From Leptolyngbya sp. FACHB-8 (lineage in GTDB: Bacteria; Cyanobacteriota; Cyanobacteriia; Elainellales; Elainellaceae): a DNA stretch of 45,280 nt. Of the stretch, positions 1-45,280 are shown piece by piece. A program made the position numbers and the translations under genes. The stretch is from positions 1 to 45,280 of the forward strand of contig NZ_JACJOO010000032.1 of the NCBI RefSeq assembly GCF_014695575.1. The letters are read 5' to 3'. Within the stretch, counting starts at the first letter, position 1. Every line of letters begins with the position of its first letter. The notes under the pieces are model-generated. The model was not told where the DNA came from, did not search any database, and saw nothing but the letters and a program-made list of their open reading frames with translations.

Positions 1-3
1 CAC

Positions 4-110
4 TTAGGAGGTTTCTGCATAAGAATTTACCCAGAATGTTGGTGCTTTGCCCGCGAAGCGGGCAAAGCACCAACATTCTGGGGGTAATTTCATTACTGGA
101 AATCTCCTTA
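4..110. repeat. Palindromic repeat, family A copy 1
   Basis: A 53-nt core (30-82) has two perfect 25-nt arms around a GAA triloop. Outside it, the flanks are imperfect inverted repeats (TTAGGAGGTTTC at the left, GAAATCTCCTTA at the right). A second copy lies at 8429-8535. The two cores differ at one position per arm, and both changes keep the pair (A-T in this copy, G-C in the other). No coding sequence is evident inside it. It could form a cruciform or an RNA hairpin if transcribed. Confidence 0.93.
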
Positions 111-127
111 TGCCTGGCCAAGTTAGT

Positions 128-253
128 TAACCTGAGTTCGGGTTAAGGGCGTTTTCAAGTGCCGCGCAACGCGCGGCACTTGAAAACGCTCATTTTGGCG
201 TGCGCGAAGCGCACGCCAAAATGAACACCTCAGCTTATCCCGAACTGAGGTTA
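128..253. repeat. Three-way-junction palindromic repeat, family B copy 1
   Basis: Imperfect outer arms (AACCTGAGTTCGGG at the left, CCCGAACTGAGGTT at the right) enclose two perfect hairpins. The first, 149-189, has a 19-bp stem and an AAC loop. The second, 191-223, has a 15-bp stem and a GAA loop. Folded, this is a three-way junction. An inverted second copy lies at 24901-25025. Confidence 0.92.
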
Positions 254-256
254 GTT

Positions 257-307
257 ACGACAAAAGGAGTGAGGCGGGGTGTTGCGCTGCCTCACTTCTT
301 TTGTCGT
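257..307. repeat. Inverted repeat, 19-bp stem
   Basis: ACGACAAAAGGAGTGAGGC pairs with its complement across a 13-nt loop, with one G-T wobble. It sits directly between family B copy 1 and the next element. There is no T-run beside it, so a terminator role is not supported. Confidence 0.85.
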
Positions 308-408
308 ATAGCGCTTTGCACTTGAATCAGCCACAGTTTTTTTTGAGAGCCGTGCTTCGCGCGGCTCTCAAAAAACAACCAGATTTTAGGTGCTTGAAAA
401 GCGCTGTA
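307..408. repeat. Palindromic repeat with TATAGCGC terminus (family D/E)
   Basis: The outer arms start TATAGCGCTTT and end AAAGCGCTGTA. The inner hairpin, 339-375, has 17-nt arms around a TTC loop (GAA on the other strand) with one G-T pair. The terminus matches the termini of the elements at 3749-3845 and 23197-23292, although the inner hairpin is different. It looks like the same mobile or recombining family with another core. Confidence 0.8.
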
Positions 409-737
409 ATAAAAATGGCTAGGAGTTTAATTGAGTTGAGCTGCTTAGGTAGCTAAGCAACATTCGTAAGTTCTGGCCCTGCTATTAAAAACACATGCCA
501 GAATATTTACCCCTGGAGGACTCTAGAACCAGTGCTTCTTCATTTGTCTTTGTTTTTTGAAGCGAAATTTCTATCAGTTATGAACTGAGAAAATTGATGA
601 CCCTGCTGTAATTTAGGATCAACTCCGGAGGCATAGACCTGATTCACCTTGTGATGGAGGGTTGTCTTGTGATGAACTTCTACCTTGATGAGAAAGAAGG
701 CTATAGCCCAACATCCTGAACTCGGAGATTTTGCATC
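409..737. other. Intergenic, no gene seen
   Basis: This is the upstream region of the DUF4142 gene. The minus-strand open frames here overlap that gene and have no recognisable content. A GGAG at about 724-727 serves the start codon at 738. I see no RNA gene or clear promoter. Confidence 0.6.
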
Positions 738-1379
738 ATGACTCAGTGGAATCAAAAATTGACCCAGCGCCTCACGAGCGTTGTTGGTATTGCGGCGATC
801 GCCTCCTGTGTATCCCTTCCGGCTTTTGCCCAAATGTCGCGTCCTGGGATGAATAATTCCCCCAGCACTCAAAATGTGAACCCTTCCGCTCGCAATCAGA
901 TTTCCTCGCTTGACCGCGAGTTTGTGACCCATGCTTTTCAGAGCAATAATGCTGAGATTGCAACCTCTCAATTAGCATTGCAACGCTCTGAAGATAATAT
1001 GGTTCGCCAGTACGCCCAGCGCATGATCAACGAGCATACGCGTGCGAACGAAATTTTGACTAACTATGCTGAACAGCGCAGTATCGAGCTGCCTGATGAG
1101 CCCGTTGATCCGTTGAATCAGGCGATCGCTCAACAGCTAGCCCAACTTTCAGGCCGTCAATTCGATCAGGCTTACATGGATGTTCAGAGAGACGCGCACC
1201 TGCGTGCCTTTGCTCTGTTCCAAACCCAGTCTGGCTATGGGCAAGATCAAGGTTTGAGAAGCTATGCAGCTCAACTGTTGCCCAACATTGGTGAGCATTA
1301 TGAGATGGCACAGCAAATGAATGGCATTCGGACGGGCGGTAACACGCAACCCGGCCAGGAAATGCAGCCAGTTCGCTAA
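738..1379 (+). CDS. DUF4142 family exported protein
   Basis: This 213-residue protein starts with a signal peptide: a basic start, a hydrophobic stretch at about 15-28 and an AFA cleavage motif at about 29-31. The mature part (about 58-195) is helical and matches the DUF4142 family. That family has a ferritin-like fold of periplasmic or outer proteins of unknown function, often linked to stress. Visible family features are the LDREFVTHAFQSNNAEI segment, the VRQYAQRMINEHTRAN segment and a second helical pair ending near IGEHYEMAQQM. A GGAG sits about 10 nt before the ATG. Two palindromes follow the stop. The neighbour is convergent, so the gene appears monocistronic. Confidence 0.85.
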   Translation: MTQWNQKLTQRLTSVVGIAAIASCVSLPAFAQMSRPGMNNSPSTQNVNPSARNQISSLDREFVTHAFQSNNAEIATSQLALQRSEDNMVRQYAQRMINEHTRANEILTNYAEQRSIELPDEPVDPLNQAIAQQLAQLSGRQFDQAYMDVQRDAHLRAFALFQTQSGYGQDQGLRSYAAQLLPNIGEHYEMAQQMNGIRTGGNTQPGQEMQPVR

Positions 1380-1390
1380 AGCTGGACTAA

Positions 1391-1425
1391 GAATTTCTGA
1401 GGAGTCTTTGACTCCTCAGAAATTC
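1391..1425. repeat. Hairpin after the DUF4142 gene
   Basis: Perfect 15-nt arms (GAATTTCTGAGGAGT) surround a 5-nt loop, 12 nt after the DUF4142 stop codon. There is no T-run, so it is either a 3' RNA-stabilising stem or a repeat. Confidence 0.75.
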
Positions 1426-1449
1426 CGACCCCAACCGAATCTAGACAGA

Positions 1450-1488
1450 AAATAGGGCGCGTCACCAAGTGACGCGCCCTATTTTTTT
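1450..1488. terminator. Bidirectional terminator between convergent genes
   Basis: AAATAGGGCGCGTCAC and its exact complement surround a CAA loop, with a run of T on the plus strand and a short A-run on the left. It lies between the convergent DUF4142 gene and the oxygenase gene, and it can serve both. Confidence 0.88.
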
Positions 1489-1503
1489 AGAATGCCTTAA
1501 ACA

Positions 1504-2199
1504 CTATGCAGCGGTGAGGCCATAGGCTGACATCCGCATAATGTCGCGGGTGGTGAAGCCAATATTACTCAGGGCTTCCCCATAGCTAATCATGAAGTCC
1601 TCTACCAGGGCTTCTTTTTCCATAGCCAGCACGCGAGCATCATCCTCTACCTGATTCAGCATGCGCCATACCAACGGTAGATTTTGACGGTTAGCGTCTT
1701 CTAATTCTGCTCTTGCTGTTTCAAAGTTTTTCTTCAACCACTCTTCGCCAAAGTTGAGGTGCATGTACTCGTCTTTCACCACGCCTTCGGTTACTTTACG
1801 AGCGAAATCATCGGCCACTGGAATATAAATGTTGTAAGCCGAAATCGCAAAGCACTCAATAACGAGCGACTGGATCAGCAGGCAGGTGACAATCTTGCCT
1901 TGAGCCGCAGCCTCCTGAAAGTTGCGATGCAGGTCTGCGAAGAATTCCTTCGCGAACTCCATATCGGGGGTGACTTCCAGATTCTTGCCACATGCCATGA
2001 AGCCTTTCTTGTGGCGGTTTTCCATTTTGGAGAGGCTAATTAGCTCGTCCTTGTGCTCGGGCATCAGCTCTGCCAGTTGTTGATAGTTTGCAAATGCCTC
2101 TTCTTCGCCTTCAATCACGATCGCATTGATGCGGCTATAGGCATCTTTGTAAACTTCGCTATGGAAGTCCAGTTCGGAACCAAGCTCAAGCTGCGGCAT
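1504..2199 (-). CDS. ado: Aldehyde deformylating oxygenase (alkane synthesis)
   Basis: Converts fatty aldehydes, made by acyl-ACP reductase, into alkanes or alkenes plus formate, using a di-iron centre, O2 and ferredoxin electrons. With the start at 2199 the protein is 231 residues, the usual family length, and GCAGGAGA stands upstream. All six iron ligands are visible: Glu32, Glu60, His63 (KMENRH), Glu115 (LVIEC), Glu144 and His147 (KDEYMH). An in-frame upstream extension to 2271 is not family-like. In most cyanobacteria the reductase gene (aar) lies next to this gene. Here the neighbours are a DUF4142 protein and an ABC permease, so aar must be elsewhere. The active site looks complete. Confidence 0.97.
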
Positions 2200-2388
2200 A
2201 ATATTGCAATCTCCTGCGGAATGTACGGCCTTGATACCCGTTTTTGACTGTACCAAGAGCGATCTCAACACCTTTTAGGGTTTCTATCAGTCTCTACTCT
2301 AATGGGTTCAGGGCAGCCCTTGTCAAATCTTGTCGGGAGGATTCATGATAAAATCGCTGGTTTTTTCATAAATCCGGATCTATATATT

Positions 2389-3249
2389 ATGGGTTTTTCT
2401 AGCCGGACTGGGGACGGGCGATCGCCGCTCCCTCAACTGTCCTATGGGGCGATCGCTACCTGGCTCAATCCCCTTCTGCTCCTCATCGGCGCGGGTCTAG
2501 TGCTGTACCCCCTTGGAGTTGTGCTGCTCACCTCGCTCACGCCGCCTGCTCTTCTGGGAGAAGCGGCAAAAAAGGGGCTAACCCTCGCAAACTACCAGCA
2601 GGCTTGGGCTCGGGGAAATTTTTGGTTAGCTTTTGCCAATTCTACCTTTGTGGCTCTGGCGGTAACGGCTCTCCAGATCATCACGTCGGCCTTGGCTGGT
2701 TATGCCCTGGCGCGGCTTCGCTTTCGGGGCCGGGAAGCCATCTTATTGATTATCCTGGCTACTCTAGTCATCCCATTTCAACTGCTCGTAATTCCCATTT
2801 TCCTCGTGTTGAAGTGGGGCCACCTGATCAATACTTATGGCGCACTGATTCTGCCTACAGCAGCCAGTGGCTTCGGCATCTTTTTAATGCGTCAATTTTT
2901 TCAAACCATTCCCGTTGAGTTGGAAGAGGCCGCTGCTTTGGATGGTGCAACCCGCTGGCAAATTCTCTGGCGTGTGATGCTTCCCTTGGCTCGTCCCGCT
3001 CTGGTAACCCTCTTTCTCTTCACCTTCATTGGTGAGTGGAACGATCTATTTAAACCCCTCGTCTTCACAACCCGCCCGGAACTTCGCACTGTACAACTCG
3101 CCCTGGCCGAATTTCAGGAGCAGTTTACCAACGACTGGTCGCTGTTGATGGCAGCGGTGATGATAGCCACTATCCCCGTCATCATTCTCTTTCTATTGGG
3201 GCAACGGCAATTTATTCAAGGAATTGCTGCAACAGGAATTAAGAATTAG
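2389..3249 (+). CDS. Carbohydrate ABC transporter permease (MalG type)
   Basis: Inner-membrane permease subunit of a sugar-type ABC importer, 286 residues with about six membrane helices. The cytoplasmic EAA loop that docks on the ATPase is clear (EEAAALDGATRWQILWRVML, then PLARPAL). I chose the ATG at 2389 because translation upstream of it (from 2302) does not resemble the family; 2302 remains possible. No binding protein, partner permease or ATPase lies nearby, so it is an orphan subunit that must work with proteins encoded elsewhere. The substrate cannot be told from the sequence. It is divergent from the oxygenase gene, with about 190 bp between them. Confidence 0.88.
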   Translation: MGFSSRTGDGRSPLPQLSYGAIATWLNPLLLLIGAGLVLYPLGVVLLTSLTPPALLGEAAKKGLTLANYQQAWARGNFWLAFANSTFVALAVTALQIITSALAGYALARLRFRGREAILLIILATLVIPFQLLVIPIFLVLKWGHLINTYGALILPTAASGFGIFLMRQFFQTIPVELEEAAALDGATRWQILWRVMLPLARPALVTLFLFTFIGEWNDLFKPLVFTTRPELRTVQLALAEFQEQFTNDWSLLMAAVMIATIPVIILFLLGQRQFIQGIAATGIKN

Positions 3250-3284
3250 TGGGTTGTAACCAGTGCATTTGGGTGGCTACAGCC

Positions 3285-3344
3285 AAAAAAACATTTTGAG
3301 AAAGTTTTGCTGCCGCCTAGCGGCAGCAAAACTTTCTCAAAATG
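3285..3344 (-). terminator. rnpB terminator
   Basis: Perfect 25-nt arms around a CTA loop (3292-3344) are followed, on the minus strand, by a run of seven T. The hairpin begins 4 nt after the RNase P RNA ends, so it fits a Rho-independent terminator for that gene. On the plus strand no T-run follows. Confidence 0.85.
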
Positions 3345-3348
3345 GGTA

Positions 3349-3738
3349 GGGAAGAGGCGGACATAAGCCGGGTTCTGTTCCCGGGGGCAAGCCCCCATGG
3401 GCAGCTATCTATCTGGGATGCCCGTTACCGAACACCTCAAGCGGATTGGCAGGAACGAGTTGCCCCGTTCCTCGGAGCCGGTAAAAGACCAACCGTTGCC
3501 CCTTCGACCTTGCTCCCAACCGGGGTTTACCGAGCCAACACCTCTCGATGTTGCTGGTGCGCTCTTACCGCACCCTTGCACCCTTACCTGTAGGCCGAAG
3601 CCCCATCGGCGGTATGTTTCTGTGGCACTATCCTCACGGTCACCCGCACTGGGCGTTACCCAGCAAGTCTGGTCTTTCGGGAGCCCGGACTTTCCTCAGA
3701 TTCCAACGGAATCCGCAGCCGCCTCGCCTCCTCTTCCC
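3349..3738 (-). ncRNA. rnpB: RNase P RNA, bacterial type A
   Basis: Catalytic RNA of RNase P, which removes tRNA 5' leaders. Read on the minus strand, about 390 nt runs from GGGAAGAGGAGGC to GCCTCTTCCC, and these ends pair as helix P1. The universal P4 strands are present: GAGGAAAGTCCGGGC near the 5' end and ACAGAACCCGGCTTA near the 3' end. GGTAAGGGTGCAA and GGTAAGAGCGCACC match the conserved P10-P12 region of cyanobacterial type A RNAs. Open reading frames across it are spurious. The ends are set by P1 and may be off by a few bases. A strong terminator follows, and a palindromic repeat begins 10 nt upstream. Confidence 0.97.
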
Positions 3739-3775
3739 AATTCCAGTGTATAGCGCTCGCGGGTTTATTCAGTAC
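3739..3775 (-). promoter_or_regulatory. Probable rnpB promoter in a repeat terminus
   Basis: On the minus strand GCGCTATACA ends 8 nt before the RNA's first G, so TATACA is placed as a -10 box. The -35 region is weak (TACTGA, 16 nt upstream of it). The TATA is part of the conserved GCGCTATA end of the neighbouring repeat. This is inferred from position only. Confidence 0.4.
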
Positions 3776-3845
3776 GGTGTTGTGGGATGCTCAGCGCCCC
3801 ACAACACCGTACTGTAGTTAACGAGCTTGCACGTCGCTATATAGC
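3749..3845. repeat. Palindromic repeat, family E copy 1
   Basis: Outer arms begin TATAGCGCT and end with CGCTATATAG. The inner hairpin (3770-3814) has perfect 17-nt arms starting CAGTACGGTG and an 11-nt loop. Both flanks align with the element at 23197-23292. The hairpin arms differ between copies, but each stays self-complementary. Confidence 0.85.
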
Positions 3846-3846
3846 G

Positions 3847-3893
3847 GTGAGTCCGATGGTTCGCAGCAATTCACTGCAAACCATCGGACTCAC
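3847..3893. repeat. Palindrome GTGAGTCCGATGGTT
   Basis: Perfect 15-nt arms surround an inner 4-bp stem (GCAG/CTGC) with a single mismatch between them. It directly follows family E copy 1 and ends 14 nt before the stop of the next minus-strand gene, so it could be that gene's 3' hairpin. It has no T-run. Confidence 0.8.
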
Positions 3894-3907
3894 GGTTAAG
3901 GAATACT

Positions 3908-4558
3908 TCATGGAGCCTTCTTTTTCCATGGGAAATCCTGATCCCATGGGACACGACGGACAACGAAGCGGCAGGTAATCGAGTGAGTAACGATGCTGTC
4001 GTCGACGCGAGGGGTGACCTCCGTGACCCGACGTAGCACTAAACGCAGGGAAAACTCTAGTTGTTTATCTTCGGGGAGAGCTGCAATGGGCCCCAAGTCT
4101 ACGAGCGGGGCTGCAATTTGTACGCCACCTTCAGGTTTGGCCTTGAGCATGTCTTCTGCTACAAGCCGTTCGCTGAGGGTTTGGCCGGGGGCAGCAACAC
4201 TGAAGATTTGAGCCTGGGAGAGGTCGAGGTTCAGGGTGGGGGTGATGCGGATAACACGGCGCGATCGCCCCGTAAAGTTTGTCAGTGTACAGCGGTCCCA
4301 ATCCACATAAAAGGGCACCTCTGACATATTAGTAATGCTGACAGATAGGTCAGAAATGGGCTCGAACCCGTACTGGCCTTTGAGGGGAACTTTGACGGCG
4401 ATCGCTTGCCCCAGCCCCTGCTCCTCCAACTGTGCCTTTAAAGCCCCCTGATCCATCACTACCGATGCCCGATCCTCCAGGTTATTGATGGCGCGATAGC
4501 CCACGTAAACCAACGTGAACAGGTAAATCACCAGGATGACAATGTCAAGAGAAGGCAT
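3908..4558 (-). CDS. Membrane-anchored protein of unknown function
   Basis: I do not recognise this protein. The ATG at 4558 gives 216 residues beginning with one strong membrane helix (about 4-24, IVILVIYLFTLVYVGY), then a soluble domain rich in beta-strand patterns. An in-frame TTG at 4591 would add 11 residues, but neither start has a good ribosome site. The soluble part includes a segment about inter-strand contacts typical of an immunoglobulin-like sandwich (VSITNMSEVPFYVDWD), but this is only an impression. It is transcribed toward rnpB and could share transcripts with it. HIP1 sites inside it match the local composition, so it does not look foreign. Confidence 0.7.
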   Translation of the reverse strand: MPSLDIVILVIYLFTLVYVGYRAINNLEDRASVVMDQGALKAQLEEQGLGQAIAVKVPLKGQYGFEPISDLSVSITNMSEVPFYVDWDRCTLTNFTGRSRRVIRITPTLNLDLSQAQIFSVAAPGQTLSERLVAEDMLKAKPEGGVQIAAPLVDLGPIAALPEDKQLEFSLRLVLRRVTEVTPRVDDSIVTHSITCRFVVRRVPWDQDFPWKKKAP

Positions 4559-4730
4559 AGAGTAGGAGGCAGCAGGCCATTCTTTGAACAAGCTTAAAGT
4601 TTAATTGTGTCCCAAGTCGTAGGGCTCTGAATAGTTTTCTGTGCAGGCACCTGTGCCTTTTCCCGTACCTCCTGGATTGAAAAATACTGTCTATCTATAT
4701 AGTTGTGCTTCAATTCCTCTGAGAGAGATG
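4559..4730. other. Divergent intergenic region before ndhC
   Basis: Together with the repeat at 4731-4862 and the stretch to 5041, this makes a 483-bp gap between two divergent genes. Promoters for both must lie here. I cannot place them with confidence and see no other gene. Confidence 0.5.
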
Positions 4731-4862
4731 CAGCAATTCTCATTATGAGCTTTGAAGCCAAGAGTTCGCGCCCGTCGGGCGCGAACTCTTGGCTTCAAAG
4801 CCTGAAAATAGCCTGCCTTCGGCAGGCTATTTTCAGGCTTCAGTTCAAAATGAGAATTGCTG
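4731..4862. repeat. Three-way-junction palindromic repeat, family G
   Basis: Outer arms (CAGCAATTCTCAT and its complement ATGAGAATTGCTG) enclose two hairpins. The first (4751-4799) has arms of 24 nt with essentially no loop. The second (4800-4838) has perfect 18-nt arms around a TTC loop. The layout matches family B, with an unrelated sequence. It lies about 180 bp upstream of ndhC. Confidence 0.9.
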
Positions 4863-5041
4863 AGGTTGTGCTGAGTAGAAATAGAGAAAAATACATCCTG
4901 TGCATTACTAAATTCTGGGTATAGGTATCTCCTACCCAATCCCAAAGAAATGCTGAAGGCTAGCAGAGCTGCTGGAACGCAACAACTCGACAAAAAGCGA
5001 TACAGTGTTAGTAACTTCAACTATTGCAGGCAGGTTGCAGC

Positions 5042-5404
5042 GTGTTTGTCCTGAGCGGCTACGAATACTTTTTGGGCTTTCTGCTAGTGTGCGCCCTGGT
5101 GCCCGTGATTGCCCTGGTCACCTCCCAGATTTTGCGCCCCAAGCGTACAGGGGTTGAACGACGGACGACTTACGAATCGGGGATGGAACCCATTGGTGGT
5201 GCCTGGATTCAATTCAACATCCGGTACTACATGTTCGCCCTGGTGTTTGTCATCTTTGACGTAGAGACGGTTTTCCTCTACCCCTGGGCCGTTGCCTTCA
5301 ACCAACTGGGTCTGCTGGCCTTTTTGGAGGCACTGGTTTTCGTTGCAATTCTAGTTGTCGGTCTTGTTTACGCCTGGCGGAAAGGAGCACTGGAATGGTC
5401 TTAA
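5042..5404 (+). CDS. ndhC: NDH-1 subunit NdhC (subunit 3)
   Basis: Membrane subunit of NAD(P)H dehydrogenase-1, equivalent to complex I subunit 3/NuoA, in the thylakoid membrane. It has three membrane helices (about 7-27, 62-82 and 90-112). The conserved segment [20 protein letters not shown] precedes a [11 protein letters not shown] loop, the family signature at the quinone-channel loop. I chose the GTG at 5042 because it gives exactly 120 residues beginning [10 protein letters not shown]. An upstream TTG at 5024 would add six residues. The stop overlaps the ndhK start by 10 nt, so the two are translationally coupled in an ndhC-ndhK-ndhJ operon. Confidence 0.97.
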
Positions 5405-6132
5405 ACCCTGACACCGTGACAAATTATGATCCCGCTGGAAAGATTTTGAGCCCGGCTGGCAAGCCTACCGTGACTCAAGATCTTTCCGAAAACGTCATCC
5501 TGACGACAGTGGATGACCTCTACAACTGGGCGCGGTTATCGAGCCTCTGGCCTTTGCTCTACGGCACTGCCTGCTGCTTCATCGAGTTCGCCGCACTGAT
5601 CGGCTCTCGCTTTGACTTTGACCGTTTTGGTTTGCTGCCCCGTTCAGCCCCTCGTCAGGCAGACTTGATCATCACTGCAGGCACCATCACCATGAAGATG
5701 GCTCCGGCCCTGGTGCGCCTGTATGAGCAGATGCCCGATCCCAAGTATGTGATTGCTATGGGCGCTTGCACCATCACGGGCGGGATGTTCAGCACGGATT
5801 CCCCAACTGCCGTGCGCGGCGTTGACAAGCTCATTCCTGTGGATGTTTACATCCCCGGTTGCCCTCCCCGCCCTGAGGCGATCATGGATGCAATTATCAA
5901 GCTGCGGAAGAAGATTTCGGCGGAAACCTTTGCAGACCGCGACATCATTGAGCCCAGCCATCGCTACTACACCGTCAACCATAAGCTGAAGGAGACCGCT
6001 CCTCTGCTGACGGGCCAATATATGGAGCAAGCAACCCGCAAAGCTCCTCCCAAAGAACTTATGGAAGCTATGGGGATGCCTGTTTCCCCTGCACTTCAAC
6101 AAGCTGACCAGGAGGTTGTGAATCGTGGCTGA
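5395..6132 (+). CDS. ndhK: NDH-1 subunit NdhK (binds iron-sulfur cluster N2)
   Basis: Peripheral-arm subunit of NDH-1, equivalent to NuoB/PSST, which holds the last 4Fe-4S cluster before plastoquinone. The 245-residue protein shows all four cluster cysteines: adjacent Cys60 and Cys61 ([10 protein letters not shown]), Cys125 (GACTITGG) and Cys156 (PGCPPRPE). A divergent tail of about 60 residues follows, as in other cyanobacterial NdhK proteins. An AAAGGAG precedes the ATG. The gene overlaps ndhC by 10 nt and ndhJ by 8 nt, so the three are one operon. Confidence 0.98.
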
Positions 6133-6658
6133 AGAAACTCCAAAACCCGCAGAGCAGGCTTCTGAAGCAGCCCCCATTATCGAAGCGGGAAAGGTTTCCC
6201 GGTGGTTGACCGAGAACGAGTTTGATCACGAAGTTCTAGAACCCGATCACCTTGGTGTTGAAGTATTGCGCGTCGATCGCGAATTCTTAATTCCGTTCTC
6301 GACTGCTCTGTATGCTTATGGGTTCAACTACCTCCAGTGTCAGTGTGCTTACGACACCGGCCCTGGTGGAGATTTGGTGAGTACCTATCATCTGATCAAG
6401 CTGTCGGATAACGCCGATCGCCCGGAAGAAGTTCGTGTTAAGGTCTTCGTTCCTCGTGAAGATCCCCGTGTTCCTTCCGTCTACTGGATTTGGAAGACAG
6501 CCGATTGGCATGAGCGCGAGAGCTATGACATGTACGGCATCGTCTACGAAGGGCATCCCAACTTAAAGCGCATTCTGATGCCTGAAGATTGGGTCGGCTA
6601 TCCTCTCCGGAAGGATTACATCTCGCCTGACTTCTTCGAGCTGCAAGACGCGTATTAA
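6125..6658 (+). CDS. ndhJ: NDH-1 subunit NdhJ (30-kDa subunit)
   Basis: Peripheral-arm subunit of NDH-1, equivalent to NuoC. The 177-residue protein uses a GTG start at 6125 with a strong AGGAGG ahead of it, inside the end of ndhK. The family signature is clear near the C-terminus: [20 protein letters not shown], then [10 protein letters not shown] and GYPLRKDY. The first 25 residues (rich in Glu, Ala and Pro) are variable in this family. It is the last gene of the ndhC-K-J operon, with a terminator about 40 bp after its stop codon. Confidence 0.98.
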
Positions 6659-6696
6659 GGCGGAACCGTTTACAGTACGGTACGTCAAAACAAATG

Positions 6697-6730
6697 AAAG
6701 GCGGTGGTTGCTTCCACCGCCTTTTGTTTA
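6697..6730 (+). terminator. Terminator of ndhC-K-J
   Basis: AAAGGCGGTGG pairs with CCACCGCCTTT across a short loop, followed by a T-rich stretch, about 40 bp after the ndhJ stop. Confidence 0.88.
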
Positions 6731-6814
6731 CAAAATCACCATTCCCTAACGTTTAAAGGTTATAGAGTTAGCTTTTTAGGACGTCTAGGGTATTCTCAAA
6801 CTACAACGAGGGAA

Positions 6815-6845
6815 GGGGGGTCGGTGACCGCCCCTTTTTTATTGG
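6815..6845. terminator. Possible second terminator
   Basis: A G-rich stretch pairs with GACCGCCCC and is followed by TTTTTT, 20-odd bases before the end of the convergent DUF4349 gene. The stem is imperfect. Confidence 0.5.
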
Positions 6846-6864
6846 CGCAGAAGACTAAAAAGCT

Positions 6865-7803
6865 TTAGCCTTCGGGAGAATCGGTAGGAGGGCGTAGAGT
6901 GGTGGAGCCTTGGCGCTGATGGCGGTAGAACCAGGCGGCTAGCAGAATGAGGAACAGGTAAGGGCTGTAGGCAGCGAGCCAGGTCAAGAATTTCAGGAGG
7001 AAGACCGTGAAGGCACCGACGCTATGGGTCGCCTGTTGCCAGGTGTTGGCGATCGCCTCTCCCACCGGCTGTTGGGTCCCTAAGGTTGGTACTGTTTCCT
7101 GCACCGTCACCGTGATCGTCGAATAGGCTACCTGGTTTTGCAAATTCGTCAGTTGTGCATCCAGCATCTCGATGGATTGGCGCACATTGCTAATTTCCTG
7201 GGCAACCCGGAGCACGTCAGCCATGTCACCAGCCCGCTTCATGATGTTGGTCAGCATCTCCTCGGTTTGGCGGAGGTTCTTCAGGCGGGCCTGGTAGTCT
7301 ACTAACTGGGTCGAGACATCCTCAGCGGTGATCGATTGATTTTGCACTGTGCCCAGTGGAGTTAATGCGTCCAACGCTTTATCTAACTGAGCCTGAGGAA
7401 CACGCAGGGTGAGAGTGGCCGTGTGGCGTTCACCCCTATCCTGAGGCACCTGTTCTTGCAAACCGATGATGTCGCCCTGATGTTGACGGGCGATCGCCTC
7501 CATCTTCTCCAGGGCCTCACTCACAGATTCCACATCCAGGCGCATCTGTGCTGTGCGCACCATCTTCAGCTCGGCTTGAGGAACAGTAGCCCCACCGCTC
7601 GGAGGTGGCGGAGCCGCTTTAGCATCCGTTGCCATCTGCGCGAGGCCACCCTCCGCGACCGGCGCAGGCATGGGTGCAGAGGCCGGCTCTGCACGGCTTT
7701 CTGAGGTAGTGTTCATTGGAGCTGAGGCGCAACTGGCCAGCACCGTACTCAACAATAACGTCAGCCAAACCGTAGCAGAAGAGAGGTGAAGGGGATGCCG
7801 CAT
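6865..7803 (-). CDS. DUF4349 lipoprotein
   Basis: A 312-residue membrane protein of unknown role. The start resembles a lipoprotein signal (hydrophobic 12-22, then LASC with the lipid Cys at 25), followed by an Ala/Pro-rich linker (about 26-78). The DUF4349 domain (about 78-250) includes the RTAQMRLDV strand and a long coiled-coil (about 165-225, RLKNLRQTEEMLTNIM onward). One membrane helix (about 268-293) and a basic tail close the protein. Known members have this lipobox, coiled-coil and C-terminal helix layout. It converges on ndhJ and diverges from the DUF1643 gene, 41 bp away, so their promoters share this gap. Confidence 0.88.
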   Translation of the reverse strand: MRHPLHLSSATVWLTLLLSTVLASCASAPMNTTSESRAEPASAPMPAPVAEGGLAQMATDAKAAPPPPSGGATVPQAELKMVRTAQMRLDVESVSEALEKMEAIARQHQGDIIGLQEQVPQDRGERHTATLTLRVPQAQLDKALDALTPLGTVQNQSITAEDVSTQLVDYQARLKNLRQTEEMLTNIMKRAGDMADVLRVAQEISNVRQSIEMLDAQLTNLQNQVAYSTITVTVQETVPTLGTQQPVGEAIANTWQQATHSVGAFTVFLLKFLTWLAAYSPYLFLILLAAWFYRHQRQGSTTLRPPTDSPEG

Positions 7804-7844
7804 TTGGTGAACTCCCGTATGATCGAGGTGCGTTAATCGTCAGT

Positions 7845-8387
7845 ATGGAACGACTCAATCGCACAAATGATACGGTTGCAGATTCCGCAACGCTTCTGCG
7901 GTGGAACGAGCCCCAAGGTGCCGTTTTTGATGCAACCCAGACCTATCGCTATACCCTGTGGCGGTGCTGGAACCCTGAAGCTCCAAGCATTGCGTTCATT
8001 ATGCTGAACCCCAGTACAGCGGACGCTGCGAAGGATGACCCTACCATTCGTAGTTGTCGCCAGTTCGCAAAGGTTTGGGACTATGGCAGTGTTGAAATTG
8101 TCAATTTATTTGCGTATCGAGCCACATTACCGCGAGATTTACGATGCAGTTTGCAGCCTATTGGAGATGACAACGACCGATACATCCTGGAGGCCGTAGA
8201 GTCTGCTGCAAAAGTGGTGGTGGCCTGGGGAAATTGGAGGAGCTGGTTGGGGCGCGATCGCACCCTCCTTAATCTTCTTTCCTCAACGCCTCTGCACTGT
8301 CTTGGGGTCAATCAATCGGCGCAACCTCGTCACCCACTCTACGTTAAGCGCGATACGAGGTTGCAACAGTTTATCCGAAAAGAATAA
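7845..8387 (+). CDS. DUF1643 family protein
   Basis: A 180-residue cytosolic protein of the DUF1643 family, whose function is not known. The family hallmark is present at about 51-72: FIMLNPSTADA, followed by DDPTIRSCRQFA. Further on come VEIVNLFAYRAT and VVVAWGNWR, the usual second block. Homologues occur both on chromosomes and on phages and plasmids. Here the composition and the internal GCGATCGC site match the host. A palindromic repeat (8429-8535) fills the gap to the convergent M48 gene. Confidence 0.9.
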   Translation: MERLNRTNDTVADSATLLRWNEPQGAVFDATQTYRYTLWRCWNPEAPSIAFIMLNPSTADAAKDDPTIRSCRQFAKVWDYGSVEIVNLFAYRATLPRDLRCSLQPIGDDNDRYILEAVESAAKVVVAWGNWRSWLGRDRTLLNLLSSTPLHCLGVNQSAQPRHPLYVKRDTRLQQFIRKE

Positions 8388-8428
8388 ATGCTTGGAACTT
8401 GAAACCTACAGTTTCATGCCTCAAACAT

Positions 8429-8535
8429 TTAGGAGGTTTCTGCATAAGAATTTACCCAGGATGTTGGTGCTTTGCCCGCGAAGCGGGCAAAGCACCAACA
8501 TCCTGGGGGTAATTTCATTACTGGAAATCTCCTTA
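8429..8535. repeat. Palindromic repeat, family A copy 2
   Basis: Same layout as 4-110: a 53-nt core (8455-8507) with 25-nt arms and a GAA loop. The arms carry G and C where copy 1 has A and T, so pairing is kept. Its last three bases (TTA at 8533-8535) are the stop codon of the M48 gene on the minus strand. Confidence 0.93.
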
Positions 8536-10476
8536 TCCCTTCTGCCAGGGTGTCGAATCTAGAAATGGTGGAATCGGACAATCCATCGCGATCACTAAAA
8601 CTCGAAGGAGCTCGCCTTCTTGGATGGTGACTTTGTTATCGACCAAAACGGTGTGAGCGCAGGCATCGATGATGGCTTGCTTGAGCTTCGGTGCGGCCTG
8701 GCCCAGCTTCTTCAGGCTTTGACTAATAGCCTGGAGGTCGGCTTTGACAGGCCCACTAGGCATTTCCTGGCTGCTGACGCCGGGTAAGCGATATAGGCCC
8801 GAGCGGAAGGCATAATCAATCTGATCCGACGTTGTATGTCCGACCCGGGCCAGGGCTGAGAGGATGGTCAGGCAGTCCTTCCAGAGAGGGCCAATGGTGG
8901 TAATTTCGGGGCCGGGTTCCTGATTTTGGGAGAAGAAGGATTTGAGGCGACGGTGGAGTACGACTTGTAGGCTGTACTCGGCCAGGGTGACCCGCTGATC
9001 CATTTGCACCAGGGCTTGCACCTGTTTCAGGAAGCGGCTGCATTGCTCGGCGGAGGTCTCCCGCAAAGCGGGAATGGTGAGCTCGATCAGGGGCAGACGG
9101 AAGCGAGGGTCTAGTTTTTGGAGGTCAGGTTGGAGGCGTAGGGCTTGCTCCACAACATCGGGCAATTCCGTTTGCTTGAGAAAGGCGATTTGGCGATCGC
9201 GTACCCCCTGATCCTGCCCATCTAACAATAGACCGTAGACGATCGCCAGAGCTCCCTCTCGCTGGTGAGCTGCTGTATGAACTGATTCTGGCAACTTCGC
9301 GAGCAATGCCTTGGCATAGATGAGATGTCCCTCGGTTGCCGTACCAATGGAGGCGACGACCTCCTCAGGGGTCACCTTAATTTCCTTTGTTGCAGAAGGT
9401 GTTCCTCCCTGGAAACCCATTGCTGCGCCTCCAGCCATCCCCGACAGGCTGCCGCTTCTGGGCATAGCCGTTGTGGATTCGGAGAACGTCGATACTTTGC
9501 CTGCTAACCCCTCTAATCGCCGAATCCGGGTTTTGAGGGCGGGATGCGTGGCAAAGGCTTCGCCAAAGAAATTGAGCTTAAGAGCTTCGCCGAAAAAGAG
9601 GTGGCTGGCCTGCTCTGCCTTAGGGGATTGAATCAACGAGCCACTATGCCCCAATCCGCCGATTTTACGCAGCGCTCCAGCAATGCCGTGAGGATTGCGT
9701 GTGAACTGCACTGCCGAGGCATCCGCCAAAAATTCTCGTTGGCGCGAGACGGCCGACTTAATGAGACGGCCGCAGAGCAGCCCAATCATGCCCACCGCGA
9801 TCATGGCAAAACCGGCTACTGCTAGCTGATTCCCCCCTTTATCGGATCGGGAGTGTCCCGACCCTTCCAGTAGCAGGCGTCCCGCCAGGTAGATCAACAA
9901 AATTCCCTGTAACACCCCCATGAGCCGCAGGTTGAGGCGCATGTCACCATTCAGAATGTGGCTGAATTCGTGGGCAATGACCCCTTGCAATTCATCCCGG
10001 CTGAGTTGATCCAGGCAGCCCTGGGTAATTCCAATGACGGCATCGTTGGTTGTAAAGCCAGCGGCGAAGGCATTGATACTGCGTTCCTGCGGGAGGAGAT
10101 AGACGGCTGGAACGGAGACTCCAGCGGCGATCGCCATCTCTTCCACAACATTCAACAACTGCTGTTCGGCTTCATTCGGAACACCCGTTGCACCAAGGCG
10201 ATGTCCCCCTAACCCTTCTGCAACAACCCGTCCCCCTCCTCGCAGGGCGATGAGCTTGGATATGCTACCCGCTCCCACAAAGAGCATGACGCCAAAGCTG
10301 ACCAGGACGAGGATGCCAGGCTGCCAGGTGAGCCGACGGAATAACGCGATTGTAGAGGCCAGGTAGAATAGCCCGATCATGCCGAGGAGGGCGATCGCAA
10401 ATAGCACCAGCAGGTACAGCGTATTTTGCCGCGCCTGATCCTGATGCTCGAAGAAATTTAGGGTGGATTGTTGCAT
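8533..10476 (-). CDS. M48 (HtpX-like) membrane metalloprotease with long C-terminal extension
   Basis: Zinc protease in the cytoplasmic membrane, likely for membrane-protein quality control. It has 647 residues from the ATG at 10476. Two N-terminal helices (about 20-42 and 52-70) precede the catalytic motif HEFSH (169-173). Two further helices (about 180-197 and 210-232) follow, and the third ligand lies in REFLADA (about 245). HtpX proteins are about 290 residues; here about 300 further residues (from roughly 345) form an unrecognised helical region. It lies downstream of lemA in the same direction, a common pairing. No clear ribosome site precedes the ATG. A second, nearly identical copy of the 5' end lies just upstream. 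Confidence 0.9.
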   Translation of the reverse strand: MQQSTLNFFEHQDQARQNTLYLLVLFAIALLGMIGLFYLASTIALFRRLTWQPGILVLVSFGVMLFVGAGSISKLIALRGGGRVVAEGLGGHRLGATGVPNEAEQQLLNVVEEMAIAAGVSVPAVYLLPQERSINAFAAGFTTNDAVIGITQGCLDQLSRDELQGVIAHEFSHILNGDMRLNLRLMGVLQGILLIYLAGRLLLEGSGHSRSDKGGNQLAVAGFAMIAVGMIGLLCGRLIKSAVSRQREFLADASAVQFTRNPHGIAGALRKIGGLGHSGSLIQSPKAEQASHLFFGEALKLNFFGEAFATHPALKTRIRRLEGLAGKVSTFSESTTAMPRSGSLSGMAGGAAMGFQGGTPSATKEIKVTPEEVVASIGTATEGHLIYAKALLAKLPESVHTAAHQREGALAIVYGLLLDGQDQGVRDRQIAFLKQTELPDVVEQALRLQPDLQKLDPRFRLPLIELTIPALRETSAEQCSRFLKQVQALVQMDQRVTLAEYSLQVVLHRRLKSFFSQNQEPGPEITTIGPLWKDCLTILSALARVGHTTSDQIDYAFRSGLYRLPGVSSQEMPSGPVKADLQAISQSLKKLGQAAPKLKQAIIDACAHTVLVDNKVTIQEGELLRVLVIAMDCPIPPFLDSTPWQKG

Positions 10477-10578
10477 CAGCGTAAGAGGTATATAGGTTGA
10501 GTTTTTGGTGGTGTAGCACAGCAAAAACTCAACCTTTAAAGAAATTTAGGGTGGCTTGTTGCACCAGCGTAAGAGGTA
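10451..10578. repeat. Direct repeat of the M48 gene start flanking a palindrome
   Basis: The 40-nt segment 10451-10490 recurs at 10539-10578 with two mismatches. Between them lies a palindrome (10494-10535, arms AGGTTGAGTTTTT). The outer copy, read on the minus strand, encodes GTG plus ten codons (VQQATLNFFKG, then stop), nearly the same as the real N-terminus MQQSTLNFF. Confidence 0.85.
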
Positions 10579-10583
10579 AAAAG

Positions 10584-10620
10584 GTTTCATATTTGTGCGC
10601 TAGGCGCACGAACATGAAAC
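10584..10620. repeat. Hairpin after lemA
   Basis: 17-nt arms (GTTTCAT to GTGCGC) around a TAG loop, with two mismatches, begin 2 nt after the lemA stop. It may cap the 3' end of lemA mRNA or be part of the repeat insertion next to it. No T-run follows on the minus strand. Confidence 0.75.
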
Positions 10621-10622
10621 GT

Positions 10623-11210
10623 CTAGAACGAAATTCGAGGGACTTCTTTGACTTCGGGTGCAGATTCCTCAAGCAGTTGAGCAGCCTGGAAATTAAAGGC
10701 ATTTGCAATCAAATTGCTGGGGAAGACTTCGCGCTTTGTGTTGTAGAGGGTAACCGCGTCGTTAAACGCTTGACGTGCAAAGGAAATTTTGTTTTCGGTA
10801 GAGCGCAGCTCTTCCATCAACTCGCTCATATTTTGGTTGGCCTTCAGGTCGGGATAGGCTTCCGACAACACCATCAGACGGCCTAATGCTCCTGTCAGTA
10901 AACCTTCAGCCTGGCCCAATTGTTCCATCGCTCGGGGGTCACCGGGAGCCTGGGATGCCCGTTGTGTGGCTGTAACGGCTGCATTTCGGGCCGTGATAAC
11001 GGCTTCTAGCGTCTCGCGCTCGTGTTTCATGTAGCCTTTGACCGTTTCCACCAGGTTGGGAATCAGGTCATGCCGCCGCCGCAATTGCACATCGATTTGG
11101 GCGTAGGCGTTACCATACCGATTCTTGTAAGTGACCAGTCGGTTATAGGAATCGATGATGATATAACCAACCACCAGCACAATTACTACCAGGGCAATGA
11201 ATAAGCCCAT
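10623..11210 (-). CDS. lemA: LemA family membrane protein
   Basis: A 195-residue protein with one N-terminal membrane helix (about 3-21) and a long helical bundle. Family features are visible: NRLVTYKNRYGNAYAQIDVQ, then RRHDLIPNLVETVKGY (about 44-60), AYPDLKANQNM (about 118-128) and a C-terminal YNTKREVFPSNLIANAF. The molecular role is unknown. LemA genes often sit beside M48 or HtpX-like proteases, as here. AAGGTGAG stands before the ATG. The M48 gene follows in the same direction after about 145 bp holding two palindromes. Confidence 0.95.
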   Translation of the reverse strand: MGLFIALVVIVLVVGYIIIDSYNRLVTYKNRYGNAYAQIDVQLRRRHDLIPNLVETVKGYMKHERETLEAVITARNAAVTATQRASQAPGDPRAMEQLGQAEGLLTGALGRLMVLSEAYPDLKANQNMSELMEELRSTENKISFARQAFNDAVTLYNTKREVFPSNLIANAFNFQAAQLLEESAPEVKEVPRISF

Positions 11211-11559
11211 GTTGTCTCACCTTAAAGAACATACTTCAGCGGCTCATCGCCCAGGTCGCTTGGTGATATGTCTGGGGATAGATGCCATTTTTGCAACTCA
11301 ATCCTAACCGCGCCTTTTTTGGAAAGGTTTATTGTTAAGCTTTGCTATCACCAACTTTAGTTAATCTTCATGATTTTCTAGAAGAATTCCGGGCCACTAA
11401 ATTGGAAAGCCTTAACCCTGCGTGATTTCCGCGCTTATCAAACAAAACTTTATCCAAATTACGAACTTTAAACACCCCTTACAAAGGCGATCCGGGAGTT
11501 AAGGGAAACTACCCGAAGAAAGGATTAGACAACTATTTCCCTTTCCCTTTTCTACCCAA
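11211..11559. other. Divergent intergenic region, no gene seen
   Basis: This 349-bp stretch separates lemA (minus) and the 90-residue gene (plus). It is A+T-rich toward the right and must hold both promoters. I see no hairpin, repeat or RNA gene in it. Confidence 0.5.
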
Positions 11560-11832
11560 ATGGATACATCCGCGATTGATACGCTCACGGCCAAGCTCAT
11601 CCATATTATTAAGACGCGTGATCCAGATAAAGTTCGTTTTTGGGCGGATCAGCTTGATCGTCAAAAGAATCAGTTTTTAGTGGCTCAAATTATTGCCCGT
11701 GTGGATCGATCGCTGCAAAAAACGGATCGAGAGTTAAGGGGATGGTTTCGAGATATTTATTGTGCCAACTACTCCCCTGAGCTCAAAAAACTATGGCTGG
11801 ATTTTGTGGATCTTTGTGGCCTAAGTCTATAG
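11560..11832 (+). CDS. Small conserved-looking protein, unknown
   Basis: A 90-residue soluble protein that I do not recognise. It is helical and charged, with no membrane helix. Notable segments are VRFWADQLDRQKNQFLVAQI and WFRDIYCANYSPELKKLWLDF. It ends 13 bp before the first pentapeptide gene, so it is likely co-transcribed with it. Codon use looks like the neighbours. It is listed as real because of the tight spacing and full-length frame. Confidence 0.7.
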   Translation: MDTSAIDTLTAKLIHIIKTRDPDKVRFWADQLDRQKNQFLVAQIIARVDRSLQKTDRELRGWFRDIYCANYSPELKKLWLDFVDLCGLSL

Positions 11833-11845
11833 GAACACCGCCGTT

Positions 11846-12640
11846 ATGAGCATCACAGATTCGTCTCCCCTAGGGCGCATTTTCCAGGGGGTAGAAGCCT
11901 GGAATGACTGGCGGAAAAATCATTCCGCTCCGCCTGATTTGGAAGATGTGATATTGGTTCAGGCAGATCTCGCCAGAGCCAATCTGCGGGATGTCAACCT
12001 AAGTGGTGCCATACTGACCCAGGCCAACTTGCAGAGAGCAGATTTGTGCAACAGCATTTTGCTGAATGCCAGGTTGGAGCGAGCCCACTTACAGGGCGCT
12101 AACCTCAGCAACGCCTACCTGAGTGAAGCGCGACTGGAAGATGCTGATTTAACCCATGCCAATCTGGTAGGAGCGCTCTTGCTGGAAGCCTGCTGTCGCA
12201 AAACGATGTTAGTAGGAGCGGATTTGCGAGGAGCGATTGCCCACCGCAGCGACTTCATCCAGGCAAATCTTATTGGGGCAGTCCTGCGAGGGACTGACCT
12301 GAGCGAAGCTACGTTGATTGGAGCACTGCTGATTAAAGCGAATCTGTCCGGTGCGTTGCTACAAGGAGCCAATCTGAGTCTGGCGGATTTGAGTCGTGCC
12401 AATCTGGCAGGGGCCAATCTGGCAGGGGCCAACCTGAGCGGCGCAACCTTGAGTGAAGCAAATCTGCAGCATGCCAACCTTACAGGGGCCAACCTTAACG
12501 GTGCGTCGCTGGAAGGGGCAGATCTCGGTAACGCCATTCTGTTGGGTGTCACTCTAGACAACGCTCAACTCACTGAGGCTATTCTTGCTCCCGATCTGGA
12601 TGTACCGGAGCTTCAGCTATCCGATTTTGATTTGGGGTAA
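11846..12640 (+). CDS. Pentapeptide-repeat protein 1
   Basis: A 264-residue protein. After a leader containing GVEAWNDWRKNH (about 15-26) it is almost wholly made of A(D/N)LXX pentapeptides (about 40-255), which fold as a right-handed quadrilateral beta-helix. There is no signal peptide, so it should be cytosolic. The biochemical role of most cyanobacterial members is unknown. It is a paralogue of the next gene: both begin with G-V-x-x-W-N-x-W-R. A few repeats are repeated exactly (LAGANLAGANLSGA), which suggests recent expansion. Confidence 0.95.
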   Translation: MSITDSSPLGRIFQGVEAWNDWRKNHSAPPDLEDVILVQADLARANLRDVNLSGAILTQANLQRADLCNSILLNARLERAHLQGANLSNAYLSEARLEDADLTHANLVGALLLEACCRKTMLVGADLRGAIAHRSDFIQANLIGAVLRGTDLSEATLIGALLIKANLSGALLQGANLSLADLSRANLAGANLAGANLSGATLSEANLQHANLTGANLNGASLEGADLGNAILLGVTLDNAQLTEAILAPDLDVPELQLSDFDLG

Positions 12641-12741
12641 GGGCTTCCTAACCTATGGAGGTTCGGCTCTGATATTCCTCCGGGAATCACCCTTTTTCCT
12701 CAATTTTTTATTCTCCTTTAGCGTGTTTCCCTACCTGAACT

Positions 12742-13653
12742 ATGGCTGATCAAGAAATGCTGGCGCTCCTGCGTAAAGGAGTGGATTCCTGGAATGAATG
12801 GCGACAAACGCACCTGGTGAAGCAGGGTATCAAACCCAACTTCACGGGGGCGAACCTGGAAGGTCAAGATCTGGCGGGGGCGGTGTTCATCAAAGCCAAT
12901 ATGACGGGGGTGAATTTGCGGCGATCGCTACTCACCAAGAGCGATCTAAGCCAGGCTACGCTTATCGAAGCTCAATTGAGCCGCAGCGACCTGCGTTGGA
13001 GCCATTTGGAAGCGGCTGATTTACAGCGGGCCGACCTGCGCAATGCTGACCTCAGCGAAGCTAATCTGACTGATGCCATTCTGATTCGGGCTGTCTTAGG
13101 AAAAGCCCGGCTCAAGCAGTGCAAGTTGTTACGCAGCAACCTGCATCGTGCCGATTTACGTGCAGCTGACCTAGTGCAGGCACGGCTCAACCAGGCTGAT
13201 CTGACTCAGGCTGATCTGCGGAGTGCTGACCTGCGACAGGCTAATTTCGAAGGGGCTATTTTAGAGGGGGCTGACCTTTCTCTGTCAGATCTCGATGGCG
13301 TAAACTTTCAAGGAGCCAACCTTCAGGGGGCAAACCTCTGTGGTGCAAATCTTAACCGCGCTAATTTAGTGAGAGCGAACCTAACAGGAGCTAATCTGGA
13401 AACTGCATTTCTCTCCCAGGCAAATTTGACCCGAGCCCAAGTGAAGGGGACTTGCTTTAAACAGGCTGATCTCTGGGCTGCTATCCTGACCGATACCCGG
13501 CTTGAGGAAGCCGTATTGGAAGATGCTAATTTGGCTGCGGCGATTTTGCCCCAGGGGTACAACTGGTATCCTCGGCCTACAACTGAAGATACGGCTGAGT
13601 GGTTGGATGACACGGAACTGCCAACGGTGGAGTATACCTATCCATCCAGTTGA
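12742..13653 (+). CDS. Pentapeptide-repeat protein 2
   Basis: A 303-residue paralogue of the previous gene, about 100 bp downstream. The leader LLRKGVDSWNEWRQTH (about 8-23) matches that of protein 1. Pentapeptides run from about 33 to 275, with LQGANLCGANLNRANLVRA as the most regular part. A short acidic tail follows (WLDDTELPTVEY). The shared leader is known from other cyanobacterial pentapeptide proteins but has no assigned function. Probably cytosolic. Confidence 0.95.
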   Translation: MADQEMLALLRKGVDSWNEWRQTHLVKQGIKPNFTGANLEGQDLAGAVFIKANMTGVNLRRSLLTKSDLSQATLIEAQLSRSDLRWSHLEAADLQRADLRNADLSEANLTDAILIRAVLGKARLKQCKLLRSNLHRADLRAADLVQARLNQADLTQADLRSADLRQANFEGAILEGADLSLSDLDGVNFQGANLQGANLCGANLNRANLVRANLTGANLETAFLSQANLTRAQVKGTCFKQADLWAAILTDTRLEEAVLEDANLAAAILPQGYNWYPRPTTEDTAEWLDDTELPTVEYTYPSS

Positions 13654-13772
13654 GTCCTGGGTTTCGTTCTATGGTTGAAGGGGGCGCATTGCCTCCTCTT
13701 CAACTATGGCGAGGGCGAGAAGTATAGATGGTTGGTCGTGGATTTTCTAAGTACGTGTTAGCTGACCTCTAA

Positions 13773-13807
13773 AGAAACCCGGTGGTTCTAAAAACCACCG
13801 GGTTTCT
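13773..13807. terminator. Hairpin between convergent genes
   Basis: AGAAACCCGGTGGTT and its complement around a CTAAA loop. It resembles the hairpins at 23303 and 26119, which share the centre TTCTAAAAA. It lies between the second pentapeptide gene and the DUF3143 gene and may stop both transcripts. Confidence 0.7.
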
Positions 13808-13853
13808 GAGCTTAAGCGCCCAACAAAGTGAATTTTGAAGTGTGAAAGCCGAA

Positions 13854-14126
13854 TTAGGGTCCAGAGAAGATAACGTCATCTAAGTCTTTACGGCTGAGGG
13901 AGTATTTGAACGTCCGTACAATATCTCGGCCGTCTTCTCCAGCGTTGATATAGCGCACTAGGAAGGCGTCTGTATCCATAACAATTTCGGCTTCCCAGGT
14001 CGGCATTTGCACATGCCAGCGGTTGGGTTCTTCACTGTCGCGCTGGCAACCCTGAATGGAGAGCCAGTGTTCGACTTCGGGCAGCGGATGGTTATAGATC
14101 GGAGTCTCAGGAGGAGGAAGTGCCAT
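13854..14126 (-). CDS. DUF3143 family protein
   Basis: A 90-residue protein of the cyanobacterial and plastid DUF3143 family, function unknown. Features are a Pro-rich start (LPPPETPIYNHPLP), then VEHWLSIQGC and a strand-rich core WHVQMPTWEAEIVMDTDAFLVRY, ending with YSLSRKDLDDVIFSGP. Its start lies 10 bp after the stop of the J-domain gene, so the two form an operon; this pairing recurs in cyanobacteria as far as I recall. Confidence 0.85.
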   Translation of the reverse strand: MALPPPETPIYNHPLPEVEHWLSIQGCQRDSEEPNRWHVQMPTWEAEIVMDTDAFLVRYINAGEDGRDIVRTFKYSLSRKDLDDVIFSGP

Positions 14127-14136
14127 CAGAAAATGG

Positions 14137-14808
14137 TTACGTCAAGTGCAAAGGGTTAGGGAAGGGGACTGAGGGCCGCACCGGAGGAGAGGGCTGGGCC
14201 TTTCCTACTGGGGGCAATTCTTCTGGATAATTAGGGTCAGACGGCATTTCCGCTGGTGGGTCTACTGGGGTTTCTAGAGGGGGAGCGATGGCCGGTGGTT
14301 CTGGATTAGGCGTCACCTTCTCAATTACCTGGCGCACAGGTTCAGGCACAGGAATCTGCTGCAAAGTTTGAATGGCGTTATCTCCTCGGGTTAGCCCGAG
14401 GGTAACGACCAGCAGAAGGCATCCCAAAAATGTGACACCTAGCATGAACAGGGCAAAGATTTCCCCAGCGGAGAGGGGGCGATCGCTTGGGTCTAAATAT
14501 GCCGACGACCGAGGACGCCGTCCCTCGGGGGGGTGCTGATTCAGAGGAATCTCAGGGCGCATCACCCGCACCCGTGAGTACCCATTCCGCAAATCATAAG
14601 TCGCCCGACGTTCGGGGTTGCAGAGGGTGGCGTAGGCTTCGTTTAATTCTTGAAATTTTTCCGTTGCCTCAGCAGCAGGTAGCTGCGTGGTGTCCGGATG
14701 ATAGAGCTTGCTCAACTCACGGTAAGCTCGCCGGATGTCTTGCACCGACGCTCCCGGAGTGACCCCCAACAAATCATAGTACGTGGAACTCGGCTTGACC
14801 TCCGACAC
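14137..14808 (-). CDS. Membrane-anchored J-domain protein
   Basis: A 223-residue Hsp40-type co-chaperone. The J-domain occupies about 8-75, with YYDLLGVTPGAS and the HPD motif (YHPDTT) that stimulates Hsp70 ATPase. A charged linker is followed by one membrane helix (about 117-138) and a Pro-rich tail. With one helix, the J-domain would sit on the cytoplasmic side and recruit DnaK to the membrane. There is no Gly/Phe or zinc-finger region, so it is a type III member. Operon with the DUF3143 gene. Confidence 0.93.
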   Translation of the reverse strand: MSEVKPSSTYYDLLGVTPGASVQDIRRAYRELSKLYHPDTTQLPAAEATEKFQELNEAYATLCNPERRATYDLRNGYSRVRVMRPEIPLNQHPPEGRRPRSSAYLDPSDRPLSAGEIFALFMLGVTFLGCLLLVVTLGLTRGDNAIQTLQQIPVPEPVRQVIEKVTPNPEPPAIAPPLETPVDPPAEMPSDPNYPEELPPVGKAQPSPPVRPSVPFPNPLHLT

Positions 14809-15059
14809 GCGCCAACCTCCAGGGCGTCAACAAAGTCCTTAAACGGAGCATTTCGCTATTTTAACTGGGATTCTGGCGTTCCCTGCAAAATACCTTCGCT
14901 GGACCCATTGAACCCCTTTTTGTTATCTATTGCTCAATTTTCTGAGAAACAGGCACTAGATTACCTACAGCTTTTGTGGGGTGGGCATCTTGCCTGCCCG
15001 TTTGGGCCAGATCCCACCCCACTCTTGCATTTATTCTAAAGCCGCTTGTCAGGAAGATC

Positions 15060-15884
15060 TCAAGCGGGCTGATACATTCCACCCCGAGTCAGGCGGATTT
15101 GCGCCAGGGTGAAGACGACGGGGATGACACGGGCATAGTTGGTGGCGATCGCCCGCCATCCCAAATCTGCAAACAGCCATACCCATAGTGCGGGGCCGAG
15201 GAAGGCGAAGACCGAACGGACCGCTCCATAACGGGCGGCACTGAGGCTCATGGTGCGGTAAGCACTCTGGGCGGCAACTTGAGTGGCGATCGCCCCTGCT
15301 TCTACTGCCTGTCGGGCCACTTGATAGGTGGCGACGTGCAGCATGAATTGCCGCGCCATCTGTTGCAACAACCAGGGGCGCACCACGGAATTGATCGCTA
15401 CAACGCTTCCCCCTTTCAGGAGTAATCGGGCTGGATCAAGCTGTACTGAGGTGGGGAGCTGCTTTGCCAGCTCAGACCCTGAAACGGCTTCCTGGAGTTG
15501 CCCGTTGAGGATTCGCCGTTCTTTGGGGGGCATCTTCTCCCAGGCTCGGTGTAGAAGATGTAGAAAGATCTCAGCCTCCAAGTCTTCTGTCGAGAAAGAC
15601 TGCGAATAGGGGATCTTTAAATAGCGGCAGACTCGGGTCAGAACCTGGTGGTAGGTGAGTTTGTTCGTGTTGCCTCGGAGTACTGTTACGCCGTCTGCGG
15701 CCAGGAAACGAAAGCGTTCTTCTAACACATAAAGCCAGGTTTCGCGGTCTTGGCTACGTACATCGATGGGATCGGGGGTACACACGTAATCCAGCGGGTT
15801 GAATTGGCGGCGGAACAGGATGTCCGTTAATAGCTCTAATTCCTCGTCACTGGCCAATTCCAGGGCTGCCCTCAATTCGTCCAC
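15060..15884 (-). CDS. YaaW-like protein (UPF0174)
   Basis: A 274-residue protein whose layout resembles the YaaW/UPF0174 family: an acidic N-terminal helical start (LELASDEELELLTDILF), a central helical region with WEKMPPKERR, and a C-terminal hydrophobic part (about 205-265) ending VIPVVFTLAQIRL. Family function is unknown. The hydrophobic helices (FAFLGPALWVWLFADLGW) suggest membrane association. It stands alone, with over 700 bp of non-coding sequence upstream. The family match is by overall pattern, not by a catalytic motif. Confidence 0.65.
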   Translation of the reverse strand: MDELRAALELASDEELELLTDILFRRQFNPLDYVCTPDPIDVRSQDRETWLYVLEERFRFLAADGVTVLRGNTNKLTYHQVLTRVCRYLKIPYSQSFSTEDLEAEIFLHLLHRAWEKMPPKERRILNGQLQEAVSGSELAKQLPTSVQLDPARLLLKGGSVVAINSVVRPWLLQQMARQFMLHVATYQVARQAVEAGAIATQVAAQSAYRTMSLSAARYGAVRSVFAFLGPALWVWLFADLGWRAIATNYARVIPVVFTLAQIRLTRGGMYQPA

Positions 15885-16605
15885 GCTGGATACCTCCGAC
15901 TTTATGTCACTGTAATTTTGCTATCGATGAAATTTAATGATCAAGATCCCTATGCAAGCAGTCTAATGCAAAGCCCCTCTATTCATCGCAATTATCAGAA
16001 GTTGCTGACGGGGTTGTCTGAAAAGGTTTGGGCAAGTTTAGGCTTTGCTTGGGGACGCGTCTAACCCTGCTTGGGGGCGCGTCGCCCCCCCAAACCCCCC
16101 AACTGGGGGGACGGGCCTCTCCGTCTCTCAGTCGGGAGGTTTGGAGGGCGACGCGCCTCCAAGCTAGATCTCTGCAACCAATCCAGTATCTCAAAACGCA
16201 CCTGTCAGAGTTTTGTGCCCTCTCTGCCAAGAAAGACGAAAAACAAGGTGTGAGAGTTCACACCTTGCTGAGAGACTTCAATCAGGCTGATGAAACTAGG
16301 TTTGGATTTTGAGCCCATCGACTCAAAATCTCTTGAACAAGGCTTAGGGTGATCTGAAAGATAATTCTTCCGAAGAATACTTTGACCAACTCCACACGCC
16401 CTGTGTGGCCAAAGGCATTGATTCTTGTTAGAGAAGGCTTCGCTACCTATCGGCATCAGCAACCATCTCCCAAAAATTGCCCTTGCCGATTTGGCAAGTC
16501 CAGAGAATGCAAAACTTATGCACTCAATAGACTGCCTTATTGTGGATGGGCATCTTGCCAGACCTGGTAAAGACACCCGGCCCACAATTCTCAAATCTGC
16601 ACTCT
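15885..16605. other. Large intergenic region without a recognisable gene
   Basis: A 721-bp gap. It holds the palindromic element at 16069-16164 and a small hairpin near 16246-16268 (AAGGTGTGA and its partner). The longest open frame (16205-16594, minus) has no recognisable features and poor composition. The part nearest 16605 is the 3' side of the CO2-hydration gene. I see no RNA gene. Confidence 0.5.
16069..16164. repeat. G/C-rich palindromic repeat, family H copy 1
   Basis: Outer arms start GCTTGGGGGCGCGTCG and end CGACGCGCCTCCAAGC, with a central hairpin on GGGACGGGCCTCTCCGTC. Arms are imperfect. A shortened copy lies at 45095-45168. Confidence 0.85.
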
Positions 16606-17964
16606 TTAGCGATAGTCGGCAGATTGAATTTCGCGAATTCGAGACTCGGGGCGAAGGAAGCGGCTGAGTTGCGCTTCGAAGAACTTCCGGTTCGCCATCA
16701 GGTGCTCAGGATTGGGATCATCTAGCGGATAGAGCAGGGCTGTGCGAAGCGCCTGGATAACCGCAGAGGTCACGTTGTACATCGATCGCTGGAAGGTAAC
16801 AGCCAACTGTACTAGCTGGTCATCCTCACCCCGGCAATGCTCCTTGTAGTACTCCACCAGATAAGGAGGAAGGAAGTGGAGCATGTCCTGCATCAGCAAT
16901 GTGGGGGGAATTCCAGCTGTACCAACGGGGAACTTGTCGGCATACAGTACGCCGTAGTGGAAGTCTTTCTGCTCGTCGGGAACCTGCTTCGCCTGAGCGT
17001 TGTAGGACTTGGTGCCCCGGAAAGGAGACGTGCGGTAGAACACGGCTTCCACATAGGGCAGAGCTGCTTCGTAAAGCCAGGTGAAACCCTTCGACTTGGG
17101 AATGATTTCGAAACACTCGCCATCGATGTAAACGTGGTGATAGATGGGGCGACCGGCGATCGCAAAAATCCCATTCACCAAAAAGTTCATCGCATCGGGC
17201 ACGCCCTTAAAGCCACCCTCATCGTAGATGTCCGACATCTCGAAGAACACCGGAGCCATCACTTCCCAGAATAGACCCAGGTTGGCGTAGTAAGACATCT
17301 GCCGTACTTGTTCCATGAACATATCAGGGAACATCTTGTACAGACTCATCATCATGGGGTTCTTCTTGAAGAAGGCGCGGATGGCGCGATCGGCGTTGGC
17401 CTTGTACTCGTCGCTGTCGAGGTACGCGTCAAACTGGCCATAGCCCATATCTCGACCATGCCACAGCATGGAGCGCATGCACTCTTCCGCGAACTCCATG
17501 TTGACGCGATCGTGATACCAGTGGTGCAGCAAACGGGGCACCCCTTTCTTCACCTCACCCTTCTCCATGAACTCCAGCAATTCGGGGTGTGCTTCGCCCG
17601 TGCCCCGCCAGATGCGCAGGTCGGCATTGTCCCCGGAGTAGTGGTTGTTCAGCTTCAGGTAGTCCTTGGGCAGGAAGTACTTGAAGAAGGGCAGGGGGTT
17701 GAGGAAAACACGCTCGGCGATGTAGAGCAGATCGCGCCAGTAGAAGTCCATTGGCACGGCGTAAGCCTTGTAGATGCCAATGATCTGCATCAGGTTTTCC
17801 TGGGTGTCAGGCAACATGGAGCCGCCTGCTTCCATCCGATGGATAATGTCGGCGAACTCGTGGGTGGAAGGGGGAATTTTTTCTGCCGCCATGGAGGGGG
17901 GACGGGAGGGAGCAACGGGAGGAGTTTCGGGGGTGGAAGTCCGGGGTGGGAGGGTGGCAGTCAT
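16606..17964 (-). CDS. cupA: CO2 hydration protein of NDH-1MS (CupA/ChpY type)
   Basis: A 452-residue protein of the ChpXY/Cup family, which converts CO2 to bicarbonate when bound to the NdhD/NdhF end of a specialised NDH-1. Recognised segments are GGSMLPDTQENLMQIIGIYK (about 48-67), LLHHWYHDRVNMEFAEECM with a His/Glu-rich helix (about 145-163), FEMSDIYDEGG and GRPIYHHVYIDGE. Family members need histidines and cysteine for a metal site; several conserved His are present. Length fits the CupA type, as CupB is shorter; this assignment is from memory. The first 30 residues are Pro-rich and variable. A phosphatidyltransferase-like gene separates it from ndhD. No cupS-like gene follows. Confidence 0.85.
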   Translation of the reverse strand: MTATLPPRTSTPETPPVAPSRPPSMAAEKIPPSTHEFADIIHRMEAGGSMLPDTQENLMQIIGIYKAYAVPMDFYWRDLLYIAERVFLNPLPFFKYFLPKDYLKLNNHYSGDNADLRIWRGTGEAHPELLEFMEKGEVKKGVPRLLHHWYHDRVNMEFAEECMRSMLWHGRDMGYGQFDAYLDSDEYKANADRAIRAFFKKNPMMMSLYKMFPDMFMEQVRQMSYYANLGLFWEVMAPVFFEMSDIYDEGGFKGVPDAMNFLVNGIFAIAGRPIYHHVYIDGECFEIIPKSKGFTWLYEAALPYVEAVFYRTSPFRGTKSYNAQAKQVPDEQKDFHYGVLYADKFPVGTAGIPPTLLMQDMLHFLPPYLVEYYKEHCRGEDDQLVQLAVTFQRSMYNVTSAVIQALRTALLYPLDDPNPEHLMANRKFFEAQLSRFLRPESRIREIQSADYR

Positions 17965-18124
17965 TGGCTTTCTCGGTAATGTGAACAGATTTGGGAGATG
18001 TTCAACCGTCAGAGCTTGGCTTTGTTCTTCACTGTAGGTGGGTGGGGGGACACAAGATCCAATTGCGTTCAGGTTTTACCCCTGTATTTTGTCTGGGTTC
18101 CCCCAAGGTTTTGCCTATGGTTGA

Positions 18125-18739
18125 CTATGGTTGGATGGAAGGTTGCTGACGAAGTTTCCAGGCATGGAACAAACTGGGGATGTCGTGTTGCCAGGTAGGC
18201 AGGATGAGGGTCATGGCGATTTCTTCCAGGGTGTGAATGATGCCAAGGGCGATCGCCAACCCCAACGCCCATCCGCCATAACTCGCTCCAAATAACATCA
18301 GCGTCGCAACCAGTAAACTCAAACCCCAGGCTTTTGCCGTGTAAGTGTGGTAACAGGCGGGCTGGCCATACTTGACCAGATTAATCACCCACCAGAGCGC
18401 TTGCAGTCCTAACACCGTGAGCAAGGGAACCTGAAAGGCCAGGATGATGTCTCGGTGGGTAAGCCAGGCGGCGATCGCAATGCAGACATATAGAAGGCGA
18501 TCGGCCCAACTATCGGCCTGTCTTAATCCAGCAGTGCTGACTCCCAACCGACGGGCGATGACGCCATCAAAAATATCGGAGAGAACCGCTACCACGTAGG
18601 CCACCAGGAACCCGGTGCCCACCTGTCCGTCCAGGGAATCCCAGAGGAGGAAGGGGGCGATCGCAATACGCAGGGCAACCAGCAACATCGGAATGGAAGA
18701 GACCATAGGAATCGATTCGAGAAAGACTAGCTCTGTCAT
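18125..18739 (-). CDS. CDP-alcohol phosphatidyltransferase-like membrane protein
   Basis: A 204-residue integral membrane protein with about five to six helices. Members join a CDP-linked lipid to an alcohol, making phospholipid head groups. The motif is nearly complete at about 58-80: DG..AR, then eight residues, a Leu where Gly is usual (with Gly one place earlier), then D...D (ADSWAD). The aspartates needed for metal binding are in register. The acceptor alcohol cannot be read from sequence. It lies between ndhD and cupA, all on the minus strand, with gaps of about 145 and 160 bp. The usual ndhF3-ndhD3-cupA order has no such gene. Confidence 0.82.
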   Translation of the reverse strand: MTELVFLESIPMVSSIPMLLVALRIAIAPFLLWDSLDGQVGTGFLVAYVVAVLSDIFDGVIARRLGVSTAGLRQADSWADRLLYVCIAIAAWLTHRDIILAFQVPLLTVLGLQALWWVINLVKYGQPACYHTYTAKAWGLSLLVATLMLFGASYGGWALGLAIALGIIHTLEEIAMTLILPTWQHDIPSLFHAWKLRQQPSIQP

Positions 18740-18883
18740 AACCGATACCCGTGTAGGATTTCGCTTGCCATTGCCGCTTTTGCAATTGCCTGGGGTTGAG
18801 TTGAGAAGGTTCAGGAAGAATTTGCTGCTTGTTGGAATTTTAGAAGCCCAGGTTCCTGGGAAACTTCAACATCCGATTGGTAC

Positions 18884-20392
18884 TTAGTTCGGGGCAACCT
18901 CAGGATTGATAGCGATTTGTTGCAGTTCAACAGTGGGTACTGCCGCAACCATCGCTGTGCTCGTAGGCTCCAGCCAGCGCACTAACCAGGTGGGTTGAAT
19001 GCCCAGGAAGAGGATCAGAATGGTCAGTACGAGAGCTGGCACTTTCTCGGCAGTCGTCACTTTGGGATAGTAAGCCGTTTTGTTATCCAGCTTACCGAAG
19101 CAGGTGCGATTCAGCAGAATCACAAAGTACACCGCTGTCAGACCGGTACCAGCCACCGCAAATAGGGTTTGGAGGGGGAACCGAGCATAACTGCCCTGGA
19201 AAATCAGGAATTCTGAAATGAAGCCTACCAGACCGGGGATACCAGCGCTGGCCATCGCGCCCACCACCAATAGAGAAGCCGTAGCCGGGAGACCGCGGAT
19301 TGGGTTCATCAGACCATTCAATACATCCAGTTCACGGGTGCCAACTTTGGCTTCAATCACACCGACCAGATTGAACAGTACTGCCAGAATCAAACCGTGG
19401 GCCACCATCTGAGACACTGCACCAACCACGCTGAGGGCGGTTAGAGCTGCGCCACCGAGGAGGATGTAACCCATGTGACCGATGGAGCTGTAAGCCACCA
19501 TGCGCTTGATGTCTTTTTGGGCGATCGCCGCCAACGCACCATACATAATGCTGACCGCAGCCCAGATTGCTAACCAGGGAGACAGTGTATTCCAGGCTTC
19601 AGGGAACAGCCCCAGACCGAAGCGGAAGATACCATAAGCGCCCAGTTTTGCCAGAACCCCGCCCAGCAGAATGGCAACGGGAGCCGAAGCCTCAACATAG
19701 GTATCCGGTAGCCAGGTGTGGAAGGGAACCAGGGGAATCTTGATACCGAAGCCGACGAGCAGCACACTCAGTAGAAGGATCTGCATCCCCAGGGGTAAGG
19801 TTTGACCCAGCAGGGATTCGAAGGCAAAGGAGGTGGAGTGCGTAAACCAGATCAGACCAAGGAAACCGAGCAGAATCAGCGCACCGGAAATTGCTGTGTA
19901 AATCAAGAACTTGGTGGCTGCGTAACTCCGCTTGCTACCGCCCCAGATGGACACCAGCAGGTAGAAGGGAATCAACTCCAGTTCGTAGAACAGGAAGAAC
20001 AGCAGTAAGTTCTGTGCTGCGAAGGCTCCCGCAACGCCGCCCACAATCAGCAGCAGCATGGAGTAGTAAAGGCGGGGTCGCTCGATGTCGGTCTTGGTGC
20101 TTAGAATGGCAATCAGCGTCAGCAGGCTATTCAGCACCAGCATCAGCAGAGACAGTCCATCTACACCCAACTGGTAGTTCAAACCCAGTTGCTCAATCCA
20201 GGGAATGTTTTCTACAAACTGCATTCCGGTGTCGCCCAGATTGAACTGGAACATAACCACCAGGGAAAGAACCAGGGTGAAGGCTGTAACCGCTGCTGCA
20301 CCCCAACGAGCCTGCAGGCCCGACACGTTGCCGGGGGCGAAGGCCACCACTCCGGCACCGATGATGGGAATCCAAATCAACAAACTCAACAT
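18884..20392 (-). CDS. ndhD: NDH-1 subunit NdhD (NdhD3/D4 type)
   Basis: A proton-pumping antiporter-like subunit of NDH-1, 502 residues with about 14 membrane helices. The chain shows the family's conserved lysines and helix-break motifs, e.g. VPFHTWLPDTYVEASAP and AQKDIKRMVAYSSIGHMGY, and FFLFYELELIPFYLL with the conserved Glu. The ATG at 20392 has AGGAAGAG before it; an earlier TTG at 20419 is less likely. It lies 68 bp after ndhF, and the Cup protein is nearby, which places it in the CO2-uptake variants NdhD3 or D4. I favour D3 only because the Cup protein looks CupA-like. Confidence 0.92.
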   Translation of the reverse strand: MLSLLIWIPIIGAGVVAFAPGNVSGLQARWGAAAVTAFTLVLSLVVMFQFNLGDTGMQFVENIPWIEQLGLNYQLGVDGLSLLMLVLNSLLTLIAILSTKTDIERPRLYYSMLLLIVGGVAGAFAAQNLLLFFLFYELELIPFYLLVSIWGGSKRSYAATKFLIYTAISGALILLGFLGLIWFTHSTSFAFESLLGQTLPLGMQILLLSVLLVGFGIKIPLVPFHTWLPDTYVEASAPVAILLGGVLAKLGAYGIFRFGLGLFPEAWNTLSPWLAIWAAVSIMYGALAAIAQKDIKRMVAYSSIGHMGYILLGGAALTALSVVGAVSQMVAHGLILAVLFNLVGVIEAKVGTRELDVLNGLMNPIRGLPATASLLVVGAMASAGIPGLVGFISEFLIFQGSYARFPLQTLFAVAGTGLTAVYFVILLNRTCFGKLDNKTAYYPKVTTAEKVPALVLTILILFLGIQPTWLVRWLEPTSTAMVAAVPTVELQQIAINPEVAPN

Positions 20393-20460
20393 GATCGAAG
20401 TCTCTTCCTGAAAGGGCAAATCGTAACGAAACGCAAGTGCTCAGAGGAATCAGCGGCAGA

Positions 20461-22323
20461 TTAGCTGCCAAATACCAGGGACACGCGGGACAGGAACGAC
20501 CAGCTCATCAGAACACCAATCAGCACCGTACCCAGAGCGATCGTGAGCATATAGAACTGTCCCTTTCCGGTGGTGCTGTACTTCAGGGTTTCGCCACCCA
20601 GAATGGAGGCCAGACCGACCGCATTCACCAGACCATCAACGAAGTAGCGATCGAACCAATCTGTCATGCGGGAGATGATATCGACACTGCCAACCACACT
20701 GGACTTGTAGATGCGGGGGGTGTAGAAGTCGTAGGCAAATAGGTCTTGCAAACCTTTCCAGGGAAGTTGCACGGGCTTGGGAATGAACTTGCCGATGTAG
20801 ACAACAGCACCGAGGCTCAGACCGAAGATGCTCGACCAAGTGAGCATAAGCGCTACATCTTTGTTCAGCACGGCCCAGTCAGGCAGTAGGTGCAGACTTT
20901 GTAGAACCAGGGGCAGGTGCAGTGTGAAGGCAGCACCGAAGACCATGGGGAGGGTGACAGGCCAGAGGTTTTCGGGCGATCGCAAGGTCATCGGCTTAGT
21001 ATCACCAGCGAAAATCAGACCAAATACCCGAACTACTGCGAAGGCCGACAACGCATTGATCAATAGCAGCAGACCCAGAATCACTGGGCTAGTTTGCCAA
21101 ATACCATCCGCCAGATTCAGCATTGACCAGAAACCACCCAGGGGAGGCAGAGCCACCAGACCCAACGCACCCGCAACGAAGGACAAGCCAGTAACAGGGC
21201 GCTTCTTCCACAGGCCACCCAGTTGAGTCAAGTCTTGAGTGATGTTGTTCAGAACGATGGAACCACTGCTCATCACCAGAGCGGTCATGGCCATCGCATG
21301 GGTCAGAACGATTAGCAGAGCTGCATCAACATGGCCAGTACCCACTGCAATGAAGGTTAGACCCATGTAAGCGCTGACGAGATAGGAAATGGCACGCTTA
21401 ATATCAATTTGGGCGATGGAGATGAGGGTGCCGCCGAGAGCGGTGATGGCACCAATGGCGATCGCCGCCGACATCACAAAAGGAGACAGAGCCAACACCG
21501 GTTCCATCTTCACCAGAATCCAGGCACCCGTCGCCACAACTACAGAGTTCCGCAGAATCGTGCTGGGGAAGGGACCTTCCATTGCCTCATCCAACCACAG
21601 GTGCAGCGGGAACTGAGCGCACTTACCCATGGGGCCTGCCAGCAGAGCCAAACCGACCAGCGCCATCAGTTTTGGATCAACCTGCGCGGTTTGTGCCCAC
21701 TCAGCTAACTCAGTAAAATTCCAGGTTCCAGACAGAGGATATAGCGCCAAAACGCCCATTAGCAGGAACAAGTCACCGACTCGCTTGGTCAGGAACGCAT
21801 CCCGCGCCCCTGTCACGACCAGGGATTGGTTCAGCCACAGACCCACTAAGAGATAAGTACCGAGGGTCAAAATTTCGAGGATGACATAGCCGAAGAACAA
21901 CGAGTCGCACAAAACCAGGCCACACATCCCCGCTTCAAAGAGGGCCAGCAGGGCGTAGAATCGAGCCCAACCCCAATCCATCTCCAGGTAACCAATGGCA
22001 TAAATTTGAGCCATCAGGTTTATCCCAGTGATGAGGATCATGGCTCCGACAGTCAGGCTCGAAATCATCACCGGAAGGGTGAGATCGAGCCCAGCTACTT
22101 GCAGCCAGGGAAAGTATTCGTAAATCGCAGGCTGATTCCACACAGCGGGAAAAGCCAGCAGCGCATGCACGAAGGCAAAGAACGTCATGAAGGCGTTGAC
22201 GTAGCCAGCAGGACGGGGACCTGTGCGTCGCGTGACGGAAGGAAACCAGATCACCGACAGCAGCATCCCCACCAATGGATAGATTGGAACCAACCAGGCG
22301 GTTTGTGCGAACAAGGAAGTCAT
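20461..22323 (-). CDS. ndhF: NDH-1 subunit NdhF (NdhF3/F4 type)
   Basis: The distal antiporter-like subunit of NDH-1, 620 residues with about 16 helices and a long lateral helix near the end. Recognised segments: TRRTGPRPAGYVNAFMTF at the start (known from CO2-uptake NdhF proteins), LLAGPMGKCAQFPLHLWLDE with the conserved Lys, AMEGPFPSTILRNSVVVATG, and AQIDIKRAISYLVSAYMG. The ATG at 22323 is preceded by GAGG; a TTG at 22365 would add 14 residues. It is the first gene of the ndhF-ndhD-cupA cluster. In other cyanobacteria, this operon is induced by low CO2 through NdhR/CcmR; a palindromic site upstream could be involved. Confidence 0.95.
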   Translation of the reverse strand: MTSLFAQTAWLVPIYPLVGMLLSVIWFPSVTRRTGPRPAGYVNAFMTFFAFVHALLAFPAVWNQPAIYEYFPWLQVAGLDLTLPVMISSLTVGAMILITGINLMAQIYAIGYLEMDWGWARFYALLALFEAGMCGLVLCDSLFFGYVILEILTLGTYLLVGLWLNQSLVVTGARDAFLTKRVGDLFLLMGVLALYPLSGTWNFTELAEWAQTAQVDPKLMALVGLALLAGPMGKCAQFPLHLWLDEAMEGPFPSTILRNSVVVATGAWILVKMEPVLALSPFVMSAAIAIGAITALGGTLISIAQIDIKRAISYLVSAYMGLTFIAVGTGHVDAALLIVLTHAMAMTALVMSSGSIVLNNITQDLTQLGGLWKKRPVTGLSFVAGALGLVALPPLGGFWSMLNLADGIWQTSPVILGLLLLINALSAFAVVRVFGLIFAGDTKPMTLRSPENLWPVTLPMVFGAAFTLHLPLVLQSLHLLPDWAVLNKDVALMLTWSSIFGLSLGAVVYIGKFIPKPVQLPWKGLQDLFAYDFYTPRIYKSSVVGSVDIISRMTDWFDRYFVDGLVNAVGLASILGGETLKYSTTGKGQFYMLTIALGTVLIGVLMSWSFLSRVSLVFGS

Positions 22324-22433
22324 CAGCCTCAGCCCCAGATTGAAGTTGAACAAACCTGTGACCAATTCCCAAAACGGAAATTGATCGAGAGCAGCGGATA
22401 CGCGAACTCTAGGTAATTAGTGCTTAGACAACC

Positions 22434-22468
22434 GGGGTGATCTCACCAGTGTGAGAACTGTTCACCCC
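22434..22468 (-). promoter_or_regulatory. Nested hairpin upstream of ndhF
   Basis: GGGGTGA and TCACCCC enclose a perfect inner palindrome TCTCAC-CAGT-GTGAGA, about 110 bp ahead of the ndhF start. It could be a leader-RNA hairpin or a regulator site. The LysR-type NdhR/CcmR is the obvious candidate regulator for such an operon, but the site does not match a motif I can vouch for. Confidence 0.4.
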
Positions 22469-22635
22469 GAAATGAAAAGGATAGAAACGACTCTATGGGA
22501 ACCATAAGAATCATTGAAAAACGTCTATCCTTAAAACAATATTAATCGAATAAGTTCTCCGATCAACCCCGTATCCAATTAATTTTTCTGATTCATTTGA
22601 GAATGAGGAGCAATGGCTAGATGTGGCTGATGCGG

Positions 22636-23130
22636 CTACCCCGACTGCTTTCGCCGTCGTTTTTCTTCTGCTCGTAACATTCTTTCCTTAAGAGTGGCAT
22701 TGCGAGTTGCGATGTCGTCCCGTCCTGCATACCATGGCGGCACATCATCATAATCAGGAACACCATCGTCAATCATATACCGAGAGTTGGGATCCTTCGG
22801 GTATCCAACGGGCACTGCTCCCACACAAATAACCAATAGTTTCGATAGGGAAGCTGCTTTTAACGCGCGTTTTGTAGCAGGAGATACGCGCACAATGTCT
22901 CCTGGCTCTAATGATACCAATTCTCCATTGAGCAACAGAAAACCGTTGCCCTCAATCACAATATAAACCTCTTCCTGCTCTGCGTGAGTATGGGTGAAGG
23001 TATATCCTTCATCGGGTGGCAGGGAAATTAGCCCCAGTGCAACCCCTTGCAAGTTGAGTTGGCGGCGTGGGCTAGTGAGGTAGGGCAGATTCGCGAAGTC
23101 GAAATGAGCTTTGTTGTAGGGAGGAGTCAT
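22636..23130 (-). CDS. Cupin domain protein
   Basis: A 164-residue single-domain cupin with a basic C-terminal tail. Motif 1 is at about 41-62 (HTHAEQEEVYIVIEGNG), giving two His and one Glu for metal. In motif 2 (LEPGDIVRVSPATKRALKA, about 73-91) the usual His is replaced, so metal binding may be incomplete or absent. Substrate unknown. The tail is rich in Arg and Lys (ERMLRAEEKRRRKQSG). It lies between the NDH-1 operon and mutM, without clear linkage to either. Confidence 0.88.
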   Translation of the reverse strand: MTPPYNKAHFDFANLPYLTSPRRQLNLQGVALGLISLPPDEGYTFTHTHAEQEEVYIVIEGNGFLLLNGELVSLEPGDIVRVSPATKRALKAASLSKLLVICVGAVPVGYPKDPNSRYMIDDGVPDYDDVPPWYAGRDDIATRNATLKERMLRAEEKRRRKQSG

Positions 23131-23196
23131 AGACCAGGGAATGGAGAAAACTATGGGCGATCGCCACCCTAACCTTCATCATCACAACTATTGTGC

Positions 23197-23292
23197 ATAT
23201 AGCAATGGGCAAGTGCGTTAAGTACAGCAACGGTGGTGTGGAGCACGAAGTGCTCCACACCACCGTACTTAATCAACCCGCACAGCGCTATA
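23197..23292. repeat. Palindromic repeat, family E copy 2
   Basis: Inverted relative to the element at 3749-3845. Both flanks align with that copy (TATAGCGCT at one end, ATATAGC at the other). The hairpin (23230-23266) has perfect 17-nt arms and a GAA loop. It lies in the gap between the cupin gene and mutM. Confidence 0.85.
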
Positions 23293-23302
23293 AGCCAAGC
23301 TA

Positions 23303-23336
23303 AGACACCGGGTCTTTCTAAAAACACCCGGTGTCT
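23303..23336. terminator. Terminator-like hairpin AGACACCGGGT
   Basis: AGACACCGGGT and its complement around a 12-nt centre. A near-identical copy (differing only in the loop side) follows mdh at 26119-26152. Here it is not directly behind a gene, so it looks like a repeat more than a gene-specific terminator. Confidence 0.7.
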
Positions 23337-23354
23337 GGTTCCTGCAAAATTTGG

Positions 23355-23388
23355 GTTACTGAATGGAGCGAACGCTCCATTCAGTAAC
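23355..23388. repeat. Palindrome just upstream of mutM
   Basis: Perfect 16-nt arms (GTTACTGAATGGAGCG) around AA, ending 50 bp before the mutM start. It occupies the position where a promoter would be expected. Confidence 0.85.
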
Positions 23389-23438
23389 GGGCAAAATTCG
23401 ATAGAGTAGTCCTAACGTTCTACTTGCGATGATGACCT

Positions 23439-24272
23439 GTGCCAGAACTGCCTGAAGTTGAAACGGTGCGTCGAGGGCTGAATCAGACAACACTGCACCA
23501 GTCCATTACCGGAGGGGACGTGTTGCTAGAGCGCACGATCGCCCACCCAGATCCCATCGGTTTCTTAGCGGGGTTAAAGGGGACGGCGATCGCCCAATGG
23601 CACCGTCGCGGCAAGTACCTCATCGGTGAACTGGAAGACGGGGCTGGCTGGCTCGGCGTTCACCTTCGCATGACGGGGCAATGTTTATGGACAGCTCCTG
23701 ACGAACCGCTTCAGAAACACTGCCGAGTGCGCCTGTTTATGGGTGAGGGGCGAGAATTGCGGTATGTGGACCAGCGCACCTTTGGACAAATGTGGTACGT
23801 GCCGCCAGGAGTTGTACCCGAACGGGTGATCACCGGATTGCAATCCCTTGGACCAGAACCGTTATCCACAGACTTCACCGTCGACTATTTAATGGCACAA
23901 CTACAGAATCGGGCGCGACCCATCAAGAACGCGTTGCTGGATCAGGCCGTGGTGGCAGGCATCGGCAATATTTATGCTGATGAAGCCCTTTTCCTAAGTG
24001 GTATTCGGCCTCAGCAGCTATGCCTGAAGTTACGTCCGAAGCATTATAAGAAGATCCACGCGGCGATTCAGCAGGTCTTGGCAGATGCGATCGAAGCGCG
24101 AGGCACCACTTTCAGCGACTTTCGCGATGTGGAAGGTATCAACGGCAACTATGGGCATAAGGCTTGGGTGTATGACCGAGAAGGCGAACCCTGCCGAAAC
24201 TGTGGTGGGTTGATTCAGCGATTGAAGCTGGCAGGGCGATCGGCGCATTTTTGTAAGGATTGTCAGAAGTAG
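23439..24272 (+). CDS. mutM: Formamidopyrimidine-DNA glycosylase (Fpg/MutM)
   Basis: Base-excision repair enzyme that removes 8-oxoguanine and ring-opened purines and nicks the abasic site. 277 residues with a GTG start. The N-terminal catalytic Pro2 and Glu3 are in PELPEVETVRRGL, and the conserved Lys59 is in RRGKYL. The helix-two-turn-helix is in the middle region (VVAGIGNIYADEALF, about 167-185). The C-terminal Cys4 zinc finger (CRNCGG and FCKDC) is complete. The start is set by the PELPE motif, as Pro2 must be the exposed N-terminus. Stands alone, between cupin and ndhO. Confidence 0.98.
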   Translation: MPELPEVETVRRGLNQTTLHQSITGGDVLLERTIAHPDPIGFLAGLKGTAIAQWHRRGKYLIGELEDGAGWLGVHLRMTGQCLWTAPDEPLQKHCRVRLFMGEGRELRYVDQRTFGQMWYVPPGVVPERVITGLQSLGPEPLSTDFTVDYLMAQLQNRARPIKNALLDQAVVAGIGNIYADEALFLSGIRPQQLCLKLRPKHYKKIHAAIQQVLADAIEARGTTFSDFRDVEGINGNYGHKAWVYDREGEPCRNCGGLIQRLKLAGRSAHFCKDCQK

Positions 24273-24375
24273 GGCAGAAAGCAGGAGGCAGGAGGTAAGA
24301 GGTAGAAGGATCGAATTTACAGATATTTCCTTCTGCCCTCTGCCTTCTTCCCTCCGTCCTCTGCCTTCCCAATAG
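24273..24375. repeat. Imperfect purine/pyrimidine inverted repeat
   Basis: A purine-rich stretch (GGGCAGAAAGCAGGAGGCAG) is followed after about 50 bp by its pyrimidine-rich counterpart (CTGCCCTCTGCCTTC). Similar mirror tracts are common intergenic repeats in filamentous cyanobacteria. Confidence 0.6.
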
Positions 24376-24469
24376 TCGCTATCAAAAAAGCAAAAGCTCT
24401 TCCTACTGCTTAAGGGGAAGTGAGAGCCTTACAATGCTGGAAGAAATGTGAAGCATGAGGGAGGGTACT

Positions 24470-24685
24470 ATGGCCATTAAGAAGGGGGATACTGTGCGGG
24501 TCGTCCGCGAGAAGCTTGAGGGAAGTTTGGAAGGATCCGCCAGTGATCAGCGGTTCTCACCCTACATTTTTGAAACCAAAGGTGAGGTTTTAGACATCCG
24601 GGGAGACTATATGTTTGTCAAGTTTGGTCGAGTACCAACCCCTTCCTTCTGGATCCGCGCTGACCAATTGGAAAAGTTTGAGTAA
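24470..24685 (+). CDS. ndhO: NDH-1 subunit NdhO
   Basis: A small accessory subunit found in cyanobacterial and plastid NDH-1. The 71-residue protein, [19 protein letters not shown] at the start and [20 protein letters not shown] at the end, matches NdhO. It resembles the PsaE start in general character but lacks PsaE's conserved core, so PsaE is excluded. The ATG at 24470 has GGGAGGG close before it; an upstream ATG at 24455 would add five residues. Monocistronic, with a terminator following. This adds an eighth NDH-1-related gene to the window. Confidence 0.95.
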
Positions 24686-24722
24686 TTAGTAGCGGTTTTC
24701 AACTGTTGCAAATATTTAGATT

Positions 24723-24755
24723 AGTGGAGGTGTTTTGCACCTCTACTATTTTTAG
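24723..24755 (+). terminator. ndhO terminator
   Basis: AGTGGAGGTG pairs with CACCTCTACT (one wobble) around TTTTG, followed by ATTTTT, about 40 bp after the ndhO stop. Confidence 0.88.
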
Positions 24756-24808
24756 TTTGAGGAATTGGCTTTTCAGTGTGCTGCACCGGAAAAAGCCAAT
24801 TCCTCAAA
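24756..24808. repeat. Palindrome TTTGAGGAATTGGCTTTT
   Basis: Perfect 18-nt arms around a 17-nt loop, directly behind the ndhO terminator. Confidence 0.85.
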
Positions 24809-24845
24809 CGTTTTTTATATCATTTCTGGTCATGCTTCAAACCTG

Positions 24846-24900
24846 TGGATGGGGTGTGGGGGAAGAAGCACTTTGTGCTCCCTCCTCCACACCCTATCCA
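24846..24900. repeat. Imperfect hairpin adjacent to family B copy 2
   Basis: GGATGGGGTGTGG pairs with CCACACCCTATCC, and an inner AGCAC-TTT-GTGCT hairpin lies in the loop. It abuts the element starting at 24901. Confidence 0.75.
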
Positions 24901-25025
24901 AACCTCAGTTCGGGATAAGCTGAAGTGCTCATTTTGGCGTGCGCTTTGCGCACGCCAAAATGAGCGTTTTCGAGTGCCGCGCAACGCGCGGCACTCGAAA
25001 ACGCCCTTAACCCGAACTCAGGTTA
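24901..25025. repeat. Three-way-junction palindromic repeat, family B copy 2
   Basis: Inverted relative to 128-253. Hairpin 24930-24962 has a 15-bp stem and a TTT loop; hairpin 24964-25004 has a 19-bp stem and an AAC loop. The second stem carries a compensating change (G-C here, A-T in copy 1). Outer arms match copy 1. Confidence 0.92.
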
Positions 25026-25143
25026 TCCAACAGGCCTAGAAAACTACCTCATTAATTAATTTGATGAGATCTCACGGATCAGGGCGATCGCTAGCTATGG
25101 TGGAAGCAAGCGTGACGGGCTGGCCGTTTTTCTCTTCAGAGCC

Positions 25144-26109
25144 ATGAAACTATCGTCCTCTCATCTCCCTACTTGTAAAGCTGCGCAGGTTGCCGTCATC
25201 GGTGCTGGAAATGTGGGTAGCACCCTGGCGCAGCGAATTGTTGAAAAAGATTTAGCCAATGTTGTGTTGCTGGATATCGCGCCAGGCCGCCCGAAAGGGG
25301 TTGCCCTGGATTTGATGGAAGCTAGCGGCATTGAAGGTCATGATCGCACCATTTTGGGCACTACTGATTTTGCCGATACCGTCGGTTCTGACATTGTGGT
25401 GATTACCGCAGGCTTTCCTCGAAAGCCAGGGATGACTCGTGATGATTTGCTGAAGGCTAATACACAGATTGTGGTGGGTGCGGTGAAGCAGGCGATCGCC
25501 CACTCCCCTGATGCCCTGTTCATCATTGTCACGAATCCCCTGGATGTCATGACTTACATGGCCTGGAAGGTGAGCGGGCTTCCTTTCCAACGGGTCATGG
25601 GGATGGCTGGTATTCTCGATTCATCCCGGTTCGAGACATTTATTGCGATGGAACTGGGGGTTTCGACGGCCGATGTGGATGCAATGGTGCTGGGCAGTCA
25701 TGGTGACTTGATGGTGCCGTTGCCCCGCTACTCTACCGTGAACGGAATTCCTATCACGGAATTACTGGACGTTGCAACCATTAACCGTTTAGTGGAACGT
25801 ACCCGTAATGGTGGCGCAGAAATTGTAGAACTGATGCAAACCGGAGGGGCGTACTATGCGCCTGCATCCTCGGTCTGTGTGATGGTAGATACGATTTTGC
25901 GCGATCGCTCCCGCCTCCTGCCCGTCGCGGCCTACCTGGAAGGGCAGTACAAGTTAGAGGATGTGTTCATCGGCGTTCCAGCACGGCTGGGGTGTCGTGG
26001 GGTAGAGACAGTTCTGGAGTTGGAATTGAGCGATCGCGAACTGGAAGCTTTGCACGAGTCCGCTGAAGCTGTGCGTCAGGGAACCCAAACTGCGTTGGCG
26101 TTGCTGTGA
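25144..26109 (+). CDS. mdh: Malate dehydrogenase, NAD-dependent
   Basis: Interconverts malate and oxaloacetate. 321 residues of the lactate/malate dehydrogenase family. The Rossmann motif GAGNVGSTLAQ is at about 21-31. The substrate-loop segment GFPRKPGMTRDDLL (about 90-103) carries an Arg where lactate dehydrogenases have Gln, so malate is predicted. The catalytic His is in GSHGDLMVPLPR. A variable 12-residue start precedes the first strand. Monocistronic between ndhO and a gap with a terminator hairpin. Confidence 0.95.
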   Translation: MKLSSSHLPTCKAAQVAVIGAGNVGSTLAQRIVEKDLANVVLLDIAPGRPKGVALDLMEASGIEGHDRTILGTTDFADTVGSDIVVITAGFPRKPGMTRDDLLKANTQIVVGAVKQAIAHSPDALFIIVTNPLDVMTYMAWKVSGLPFQRVMGMAGILDSSRFETFIAMELGVSTADVDAMVLGSHGDLMVPLPRYSTVNGIPITELLDVATINRLVERTRNGGAEIVELMQTGGAYYAPASSVCVMVDTILRDRSRLLPVAAYLEGQYKLEDVFIGVPARLGCRGVETVLELELSDRELEALHESAEAVRQGTQTALALL

Positions 26110-26522
26110 TGAAGGCTAAGACACCGGGTGGTTCTAAAAACACCCGGTGTCTGGTGTTTTTGTAAAAATAGTTTCCTACAATTTGGGTAATCCTATTTCA
26201 ACAAAGTCTTTATGTCGGATACCCTGAAGCTCCTCACCAGCCTGAATGATGCAGGTCCGGGTCTTGATCCGAAGTAGGGTTTGGCCTCTCTTGAGTTCTG
26301 TGGCATGGAAATACCCCCAAAAAATTAAATCCCTGGTTTCCTTAAGAAACGGGGAATCTGGGGTGCAAAGGTAATGCTTTACGTAGTTGGAGGGCAATTC
26401 GCTTCTATTAGAGTTCCATGAAGCATCGATCTTGAGAAGAACTTAATATCTGCCTCTGATTCTTCACGGTTGGTATGGGGCTTACAATTGATGTGAACTG
26501 GGCATAGGTACTGAAGTAACGG
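26110..26522. other. Intergenic: terminator, then no clear gene
   Basis: A 413-bp gap. The first 45 bp hold the mdh hairpin (26119-26152). The rest contains a minus-strand open frame (26176-26397, beginning at TTG) with no recognisable family and no good start. It may be a remnant. I see nothing else. Confidence 0.5.
26119..26152. terminator. mdh terminator-like hairpin
   Basis: AGACACCGGGTG and its complement around GTTCTAAAAA, starting 10 bp after the mdh stop. Nearly the same sequence as 23303-23336, including flanks (GCTAAGACACCGGGT). Confidence 0.8.
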
Positions 26523-26864
26523 ATGATTGAAAACACAACCCGTTTGCAGCTACAGGCCAACATCTCTATACCGCAAGAGTCTCTTACTGCTTTTTGCCAG
26601 AAGTGGAAGATTCAAGAGCTTTCCTTTTTTGGTTCCGTTCTGAGGCAAGATTTTCGTCCCGATAGCGATATTGATGCCTTGGTTAGTTTTGAGGAAGGGG
26701 CACCTTGGGGGCTCCTGGAGCTGGTGCGAATGAAGCGTGAACTTTCCACCTTGCTGGGGCGTGATGTTGACTTACTGACTAAAAAGTCAATTGAGCAAAG
26801 CCATAACTGGATCCGCCGTAAGGAAATTTTAGGAACAGCTCAAGTTATCTATGTCGCGGGATGA
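26523..26864 (+). CDS. MNT nucleotidyltransferase antitoxin
   Basis: A 113-residue minimal nucleotidyltransferase. In characterised pairs such proteins add AMP to a tyrosine of the HEPN toxin and so silence it. The catalytic signature is intact: Gly37-Ser38, then Asp49 and Asp51 (SDIDALV), following GSVLRQDFRPD. The C-terminal KEILGTAQVIYVAG is common in these proteins. The coding sequence overlaps the HEPN gene by 14 nt, so translation is coupled. A second pair of the same type, with a broken toxin, lies at 43349-43973. Confidence 0.93.
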   Translation: MIENTTRLQLQANISIPQESLTAFCQKWKIQELSFFGSVLRQDFRPDSDIDALVSFEEGAPWGLLELVRMKRELSTLLGRDVDLLTKKSIEQSHNWIRRKEILGTAQVIYVAG

Positions 26865-27192
26865 TGCTTCGCTATTGGATATTGTTCGAGCTGGACAGTT
26901 GGTCTTACAGTTTGCCCAAGGGCTTGGTCGCGAACAATTGAACGCTGATTTGCGAACACAATCAGCAATTCTTTATCAAATTGCAATTATGGGAGAAGCG
27001 ACCAAGCGTTTATCTCGAGAGTTGCGCACAAAACATCCAGAAGTGCCCTGGGACGATATTGCTGGGATGAGGGATATTATCACCCATCAATACGATCGCC
27101 TTGATCTGAATATTGTTTGGCAAGTTGTCCAAAAGAACATTCCTGAACTATTGGCCTTAATTTTGCCATTGCTACCAGATGAAAATCTTTAG
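26851..27192 (+). CDS. HEPN (HepT-like) RNase toxin
   Basis: A 113-residue helical HEPN protein. The catalytic R-x4-H-x-Y motif is intact at Arg74, His79 and Tyr81 (MRDIITHQYDRL); Tyr81 is the expected target of the partner's AMP transfer. The HepT layout is complete: IAIMGEATKRLSRELR in the middle and NIVWQVVQKNIPEL at the end. The start overlaps the upstream antitoxin. Compare with the copy at 43653-43973, which has the same motif at the same residue numbers but a stop at codon 60. Confidence 0.93.
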   Translation: MSRDDASLLDIVRAGQLVLQFAQGLGREQLNADLRTQSAILYQIAIMGEATKRLSRELRTKHPEVPWDDIAGMRDIITHQYDRLDLNIVWQVVQKNIPELLALILPLLPDENL

Positions 27193-27323
27193 CGAATGAG
27201 CCTTCCTCTTGCTAGAACGATCGCTCACACTACTGCCCCTCAGATCCCAAAGGCTTAGAATCTAGATGAATCGCTCTTAGTTAAGGGCGATCGCGCAGCA
27301 CAGCACAGGGGTTAAATCATCGC
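27193..27323. other. Upstream region of the chelatase gene
   Basis: Short gap holding two GCGATCGC-like sites. The AGGGG at about 27308 may be the ribosome site of the next gene. No other feature seen. Confidence 0.4.
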
Positions 27324-30300
27324 ATGGTCAAACGAATCGTTTTGATAGCCGGGTTTGAATCCTTTAATGCGGATTTGTATCGACAGGCGGCGAAGGTGGC
27401 GCAAGAGCGGTGTCCAGAGTTGGAGATTGCGGTGTTTAGCGATCGCGATCTGGCTGCCAAACCGGAGGCGATCGCCCATGCCCTGTCCGAAGCTGACGTA
27501 TTCTTTGCCAGCCTGCTGTTTGACTACGACCAGGTGATTTGGCTGCGAGAACGGGCACAGCACATCCCCATTCGATTGGTCTTCGAGTCGGCGTTGGAGC
27601 TGATGAGTTTGACTCAGTTGGGGAAGTTTGCGATCGGCGACAAGCCCAAGGGAATGCCCAAGCCCGTGCAATTTATCCTTAGCAAGTTTGGTGGTACCCA
27701 GCGGGAAGAGGACAAGCTGGCGGGCTACATTAGTTTTCTGAAGGTTGGCCCCAAACTGCTCAAGTACATCCCTGTGGGGAAAGTGCAGGATCTTCGCAAC
27801 TGGCTAATCATTTACGGCTATTGGAATGCGGGCGGTTCTGAAAACGTCGCATCCATGTTTGTGTATTTGGGCGAGAAGTATCTGGGTCTGACGGTGGATA
27901 GCATCCCCGATGTAATCGAAACGCCTAACATGGGCTTGTTACATCCTGAGTATGACGGGTATTTTGAGTCGCCCAAAGCGTATTTAGAGTGGTATCAACA
28001 ACGCTTCCCTAATACGAATCCCGTTGTTGGGATGTTGCTGTATCGAAAGCATGTCATTACGAAGCAACCTTATATTCCTCAGCTCATTCGTTACTTTGAG
28101 CAAGCGGGATTAACGCCACTGCCCATTTTCATCAACGGCGTGGAAGGTCATGTGGCGGTGCGCGACTGGATGACCACGGATTATGAGCAGGAGCAGCGAT
28201 CGCAAGGCAACATCGAACTCCCGTCTTTGACAAAAGATGCCGTGAAAGTGGATGCGATCGCCTCCACCATCGGCTTCCCTCTCGTTGGTGGCCCAGCGGG
28301 TTCAATGGAAGCAGGTCGCCAGGTCGAAGTCGCCAAGAAAATTCTGAGTGCCAAAAATGTGCCCTACTTTGTCGCGGCTCCGTTGCTGATTCAGGATATT
28401 CATTCCTGGACACGGCAAGGGATTGGAGGGCTGCAAAGTGTCGTGTTGTATGCACTGCCCGAGTTGGATGGGGCGATCGATCCCGTGCCATTGGGGGGAT
28501 TAGTCGGTGACAAAATCTACCTCATTCCCGAGCGGGTTCAACGCTTGACTCAGCGTATTAATAATTGGATTGCGCTACGCCAGAAACCACCTGCTGGGCG
28601 GAAGGTGGCGATCGTCCTCTACGGTTTCCCGCCAGGCTACGGGGCAACTGGAACAGCCGCCCTGCTGAACGTGCCCAAATCCCTGATCAAGTTACTTCAA
28701 ACGATGAAGGCCCAGGGCTATGACGTGGGCGACATCCCCGAGGATGGCGAAGAACTCATTGAGCAGGTGCGTCAGGCTGATGAATTGTTTGTCGGAGTGA
28801 CTCCTACCGACGTCAGCCTTGAGGAGGCACCGATCGCCACGGTCACCGCTCGCAAACTGGAACATTGGCTCGGTTATTTGCTGACGCGGCGGATTGAGAA
28901 GCAGTGGAAGTCGTTGTCGGACACAGGTATACGGACGGTGGCGATCGCTGAACGCCCCGAAGAATCCCGCTATCTCCTGGGCGGCGTGCAACTTGGCAAT
29001 GTGTGGATCAGTGTGCAGCCGCCTTTGGGGTTGCAAGGCGACCCCATGCGTCTCATGTTTGAGCGAGATTTAACACCCCATCCGCAATACGCCGCCTTCT
29101 ACAAGTGGTTGCAAAATGACTTTCAGGCGGATGCCGTTGTGCATTTTGGCATGCACGGCACCGTGGAATGGCTACCCGGTTCACCGTTGGGGAACACCGG
29201 CTATTCCTGGTCAGACATTCTGCTAGGGAATTTGCCGAACCTCTACATCTATGCGGCGAATAATCCCTCGGAGTCGATTTTGGCCAAGCGGCGGGGCTAT
29301 GGGGTGCTGATTTCCCATAATGTGCCGCCGTATGGTCGGGCGGGGCTTTATAAGGAACTGGTGACGTTGCGGGATTTGATTGCGGAGTATCGCGAAGACC
29401 CGGAAACAAATGCGGCATTGAAGGAGGCGATCGCCAAAAAGATCCTCGACACGGGTTTAGAAGCAGACTGCCCCTTTGAGGAATCCCGTCACCTGGGCAT
29501 TGAATTCACCCCAGAAAACTTGCGAATGTTTAGTGCAGAGGTGTTCAATCGTTATCTGCTGAAGCTCTACGAATATCTACAAGTTCTGGAAAACAGGCTC
29601 TTCTCTTCCGGATTGCATGTGTTGGGAGACGCACCCGATGAAGATCGAATGAGAGATTATCTGGCCGCTTACTTTGGGGAGGAATGGCCACAGGTCGAGG
29701 GGGCGATCGCTACTCCCGAGTCTACTAATGGTCTTGCAGACAAAGTACAACAGGCCGCCCTCATTCGTACTCTGCTGAGCCAGACAACGGATGAACTCAC
29801 GAACCTGCTGCGGGGGCTGAATGGTGAGTACATTCCTCCAGCACCGGGAGGAGATTTACTGCGGGATGGGCCTGGGGTACTGCCGACAGGACGCAATATT
29901 CATGCACTCGACCCTTACCGGATGCCATCGCCTGCCGCCTATGAGCGAGGACGGGAGATTGGCCGAAAGCTCATTGCTCAGCATCTTGAAGAACACGGCA
30001 CTTACCCCGAAACTGTGGCGGTGATGTTGTGGGGCTTAGACACAATCAAAACCAAGGGTGAATCCATTGGGATTCTGCTGGAATTGGTAGGAGCTGAACC
30101 TGTGAAGGAGGGCACAGGCCGGATTGTGCGTTACGAGTTAAAACCCCTGAGCGAGATGGATCATCCCCGTATCGACATCTTGGGTAATCTGTCAGGGATT
30201 TTTCGGGACAGCTTTGTGAATGTGATTGAGCTGTTGGATGACCTGTTCCATCGGGCTGCTGAAGCGGATGAGCCGGAGGAGCAAAATTTTGTCAGAAAGC

Positions 30301-31061
30301 ATGCGATCGCCCTCCAATCCCAAGGCGTCGAAAACCCCTCAGCTCGTTTGTTCTCCAACCCTGCGGGCGACTTTGGCTCCCTGGTAAACGATCGCGTCAC
30401 CGATTCTAACTGGGAATCCGGTTCTGAATTAGGAGACACCTGGACAGGTCGCAATACTTTCAGCTATGGGCGAAAGGACAAGGGCCAGGCTCGTCCCGAA
30501 ATCCTCAACACATTGCTGGGAAGTACCGATCGCATCGTTCAACAAATTGATTCCGTCGAATATGGTCTGACAGATATTCAGGAGTACTACGCCAATACAG
30601 GTGGTCTAAAGAAAGCGGCTGAAATGAAAAAAGGTCGAAAGGTGACGGCTAGTTTCGTCGAAAGCTTCTCGAAGGACACCACGCCCCGTAACCTGGAAGA
30701 CCTGCTGCGAATGGAGTATCGCACTAAGTTACTCAACCCCAAGTGGGCTGAGGCAATGGCAGATCAAGGCTCAGGTGGAGCCTACGAAATCTCCCAACGG
30801 ATGACGGCTCTGATGGGATGGGCGGGTACGGCCGACTTCCGGGAGAACTGGGTTTACGACCAGGCAGCTGATACCTATGCCCTGGACCCGGAAATGGCTG
30901 AGAAGTTGCGTAAGTCTAATCCTGAAGCCTTCCGCAATATTGTGGGACGCATGTTAGAAGCCCACGGACGCGGGTTCTGGCACCCCGATGACGAGAAGCT
31001 GGAAAAACTGCAACAGCTTTATGAACTGACGGATGAGGTATTAGAAGGCGTTGAAGTTTAG
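27324..31061 (+). CDS. bchH: Magnesium-chelatase subunit H paralogue (BchH/ChlH family)
   Basis: A 1245-residue member of the CobN/Mg-chelatase family, which binds protoporphyrin and inserts Mg with subunits ChlI and ChlD. Visible blocks: KRIVLIAGFESFNADLYRQA at the start, IPIRLVFESALELMSLTQLG, IIYGYWNAGGSENVASMF, the HFGMHGTVEWLPG block at about 607 with PYGRAGLYKEL, and PYRMPSPAAYERGR. Cyanobacterial ChlH proper is about 1330 residues with a different start, so this looks like a second, BchH-like paralogue. It may instead chelate another metal. Convergent with a GUN4-domain protein 34 bp away. Confidence 0.88.
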   Translation: MVKRIVLIAGFESFNADLYRQAAKVAQERCPELEIAVFSDRDLAAKPEAIAHALSEADVFFASLLFDYDQVIWLRERAQHIPIRLVFESALELMSLTQLGKFAIGDKPKGMPKPVQFILSKFGGTQREEDKLAGYISFLKVGPKLLKYIPVGKVQDLRNWLIIYGYWNAGGSENVASMFVYLGEKYLGLTVDSIPDVIETPNMGLLHPEYDGYFESPKAYLEWYQQRFPNTNPVVGMLLYRKHVITKQPYIPQLIRYFEQAGLTPLPIFINGVEGHVAVRDWMTTDYEQEQRSQGNIELPSLTKDAVKVDAIASTIGFPLVGGPAGSMEAGRQVEVAKKILSAKNVPYFVAAPLLIQDIHSWTRQGIGGLQSVVLYALPELDGAIDPVPLGGLVGDKIYLIPERVQRLTQRINNWIALRQKPPAGRKVAIVLYGFPPGYGATGTAALLNVPKSLIKLLQTMKAQGYDVGDIPEDGEELIEQVRQADELFVGVTPTDVSLEEAPIATVTARKLEHWLGYLLTRRIEKQWKSLSDTGIRTVAIAERPEESRYLLGGVQLGNVWISVQPPLGLQGDPMRLMFERDLTPHPQYAAFYKWLQNDFQADAVVHFGMHGTVEWLPGSPLGNTGYSWSDILLGNLPNLYIYAANNPSESILAKRRGYGVLISHNVPPYGRAGLYKELVTLRDLIAEYREDPETNAALKEAIAKKILDTGLEADCPFEESRHLGIEFTPENLRMFSAEVFNRYLLKLYEYLQVLENRLFSSGLHVLGDAPDEDRMRDYLAAYFGEEWPQVEGAIATPESTNGLADKVQQAALIRTLLSQTTDELTNLLRGLNGEYIPPAPGGDLLRDGPGVLPTGRNIHALDPYRMPSPAAYERGREIGRKLIAQHLEEHGTYPETVAVMLWGLDTIKTKGESIGILLELVGAEPVKEGTGRIVRYELKPLSEMDHPRIDILGNLSGIFRDSFVNVIELLDDLFHRAAEADEPEEQNFVRKHAIALQSQGVENPSARLFSNPAGDFGSLVNDRVTDSNWESGSELGDTWTGRNTFSYGRKDKGQARPEILNTLLGSTDRIVQQIDSVEYGLTDIQEYYANTGGLKKAAEMKKGRKVTASFVESFSKDTTPRNLEDLLRMEYRTKLLNPKWAEAMADQGSGGAYEISQRMTALMGWAGTADFRENWVYDQAADTYALDPEMAEKLRKSNPEAFRNIVGRMLEAHGRGFWHPDDEKLEKLQQLYELTDEVLEGVEV

Positions 31062-31095
31062 AAGACTCATGCGTTTTCTGCAAACGACCCCGTCT

Positions 31096-32184
31096 TCATT
31101 CAGTAACCCCCAACCCACACGCTTCCAGATGATTCATCCATGCCCCAAACCCCTCTCGGCGGAAGCGTGTCGGTTCTTCTGGAGTTGGTTCCTGTACCTG
31201 CCACTGATGCCAGGGAAACATCCCCAGGGGAAGCGTGATGCTATTTTCCTGAGTAGGAAGATCAAAAAATTTGAGCCAGGTTCCGTTTTGTTTCCAACCC
31301 ACCGCTTCGCCAAATTTGTTGTAGTCCCGGTTGACTGCTGGGCTCTCCCAAATCTGGCGTTGAATGCCGAAGCTGAAGCGATCGCCACTGCTCTCTCGCC
31401 ATAACTGCTCCAGATTCTGCAGCCTATAACAGGGGATTGAACGGATCTGCTCCGGAGTCAGCAAATGAGGTTTCACGCTTTCTCCAGCAGGCGTAGATGC
31501 TTCCCAAACCATCACGCTCATGGCTTGATCCATATTCCGCCAGTGCTTAGCCTGTAAGGATTGGTGGAACTCATAGGATGGTGAGAGACAACCGCCGTTC
31601 GTGACGTTACCGTCTGGCATCGTGGTATTGCAGAGCCGCAGCCCGGTGAATGGAAAATCAAGGTTGGCATCTGTCAAATTGGCTCTATCCATATAGGCGG
31701 GAATGCCTTTCAGACGGCTGAAGTCGGCCGCTACCAGGTTGGCACCAATGAACAGGGCATCGGTGAGATCCGCCTCAACAAATCGTGCTCCATTCAGATT
31801 GGCCTTGCTGAAGTCAGCTTTTTGCAAGTTCGCACCCGAAAAATCGGTACGGATAGCTTTCGTTTCTACCAGATTGGCTTGCATCAAGTCGGCTTCCCGC
31901 AGATCCGCATCCTGCAAACTGGTGGCTGTTCCGCTAAAGTCGGTGCCCCTAAGGTTGGCGCGGCGCAATCTGGCACCAACCAGATTTGCTTCCCGCAGAA
32001 TTTGATGCGGGCAATCGATTCCTTCGAGGCTTTTGTCATTGAAGGCGGCCATTCGGAGCTCTACCTCGCAACGATCGCCACGCACATGGGTTGAGCGACT
32101 GGTTATCAGGTGCAGAGAAAAGATGACCAGGAGTGTTGCGATCGCTAACCCGACCCATCGGTTTTTCCCAAACTTGCGACTCAT
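31096..32184 (-). CDS. Membrane protein with pentapeptide repeats and a GUN4 domain
   Basis: GUN4 proteins bind porphyrins and stimulate Mg-chelatase through ChlH. This 362-residue protein has a membrane helix (about 10-27), pentapeptide repeats (about 62-178, e.g. LREANLVGARLRRANLRGT) and a C-terminal GUN4 domain (about 205-325). The domain signs are DQAMSVMVWEAS, IRSIPCYRLQNLEQLW, RFSFGIQRQIWES, then FGEAVGWKQNGTWLKFFDL. I chose the ATG at 32184; a GTG at 32238 would add 18 residues. It converges on the chelatase H paralogue. Porphyrin binding was not tested against known contact residues. Confidence 0.85.
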   Translation of the reverse strand: MSRKFGKNRWVGLAIATLLVIFSLHLITSRSTHVRGDRCEVELRMAAFNDKSLEGIDCPHQILREANLVGARLRRANLRGTDFSGTATSLQDADLREADLMQANLVETKAIRTDFSGANLQKADFSKANLNGARFVEADLTDALFIGANLVAADFSRLKGIPAYMDRANLTDANLDFPFTGLRLCNTTMPDGNVTNGGCLSPSYEFHQSLQAKHWRNMDQAMSVMVWEASTPAGESVKPHLLTPEQIRSIPCYRLQNLEQLWRESSGDRFSFGIQRQIWESPAVNRDYNKFGEAVGWKQNGTWLKFFDLPTQENSITLPLGMFPWHQWQVQEPTPEEPTRFRREGFGAWMNHLEACGLGVTE

Positions 32185-32587
32185 TGCAAACAACCTATCA
32201 ATAAGAACATCACCAATGAAGGGGATATGGATAACCACATATCAAACCTTTGTTCTAAAAAATTCCTGCTATTGCCGGAGCTACCCGGTTATGTAATATC
32301 CCCCAGAAAGGTGACCATTTAGCATACCCGTGGGTCATGTTGAATGAGTCGGTAACTTCTATTCTTAAGTTATGAGTTTGAGAGTGCAGTCAGGATTTTC
32401 ACTCCTTTGACCAGGAGCATGGCTCATGGCAAAGGAATGGATATCTGACAGCCCCTGCGATCGCCGCTCTTGCTCTCCATATCGGTAAATCAGCTTCCTT
32501 CCAGGCTGTGTTCTATCGGTGAGCGATCGCCCCTATGACTCGCAAATCAGGAGAAATTCCTACCTGTGTCGTAATTGTGTAAGTATC
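32185..32587. other. Intergenic region, no gene seen
   Basis: This 403-bp stretch separates two divergent genes and holds two GCGATCGC-type sites. A possible small hairpin is ACTCCTTTGACCAGGAG at about 32400-32417. No RNA gene was recognised. Confidence 0.45.
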
Positions 32588-32737
32588 ATGTCTCCCATTC
32601 ATATCAAACCTCTGCGCTTGCTGTTAGCCTTTCTAACAGTCGGGTCTATTGCGCTCACGATTCCGAATCCCCCAAACTTGCCTCTGCAAGATACCCTTGG
32701 AGATATGTTTGCACTGTGGGAAGCAAATGAGTCCTAG
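32588..32737 (+). CDS. Possible small exported peptide
   Basis: A 49-residue frame starting at ATG (MSPIHIKPLRLLLAFLTVGS), with a basic N-terminus and a hydrophobic stretch (about 11-24), then a Pro-rich segment and an acidic end (ALWEANES). This looks like a signal peptide with a short mature part. There is no family match and no strong ribosome site, so it may be spurious. Confidence 0.35.
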   Translation: MSPIHIKPLRLLLAFLTVGSIALTIPNPPNLPLQDTLGDMFALWEANES

Positions 32738-32864
32738 AGCCTGTTCTGTCTTTTTTTCGTGCGCGAAGTTCACGAAAAAAATAATCCTTTCAGTTAGCTT
32801 TAAAACATGTCCTAATATCAAACCCCGTTGAATCAGCATCTTATGCTTATTCAACTGGATAATA

Positions 32865-33815
32865 TTAACTTCTACGGACCCTCAATACTGTCGCATCATC
32901 TCGTAGATGTCGGCGGCTACCGTAGAGATGGGAGTAGACGTAACAGAACTCGCTACCCAAGAAGAAAATTTGACAGGTTAGATATATCCACAGCATTAAA
33001 ACCATGACACCACCGATGATGCCATAGGAACGGTATTGGGCACCGATGTGAATAACGCTATTACTTACGAGATACTGCAATAGCATAAACAGGACGGTCG
33101 TGAACAGTGCCCCAATCCAAATGTCTCCCCATCGTACTCGTGTTGATGGAAGAATTTTGAATAAAACCATGACAATTAAAATGAGAACGAGGAATGTCAC
33201 AAAAATCTGAACATTCCGAATAACGGTTACTTCGTCTAGTTGAATAAAATTGATATAAGAATTAAACTCTTTTAGCAAACGCCGTAGAATATCAAAAGCT
33301 AACTCAGCCACAAGAGAAACGACCATAATGGCTGACGAGCTGAAGACTAGAGAAAATGCAAAAAACTTTTCTTTTAAGAAGAGTAGGAGTGTGTCCTGGA
33401 TAGGTTTGGGTTGCGTTTTGAGATAATGAACTTTCCAAATTTTGTCGACGGAACGGCTGAGAGCACCAAACACATTGCTGGCAGCCAGTAGAAGCAGGAA
33501 GAAACCTGTAATTCCAGCTCCAACGCTACTGTTGTCCAGATGAAACAGGACGTCCCGAAACACACTGTAGGCGGCGTCAGGCAGAATTTGATTGGCATAC
33601 GCCAGGATATCTTGAATTAAAGCCGCGTCTGATCCCAGCACCCACCCCATAATGCTCAGCACTACCAGAAAGATGGGAAACATGGAGAACAGGGCGTAAT
33701 AGGCCAGAGCTGCTCCCATTTCTAAACATTCATCTCGTTGCCATTCATGAATTGTGCGGATGATGAGTTGGGCTGGCCGTGACGGCAGCACCTGGAATTT
33801 GACAAATTCAATCAC
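32865..33815 (-). CDS. YihY/virulence-factor BrkB family membrane protein
   Basis: A 316-residue membrane protein with about six helices. YihY signatures are visible: LAYYALFSMFPIFLVVLSIMGW (first part about 34-55), a helix with LLLLAASNVFGALSRSVDKIW, and the late helices LLQYLVSNSVIHIGAQYRSYG and MLWIYLTCQIFFLGSEF. E. coli YihY was once misnamed RNase BN; the real role is unknown. The N-terminal RTIHEWQRDECLEMGA is typical. Not in an operon with either neighbour. Confidence 0.93.
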   Translation of the reverse strand: MIEFVKFQVLPSRPAQLIIRTIHEWQRDECLEMGAALAYYALFSMFPIFLVVLSIMGWVLGSDAALIQDILAYANQILPDAAYSVFRDVLFHLDNSSVGAGITGFFLLLLAASNVFGALSRSVDKIWKVHYLKTQPKPIQDTLLLFLKEKFFAFSLVFSSSAIMVVSLVAELAFDILRRLLKEFNSYINFIQLDEVTVIRNVQIFVTFLVLILIVMVLFKILPSTRVRWGDIWIGALFTTVLFMLLQYLVSNSVIHIGAQYRSYGIIGGVMVLMLWIYLTCQIFFLGSEFCYVYSHLYGSRRHLRDDATVLRVRRS

Positions 33816-34209
33816 AGAATCCTCATTGATGACGTTGTTTCACCGATATTACCGAAGGTTTGGTACGGGATATCACCGTAACCGCACAATCTGGCTGAGC
33901 CTGCCTATATTTTGAGATTATGCTGTCCCAAAAGGGTGGCAGCATCTAAATTTGAGATTTTGATACAAAAAAGCAAAACACCTGTGTCACGTTATTTTCT
34001 AACACCCATGACTACAGGGGGGAGGTATGGTAAAGCACCCATCTAGGTCGTGGCGATCGCTACCCTAATAGCTATTCTAGCCAGTTGCATAGGCTCAGGT
34101 GCCACTTCCCCAATCTGCCCGCCTTTCACCGACTCCTTGGCTCTCCTGCTCCCCTGCCCCAAAATACGGTATATACCAACATGGGACAAATTTACATGGA
34201 GCGATATCG
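33816..34209. other. Intergenic region, no gene seen
   Basis: 394 bp between two divergent genes. An open frame here overlaps the start of the oxidoreductase but has no family match upstream of its ATG. GGAG at 34195-34198 is the ribosome site of the next gene. Otherwise nothing seen. Confidence 0.5.
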
Positions 34210-35298
34210 ATGGCAGACACAACCCTGGGCGTAGCCGTCATCGGCACAGGTTTTGGCCAGAAAATTCACATTCCTGGGTTGCAGGCTCACCATCGGACGA
34301 AGGTTGTGGCGGTACAGCACCGAGACATAGCGAAGGCCCAACAAGTAGCCGACGCTCACCAAATCCCCCATGCTTGCGCCACTGTTGAAGAAATTGTTGC
34401 TCTGCCAGACGTTCAGGCAGTCAGCATTTCTACCCCACCATTTCTACATTATGAGCAGGCCAAAATTGTTCTCCAAGCCGGGAAACACTTGCTGCTGGAG
34501 AAGCCAACAACGCTGACGGTAGAAGAAGCTCGGGTGTTGCAAAGCATCGCTCACCAGACAGGCGCTGTCACCGCGTTAGATTTTGAATTCCGGTTTGTGC
34601 CTGCCTGGATGCGCCTTTCAGAACTGCTGGCAGAAGGCTTCGTTGGTCAAAAGCGCCTGATCAAAATCGACTGGCTCGTATCAGGACGAGCCGACCCCAA
34701 CCGTCCCTGGAACTGGTATGCCCGCAAAGATCAGGGAGGTGGCGCATTGGGTGCGGTAGGTTCCCATATCTTTGATTACATCGCCTGGCTTTTTGGCCCC
34801 GTTCAGCGGCTTAGCGCCCGTCTCACTACTAGCATCCCAACCCGGCCTGACCCTGTTACGGGAACTCCCCAACCTGTCACTGCCGACGATACCGCAATGA
34901 TTGCCCTGGAATTAGCTGATGGAACTCCAGTGCAAGTTACGCTGAGCGCGGCCACTTATCAAGGACGGGGCCATTGGGTGGAGGTGTATGGCGATCGCGG
35001 CACCCTAGTCCTCGGTAGTGATCACCAAACCGACTACGTCCACGGTTTCAAACTCTGGGCCGCTCCAGCAGACGAACCCTTGACCGAAGTGGAAATCCCT
35101 GACCGTCTCCAATTCCCCCAGGTCTACCCGGATGGTCGCCTCGCGCCATTTATCCGAGTGGTGGATCAGTGGGTTAAAGGCATTGATGAAGGGCGATCGC
35201 TCACCCCCTCCCTCCCTGAAGGGATCGCCTCCCAACTGCTGATGGATCTCACCCACCAATCCAACGAAACGGGCACCTGGGTCAACGTACCCACCTAA
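34210..35298 (+). CDS. Gfo/Idh/MocA family oxidoreductase
   Basis: An NAD(P)-dependent dehydrogenase of unknown substrate, 362 residues from the ATG at 34210 (an upstream in-frame frame is not family-like). The Rossmann motif VAVIGTGFGQKIHIPGL is at about 8-24. The catalytic EKP motif is in LLLEKPTTLT, about 95-104, and the second domain contains GGGALGAVGSHIFDYIAWLFG (first part about 178-190) with the usual His. Members act on sugars, inositols or bile pigments (biliverdin reductase is one branch), which cannot be decided here. It faces uppS across a perfect palindrome. Confidence 0.92.
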   Translation: MADTTLGVAVIGTGFGQKIHIPGLQAHHRTKVVAVQHRDIAKAQQVADAHQIPHACATVEEIVALPDVQAVSISTPPFLHYEQAKIVLQAGKHLLLEKPTTLTVEEARVLQSIAHQTGAVTALDFEFRFVPAWMRLSELLAEGFVGQKRLIKIDWLVSGRADPNRPWNWYARKDQGGGALGAVGSHIFDYIAWLFGPVQRLSARLTTSIPTRPDPVTGTPQPVTADDTAMIALELADGTPVQVTLSAATYQGRGHWVEVYGDRGTLVLGSDHQTDYVHGFKLWAAPADEPLTEVEIPDRLQFPQVYPDGRLAPFIRVVDQWVKGIDEGRSLTPSLPEGIASQLLMDLTHQSNETGTWVNVPT

Positions 35299-35308
35299 TA
35301 AAGGGGCG

Positions 35309-35368
35309 ACAAACCCATAGAGGGGTAGGGGCGTAGCATGCTACGCCCCTACCCCTCTATGGGTTTGT
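35309..35368. terminator. 60-bp perfect palindrome between convergent genes
   Basis: 30 nt (ACAAACCCATAGAGGGGTAG through GGGCGTAGCA) are followed immediately by the exact reverse complement, with no loop; the centre is GCATGC. It lies 10 bp after the oxidoreductase stop and 2 bp before the uppS stop, and can serve both as a bidirectional terminator. Confidence 0.92.
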
Positions 35369-35370
35369 TC

Positions 35371-36138
35371 TTAATGTGATCCGGTGGTCTTTACCTTGCC
35401 AAAACGGCGATCACGCTTCTGGTAATCTGCTAGAGCCCGGTGGAACTCAGCCCGGTCAAAATCAGGCCAGAAGGTATCGGTTACATAGATTTCTGCATAG
35501 GCCATTTGCCACAGCAGGAAGTTACTAATCCGCATCTCACCACTGGTACGGATGAGCAGGTCAGGGTCACAGATACCGCTGGTGTAGAGGTGTCGCTCGA
35601 AGAGAGATTCGTCAATGTCTTCAGGTTGGAGGGTGCCCTGTTGAATCTGGGTAGCGATCGCCCGACATGCCTGCACAATCTCCTGCCGCCCACCATAATT
35701 GGTCGCAATGGTGAAGCGGATGCCCTGATTGTTGGCCGTTTGCTCCATCGACCGCTGAATCTCATCCTGTAGGGATTGGGGCAGCGCTAACAGATTTCCA
35801 GCGAAGCGGATTCGGACTCCTTCCGACATCATTTCTTTAAGCTCTTGCCGCAGCACCCGCTCAAACAGAGTCATTAAAAAGTCCACTTCTTCCAGTGGAC
35901 GTCCCCAGTTCTCCGTCGAAAAGGCATAGGCAGTCAGTGCTTCAACTCCCCAATCTCGGCAGCAGCGAAGGAGGTCTTTGAGGGCATCTACGCCCCGACG
36001 ATGCCCCATAATGCGGGGGAGCCCCCGTCTCTGTGCCCAGCGCCCGTTGCCATCCATAATGACCGCGACGTGCCGGGGCAGGCGATCGCGTTGTAGGTCA
36101 GCAGGCAACTCCCTAAGAACGGTTGGCTTTGCTGTCAT
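35371..36138 (-). CDS. uppS: Undecaprenyl diphosphate synthase (cis-prenyltransferase)
   Basis: Condenses isopentenyl units in the cis configuration to make the lipid carrier for peptidoglycan. 255 residues. Catalytic signature [14 protein letters not shown] with Asp29, then [12 protein letters not shown] and the C-terminal [20 protein letters not shown] and TDTFWPDF. These mark the substrate sites. The coding sequence overlaps the end of cdaA by 26 nt, so they form an operon, a conserved lysA-cdaA-uppS order in cyanobacteria. Confidence 0.98.
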
Positions 36139-37054
36139 TTTTTCTCCGAGAAGCTGACGATGAAGGACGGATAGGCTTAAGGATGGATCGTAACCGCTCG
36201 CCGAGCTGACGACCCAGGCTACGCAACTGCGGAGCCACGGGCTCTCGCTCGACCGACTGAGAGAAACGGGCGACTAACAGTTCCCTCAGTTTACTGCTCG
36301 TTAGGGGTCGATTTAGTGTTCCCCGTTCCGCCAGAGAAATTGACCCTGTTTCTTCAGATACAACAATGCAAAGGCAATTTTCGACTCGCTCGGTAATTCC
36401 CATGGCGGCCCGGTGGCGAGTGCCTAGCTGTCGTGATGCAACCCGTTCAGACAGCGGCAAGATGACTCCAGCCGCCACAATACGATTAGCGCGAATCAGT
36501 ACCGCTCCGTCATGAAGCAGGGTTGAAGTTTGAAAAATTGTTTGTAAAAGTTCTTTAGAAAGTTCTGAATTAAGCCGTACTCCAGGCACCGAAAAATCCC
36601 GCTCATCCATGGGTGCGCCTGTTTCCAGCACCATCAATGCTCCCGTTCGATTCTGAGACAACTCTTTGACAGCATCGACGATCTCATCAATAACGTTGTC
36701 TGCCTTGGGGATGGTTTCCGTATTCGGTTGTAACAATTGTAAGATTTCGCCACGTCCAAGCTGCTCCAGGAACCGGCGAAATTCGTTTTGTAGAATCAGG
36801 GCCATTGCCACAGCGGCCCCAATGACGAGCTTTTCCAGCACAAAGCTGAGTAGCCTCAGCCCCAGTGTGTTGCTTAGGGCTGAGGCCAGCATTAGGACAA
36901 TCAGCCCTCGTACCATCCACAGCGTTCGGCGTTCTCCAATGATCACCAGAACCACATAGGTCAGTAAAAGGACCGATATCAGGTCAATTGCCGGAAGCAG
37001 TAAAGACTGAGTCCAGCCGAGGTTTGTCAGCCATTGCTTCAGCAGAGAACCCAT
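36113..37054 (-). CDS. cdaA: Diadenylate cyclase CdaA (c-di-AMP synthase)
   Basis: Makes c-di-AMP from two ATP. 313 residues from the ATG at 37054, with three N-terminal helices (about 15-35, 48-62 and 74-89) and a DAC domain. The DGA motif is at 182-184 (LHDGAVLI) and the RHR motif at 213-215 (GTRHRAAMG). The C-terminus is basic. A GTG at 37093 is a possible earlier start; neither has a good ribosome site. It overlaps uppS by 26 nt and follows lysA by about 220 bp. Confidence 0.96.
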
Positions 37055-37276
37055 CAGACTAGAGCTGGAGTTGGTCGATGGCCGAGACAGCACAGGGCTG
37101 TATGACGGCGAGGAGCAGGTGTAAACGGAAAGACAGATTCCAGGTAACAGGATTAGCTAACTTAGCATACCCATTGAGATGGGCCAAGAAAGCGGGTATG
37201 TTACCGCGCTCCCCTGTTTTCCCTCAATCTACACTCCGATCGCTCCTATCGTACAATTCGACGGGAATTCTCTCGA

Positions 37277-38677
37277 TCAGCTTTTTTGTAAACGTTCGGG
37301 AAGACGATCCTGCCGCACCAGGTCGGCATAAGTCTCTCGCTGAAGGATGAGATTTGCTTCGCCATCACGAACCAACACTGCTGCTGGGCGAGTCAATCGG
37401 TTGTAGTTTGAGGCCATGCTGTAATTGTAGGCTCCGGTCGCCATCACAACGACCACGTCTCCCGGCTCCGTTTCAGGAAGCTTGGCATCTTTGATCACAA
37501 TGTCGCCCGATTCGCAGTGCTTCCCGGCGATCGCCACCGACTCTGTCATAGGAGCCGACATCTTACTCGCTGCCGCTACCCGATACACCGACTGGTAAGT
37601 AATGGGGCGAGGGTTGTCAGACATACCACCATCGACCGTGACATAGGTGCGAATGCCGGGAACCGTCTTCTGGCTACCCACGGTGTAGGCCGTGACGCAG
37701 GAGGAACCGATGAGCGATCGCCCTGGCTCAGAAACCAACCGTGGCAATGGGAAGCCTTTTTCTTCACACGCTTTCACCACACCATCACAAATAATCTTCA
37801 CCCACGCATCAATACTTGGAGGATCATCCGACTCCACGTAGCGAATGCCCAGACCGCCACCCACATCCAGCTCGGTGATGGGCAGGCCGTACTCCTTCGC
37901 CTTCTGCATCCAGTTCACCAGCACGCCAGTTAAATCCTGGTGGGGTTGCAGTTCGAAAATCTGGGAACCGATGTGCGCGTGCAGACCAATGCAGTTTAAG
38001 ACAGGGTTTTTCTGGATGAATTCAAACACCGACTCCAGTTGGTCGGGGTCAAAGCCGAACTTGCTATCCAGGTGGCCGGTGCGAATGTATTCGTGGGTGT
38101 GACACTCGATGCCAGGGGTGAGCCGCAGCATAATTCGAATGCTGGATTGGTTAGTGCGTCCGGCCAACTCTACCAGTTGCTTTAACTCGTACCAGTTGTC
38201 AACGACAATGGTGATTTTGGCGGCGATCGCCATCTCCAACTCATCTACGGACTTATTGTTGCCGTGCATATAGATAGTGTCGGAAGCCAGGCCAGCTTGT
38301 AGAGCTGTGTATAACTCGCCACCCGAAACGACATCGATGCCCAGTCCTTCATCCCCGACAATGGCGTCCACCGCCAGGCAATTCCAGGCTTTTGAGGCGT
38401 AAATCACCAGGGAATCGCCGGGGTAATGAGTCTTGAAGGCATCCCGATACTGGCGGCAAGCAGTACGCAAGCCTTCTTCATCAAGAATGTAAAGCGGTGA
38501 GCCGAATTGCTTTACCAGGGTCACTACATCGCAGCCCCCCACTTCCAGGTGGTCTTTCTCGTTGACCTGAGCGGTCAGCGGCATCAGCAGTTGGTTGGGG
38601 GAGGTTTGCTCCGGGCGGGACTCAGGAATGTACTGGCGACCGGAATCAGCGGAGGCCGCAACGGGAGTGGAGACCAT
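37277..38677 (-). CDS. lysA: Diaminopimelate decarboxylase
   Basis: Last step of lysine synthesis: decarboxylates meso-diaminopimelate with pyridoxal phosphate. 466 residues with a 35-residue N-terminal extension that is common in cyanobacteria. The PLP lysine is Lys96 (YASKAWN). GLHAHIGSQIF and VGGGLGI lie in the barrel, and the C-terminal domain has GKHCESGD with the catalytic Cys, plus ATGAYNYSMASNYN. AAGGAT precedes the ATG. Upstream of cdaA and uppS in the same direction. Confidence 0.98.
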   Translation of the reverse strand: MVSTPVAASADSGRQYIPESRPEQTSPNQLLMPLTAQVNEKDHLEVGGCDVVTLVKQFGSPLYILDEEGLRTACRQYRDAFKTHYPGDSLVIYASKAWNCLAVDAIVGDEGLGIDVVSGGELYTALQAGLASDTIYMHGNNKSVDELEMAIAAKITIVVDNWYELKQLVELAGRTNQSSIRIMLRLTPGIECHTHEYIRTGHLDSKFGFDPDQLESVFEFIQKNPVLNCIGLHAHIGSQIFELQPHQDLTGVLVNWMQKAKEYGLPITELDVGGGLGIRYVESDDPPSIDAWVKIICDGVVKACEEKGFPLPRLVSEPGRSLIGSSCVTAYTVGSQKTVPGIRTYVTVDGGMSDNPRPITYQSVYRVAAASKMSAPMTESVAIAGKHCESGDIVIKDAKLPETEPGDVVVVMATGAYNYSMASNYNRLTRPAAVLVRDGEANLILQRETYADLVRQDRLPERLQKS

Positions 38678-38838
38678 GAGGACAATCCTTGAACGAGGGA
38701 TGTAGAAAAAACTTCAGGGTGAAGGGAGGCAGGGTTCGACGGTCACTATCCCAAACGGGGGTAAGCTGACGCATCGCTGCCAGGATCCATCTTCCCAGTG
38801 TACAATCGGGCGCGGTCACTCGTTAAGCGATCAATTCG

Positions 38839-39495
38839 ATGGCTGTTAGCGAATTTTGTCATACCGCTGTGAACACCTTATATCTGCATCCGTTGACATC
38901 TGAATGGATTCCCGCCGCCGTGGAACTGGATCAAAAATTCCTGGGCGGTCTATGGTCAGCAGATGGATACCAGAGAGAAATTGATAGCCCTAATGGGCTT
39001 TTGATTGCTCTCAGCACCCCAGATTCTCGTTTTTCAGGAGAAACCGGGGATCTAAACCCTGTAACAGGCTCGTGGGTGGGTGAGTTGCAAAACCCCAAGT
39101 GTCTGGGGTCTTTGATTGGGTTTGGTGCTCTTTGGATGATTCTTGATGAGGCTCATATTACGCTGCTTGTTGTTGACGAGGCATACCGAGGGCATGGATT
39201 AGGACGATCGCTCCTGATAGCCCTACTCGAAGCCGCACGCCATCACGATATGGCGCGGGCAACGTTGGAAGTTCGGCCCTCGAATGAAGCAGCGATCGCT
39301 CTCTACACCTCTTTCGGCTTCAAAGAAGCAGGTCGTCGCAAGCAGTATTACCATACCCCCATCGAAGACGCGTTAATTCTTTGGTGCAGTGGGTTGCAAT
39401 CTCAAGAATTTGCGGATAACCTCTGTCTCTGGAAGGAGGAGTTAGGCGATCGCTTAAAGCAGAGTGGATGGAAGATCGAAGAAGCTGGTGTTTGA
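38839..39495 (+). CDS. rimI: GNAT acetyltransferase, RimI type
   Basis: Probable N-terminal alanine acetyltransferase of ribosomal protein S18, 218 residues. The core is typical: LLVVDEAYRGHGLGRSLLIA (acetyl-CoA loop with R-G-x-G-x-G/S, about 113-132), LEVRPSNEAAIALYTSFGF and RKQYYHTPIEDALIL. There are an extra N-terminal 40 residues and an insert near 62-90 (FSGETGDLNPVTGSW). Divergent from lysA and upstream of clpC, as in other cyanobacteria. Confidence 0.93.
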   Translation: MAVSEFCHTAVNTLYLHPLTSEWIPAAVELDQKFLGGLWSADGYQREIDSPNGLLIALSTPDSRFSGETGDLNPVTGSWVGELQNPKCLGSLIGFGALWMILDEAHITLLVVDEAYRGHGLGRSLLIALLEAARHHDMARATLEVRPSNEAAIALYTSFGFKEAGRRKQYYHTPIEDALILWCSGLQSQEFADNLCLWKEELGDRLKQSGWKIEEAGV

Positions 39496-39794
39496 AGCTT
39501 ACAGCCGATCTCCATTACGAATTTTCTGCGCGGGTAAGAAGCTCATTGGGCCTCTGATCCTCGCTCTAGTGTGCTGTTCTTGACAGATGTCCCCCCTTCC
39601 AGACAGGATTACTGCTCGGAACCAAAATCTTTCTAAACGATGGCAGGTTAAGCCTGAATTAATCGAAATATCGTGCGATCGTCCTGGTATGGGCGGGGAT
39701 CACCCAGTGCTGATACGGCTGTAGCAGTACCGGTGTTGCTATTTCCCTATGCTAAAATCAGCGTACCGGCTCGCAGCAGGTGATATAGACTGCC
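39496..39794. other. Upstream region of clpC
   Basis: 299 bp. TAAAAT at about 39752-39757 (in CTATGCTAAAATCAGC) is a candidate -10 box, about 40 bp ahead of the ATG. No CtsR-like operator or CIRCE palindrome is seen. Confidence 0.35.
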
Positions 39795-42275
39795 ATGTTT
39801 GAACGCTTCACTGAGAAAGCCATTAAAGTGATTATGCTCGCCCAGGAGGAGGCTCGCCGCCTGGGTCACAACTTTGTTGGAACCGAACAGATCCTCCTGG
39901 GTCTGATCGGGGAAGGCACCGGGGTTGCCGCCAAAGTCTTGAAATCCATGGGTGTCAACCTGAAGGATGCTCGCATTGAGGTCGAAAAAATTATTGGCCG
40001 GGGTTCGGGCTTCGTCGCGGTTGAAATTCCCTTCACCCCACGGGCGAAACGGGTTTTAGAGCTATCTCTGGAAGAAGCTCGTCAACTAGGCCACAACTAC
40101 ATCGGTACCGAGCACCTCCTGTTGGGGTTGATTCGGGAAGGTGAAGGTGTCGCCGCGCGCGTGCTGGAAAACCTGGGCGTAGACCTTTCCAAGGTGCGTA
40201 CCCAAGTCATCCGGATGCTGGGCGAAACTGCCGAAGTATCGACGGGCGGTAGCCAGGGCCGCACCAAGACACCAACCCTGGACGAATTCGGTTCTAACCT
40301 GACCCAGATGGCCTCTGAAGGCAAGCTGGATCCAGTAGTAGGCCGTCAGAAAGAAATCGAGCGGGTCATTCAAATCCTCGGTCGCCGTACTAAGAACAAC
40401 CCGGTGCTGATTGGGGAACCCGGCGTGGGTAAGACCGCGATCGCCGAAGGTTTGGCCCAACGTATCGCCAATGGCGACGTTCCCGACATCCTTGAAGATA
40501 AACGGGTCGTCACTTTGGACATCGGTTTGTTGGTGGCTGGCACCAAGTATCGAGGGGAGTTTGAAGAACGCCTCAAGAAAATCATGGATGAAATCCGGCA
40601 GGCCGGAAACGTCATCCTGGTCATCGACGAAGTTCACACCCTCATCGGGGCAGGGGCGGCAGAAGGCGCGATCGACGCGGCCAATATACTGAAGCCCGCA
40701 CTGGCTCGCGGTGAACTTCAATGTATCGGTGCCACAACCCTGGATGAGTACCGCAAGCACATTGAGCGAGATGCGGCACTGGAACGCCGTTTCCAGCCCG
40801 TCATGGTGGGCGAACCCACGGTCGATGAAACCATCGAAATTCTGCGGGGGTTGCGCGATCGCTACGAGCAACACCACAAACTCAAAATCTCCGACGAGGC
40901 TCTGGACGCCGCTGCCAAGCTGTCGGATCGGTACATTTCAGACCGCTACCTGCCCGACAAGGCCATCGACTTGGTGGACGAAGCCGGTTCTCGGGTGCGC
41001 CTGATCAACTCCCAGTTGCCCCCGGCAGCGAAAGAGCTGGATAAGGAACTGCGTCAGGTTCTCAAAGAGAAAGATGATGCGGTTCGTTCCCAGAACTTCG
41101 AGCGGGCAGGTGAACTGCGTGAGCGGGAGATGGAGATCAAGCAAGAGATCCGCTCCATCGCTCAGGCGAAGAAGACCGAGTCTACGGATGGCGAAGACAC
41201 CACCAGCCCCGTGGTAACGGAAGAGGACATCGCTCAAATCGTTGCCTCCTGGACGGGCGTTCCGGTGAACAAGCTGACGGAATCCGAGTCCGAGCGCTTG
41301 CTGCACATGGAAGACACGCTCCACGGTCGCATCATTGGCCAAGACGAAGCGGTGAAAGCGGTATCTCGCGCCATCCGTCGGGCACGGGTTGGTTTGAAGA
41401 ACCCCAACCGTCCGATCGCCAGCTTCATCTTCTCTGGACCGACTGGGGTGGGTAAGACCGAGCTGACCAAGGCTCTGGCTTCCTACTTCTTCGGTTCCGA
41501 AGATGCCATGATCCGTCTGGATATGTCGGAATACATGGAGCGCCACACCGTATCCAAGCTGATCGGTTCGCCTCCAGGTTATGTGGGCTACAACGAAGGC
41601 GGTCAGTTGACTGAAGCCGTTCGTCGTCGTCCTTACACCGTGGTGCTGTTTGACGAAATCGAAAAAGCACACCCCGACGTGTTCAACATGCTGCTGCAAA
41701 TCCTGGAAGATGGTCGCCTGACCGATGCCAAGGGTCGCACAGTGGACTTCAAGAACACCCTGCTGATCATGACCTCCAACATTGGTTCCAAGGTGATCGA
41801 GAAGGGTGGCGGCGGCCTCGGTTTCGAGTTCTCCGACAATGGCGATGCGTCCGAGTCTCAGTACAACCGCATTCGCTCGTTGGTGAACGAAGAACTGAAG
41901 CAGTACTTCCGGCCTGAGTTCCTCAACCGGGTTGACGAGATCATTGTCTTCCGTCAGCTCAAGAAGGACGAGGTCAAGGAGATCGCCGACATCATGCTCA
42001 AAGAGGTGTTTGTTCGCCTCACCGAGCGCGGTATCACTCTGGAAGTGACCGAGAAGTTCAAGGATCGCCTGGTGGAAGAGGGCTATAACCCCAGCTACGG
42101 GGCACGACCGCTCCGCCGAGCCATCATGCGCCTGCTGGAAGATTCCCTCGCTGAGGAAATCCTCTCCGGTCGCATCAAAGACGGTGATGTTGCCGTCGTA
42201 GATGTGGGTGATGACGGTCAGGTACAGGTTGCCTCGGGTGAACGGCGCGAGCTGTTACCTCAAGCGGCAGAATAA
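39795..42275 (+). CDS. clpC: ClpC AAA+ chaperone, ClpP partner
   Basis: An Hsp100 unfoldase for the ClpP/ClpR protease, 826 residues. Two Clp N-domains (about 4-70 and 80-145), first AAA+ module with Walker A GEPGVGKT (207-214), a UVR-like coiled segment (about 420-450, [21 protein letters not shown] region), second AAA+ module with GPTGVGKT (about 549-556) and [15 protein letters not shown]. Essential in cyanobacteria. The C-terminus lacks a long extra tail. A palindromic terminator follows. Likely monocistronic. Confidence 0.98.
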
Positions 42276-42294
42276 GCAAGTTGATTGAATTGTA

Positions 42295-42330
42295 AAAAAA
42301 AGGGGGGCGCGATCGCGCCCCCCTTTTTTA
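42295..42330. terminator. clpC terminator with an internal HIP1 core
   Basis: A run of A, GGGGGGCGC, GATC, then the exact complement and a run of T. The palindrome has no loop. Its centre is GCGCGATCGCGC, which contains the HIP1 octamer GCGATCGC. Confidence 0.92.
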
Positions 42331-42449
42331 CTGTTTAGTTTTGTGAACTAATAATGGTTACCAAGTGCTAGATTAATCTATCTGCACAACCAATTAGTAC
42401 CTGACTGTATTTCAATGTATTAGAGCTTTATTGGAATGCGGCTTTTAAG

Positions 42450-42956
42450 CTATAAATCAACACATCTAGTACCTCCTAACAACTCATCAATTGAATGTAA
42501 TAGAGACTTGGGAATTCTACAATTTTCAACAGCTTGGAGAGTTAGGCCATTCTCTTCTAGGAAAATTAACTCAGCTTCCATATAAGACACATTCAAAATA
42601 TAACCAGCTAATCCTTCACCATTACTGATTGAGAATAGCCAGTCTGAAAATGTAGGCCAAATATTATAGTACGTGTTCTCGTCAATCAAAATGCGAAAGC
42701 ACAACTGGTAACTACAGAATATACTTCGGCGAATTTGAGAGGTACATTCTTCCCCAGAACGTATGTGATTGTTTGCAATGATAATTCTCCACTCCTTATC
42801 AAAACCCTGCTCATATTCTGTGAAAAAGGGATCATCTAGTCGTGTCTGAAAGCCGTAGTCCTCTGAGCGTGTCATGTACGCTAACGTTTCTCTGTCCTCA
42901 CCTGTTAGTTCGGGCTGTAAGCTAAGAATTAGACCGATTTCAAAGGCAGTACCCAT
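42450..42956 (-). CDS. Unrecognised protein near a toxin-antitoxin remnant
   Basis: A 168-residue soluble, acidic protein that I do not recognise. It has a short hydrophobic start (IGLILSLQPEL), a segment EYEQGFDKEWRIIIANNHI, a possible cysteine-rich stretch and a leucine-rich end. A+T content is higher than in clpC, with poor matches to local codon use, so it may be acquired. It is convergent with clpC and lies next to toxin remnants. An immunity or defence role is possible but not supported by any motif. Confidence 0.6.
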   Translation of the reverse strand: MGTAFEIGLILSLQPELTGEDRETLAYMTRSEDYGFQTRLDDPFFTEYEQGFDKEWRIIIANNHIRSGEECTSQIRRSIFCSYQLCFRILIDENTYYNIWPTFSDWLFSISNGEGLAGYILNVSYMEAELIFLEENGLTLQAVENCRIPKSLLHSIDELLGGTRCVDL

Positions 42957-43044
42957 AAGACTTCTGATAAAAGTAGTAACTTTGTCTCAAAATTAACAAT
43001 GATCTCTCAAGTACCATCCTCATAGAGGTTAGTCTACAAGCAAT

Positions 43045-43352
43045 AAACTTAGATGCGATGTATAGCCCATCATCGAACAGCTTGAACGGGGTGAGTTATA
43101 AGGAGATCAAATATCCGGAATAGGTTATGAAGTTTTCAAATTGAGAGGCCGTAATAGTGATACTCAGAAGGGCAAAAATGCTGACTATCGTTTGATTGAT
43201 ATGTTAAGACGAGCACAGGAATTATTCTATTAACGATTTACATAAAATCTGAACAAATTGATATCGCAGCGGATGATATCCGGAGCATCATTACACAAGA
43301 TGAGCGTCTGCAAATTAGCGATAAAGAGGATGAAGGGGAGGAAGCGATATGA
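43045..43352 (+). pseudogene. RelE/ParE-type toxin remnant, two stops and a frameshift
   Basis: Frame 1 reads PIIEQLERGEL, stop, GDQISGIGYEVFKLRGRN, SDTQKGKNADYRL; frame 2 continues IILLTIYIKSEQIDIAADDI. Joined, this matches RelE-family toxins of the type GDQIPGIG...NSD.QKGK..YR...IL.TIYSKSEQ, from memory. In-frame stops are at 43063-43065 (TAG) and 43099-43101 (TAA). A single-base deletion in a G-run near 43218 would explain the frame change. No start codon remains. Its last stop codon overlaps the start of the next antitoxin gene (ATGA). Confidence 0.75.
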
Positions 43353-43681
43353 CGATTGATGCGATCGCATTACCCATAGAAAAAATTTCTGAGTTCTGTC
43401 ACAAATGGCAGGTCATTGAGTTTGCTCTATTTGGTTCTGTCTTGCGCGAAGACTTCCGCCCTGATAGCGACATTGATGTCATGGTTCAATTTCACCCAGA
43501 CGCTCATCCTACATTCGGGAGCCTGGATCAGATGGAAGCTGAGTTAAAAACTATTTTTCATCGAGACGTTGATTTAGTTACACGTCAAGGTATTGAAGCC
43601 AGCCGCAATTACTTACGGCGAAAAGAGATTCTTTCCTCGGCTCAGGTCATCTATGCAACGGGATCTTCAATTCCTGCTTGA
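43349..43681 (+). CDS. MNT nucleotidyltransferase antitoxin, second copy
   Basis: A 110-residue protein similar to that at 26523. The signature is intact: Gly29-Ser30 and Asp41, Asp43 (SDIDVMV), followed by a FHRDVDLVTRQG helix. The ATG overlaps the end of the decayed RelE-type toxin. Its coding sequence runs 29 nt into the downstream HEPN frame. The partner toxin is broken, so the antitoxin is now without a full-length toxin in this locus. Confidence 0.93.
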   Translation: MTIDAIALPIEKISEFCHKWQVIEFALFGSVLREDFRPDSDIDVMVQFHPDAHPTFGSLDQMEAELKTIFHRDVDLVTRQGIEASRNYLRRKEILSSAQVIYATGSSIPA

Positions 43682-43973
43682 TATGCTGCAATCCGCAGAA
43701 CTAATCAAGACTTACATTGCCCAATGTTCTAAAGATGAATTCATTAAAAATATACAGCTTCAAGATTCAGTAATTCGGAGGCTCTTGGTAATTGCTGAAG
43801 CGGCAAGACGCGTTTCAGAGACAACTCGGTAGGTATTGCCAAATATCTCATGGCACGAGATTAGTGGAATGCGAAATCGGCTAGTGCACGAATACGATGA
43901 TGTTAATCTCAACATCGTTTGGGATGTAGTTGAATTTGAAATATCTCCTCTAATTGAGGAGCTAAAGTCGTGA
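43653..43973 (+). pseudogene. HEPN (HepT-like) toxin broken by one nonsense codon
   Basis: A frame of 107 codons beginning MQRDLQFLLDMLQSAELI contains one stop: TAG at 43830-43832 (codon 60). Reading continues in the same frame to 43973: VLPNISWHEISGMRNRLVHE, then YDDVNLNIVWDVVEFEISPL. The R-x4-H-x-Y motif (Arg74, His79, Tyr81) is intact after the stop, at the same numbers as the intact toxin at 26851. The flanking codons (TTR, then VLP) suggest a CAG to TAG change, as Gln is usual there. The truncated product would lack the active motif. Confidence 0.9.
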
Positions 43974-44020
43974 ATTCCACCTGAATCCTGAGGTTGATGG
44001 TGGCGATCGCCCTAACCACT

Positions 44021-45001
44021 TTACCCATTGCAATCCACAACAACCCGTCCCTGAACTTGCCCTGCCAAAATCTGCTTGCTAAAAGTAGGGACATGATCCA
44101 GCGGAATGATGGCGTTAAGAATCAGCTCAAAGAGATCATCGGTTAGAAGCTCTGTGAGTCGTTGCCAGGCTTGGAGGCGTTTTTCTTGAGGACAAAGGAC
44201 GGAATCGATGCCGAGTAGGCTGACGTTGCGGAGGATGAAGGGGAAAACGGTAGTGGGGAGATTGCTGCCGCCAGCCAGACCACAGTTTGCGACGCAGCCA
44301 CCATAGGTGATAGTTTTCAGCAGAGTAGCGAGGGTTTGACCACCGACGGTGTCGATCGCCCCGCTCCATTGTTGGGAGCCGAGGGCGGGTTGCAGAGGTT
44401 CCAGGCGACCGATGACGTCAGTGGCACCGAGATCGTGGAGATAATCGCCTATAATTTCGTGCCGACCGCTGGAGGCGGTAACAGGATAGCCGAGGCGGGA
44501 GAGAAGGGCGATCGCAATGCTTCCCACGCCCCCAGCGGCTCCGGTAACGAGGATGGGGCGATCGCTGCTAATTCCGTGGGCTTCGAGGGCCATGATGGAG
44601 AGCATAGCGGTTAAGCCTGCGGTGCCGATCGCCATAGCTTCCACTCCTGTTAACCGATCAGGCAAGGGTATCAACCAATCCGCCTGAACTTTTGCCATCT
44701 GGCTATAGCCACCCCAGTAACGTTCGCCCATTTCCCAGCCAGTAGCAATGACGGTTTGGCCGGGTTGAAAGGTAGAGGAGGTGGATTCCACAACGGTTCC
44801 GACTAGATCAACGCCGGGAACCATAGGAAACTTGCGGATGACGGGGGAAGTTTGGGTGATGGCTAGGCCGTCTTTGTAGTTGAGGCTGGAGTATTGGACG
44901 GAAACCAAGACATCGCCGTCGGGAAGGTCACCGGGTTCCAGGGTTTCGAGGGTGGCTGGGGAACCTTTTTCGCGGATGACTAAGGCTTTGAAGGGGGACA
45001 T
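44021..45001 (-). CDS. acuI: Acryloyl-CoA reductase-type oxidoreductase (AcuI/YhdH)
   Basis: An NADPH-dependent medium-chain reductase of 326 residues, without the zinc-binding residues of alcohol dehydrogenases. The N-terminal SSLNYKDGLAITQTSPVIRK and FPMVPGVDLVGTV mark the AcuI/YhdH branch. The nucleotide motif is VTGAAGGVGSIAIALL (about 151-166). Tail GQVQGRVVVDCNG is typical. The physiological substrate in cyanobacteria is unclear. GAGG precedes the ATG. The neighbours on both sides are mobile-type remnants. Confidence 0.93.
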   Translation of the reverse strand: MSPFKALVIREKGSPATLETLEPGDLPDGDVLVSVQYSSLNYKDGLAITQTSPVIRKFPMVPGVDLVGTVVESTSSTFQPGQTVIATGWEMGERYWGGYSQMAKVQADWLIPLPDRLTGVEAMAIGTAGLTAMLSIMALEAHGISSDRPILVTGAAGGVGSIAIALLSRLGYPVTASSGRHEIIGDYLHDLGATDVIGRLEPLQPALGSQQWSGAIDTVGGQTLATLLKTITYGGCVANCGLAGGSNLPTTVFPFILRNVSLLGIDSVLCPQEKRLQAWQRLTELLTDDLFELILNAIIPLDHVPTFSKQILAGQVQGRVVVDCNG

Positions 45002-45094
45002 GGATGCCTCAAATTACATCAAGCAGTATTGGCTAGTGTATGAGGAGACAGATTGTAATGGTTGCTTCTGGATGGTTGATTATTGCAAAGGTTG

Positions 45095-45168
45095 GCTTGG
45101 AGGCGCGTCGCCCTCCAAACCTCCCGACTGGGGGACGGGCCTCTCCGTCCCCCAGACCCCCTTGGCCT
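45095..45168. repeat. G/C-rich palindromic repeat, family H copy 2 (shortened)
   Basis: The left arm GCTTGGAGGCGCGTCGCCCT matches copy 1 (reverse orientation), and the centre is the same hairpin type. The right arm is short and ends at the insertion-sequence border near 45168. Confidence 0.8.
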
Positions 45169-45280
45169 AGGGCGTGTCATCAATTAAGCCAGATGAGCGT
45201 TGCTGCCAGGTAGATACCCCCTAAAAAGCTCTCCGCTAGCTTATCGTACCGGGTTGCAATCCCCCGGTATTGCTTCAGTT
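45168..45280 (-). mobile_element. End of an IS5-like insertion sequence (runs off the window)
   Basis: Minus strand, 45180 to the window end, encodes the C-terminus of a transposase: LKQYRGIATRYDKLAESF, then LGGIYLAATLIWLN and a stop. This is the usual end of IS5-family transposases (IS1031/ISL2-like). The likely element terminus is near 45168 (GGGCGTGTCATCAATTAA). The transposase is incomplete only because the window ends. Confidence 0.88.

Follow-up and report, generated by a model that had tools for sequence, protein, structure and literature searches.

In Synechocystis PCC 6803, the NDH-1MS operon has the order ndhF3-ndhD3-cupA-cupS(-cupAR), as given in the available part of PMC11456788, where CupAR (sll1736) is described as a protein of 127 amino acids with two N-terminal membrane segments and a hydrophilic tail. 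The CupS and CupA chains of Thermosynechococcus are named Tll0220 and Tlr0906, respectively. The window, which is the whole stretch of 45,280 nucleotides of Leptolyngbya sp. FACHB-8 analysed here, contained orthologs of ndhF3, ndhD3, and cupA, the genes that mark an NDH-1MS locus, in the same order as in Synechocystis PCC 6803, but with a gene for a CDP-alcohol phosphatidyltransferase-like protein (hereafter the lipid gene) added between ndhD3 and cupA, and with cupS located elsewhere in the genome (Table 1). The four genes, ndhF3-ndhD3-[CDP-alcohol phosphatidyltransferase-like]-cupA, are all on one strand. No report of a lipid gene in an NDH-1MS cluster was found in the open-licence literature, a source that cannot show absence from print; one candidate paper (PMC5987646) concerns, in its available part, a phosphonate cluster.

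Table 1. Features of the NDH-1MS locus in the window (positions counted from its first letter)
Feature	Position	Strand	Remarks
ndhF3 (NDH-1MS antiporter-like subunit)	20461-22365	minus	ORF from TTG 22365; likely ATG 22323
ndhD3	18884-20419	minus	ORF from TTG 20419; likely ATG 20392
CDP-alcohol phosphatidyltransferase-like membrane protein, 204 aa	18125-18739	minus	PF01066 54 bits; start possibly ATG 18706 (compared with relatives)
Catalytic motif D55..D58 G59..A62 R63...D76...D80, Leu72	18500-18577	minus	Alignment A1, column counts over 105 rows
cupA (CO2 hydration protein)	16606-17964	minus	TIGR01964 766 bits
Terminator-like hairpin, T-rich tail	16472-16498	minus	Directly 3' of cupA

The identities of the surrounding genes were supported by profile scores and solved structures. 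NdhF3 scored 940 bits on TIGR01960 (cut-off 588.7), and its top solved match was 6tjv_F (782 bits). NdhD3 scored 808 bits on NF005611 (cut-off 764) versus 722 bits on the rival model NF005060, whereas the other ndhD of the genome displayed the reverse pattern (749 bits on NF005060 and 651 bits on NF005611). CupA matched Tlr0906 of NDH-1MS (6tjv) with 707 bits. Together, the TIGR01964 score, the Tlr0906 match, and the NF005611 score indicate a CupA cluster and rule out a CupB cluster; a CupB-like gene adjoins an ndhD4-like gene on another contig (C61) of the same genome. A sequence-only reading of this DNA had placed a lipid-synthesis-like gene between ndhD and cupA, which was confirmed by PF01066, NF005611, and TIGR01964.

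The same reading had stated that cupS was missing. This holds for the window, in which no cupS adjoins cupA, in contrast with the Synechocystis order, where cupS follows directly, but it does not hold for the genome. Indeed, one of the two Fasciclin genes of the genome, on contig C59, encodes a protein with a core of 132 residues that matches CupS of 6tjv/2mxa at 176 bits. In total score, multi-domain TGFBI chains outrank CupS for this protein, the best single TGFBI domain reaching 84 bits. Relatives of the C59 gene (73-81% identity) adjoin cupA in other genomes. Judged by these matches, the C59 gene is the CupS ortholog, so that cupS is absent locally only. The missing neighbouring cupS is ordinary, since this ortholog is found on another contig and a putative cupS encoded apart is reported for Nostoc PCC 7120 in the available part of PMC7699953.

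The product of the lipid gene is, with good support, an enzyme integral to the membrane and a member of the CDP-alcohol phosphatidyltransferase superfamily. Its PF01066 match (54.3 bits) exceeded the curated cut-off of 22, and its AlphaFold2 model (pLDDT 93.1, pTM 0.83) comprised nine predicted helices. Although Foldseek alone yielded no match with E < 0.001 for this model, and the sequence gave no match to solved structures at E up to 1, a second look by structure comparison returned 19 top rows that were all CDP-alcohol phosphotransferases (Z 7.8-13.7), the nearest solved folds being those of PgsA (7drj/7drk; Z 13.7, rmsd 3.1-3.4, 160-162 residues). The catalytic aspartate pattern is likewise common to PgsA and the window protein. 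All residues of the D-D-G-A-R-D-D pattern, which we take to be the CDP-alcohol phosphatidyltransferase motif, were present in the window protein. In the alignment, the motif residues D, D, G, D, and D were invariant (105/105 rows), in cluster-linked and free copies alike, and A and R were retained in 104/105 rows, with one linked row deviating. The eight-residue consensus presumably contains a second glycine, at the position of Leu72; this column held Leu in 104/105 rows and Val in 1/105, so that the full consensus is not present, whereas the PgsA ORF of the same genome has Gly there. Since the second Gly is replaced by Leu, the family is, as far as sequence goes, a divergent, mostly cyanobacterial branch of the CDP-alcohol phosphatidyltransferases, below the PgsA and ClsA cut-offs.

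None of the curated NCBIfam models was passed by the window protein. An identity as PgsA was rejected at 16.2 bits on TIGR00560 (cut-off 109.1), and one as ClsA at 41 bits on NF053678 (cut-off 240), although the latter was its top NCBIfam match. All 29 aligned members (29/29) gave matches to both the ClsA and the PssA model with E no higher than 1. As the PgsA of the genome itself reached 74 bits on NF053678, thus outscoring the window protein, the ClsA match reflects superfamily kinship and not identity. This canonical PgsA (168 bits on TIGR00560) is encoded on contig C89, and therefore the lipid gene represents an extra enzyme; the alignment profile of the family aligned with it over only 68 columns (probability 66%). 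CupAR was set apart from the window protein by size and described topology only. Searching a phage collection for a phage origin of the lipid gene gave no match.

Terminator-like sites were not found among ndhD3, the lipid gene, and cupA. The hairpin behind cupA is weak evidence, since the region contained four hairpins versus 6.6 expected in shuffles. Similarly, internal promoters and terminators were no more numerous than in shuffles, and these counts are therefore silent on co-transcription either way. The lipid gene is probably co-expressed with NDH-1MS.

The lipid gene occurs in a scattered minority of cyanobacteria and is no accident in this genome. Among 388 cyanobacterial genomes drawn, 307 contained cupA and 40 the lipid gene, which was in the cluster in at least 8 genomes, a lower bound because some matches in the 40 genomes lie at a contig edge (e.g. 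G270 and G137). In one of these eight (G028), a methyltransferase gene is located between the lipid gene and cupA. Co-occurrence with cupA was weak (37/40 gene-bearing genomes versus 270/348 others; Fisher p 0.025, uncorrected for kinship). In 26 of 30 cupA loci fetched, ndhD3 directly precedes cupA; the lipid gene was in place in three of the 30 (L087, L088, and L114), and one further locus (L090, genome G254) is cut by a contig end. Of the 26 clusters without the lipid gene, 20 belong to the family of the window itself. Their ndhD3-cupA gaps contained no remnants of the gene at E up to 1, in a search repeated with three positive controls, all of which were recovered, including two broken copies. 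Furthermore, the copy of a relative from the same genus carries a frameshift, an 8-base deletion within the catalytic motif, and 5/44 linked copies were broken by frameshift, stop, or truncation, assembly errors being possible for some; this check covered only the five linked loci that had short or missing ORFs. The lipid gene is thus optional and dispensable to the cluster. The sequence-only reading had suggested that NDH-1MS needs a lipid supplied by this gene, and had proposed comparing cluster order in relatives. That comparison revealed clusters without the gene, an outcome it had itself named as speaking against its proposal, and an obligatory role therefore fails; that the gene product supplies lipid to NDH-1MS at all is unproven.

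Its other suggestion, a chance insertion, is not supported in view of a conserved slot and orientation, congruent divergence, and low dN/dS values. The same slot and orientation were found in 44/80 loci holding a relative of the lipid gene (the best 80 of 116 confirmed, with the window counted as the 80th, and with one locus lacking a clean ORF, L084, in neither class), so that an insertion private to this genome is rejected. Genes flanking the cluster are common to close relatives only and change between lineages. In the gene tree (120 input rows, of which 15 identical rows were dropped; rows counted as linked when CupA or NdhD3 was within 2.5 kb), a supported branch separated 48/49 linked rows, together with 17 free rows (65 rows in total), from the remaining linked row, L139; one linked row (L130, genome G254) has ndhD3 alone, with the contig end beyond. 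Distances of the lipid gene correlated with those of NdhF3 (r 0.85), NdhD3 (r 0.80), and CupA (r 0.74), and 0/999 permutations were as high. In 20 hand-picked pairs, broken copies among them, its dN/dS was 0.05-0.23, indicative of purifying selection. As dN/dS exceeded that of ndhD3 in 16/19 pairs, constraint on the lipid gene is weaker.

Free copies occur far from the cluster, for example in the single-contig genome G024, and their persistence means that co-expression with the cluster is not essential. In the part of the tree that holds L139, 8/39 free rows have a VTT/TVP38 gene within 1 kb; proteins of this type may have a lipid-scrambling role. Similarly, a 'CDP-alcohol phosphatidyltransferase family protein' encoded on plasmid pNOS3756_1 of Nostoc NIES-3756 belongs to the same family (55% identity to the window copy), but is located outside any NDH cluster, beside a TVP38/TMEM64 (VTT-type) gene. 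Pfam analysis of seven hand-picked neighbours of unlinked copies, besides one VTT gene, revealed no common theme.

These observations may be read in several ways. It is possible, if doubtful, that a mobile lipid gene entered the cluster in the distant past and has been retained for a benefit of its own, in membrane adaptation and unrelated to CO2 uptake, the slot being merely permissive and well expressed. Patchy distribution, relocation, and decay agree with this, as do copies on three plasmid records, one of them shortly downstream of Mu-transposase, TniB, and TniQ genes, and purifying selection on free copies too (the single pair L026/L035, dN/dS 0.054). However, a neutral slot would predict less than what is found, namely a slot kept while its surroundings vary by lineage. 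That the gene is dying, kept by linkage alone and being lost, is very improbable; the broken linked copies, including that of the same-genus relative, and the weaker constraint compared with ndhD3 point that way, but the low dN/dS of the tested pairs, the invariant or nearly invariant motif, and the intact window copy argue against it.

Alternatively, the protein might be an NDH-1S assembly factor or accessory subunit that binds NdhD3 or NdhF3 in the membrane, as is reported for the unrelated CupAR of Synechocystis, any catalysis being secondary. The ndhD3-cupA slot and the congruent divergence are consistent with such a role, and CupAR, reportedly a membrane subunit and regulator and co-transcribed with the operon in Synechocystis (PMC11456788, available in part), indicates that such clusters do contain further subunit genes. 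This is nevertheless unlikely, given that the four motif aspartates are kept throughout the alignment, as expected for an enzyme, that copies survive outside the cluster, and that most cupA-bearing genomes drawn lack the gene.

The preferred reading, held tentatively and at somewhat less than an even chance, is that of an optional CDP-alcohol enzyme, probably co-expressed with NDH-1MS, that tunes anionic phospholipid at the site of assembly. The gene would have become fixed between ndhD3 and cupA in some lineages, and the low-CO2 transcript of NDH-1MS probably carries it too. Its product would most likely transfer the phosphatidyl group of CDP-diacylglycerol to a phosphate-bearing acceptor, either glycerol phosphate-like or phosphatidylglycerol-like, and anionic phospholipid would be raised or altered within the patch of thylakoid that hosts the assembly of NdhF3, NdhD3, and CupA. 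The presumed benefit would be a conditional optimisation of NDH-1MS and not a required part of it. A stronger version, decidedly unlikely, is that a dedicated phospholipid synthase, encoded in the locus of the CO2-hydrating complex I, makes a lipid filling the CupA-NdhF3 interface or the gas channel, thus tuning CO2 capture, possibly with a cardiolipin-like product that is non-standard for cyanobacteria. If true, this would be a respiratory-type complex whose operon also encodes a dedicated lipid-making enzyme. The NDH-1MS structure resolves lipids that touch CupA, the available part of PMC6981117 stating no role for them in CO2 capture. The natural set of strains in which the lipid gene is present, absent, broken, or relocated, among them Nostoc strains with an in-cluster copy, makes the lipid question testable, and the locus described here corrects the picture of an invariable ndhF3-ndhD3-cupA-cupS order.

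A CDP-alcohol phosphatidyltransferase-like gene (hereafter the lipid gene) was found between ndhD3 and cupA, as the sequence-only reading had it; gene order, profile identities and the loci of relatives established it as a real and conserved gene. The genome also contains a CupB-like gene adjoining an ndhD4-like gene (contig C61), and thus the cluster in the window is the CupA cluster. From stop to start, 144 bases separate ndhD3 from the lipid gene and 160 bases separate the latter from cupA; neither gap contained a terminator-like site in a scan that found no more sites than shuffled sequences did; one such site lay 3' of cupA, the scan total again not exceeding that of shuffles. Directly upstream of ndhF3, a cupin-domain gene (PF07883; 22636-23130) lies on the same strand. 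Elsewhere in the window, two adjoining pentapeptide-repeat-like genes, as read from the sequence, occupy 11846-13653 on the + strand, perhaps a tandem duplication. A small nucleotidyltransferase-like and HEPN-like pair (26523-27192) presumably resembles the MntA-HepT type, and the large gene just downstream of it, at 27324, presumably resembles chlH.

Features of the cluster in the window and of related loci (L-numbers, loci of lipid-gene relatives or fetched cupA loci; 6tjv, solved NDH-1MS complex)
Feature	Position or loci	Strand	Basis
ndhF3	20461-22365	-	curated profile and 6tjv
ndhD3	18884-20419	-	NF005611, 808 bits (cut-off 764)
CDP-alcohol phosphatidyltransferase-like gene, 204 aa	18125-18739	-	PF01066
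cupA	16606-17964	-	curated profile and 6tjv
beta-carbonic anhydrase gene	L018:4286-5038		PF00484, 133 bits
VTT/TVP38-TMEM64 neighbours	L062, L070, L072, L077, L078, L079, L085, L127		

The protein encoded by the lipid gene matched PF01066 with 54 bits (cut-off 22), and an AlphaFold2 model built from 29 sequences reached a pLDDT of 93. Foldseek ranked PgsA highest, yet returned no match with E <0.001. VIA-align placed PgsA (7drj/7drk) at Z 13.7, near the level that it warns may be common in helical bundles; despite this, CDP-alcohol phosphotransferases fill the first 19 rows of its list, in agreement with Pfam. The Asp residues and the first Gly of the catalytic motif are invariant in all 105 family sequences aligned. 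The second Gly of the motif consensus is replaced by Leu in 104 of these 105, while the PgsA of the same genome has Gly. Further invariant or near-invariant residues (Lys123, His131, Lys136, Glu173, Trp183 and Asp186) suggest, from conservation, an acceptor site of its own. Identity as PgsA or ClsA was rejected, the protein scoring far below both cut-offs; a genuine PgsA is encoded elsewhere in the genome.

The search for relatives gave 116 confirmed matches, of which the best 80 loci were kept; with L084 left out and the window included, 80 loci had a clean ORF. Among the latter, the lipid gene had ndhD3 before and cupA after it in 44, and neither within 2.5 kb in 36. A 47% relative in a Chloroflexales MAG (L084), left out as it had no clean ORF, presumably reflects transfer or mis-binning. 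Genes flanking the cluster on the outside were common to close relatives only, and therefore the cluster itself is kept rather than a long syntenic block. A beta-carbonic anhydrase gene occurred between ndhF3 and ndhD3 in 23 of the 44 linked loci and in L139 (24 loci); its start appears twin-arginine-like, and the enzyme is possibly a relative of EcaB, named in an excerpt of PMC11456788.

Nevertheless, the lipid gene is optional in the cluster. Among 388 genomes drawn from the class, the lipid-gene family (E <=1e-20) occurred in 40 and cupA (E <=1e-150) in 307. In seven of the 40, one of them (G028) with a methyltransferase gene in between, the lipid gene preceded cupA in the same orientation by no more than 1 kb. 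In an eighth genome (G254), an ndhF3-ndhD3-lipid gene run reaches a contig end and the cupA locus (L090) sits on a different contig; eight is a lower bound, because some other gene-bearing loci sit at contig edges. In 26 of 30 fetched cupA loci, ndhD3 directly preceded cupA, and a search of these 26, repeated with positive controls, found no lipid-gene remnants. The taxonomic family of the window accounts for twenty of these 26 clusters, and a copy of the lipid-gene family is present elsewhere in 13 of the 26 genomes. The suggestion that NDH-1MS needs a lipid supplied by this gene is thus contradicted by the many clusters lacking it. The remaining four of the 30 loci were the window, a same-genus relative, genome G028 and the split G254. 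In the same-genus relative (L056 = L154 = G159), the gene is in place and an 8-base deletion removes A-R of the catalytic motif; the gene is likewise truncated, stopped or frameshifted in L058, L063, L069 and L081. Such broken copies could be assembly errors.

In the comparisons made (20 pairs selected by hand), lipid-gene dN/dS was 0.05-0.23, showing purifying selection. Nineteen of these pairs also have ndhD3 and cupA, with values of 0.03-0.23 and 0.01-0.08, respectively; the lipid gene exceeded ndhD3 in 16 of the 19, indicating weaker constraint. Between the window and its same-genus relative, dN/dS was 0.09 at saturated dS, so that the break in the latter is either late or an error.

The sequence-only reading had also reported no cupS. 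Indeed, none adjoins cupA, but a genome search recovered two Fasciclin genes, one of which (contig C59) aligns with CupS (6tjv and 2mxa) across a core of 132 residues; in other genomes, genes with 73-81% identity to this one adjoin cupA. The absence of cupS beside this cupA is ordinary: an excerpt of PMC7699953 places the putative cupS of Nostoc PCC 7120 away from the cluster, and the Thermosynechococcus chains are named Tlr0906 (CupA) and Tll0220 (CupS). Since lipid gene and cupS are both in the cluster in L139 and L144, neither replaces the other.

In a tree of the 105 distinct family sequences, a supported branch (97/88) separates 65 rows, comprising 48 of the 49 linked rows (CupA or NdhD3 within 2.5 kb) and 17 free ones, from the remainder, which consists of 39 free rows and a single linked one, L139. 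Linked and free labels changed 8 times, versus 35 in shuffles. At linked loci, lipid-gene distances correlated with those of NdhF3 (0.85), NdhD3 (0.80) and CupA (0.74), values that none of 999 permutations reached. A simple history would be a single ancient insertion with numerous subsequent losses and a few escapes; alternatively, recombination in the flanking ndhD3 and cupA may have spread the gene. Within the window's taxonomic family, some gene-less clusters have an ndhD3 as similar to that of the window (82% in L089) as gene-bearing clusters do (80%); the lipid gene is therefore gained or lost independently of its neighbours in the cluster. The lipid-gene family is likely mobile, with relatives on three plasmid records. 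The Allocoleopsis relative (NC_019761.1 15721-21376, L155) follows genes for Mu-transposase, TniB and TniQ at a distance of about 0.6 kb and may travel as Tn7-like cargo; a plasmid of the gammaproteobacterium Thiothrix carries a relative of 34% identity. Phage records gave no match to the lipid gene.

Concerning its role, the predicted extra phosphatidyltransferase would probably be made together with NDH-1MS and add or alter anionic phospholipid at its assembly site. A cryo-EM structure described in an excerpt of PMC6981117 has CupA touching lipids and NdhF3. In G028 (8% contaminated), a class I methyltransferase gene (L144:4668-5312) lies between lipid gene and cupA, its best NCBIfam match being PmtA (phospholipid N-methyltransferase), a weak one (66 bits, cut-off 390). 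Furthermore, a VTT/TVP38-TMEM64 gene adjoins the lipid gene in several lineages, in 8 of the 39 free rows that share their side of the branch with L139, and is paired with a relative on Nostoc plasmid NZ_AP017296.1, possibly forming a lipid-related two-gene unit. These clues favour lipid chemistry over a structural subunit, although none shows a link with CO2 uptake; co-occurrence of lipid gene and cupA is weak (p 0.025, kinship ignored). No published description of the lipid gene in a cupA cluster was found in the open-licence literature, as far as which shows the arrangement is apparently undescribed. The best guess is a conditional role for NDH-1MS, weaker than a need.
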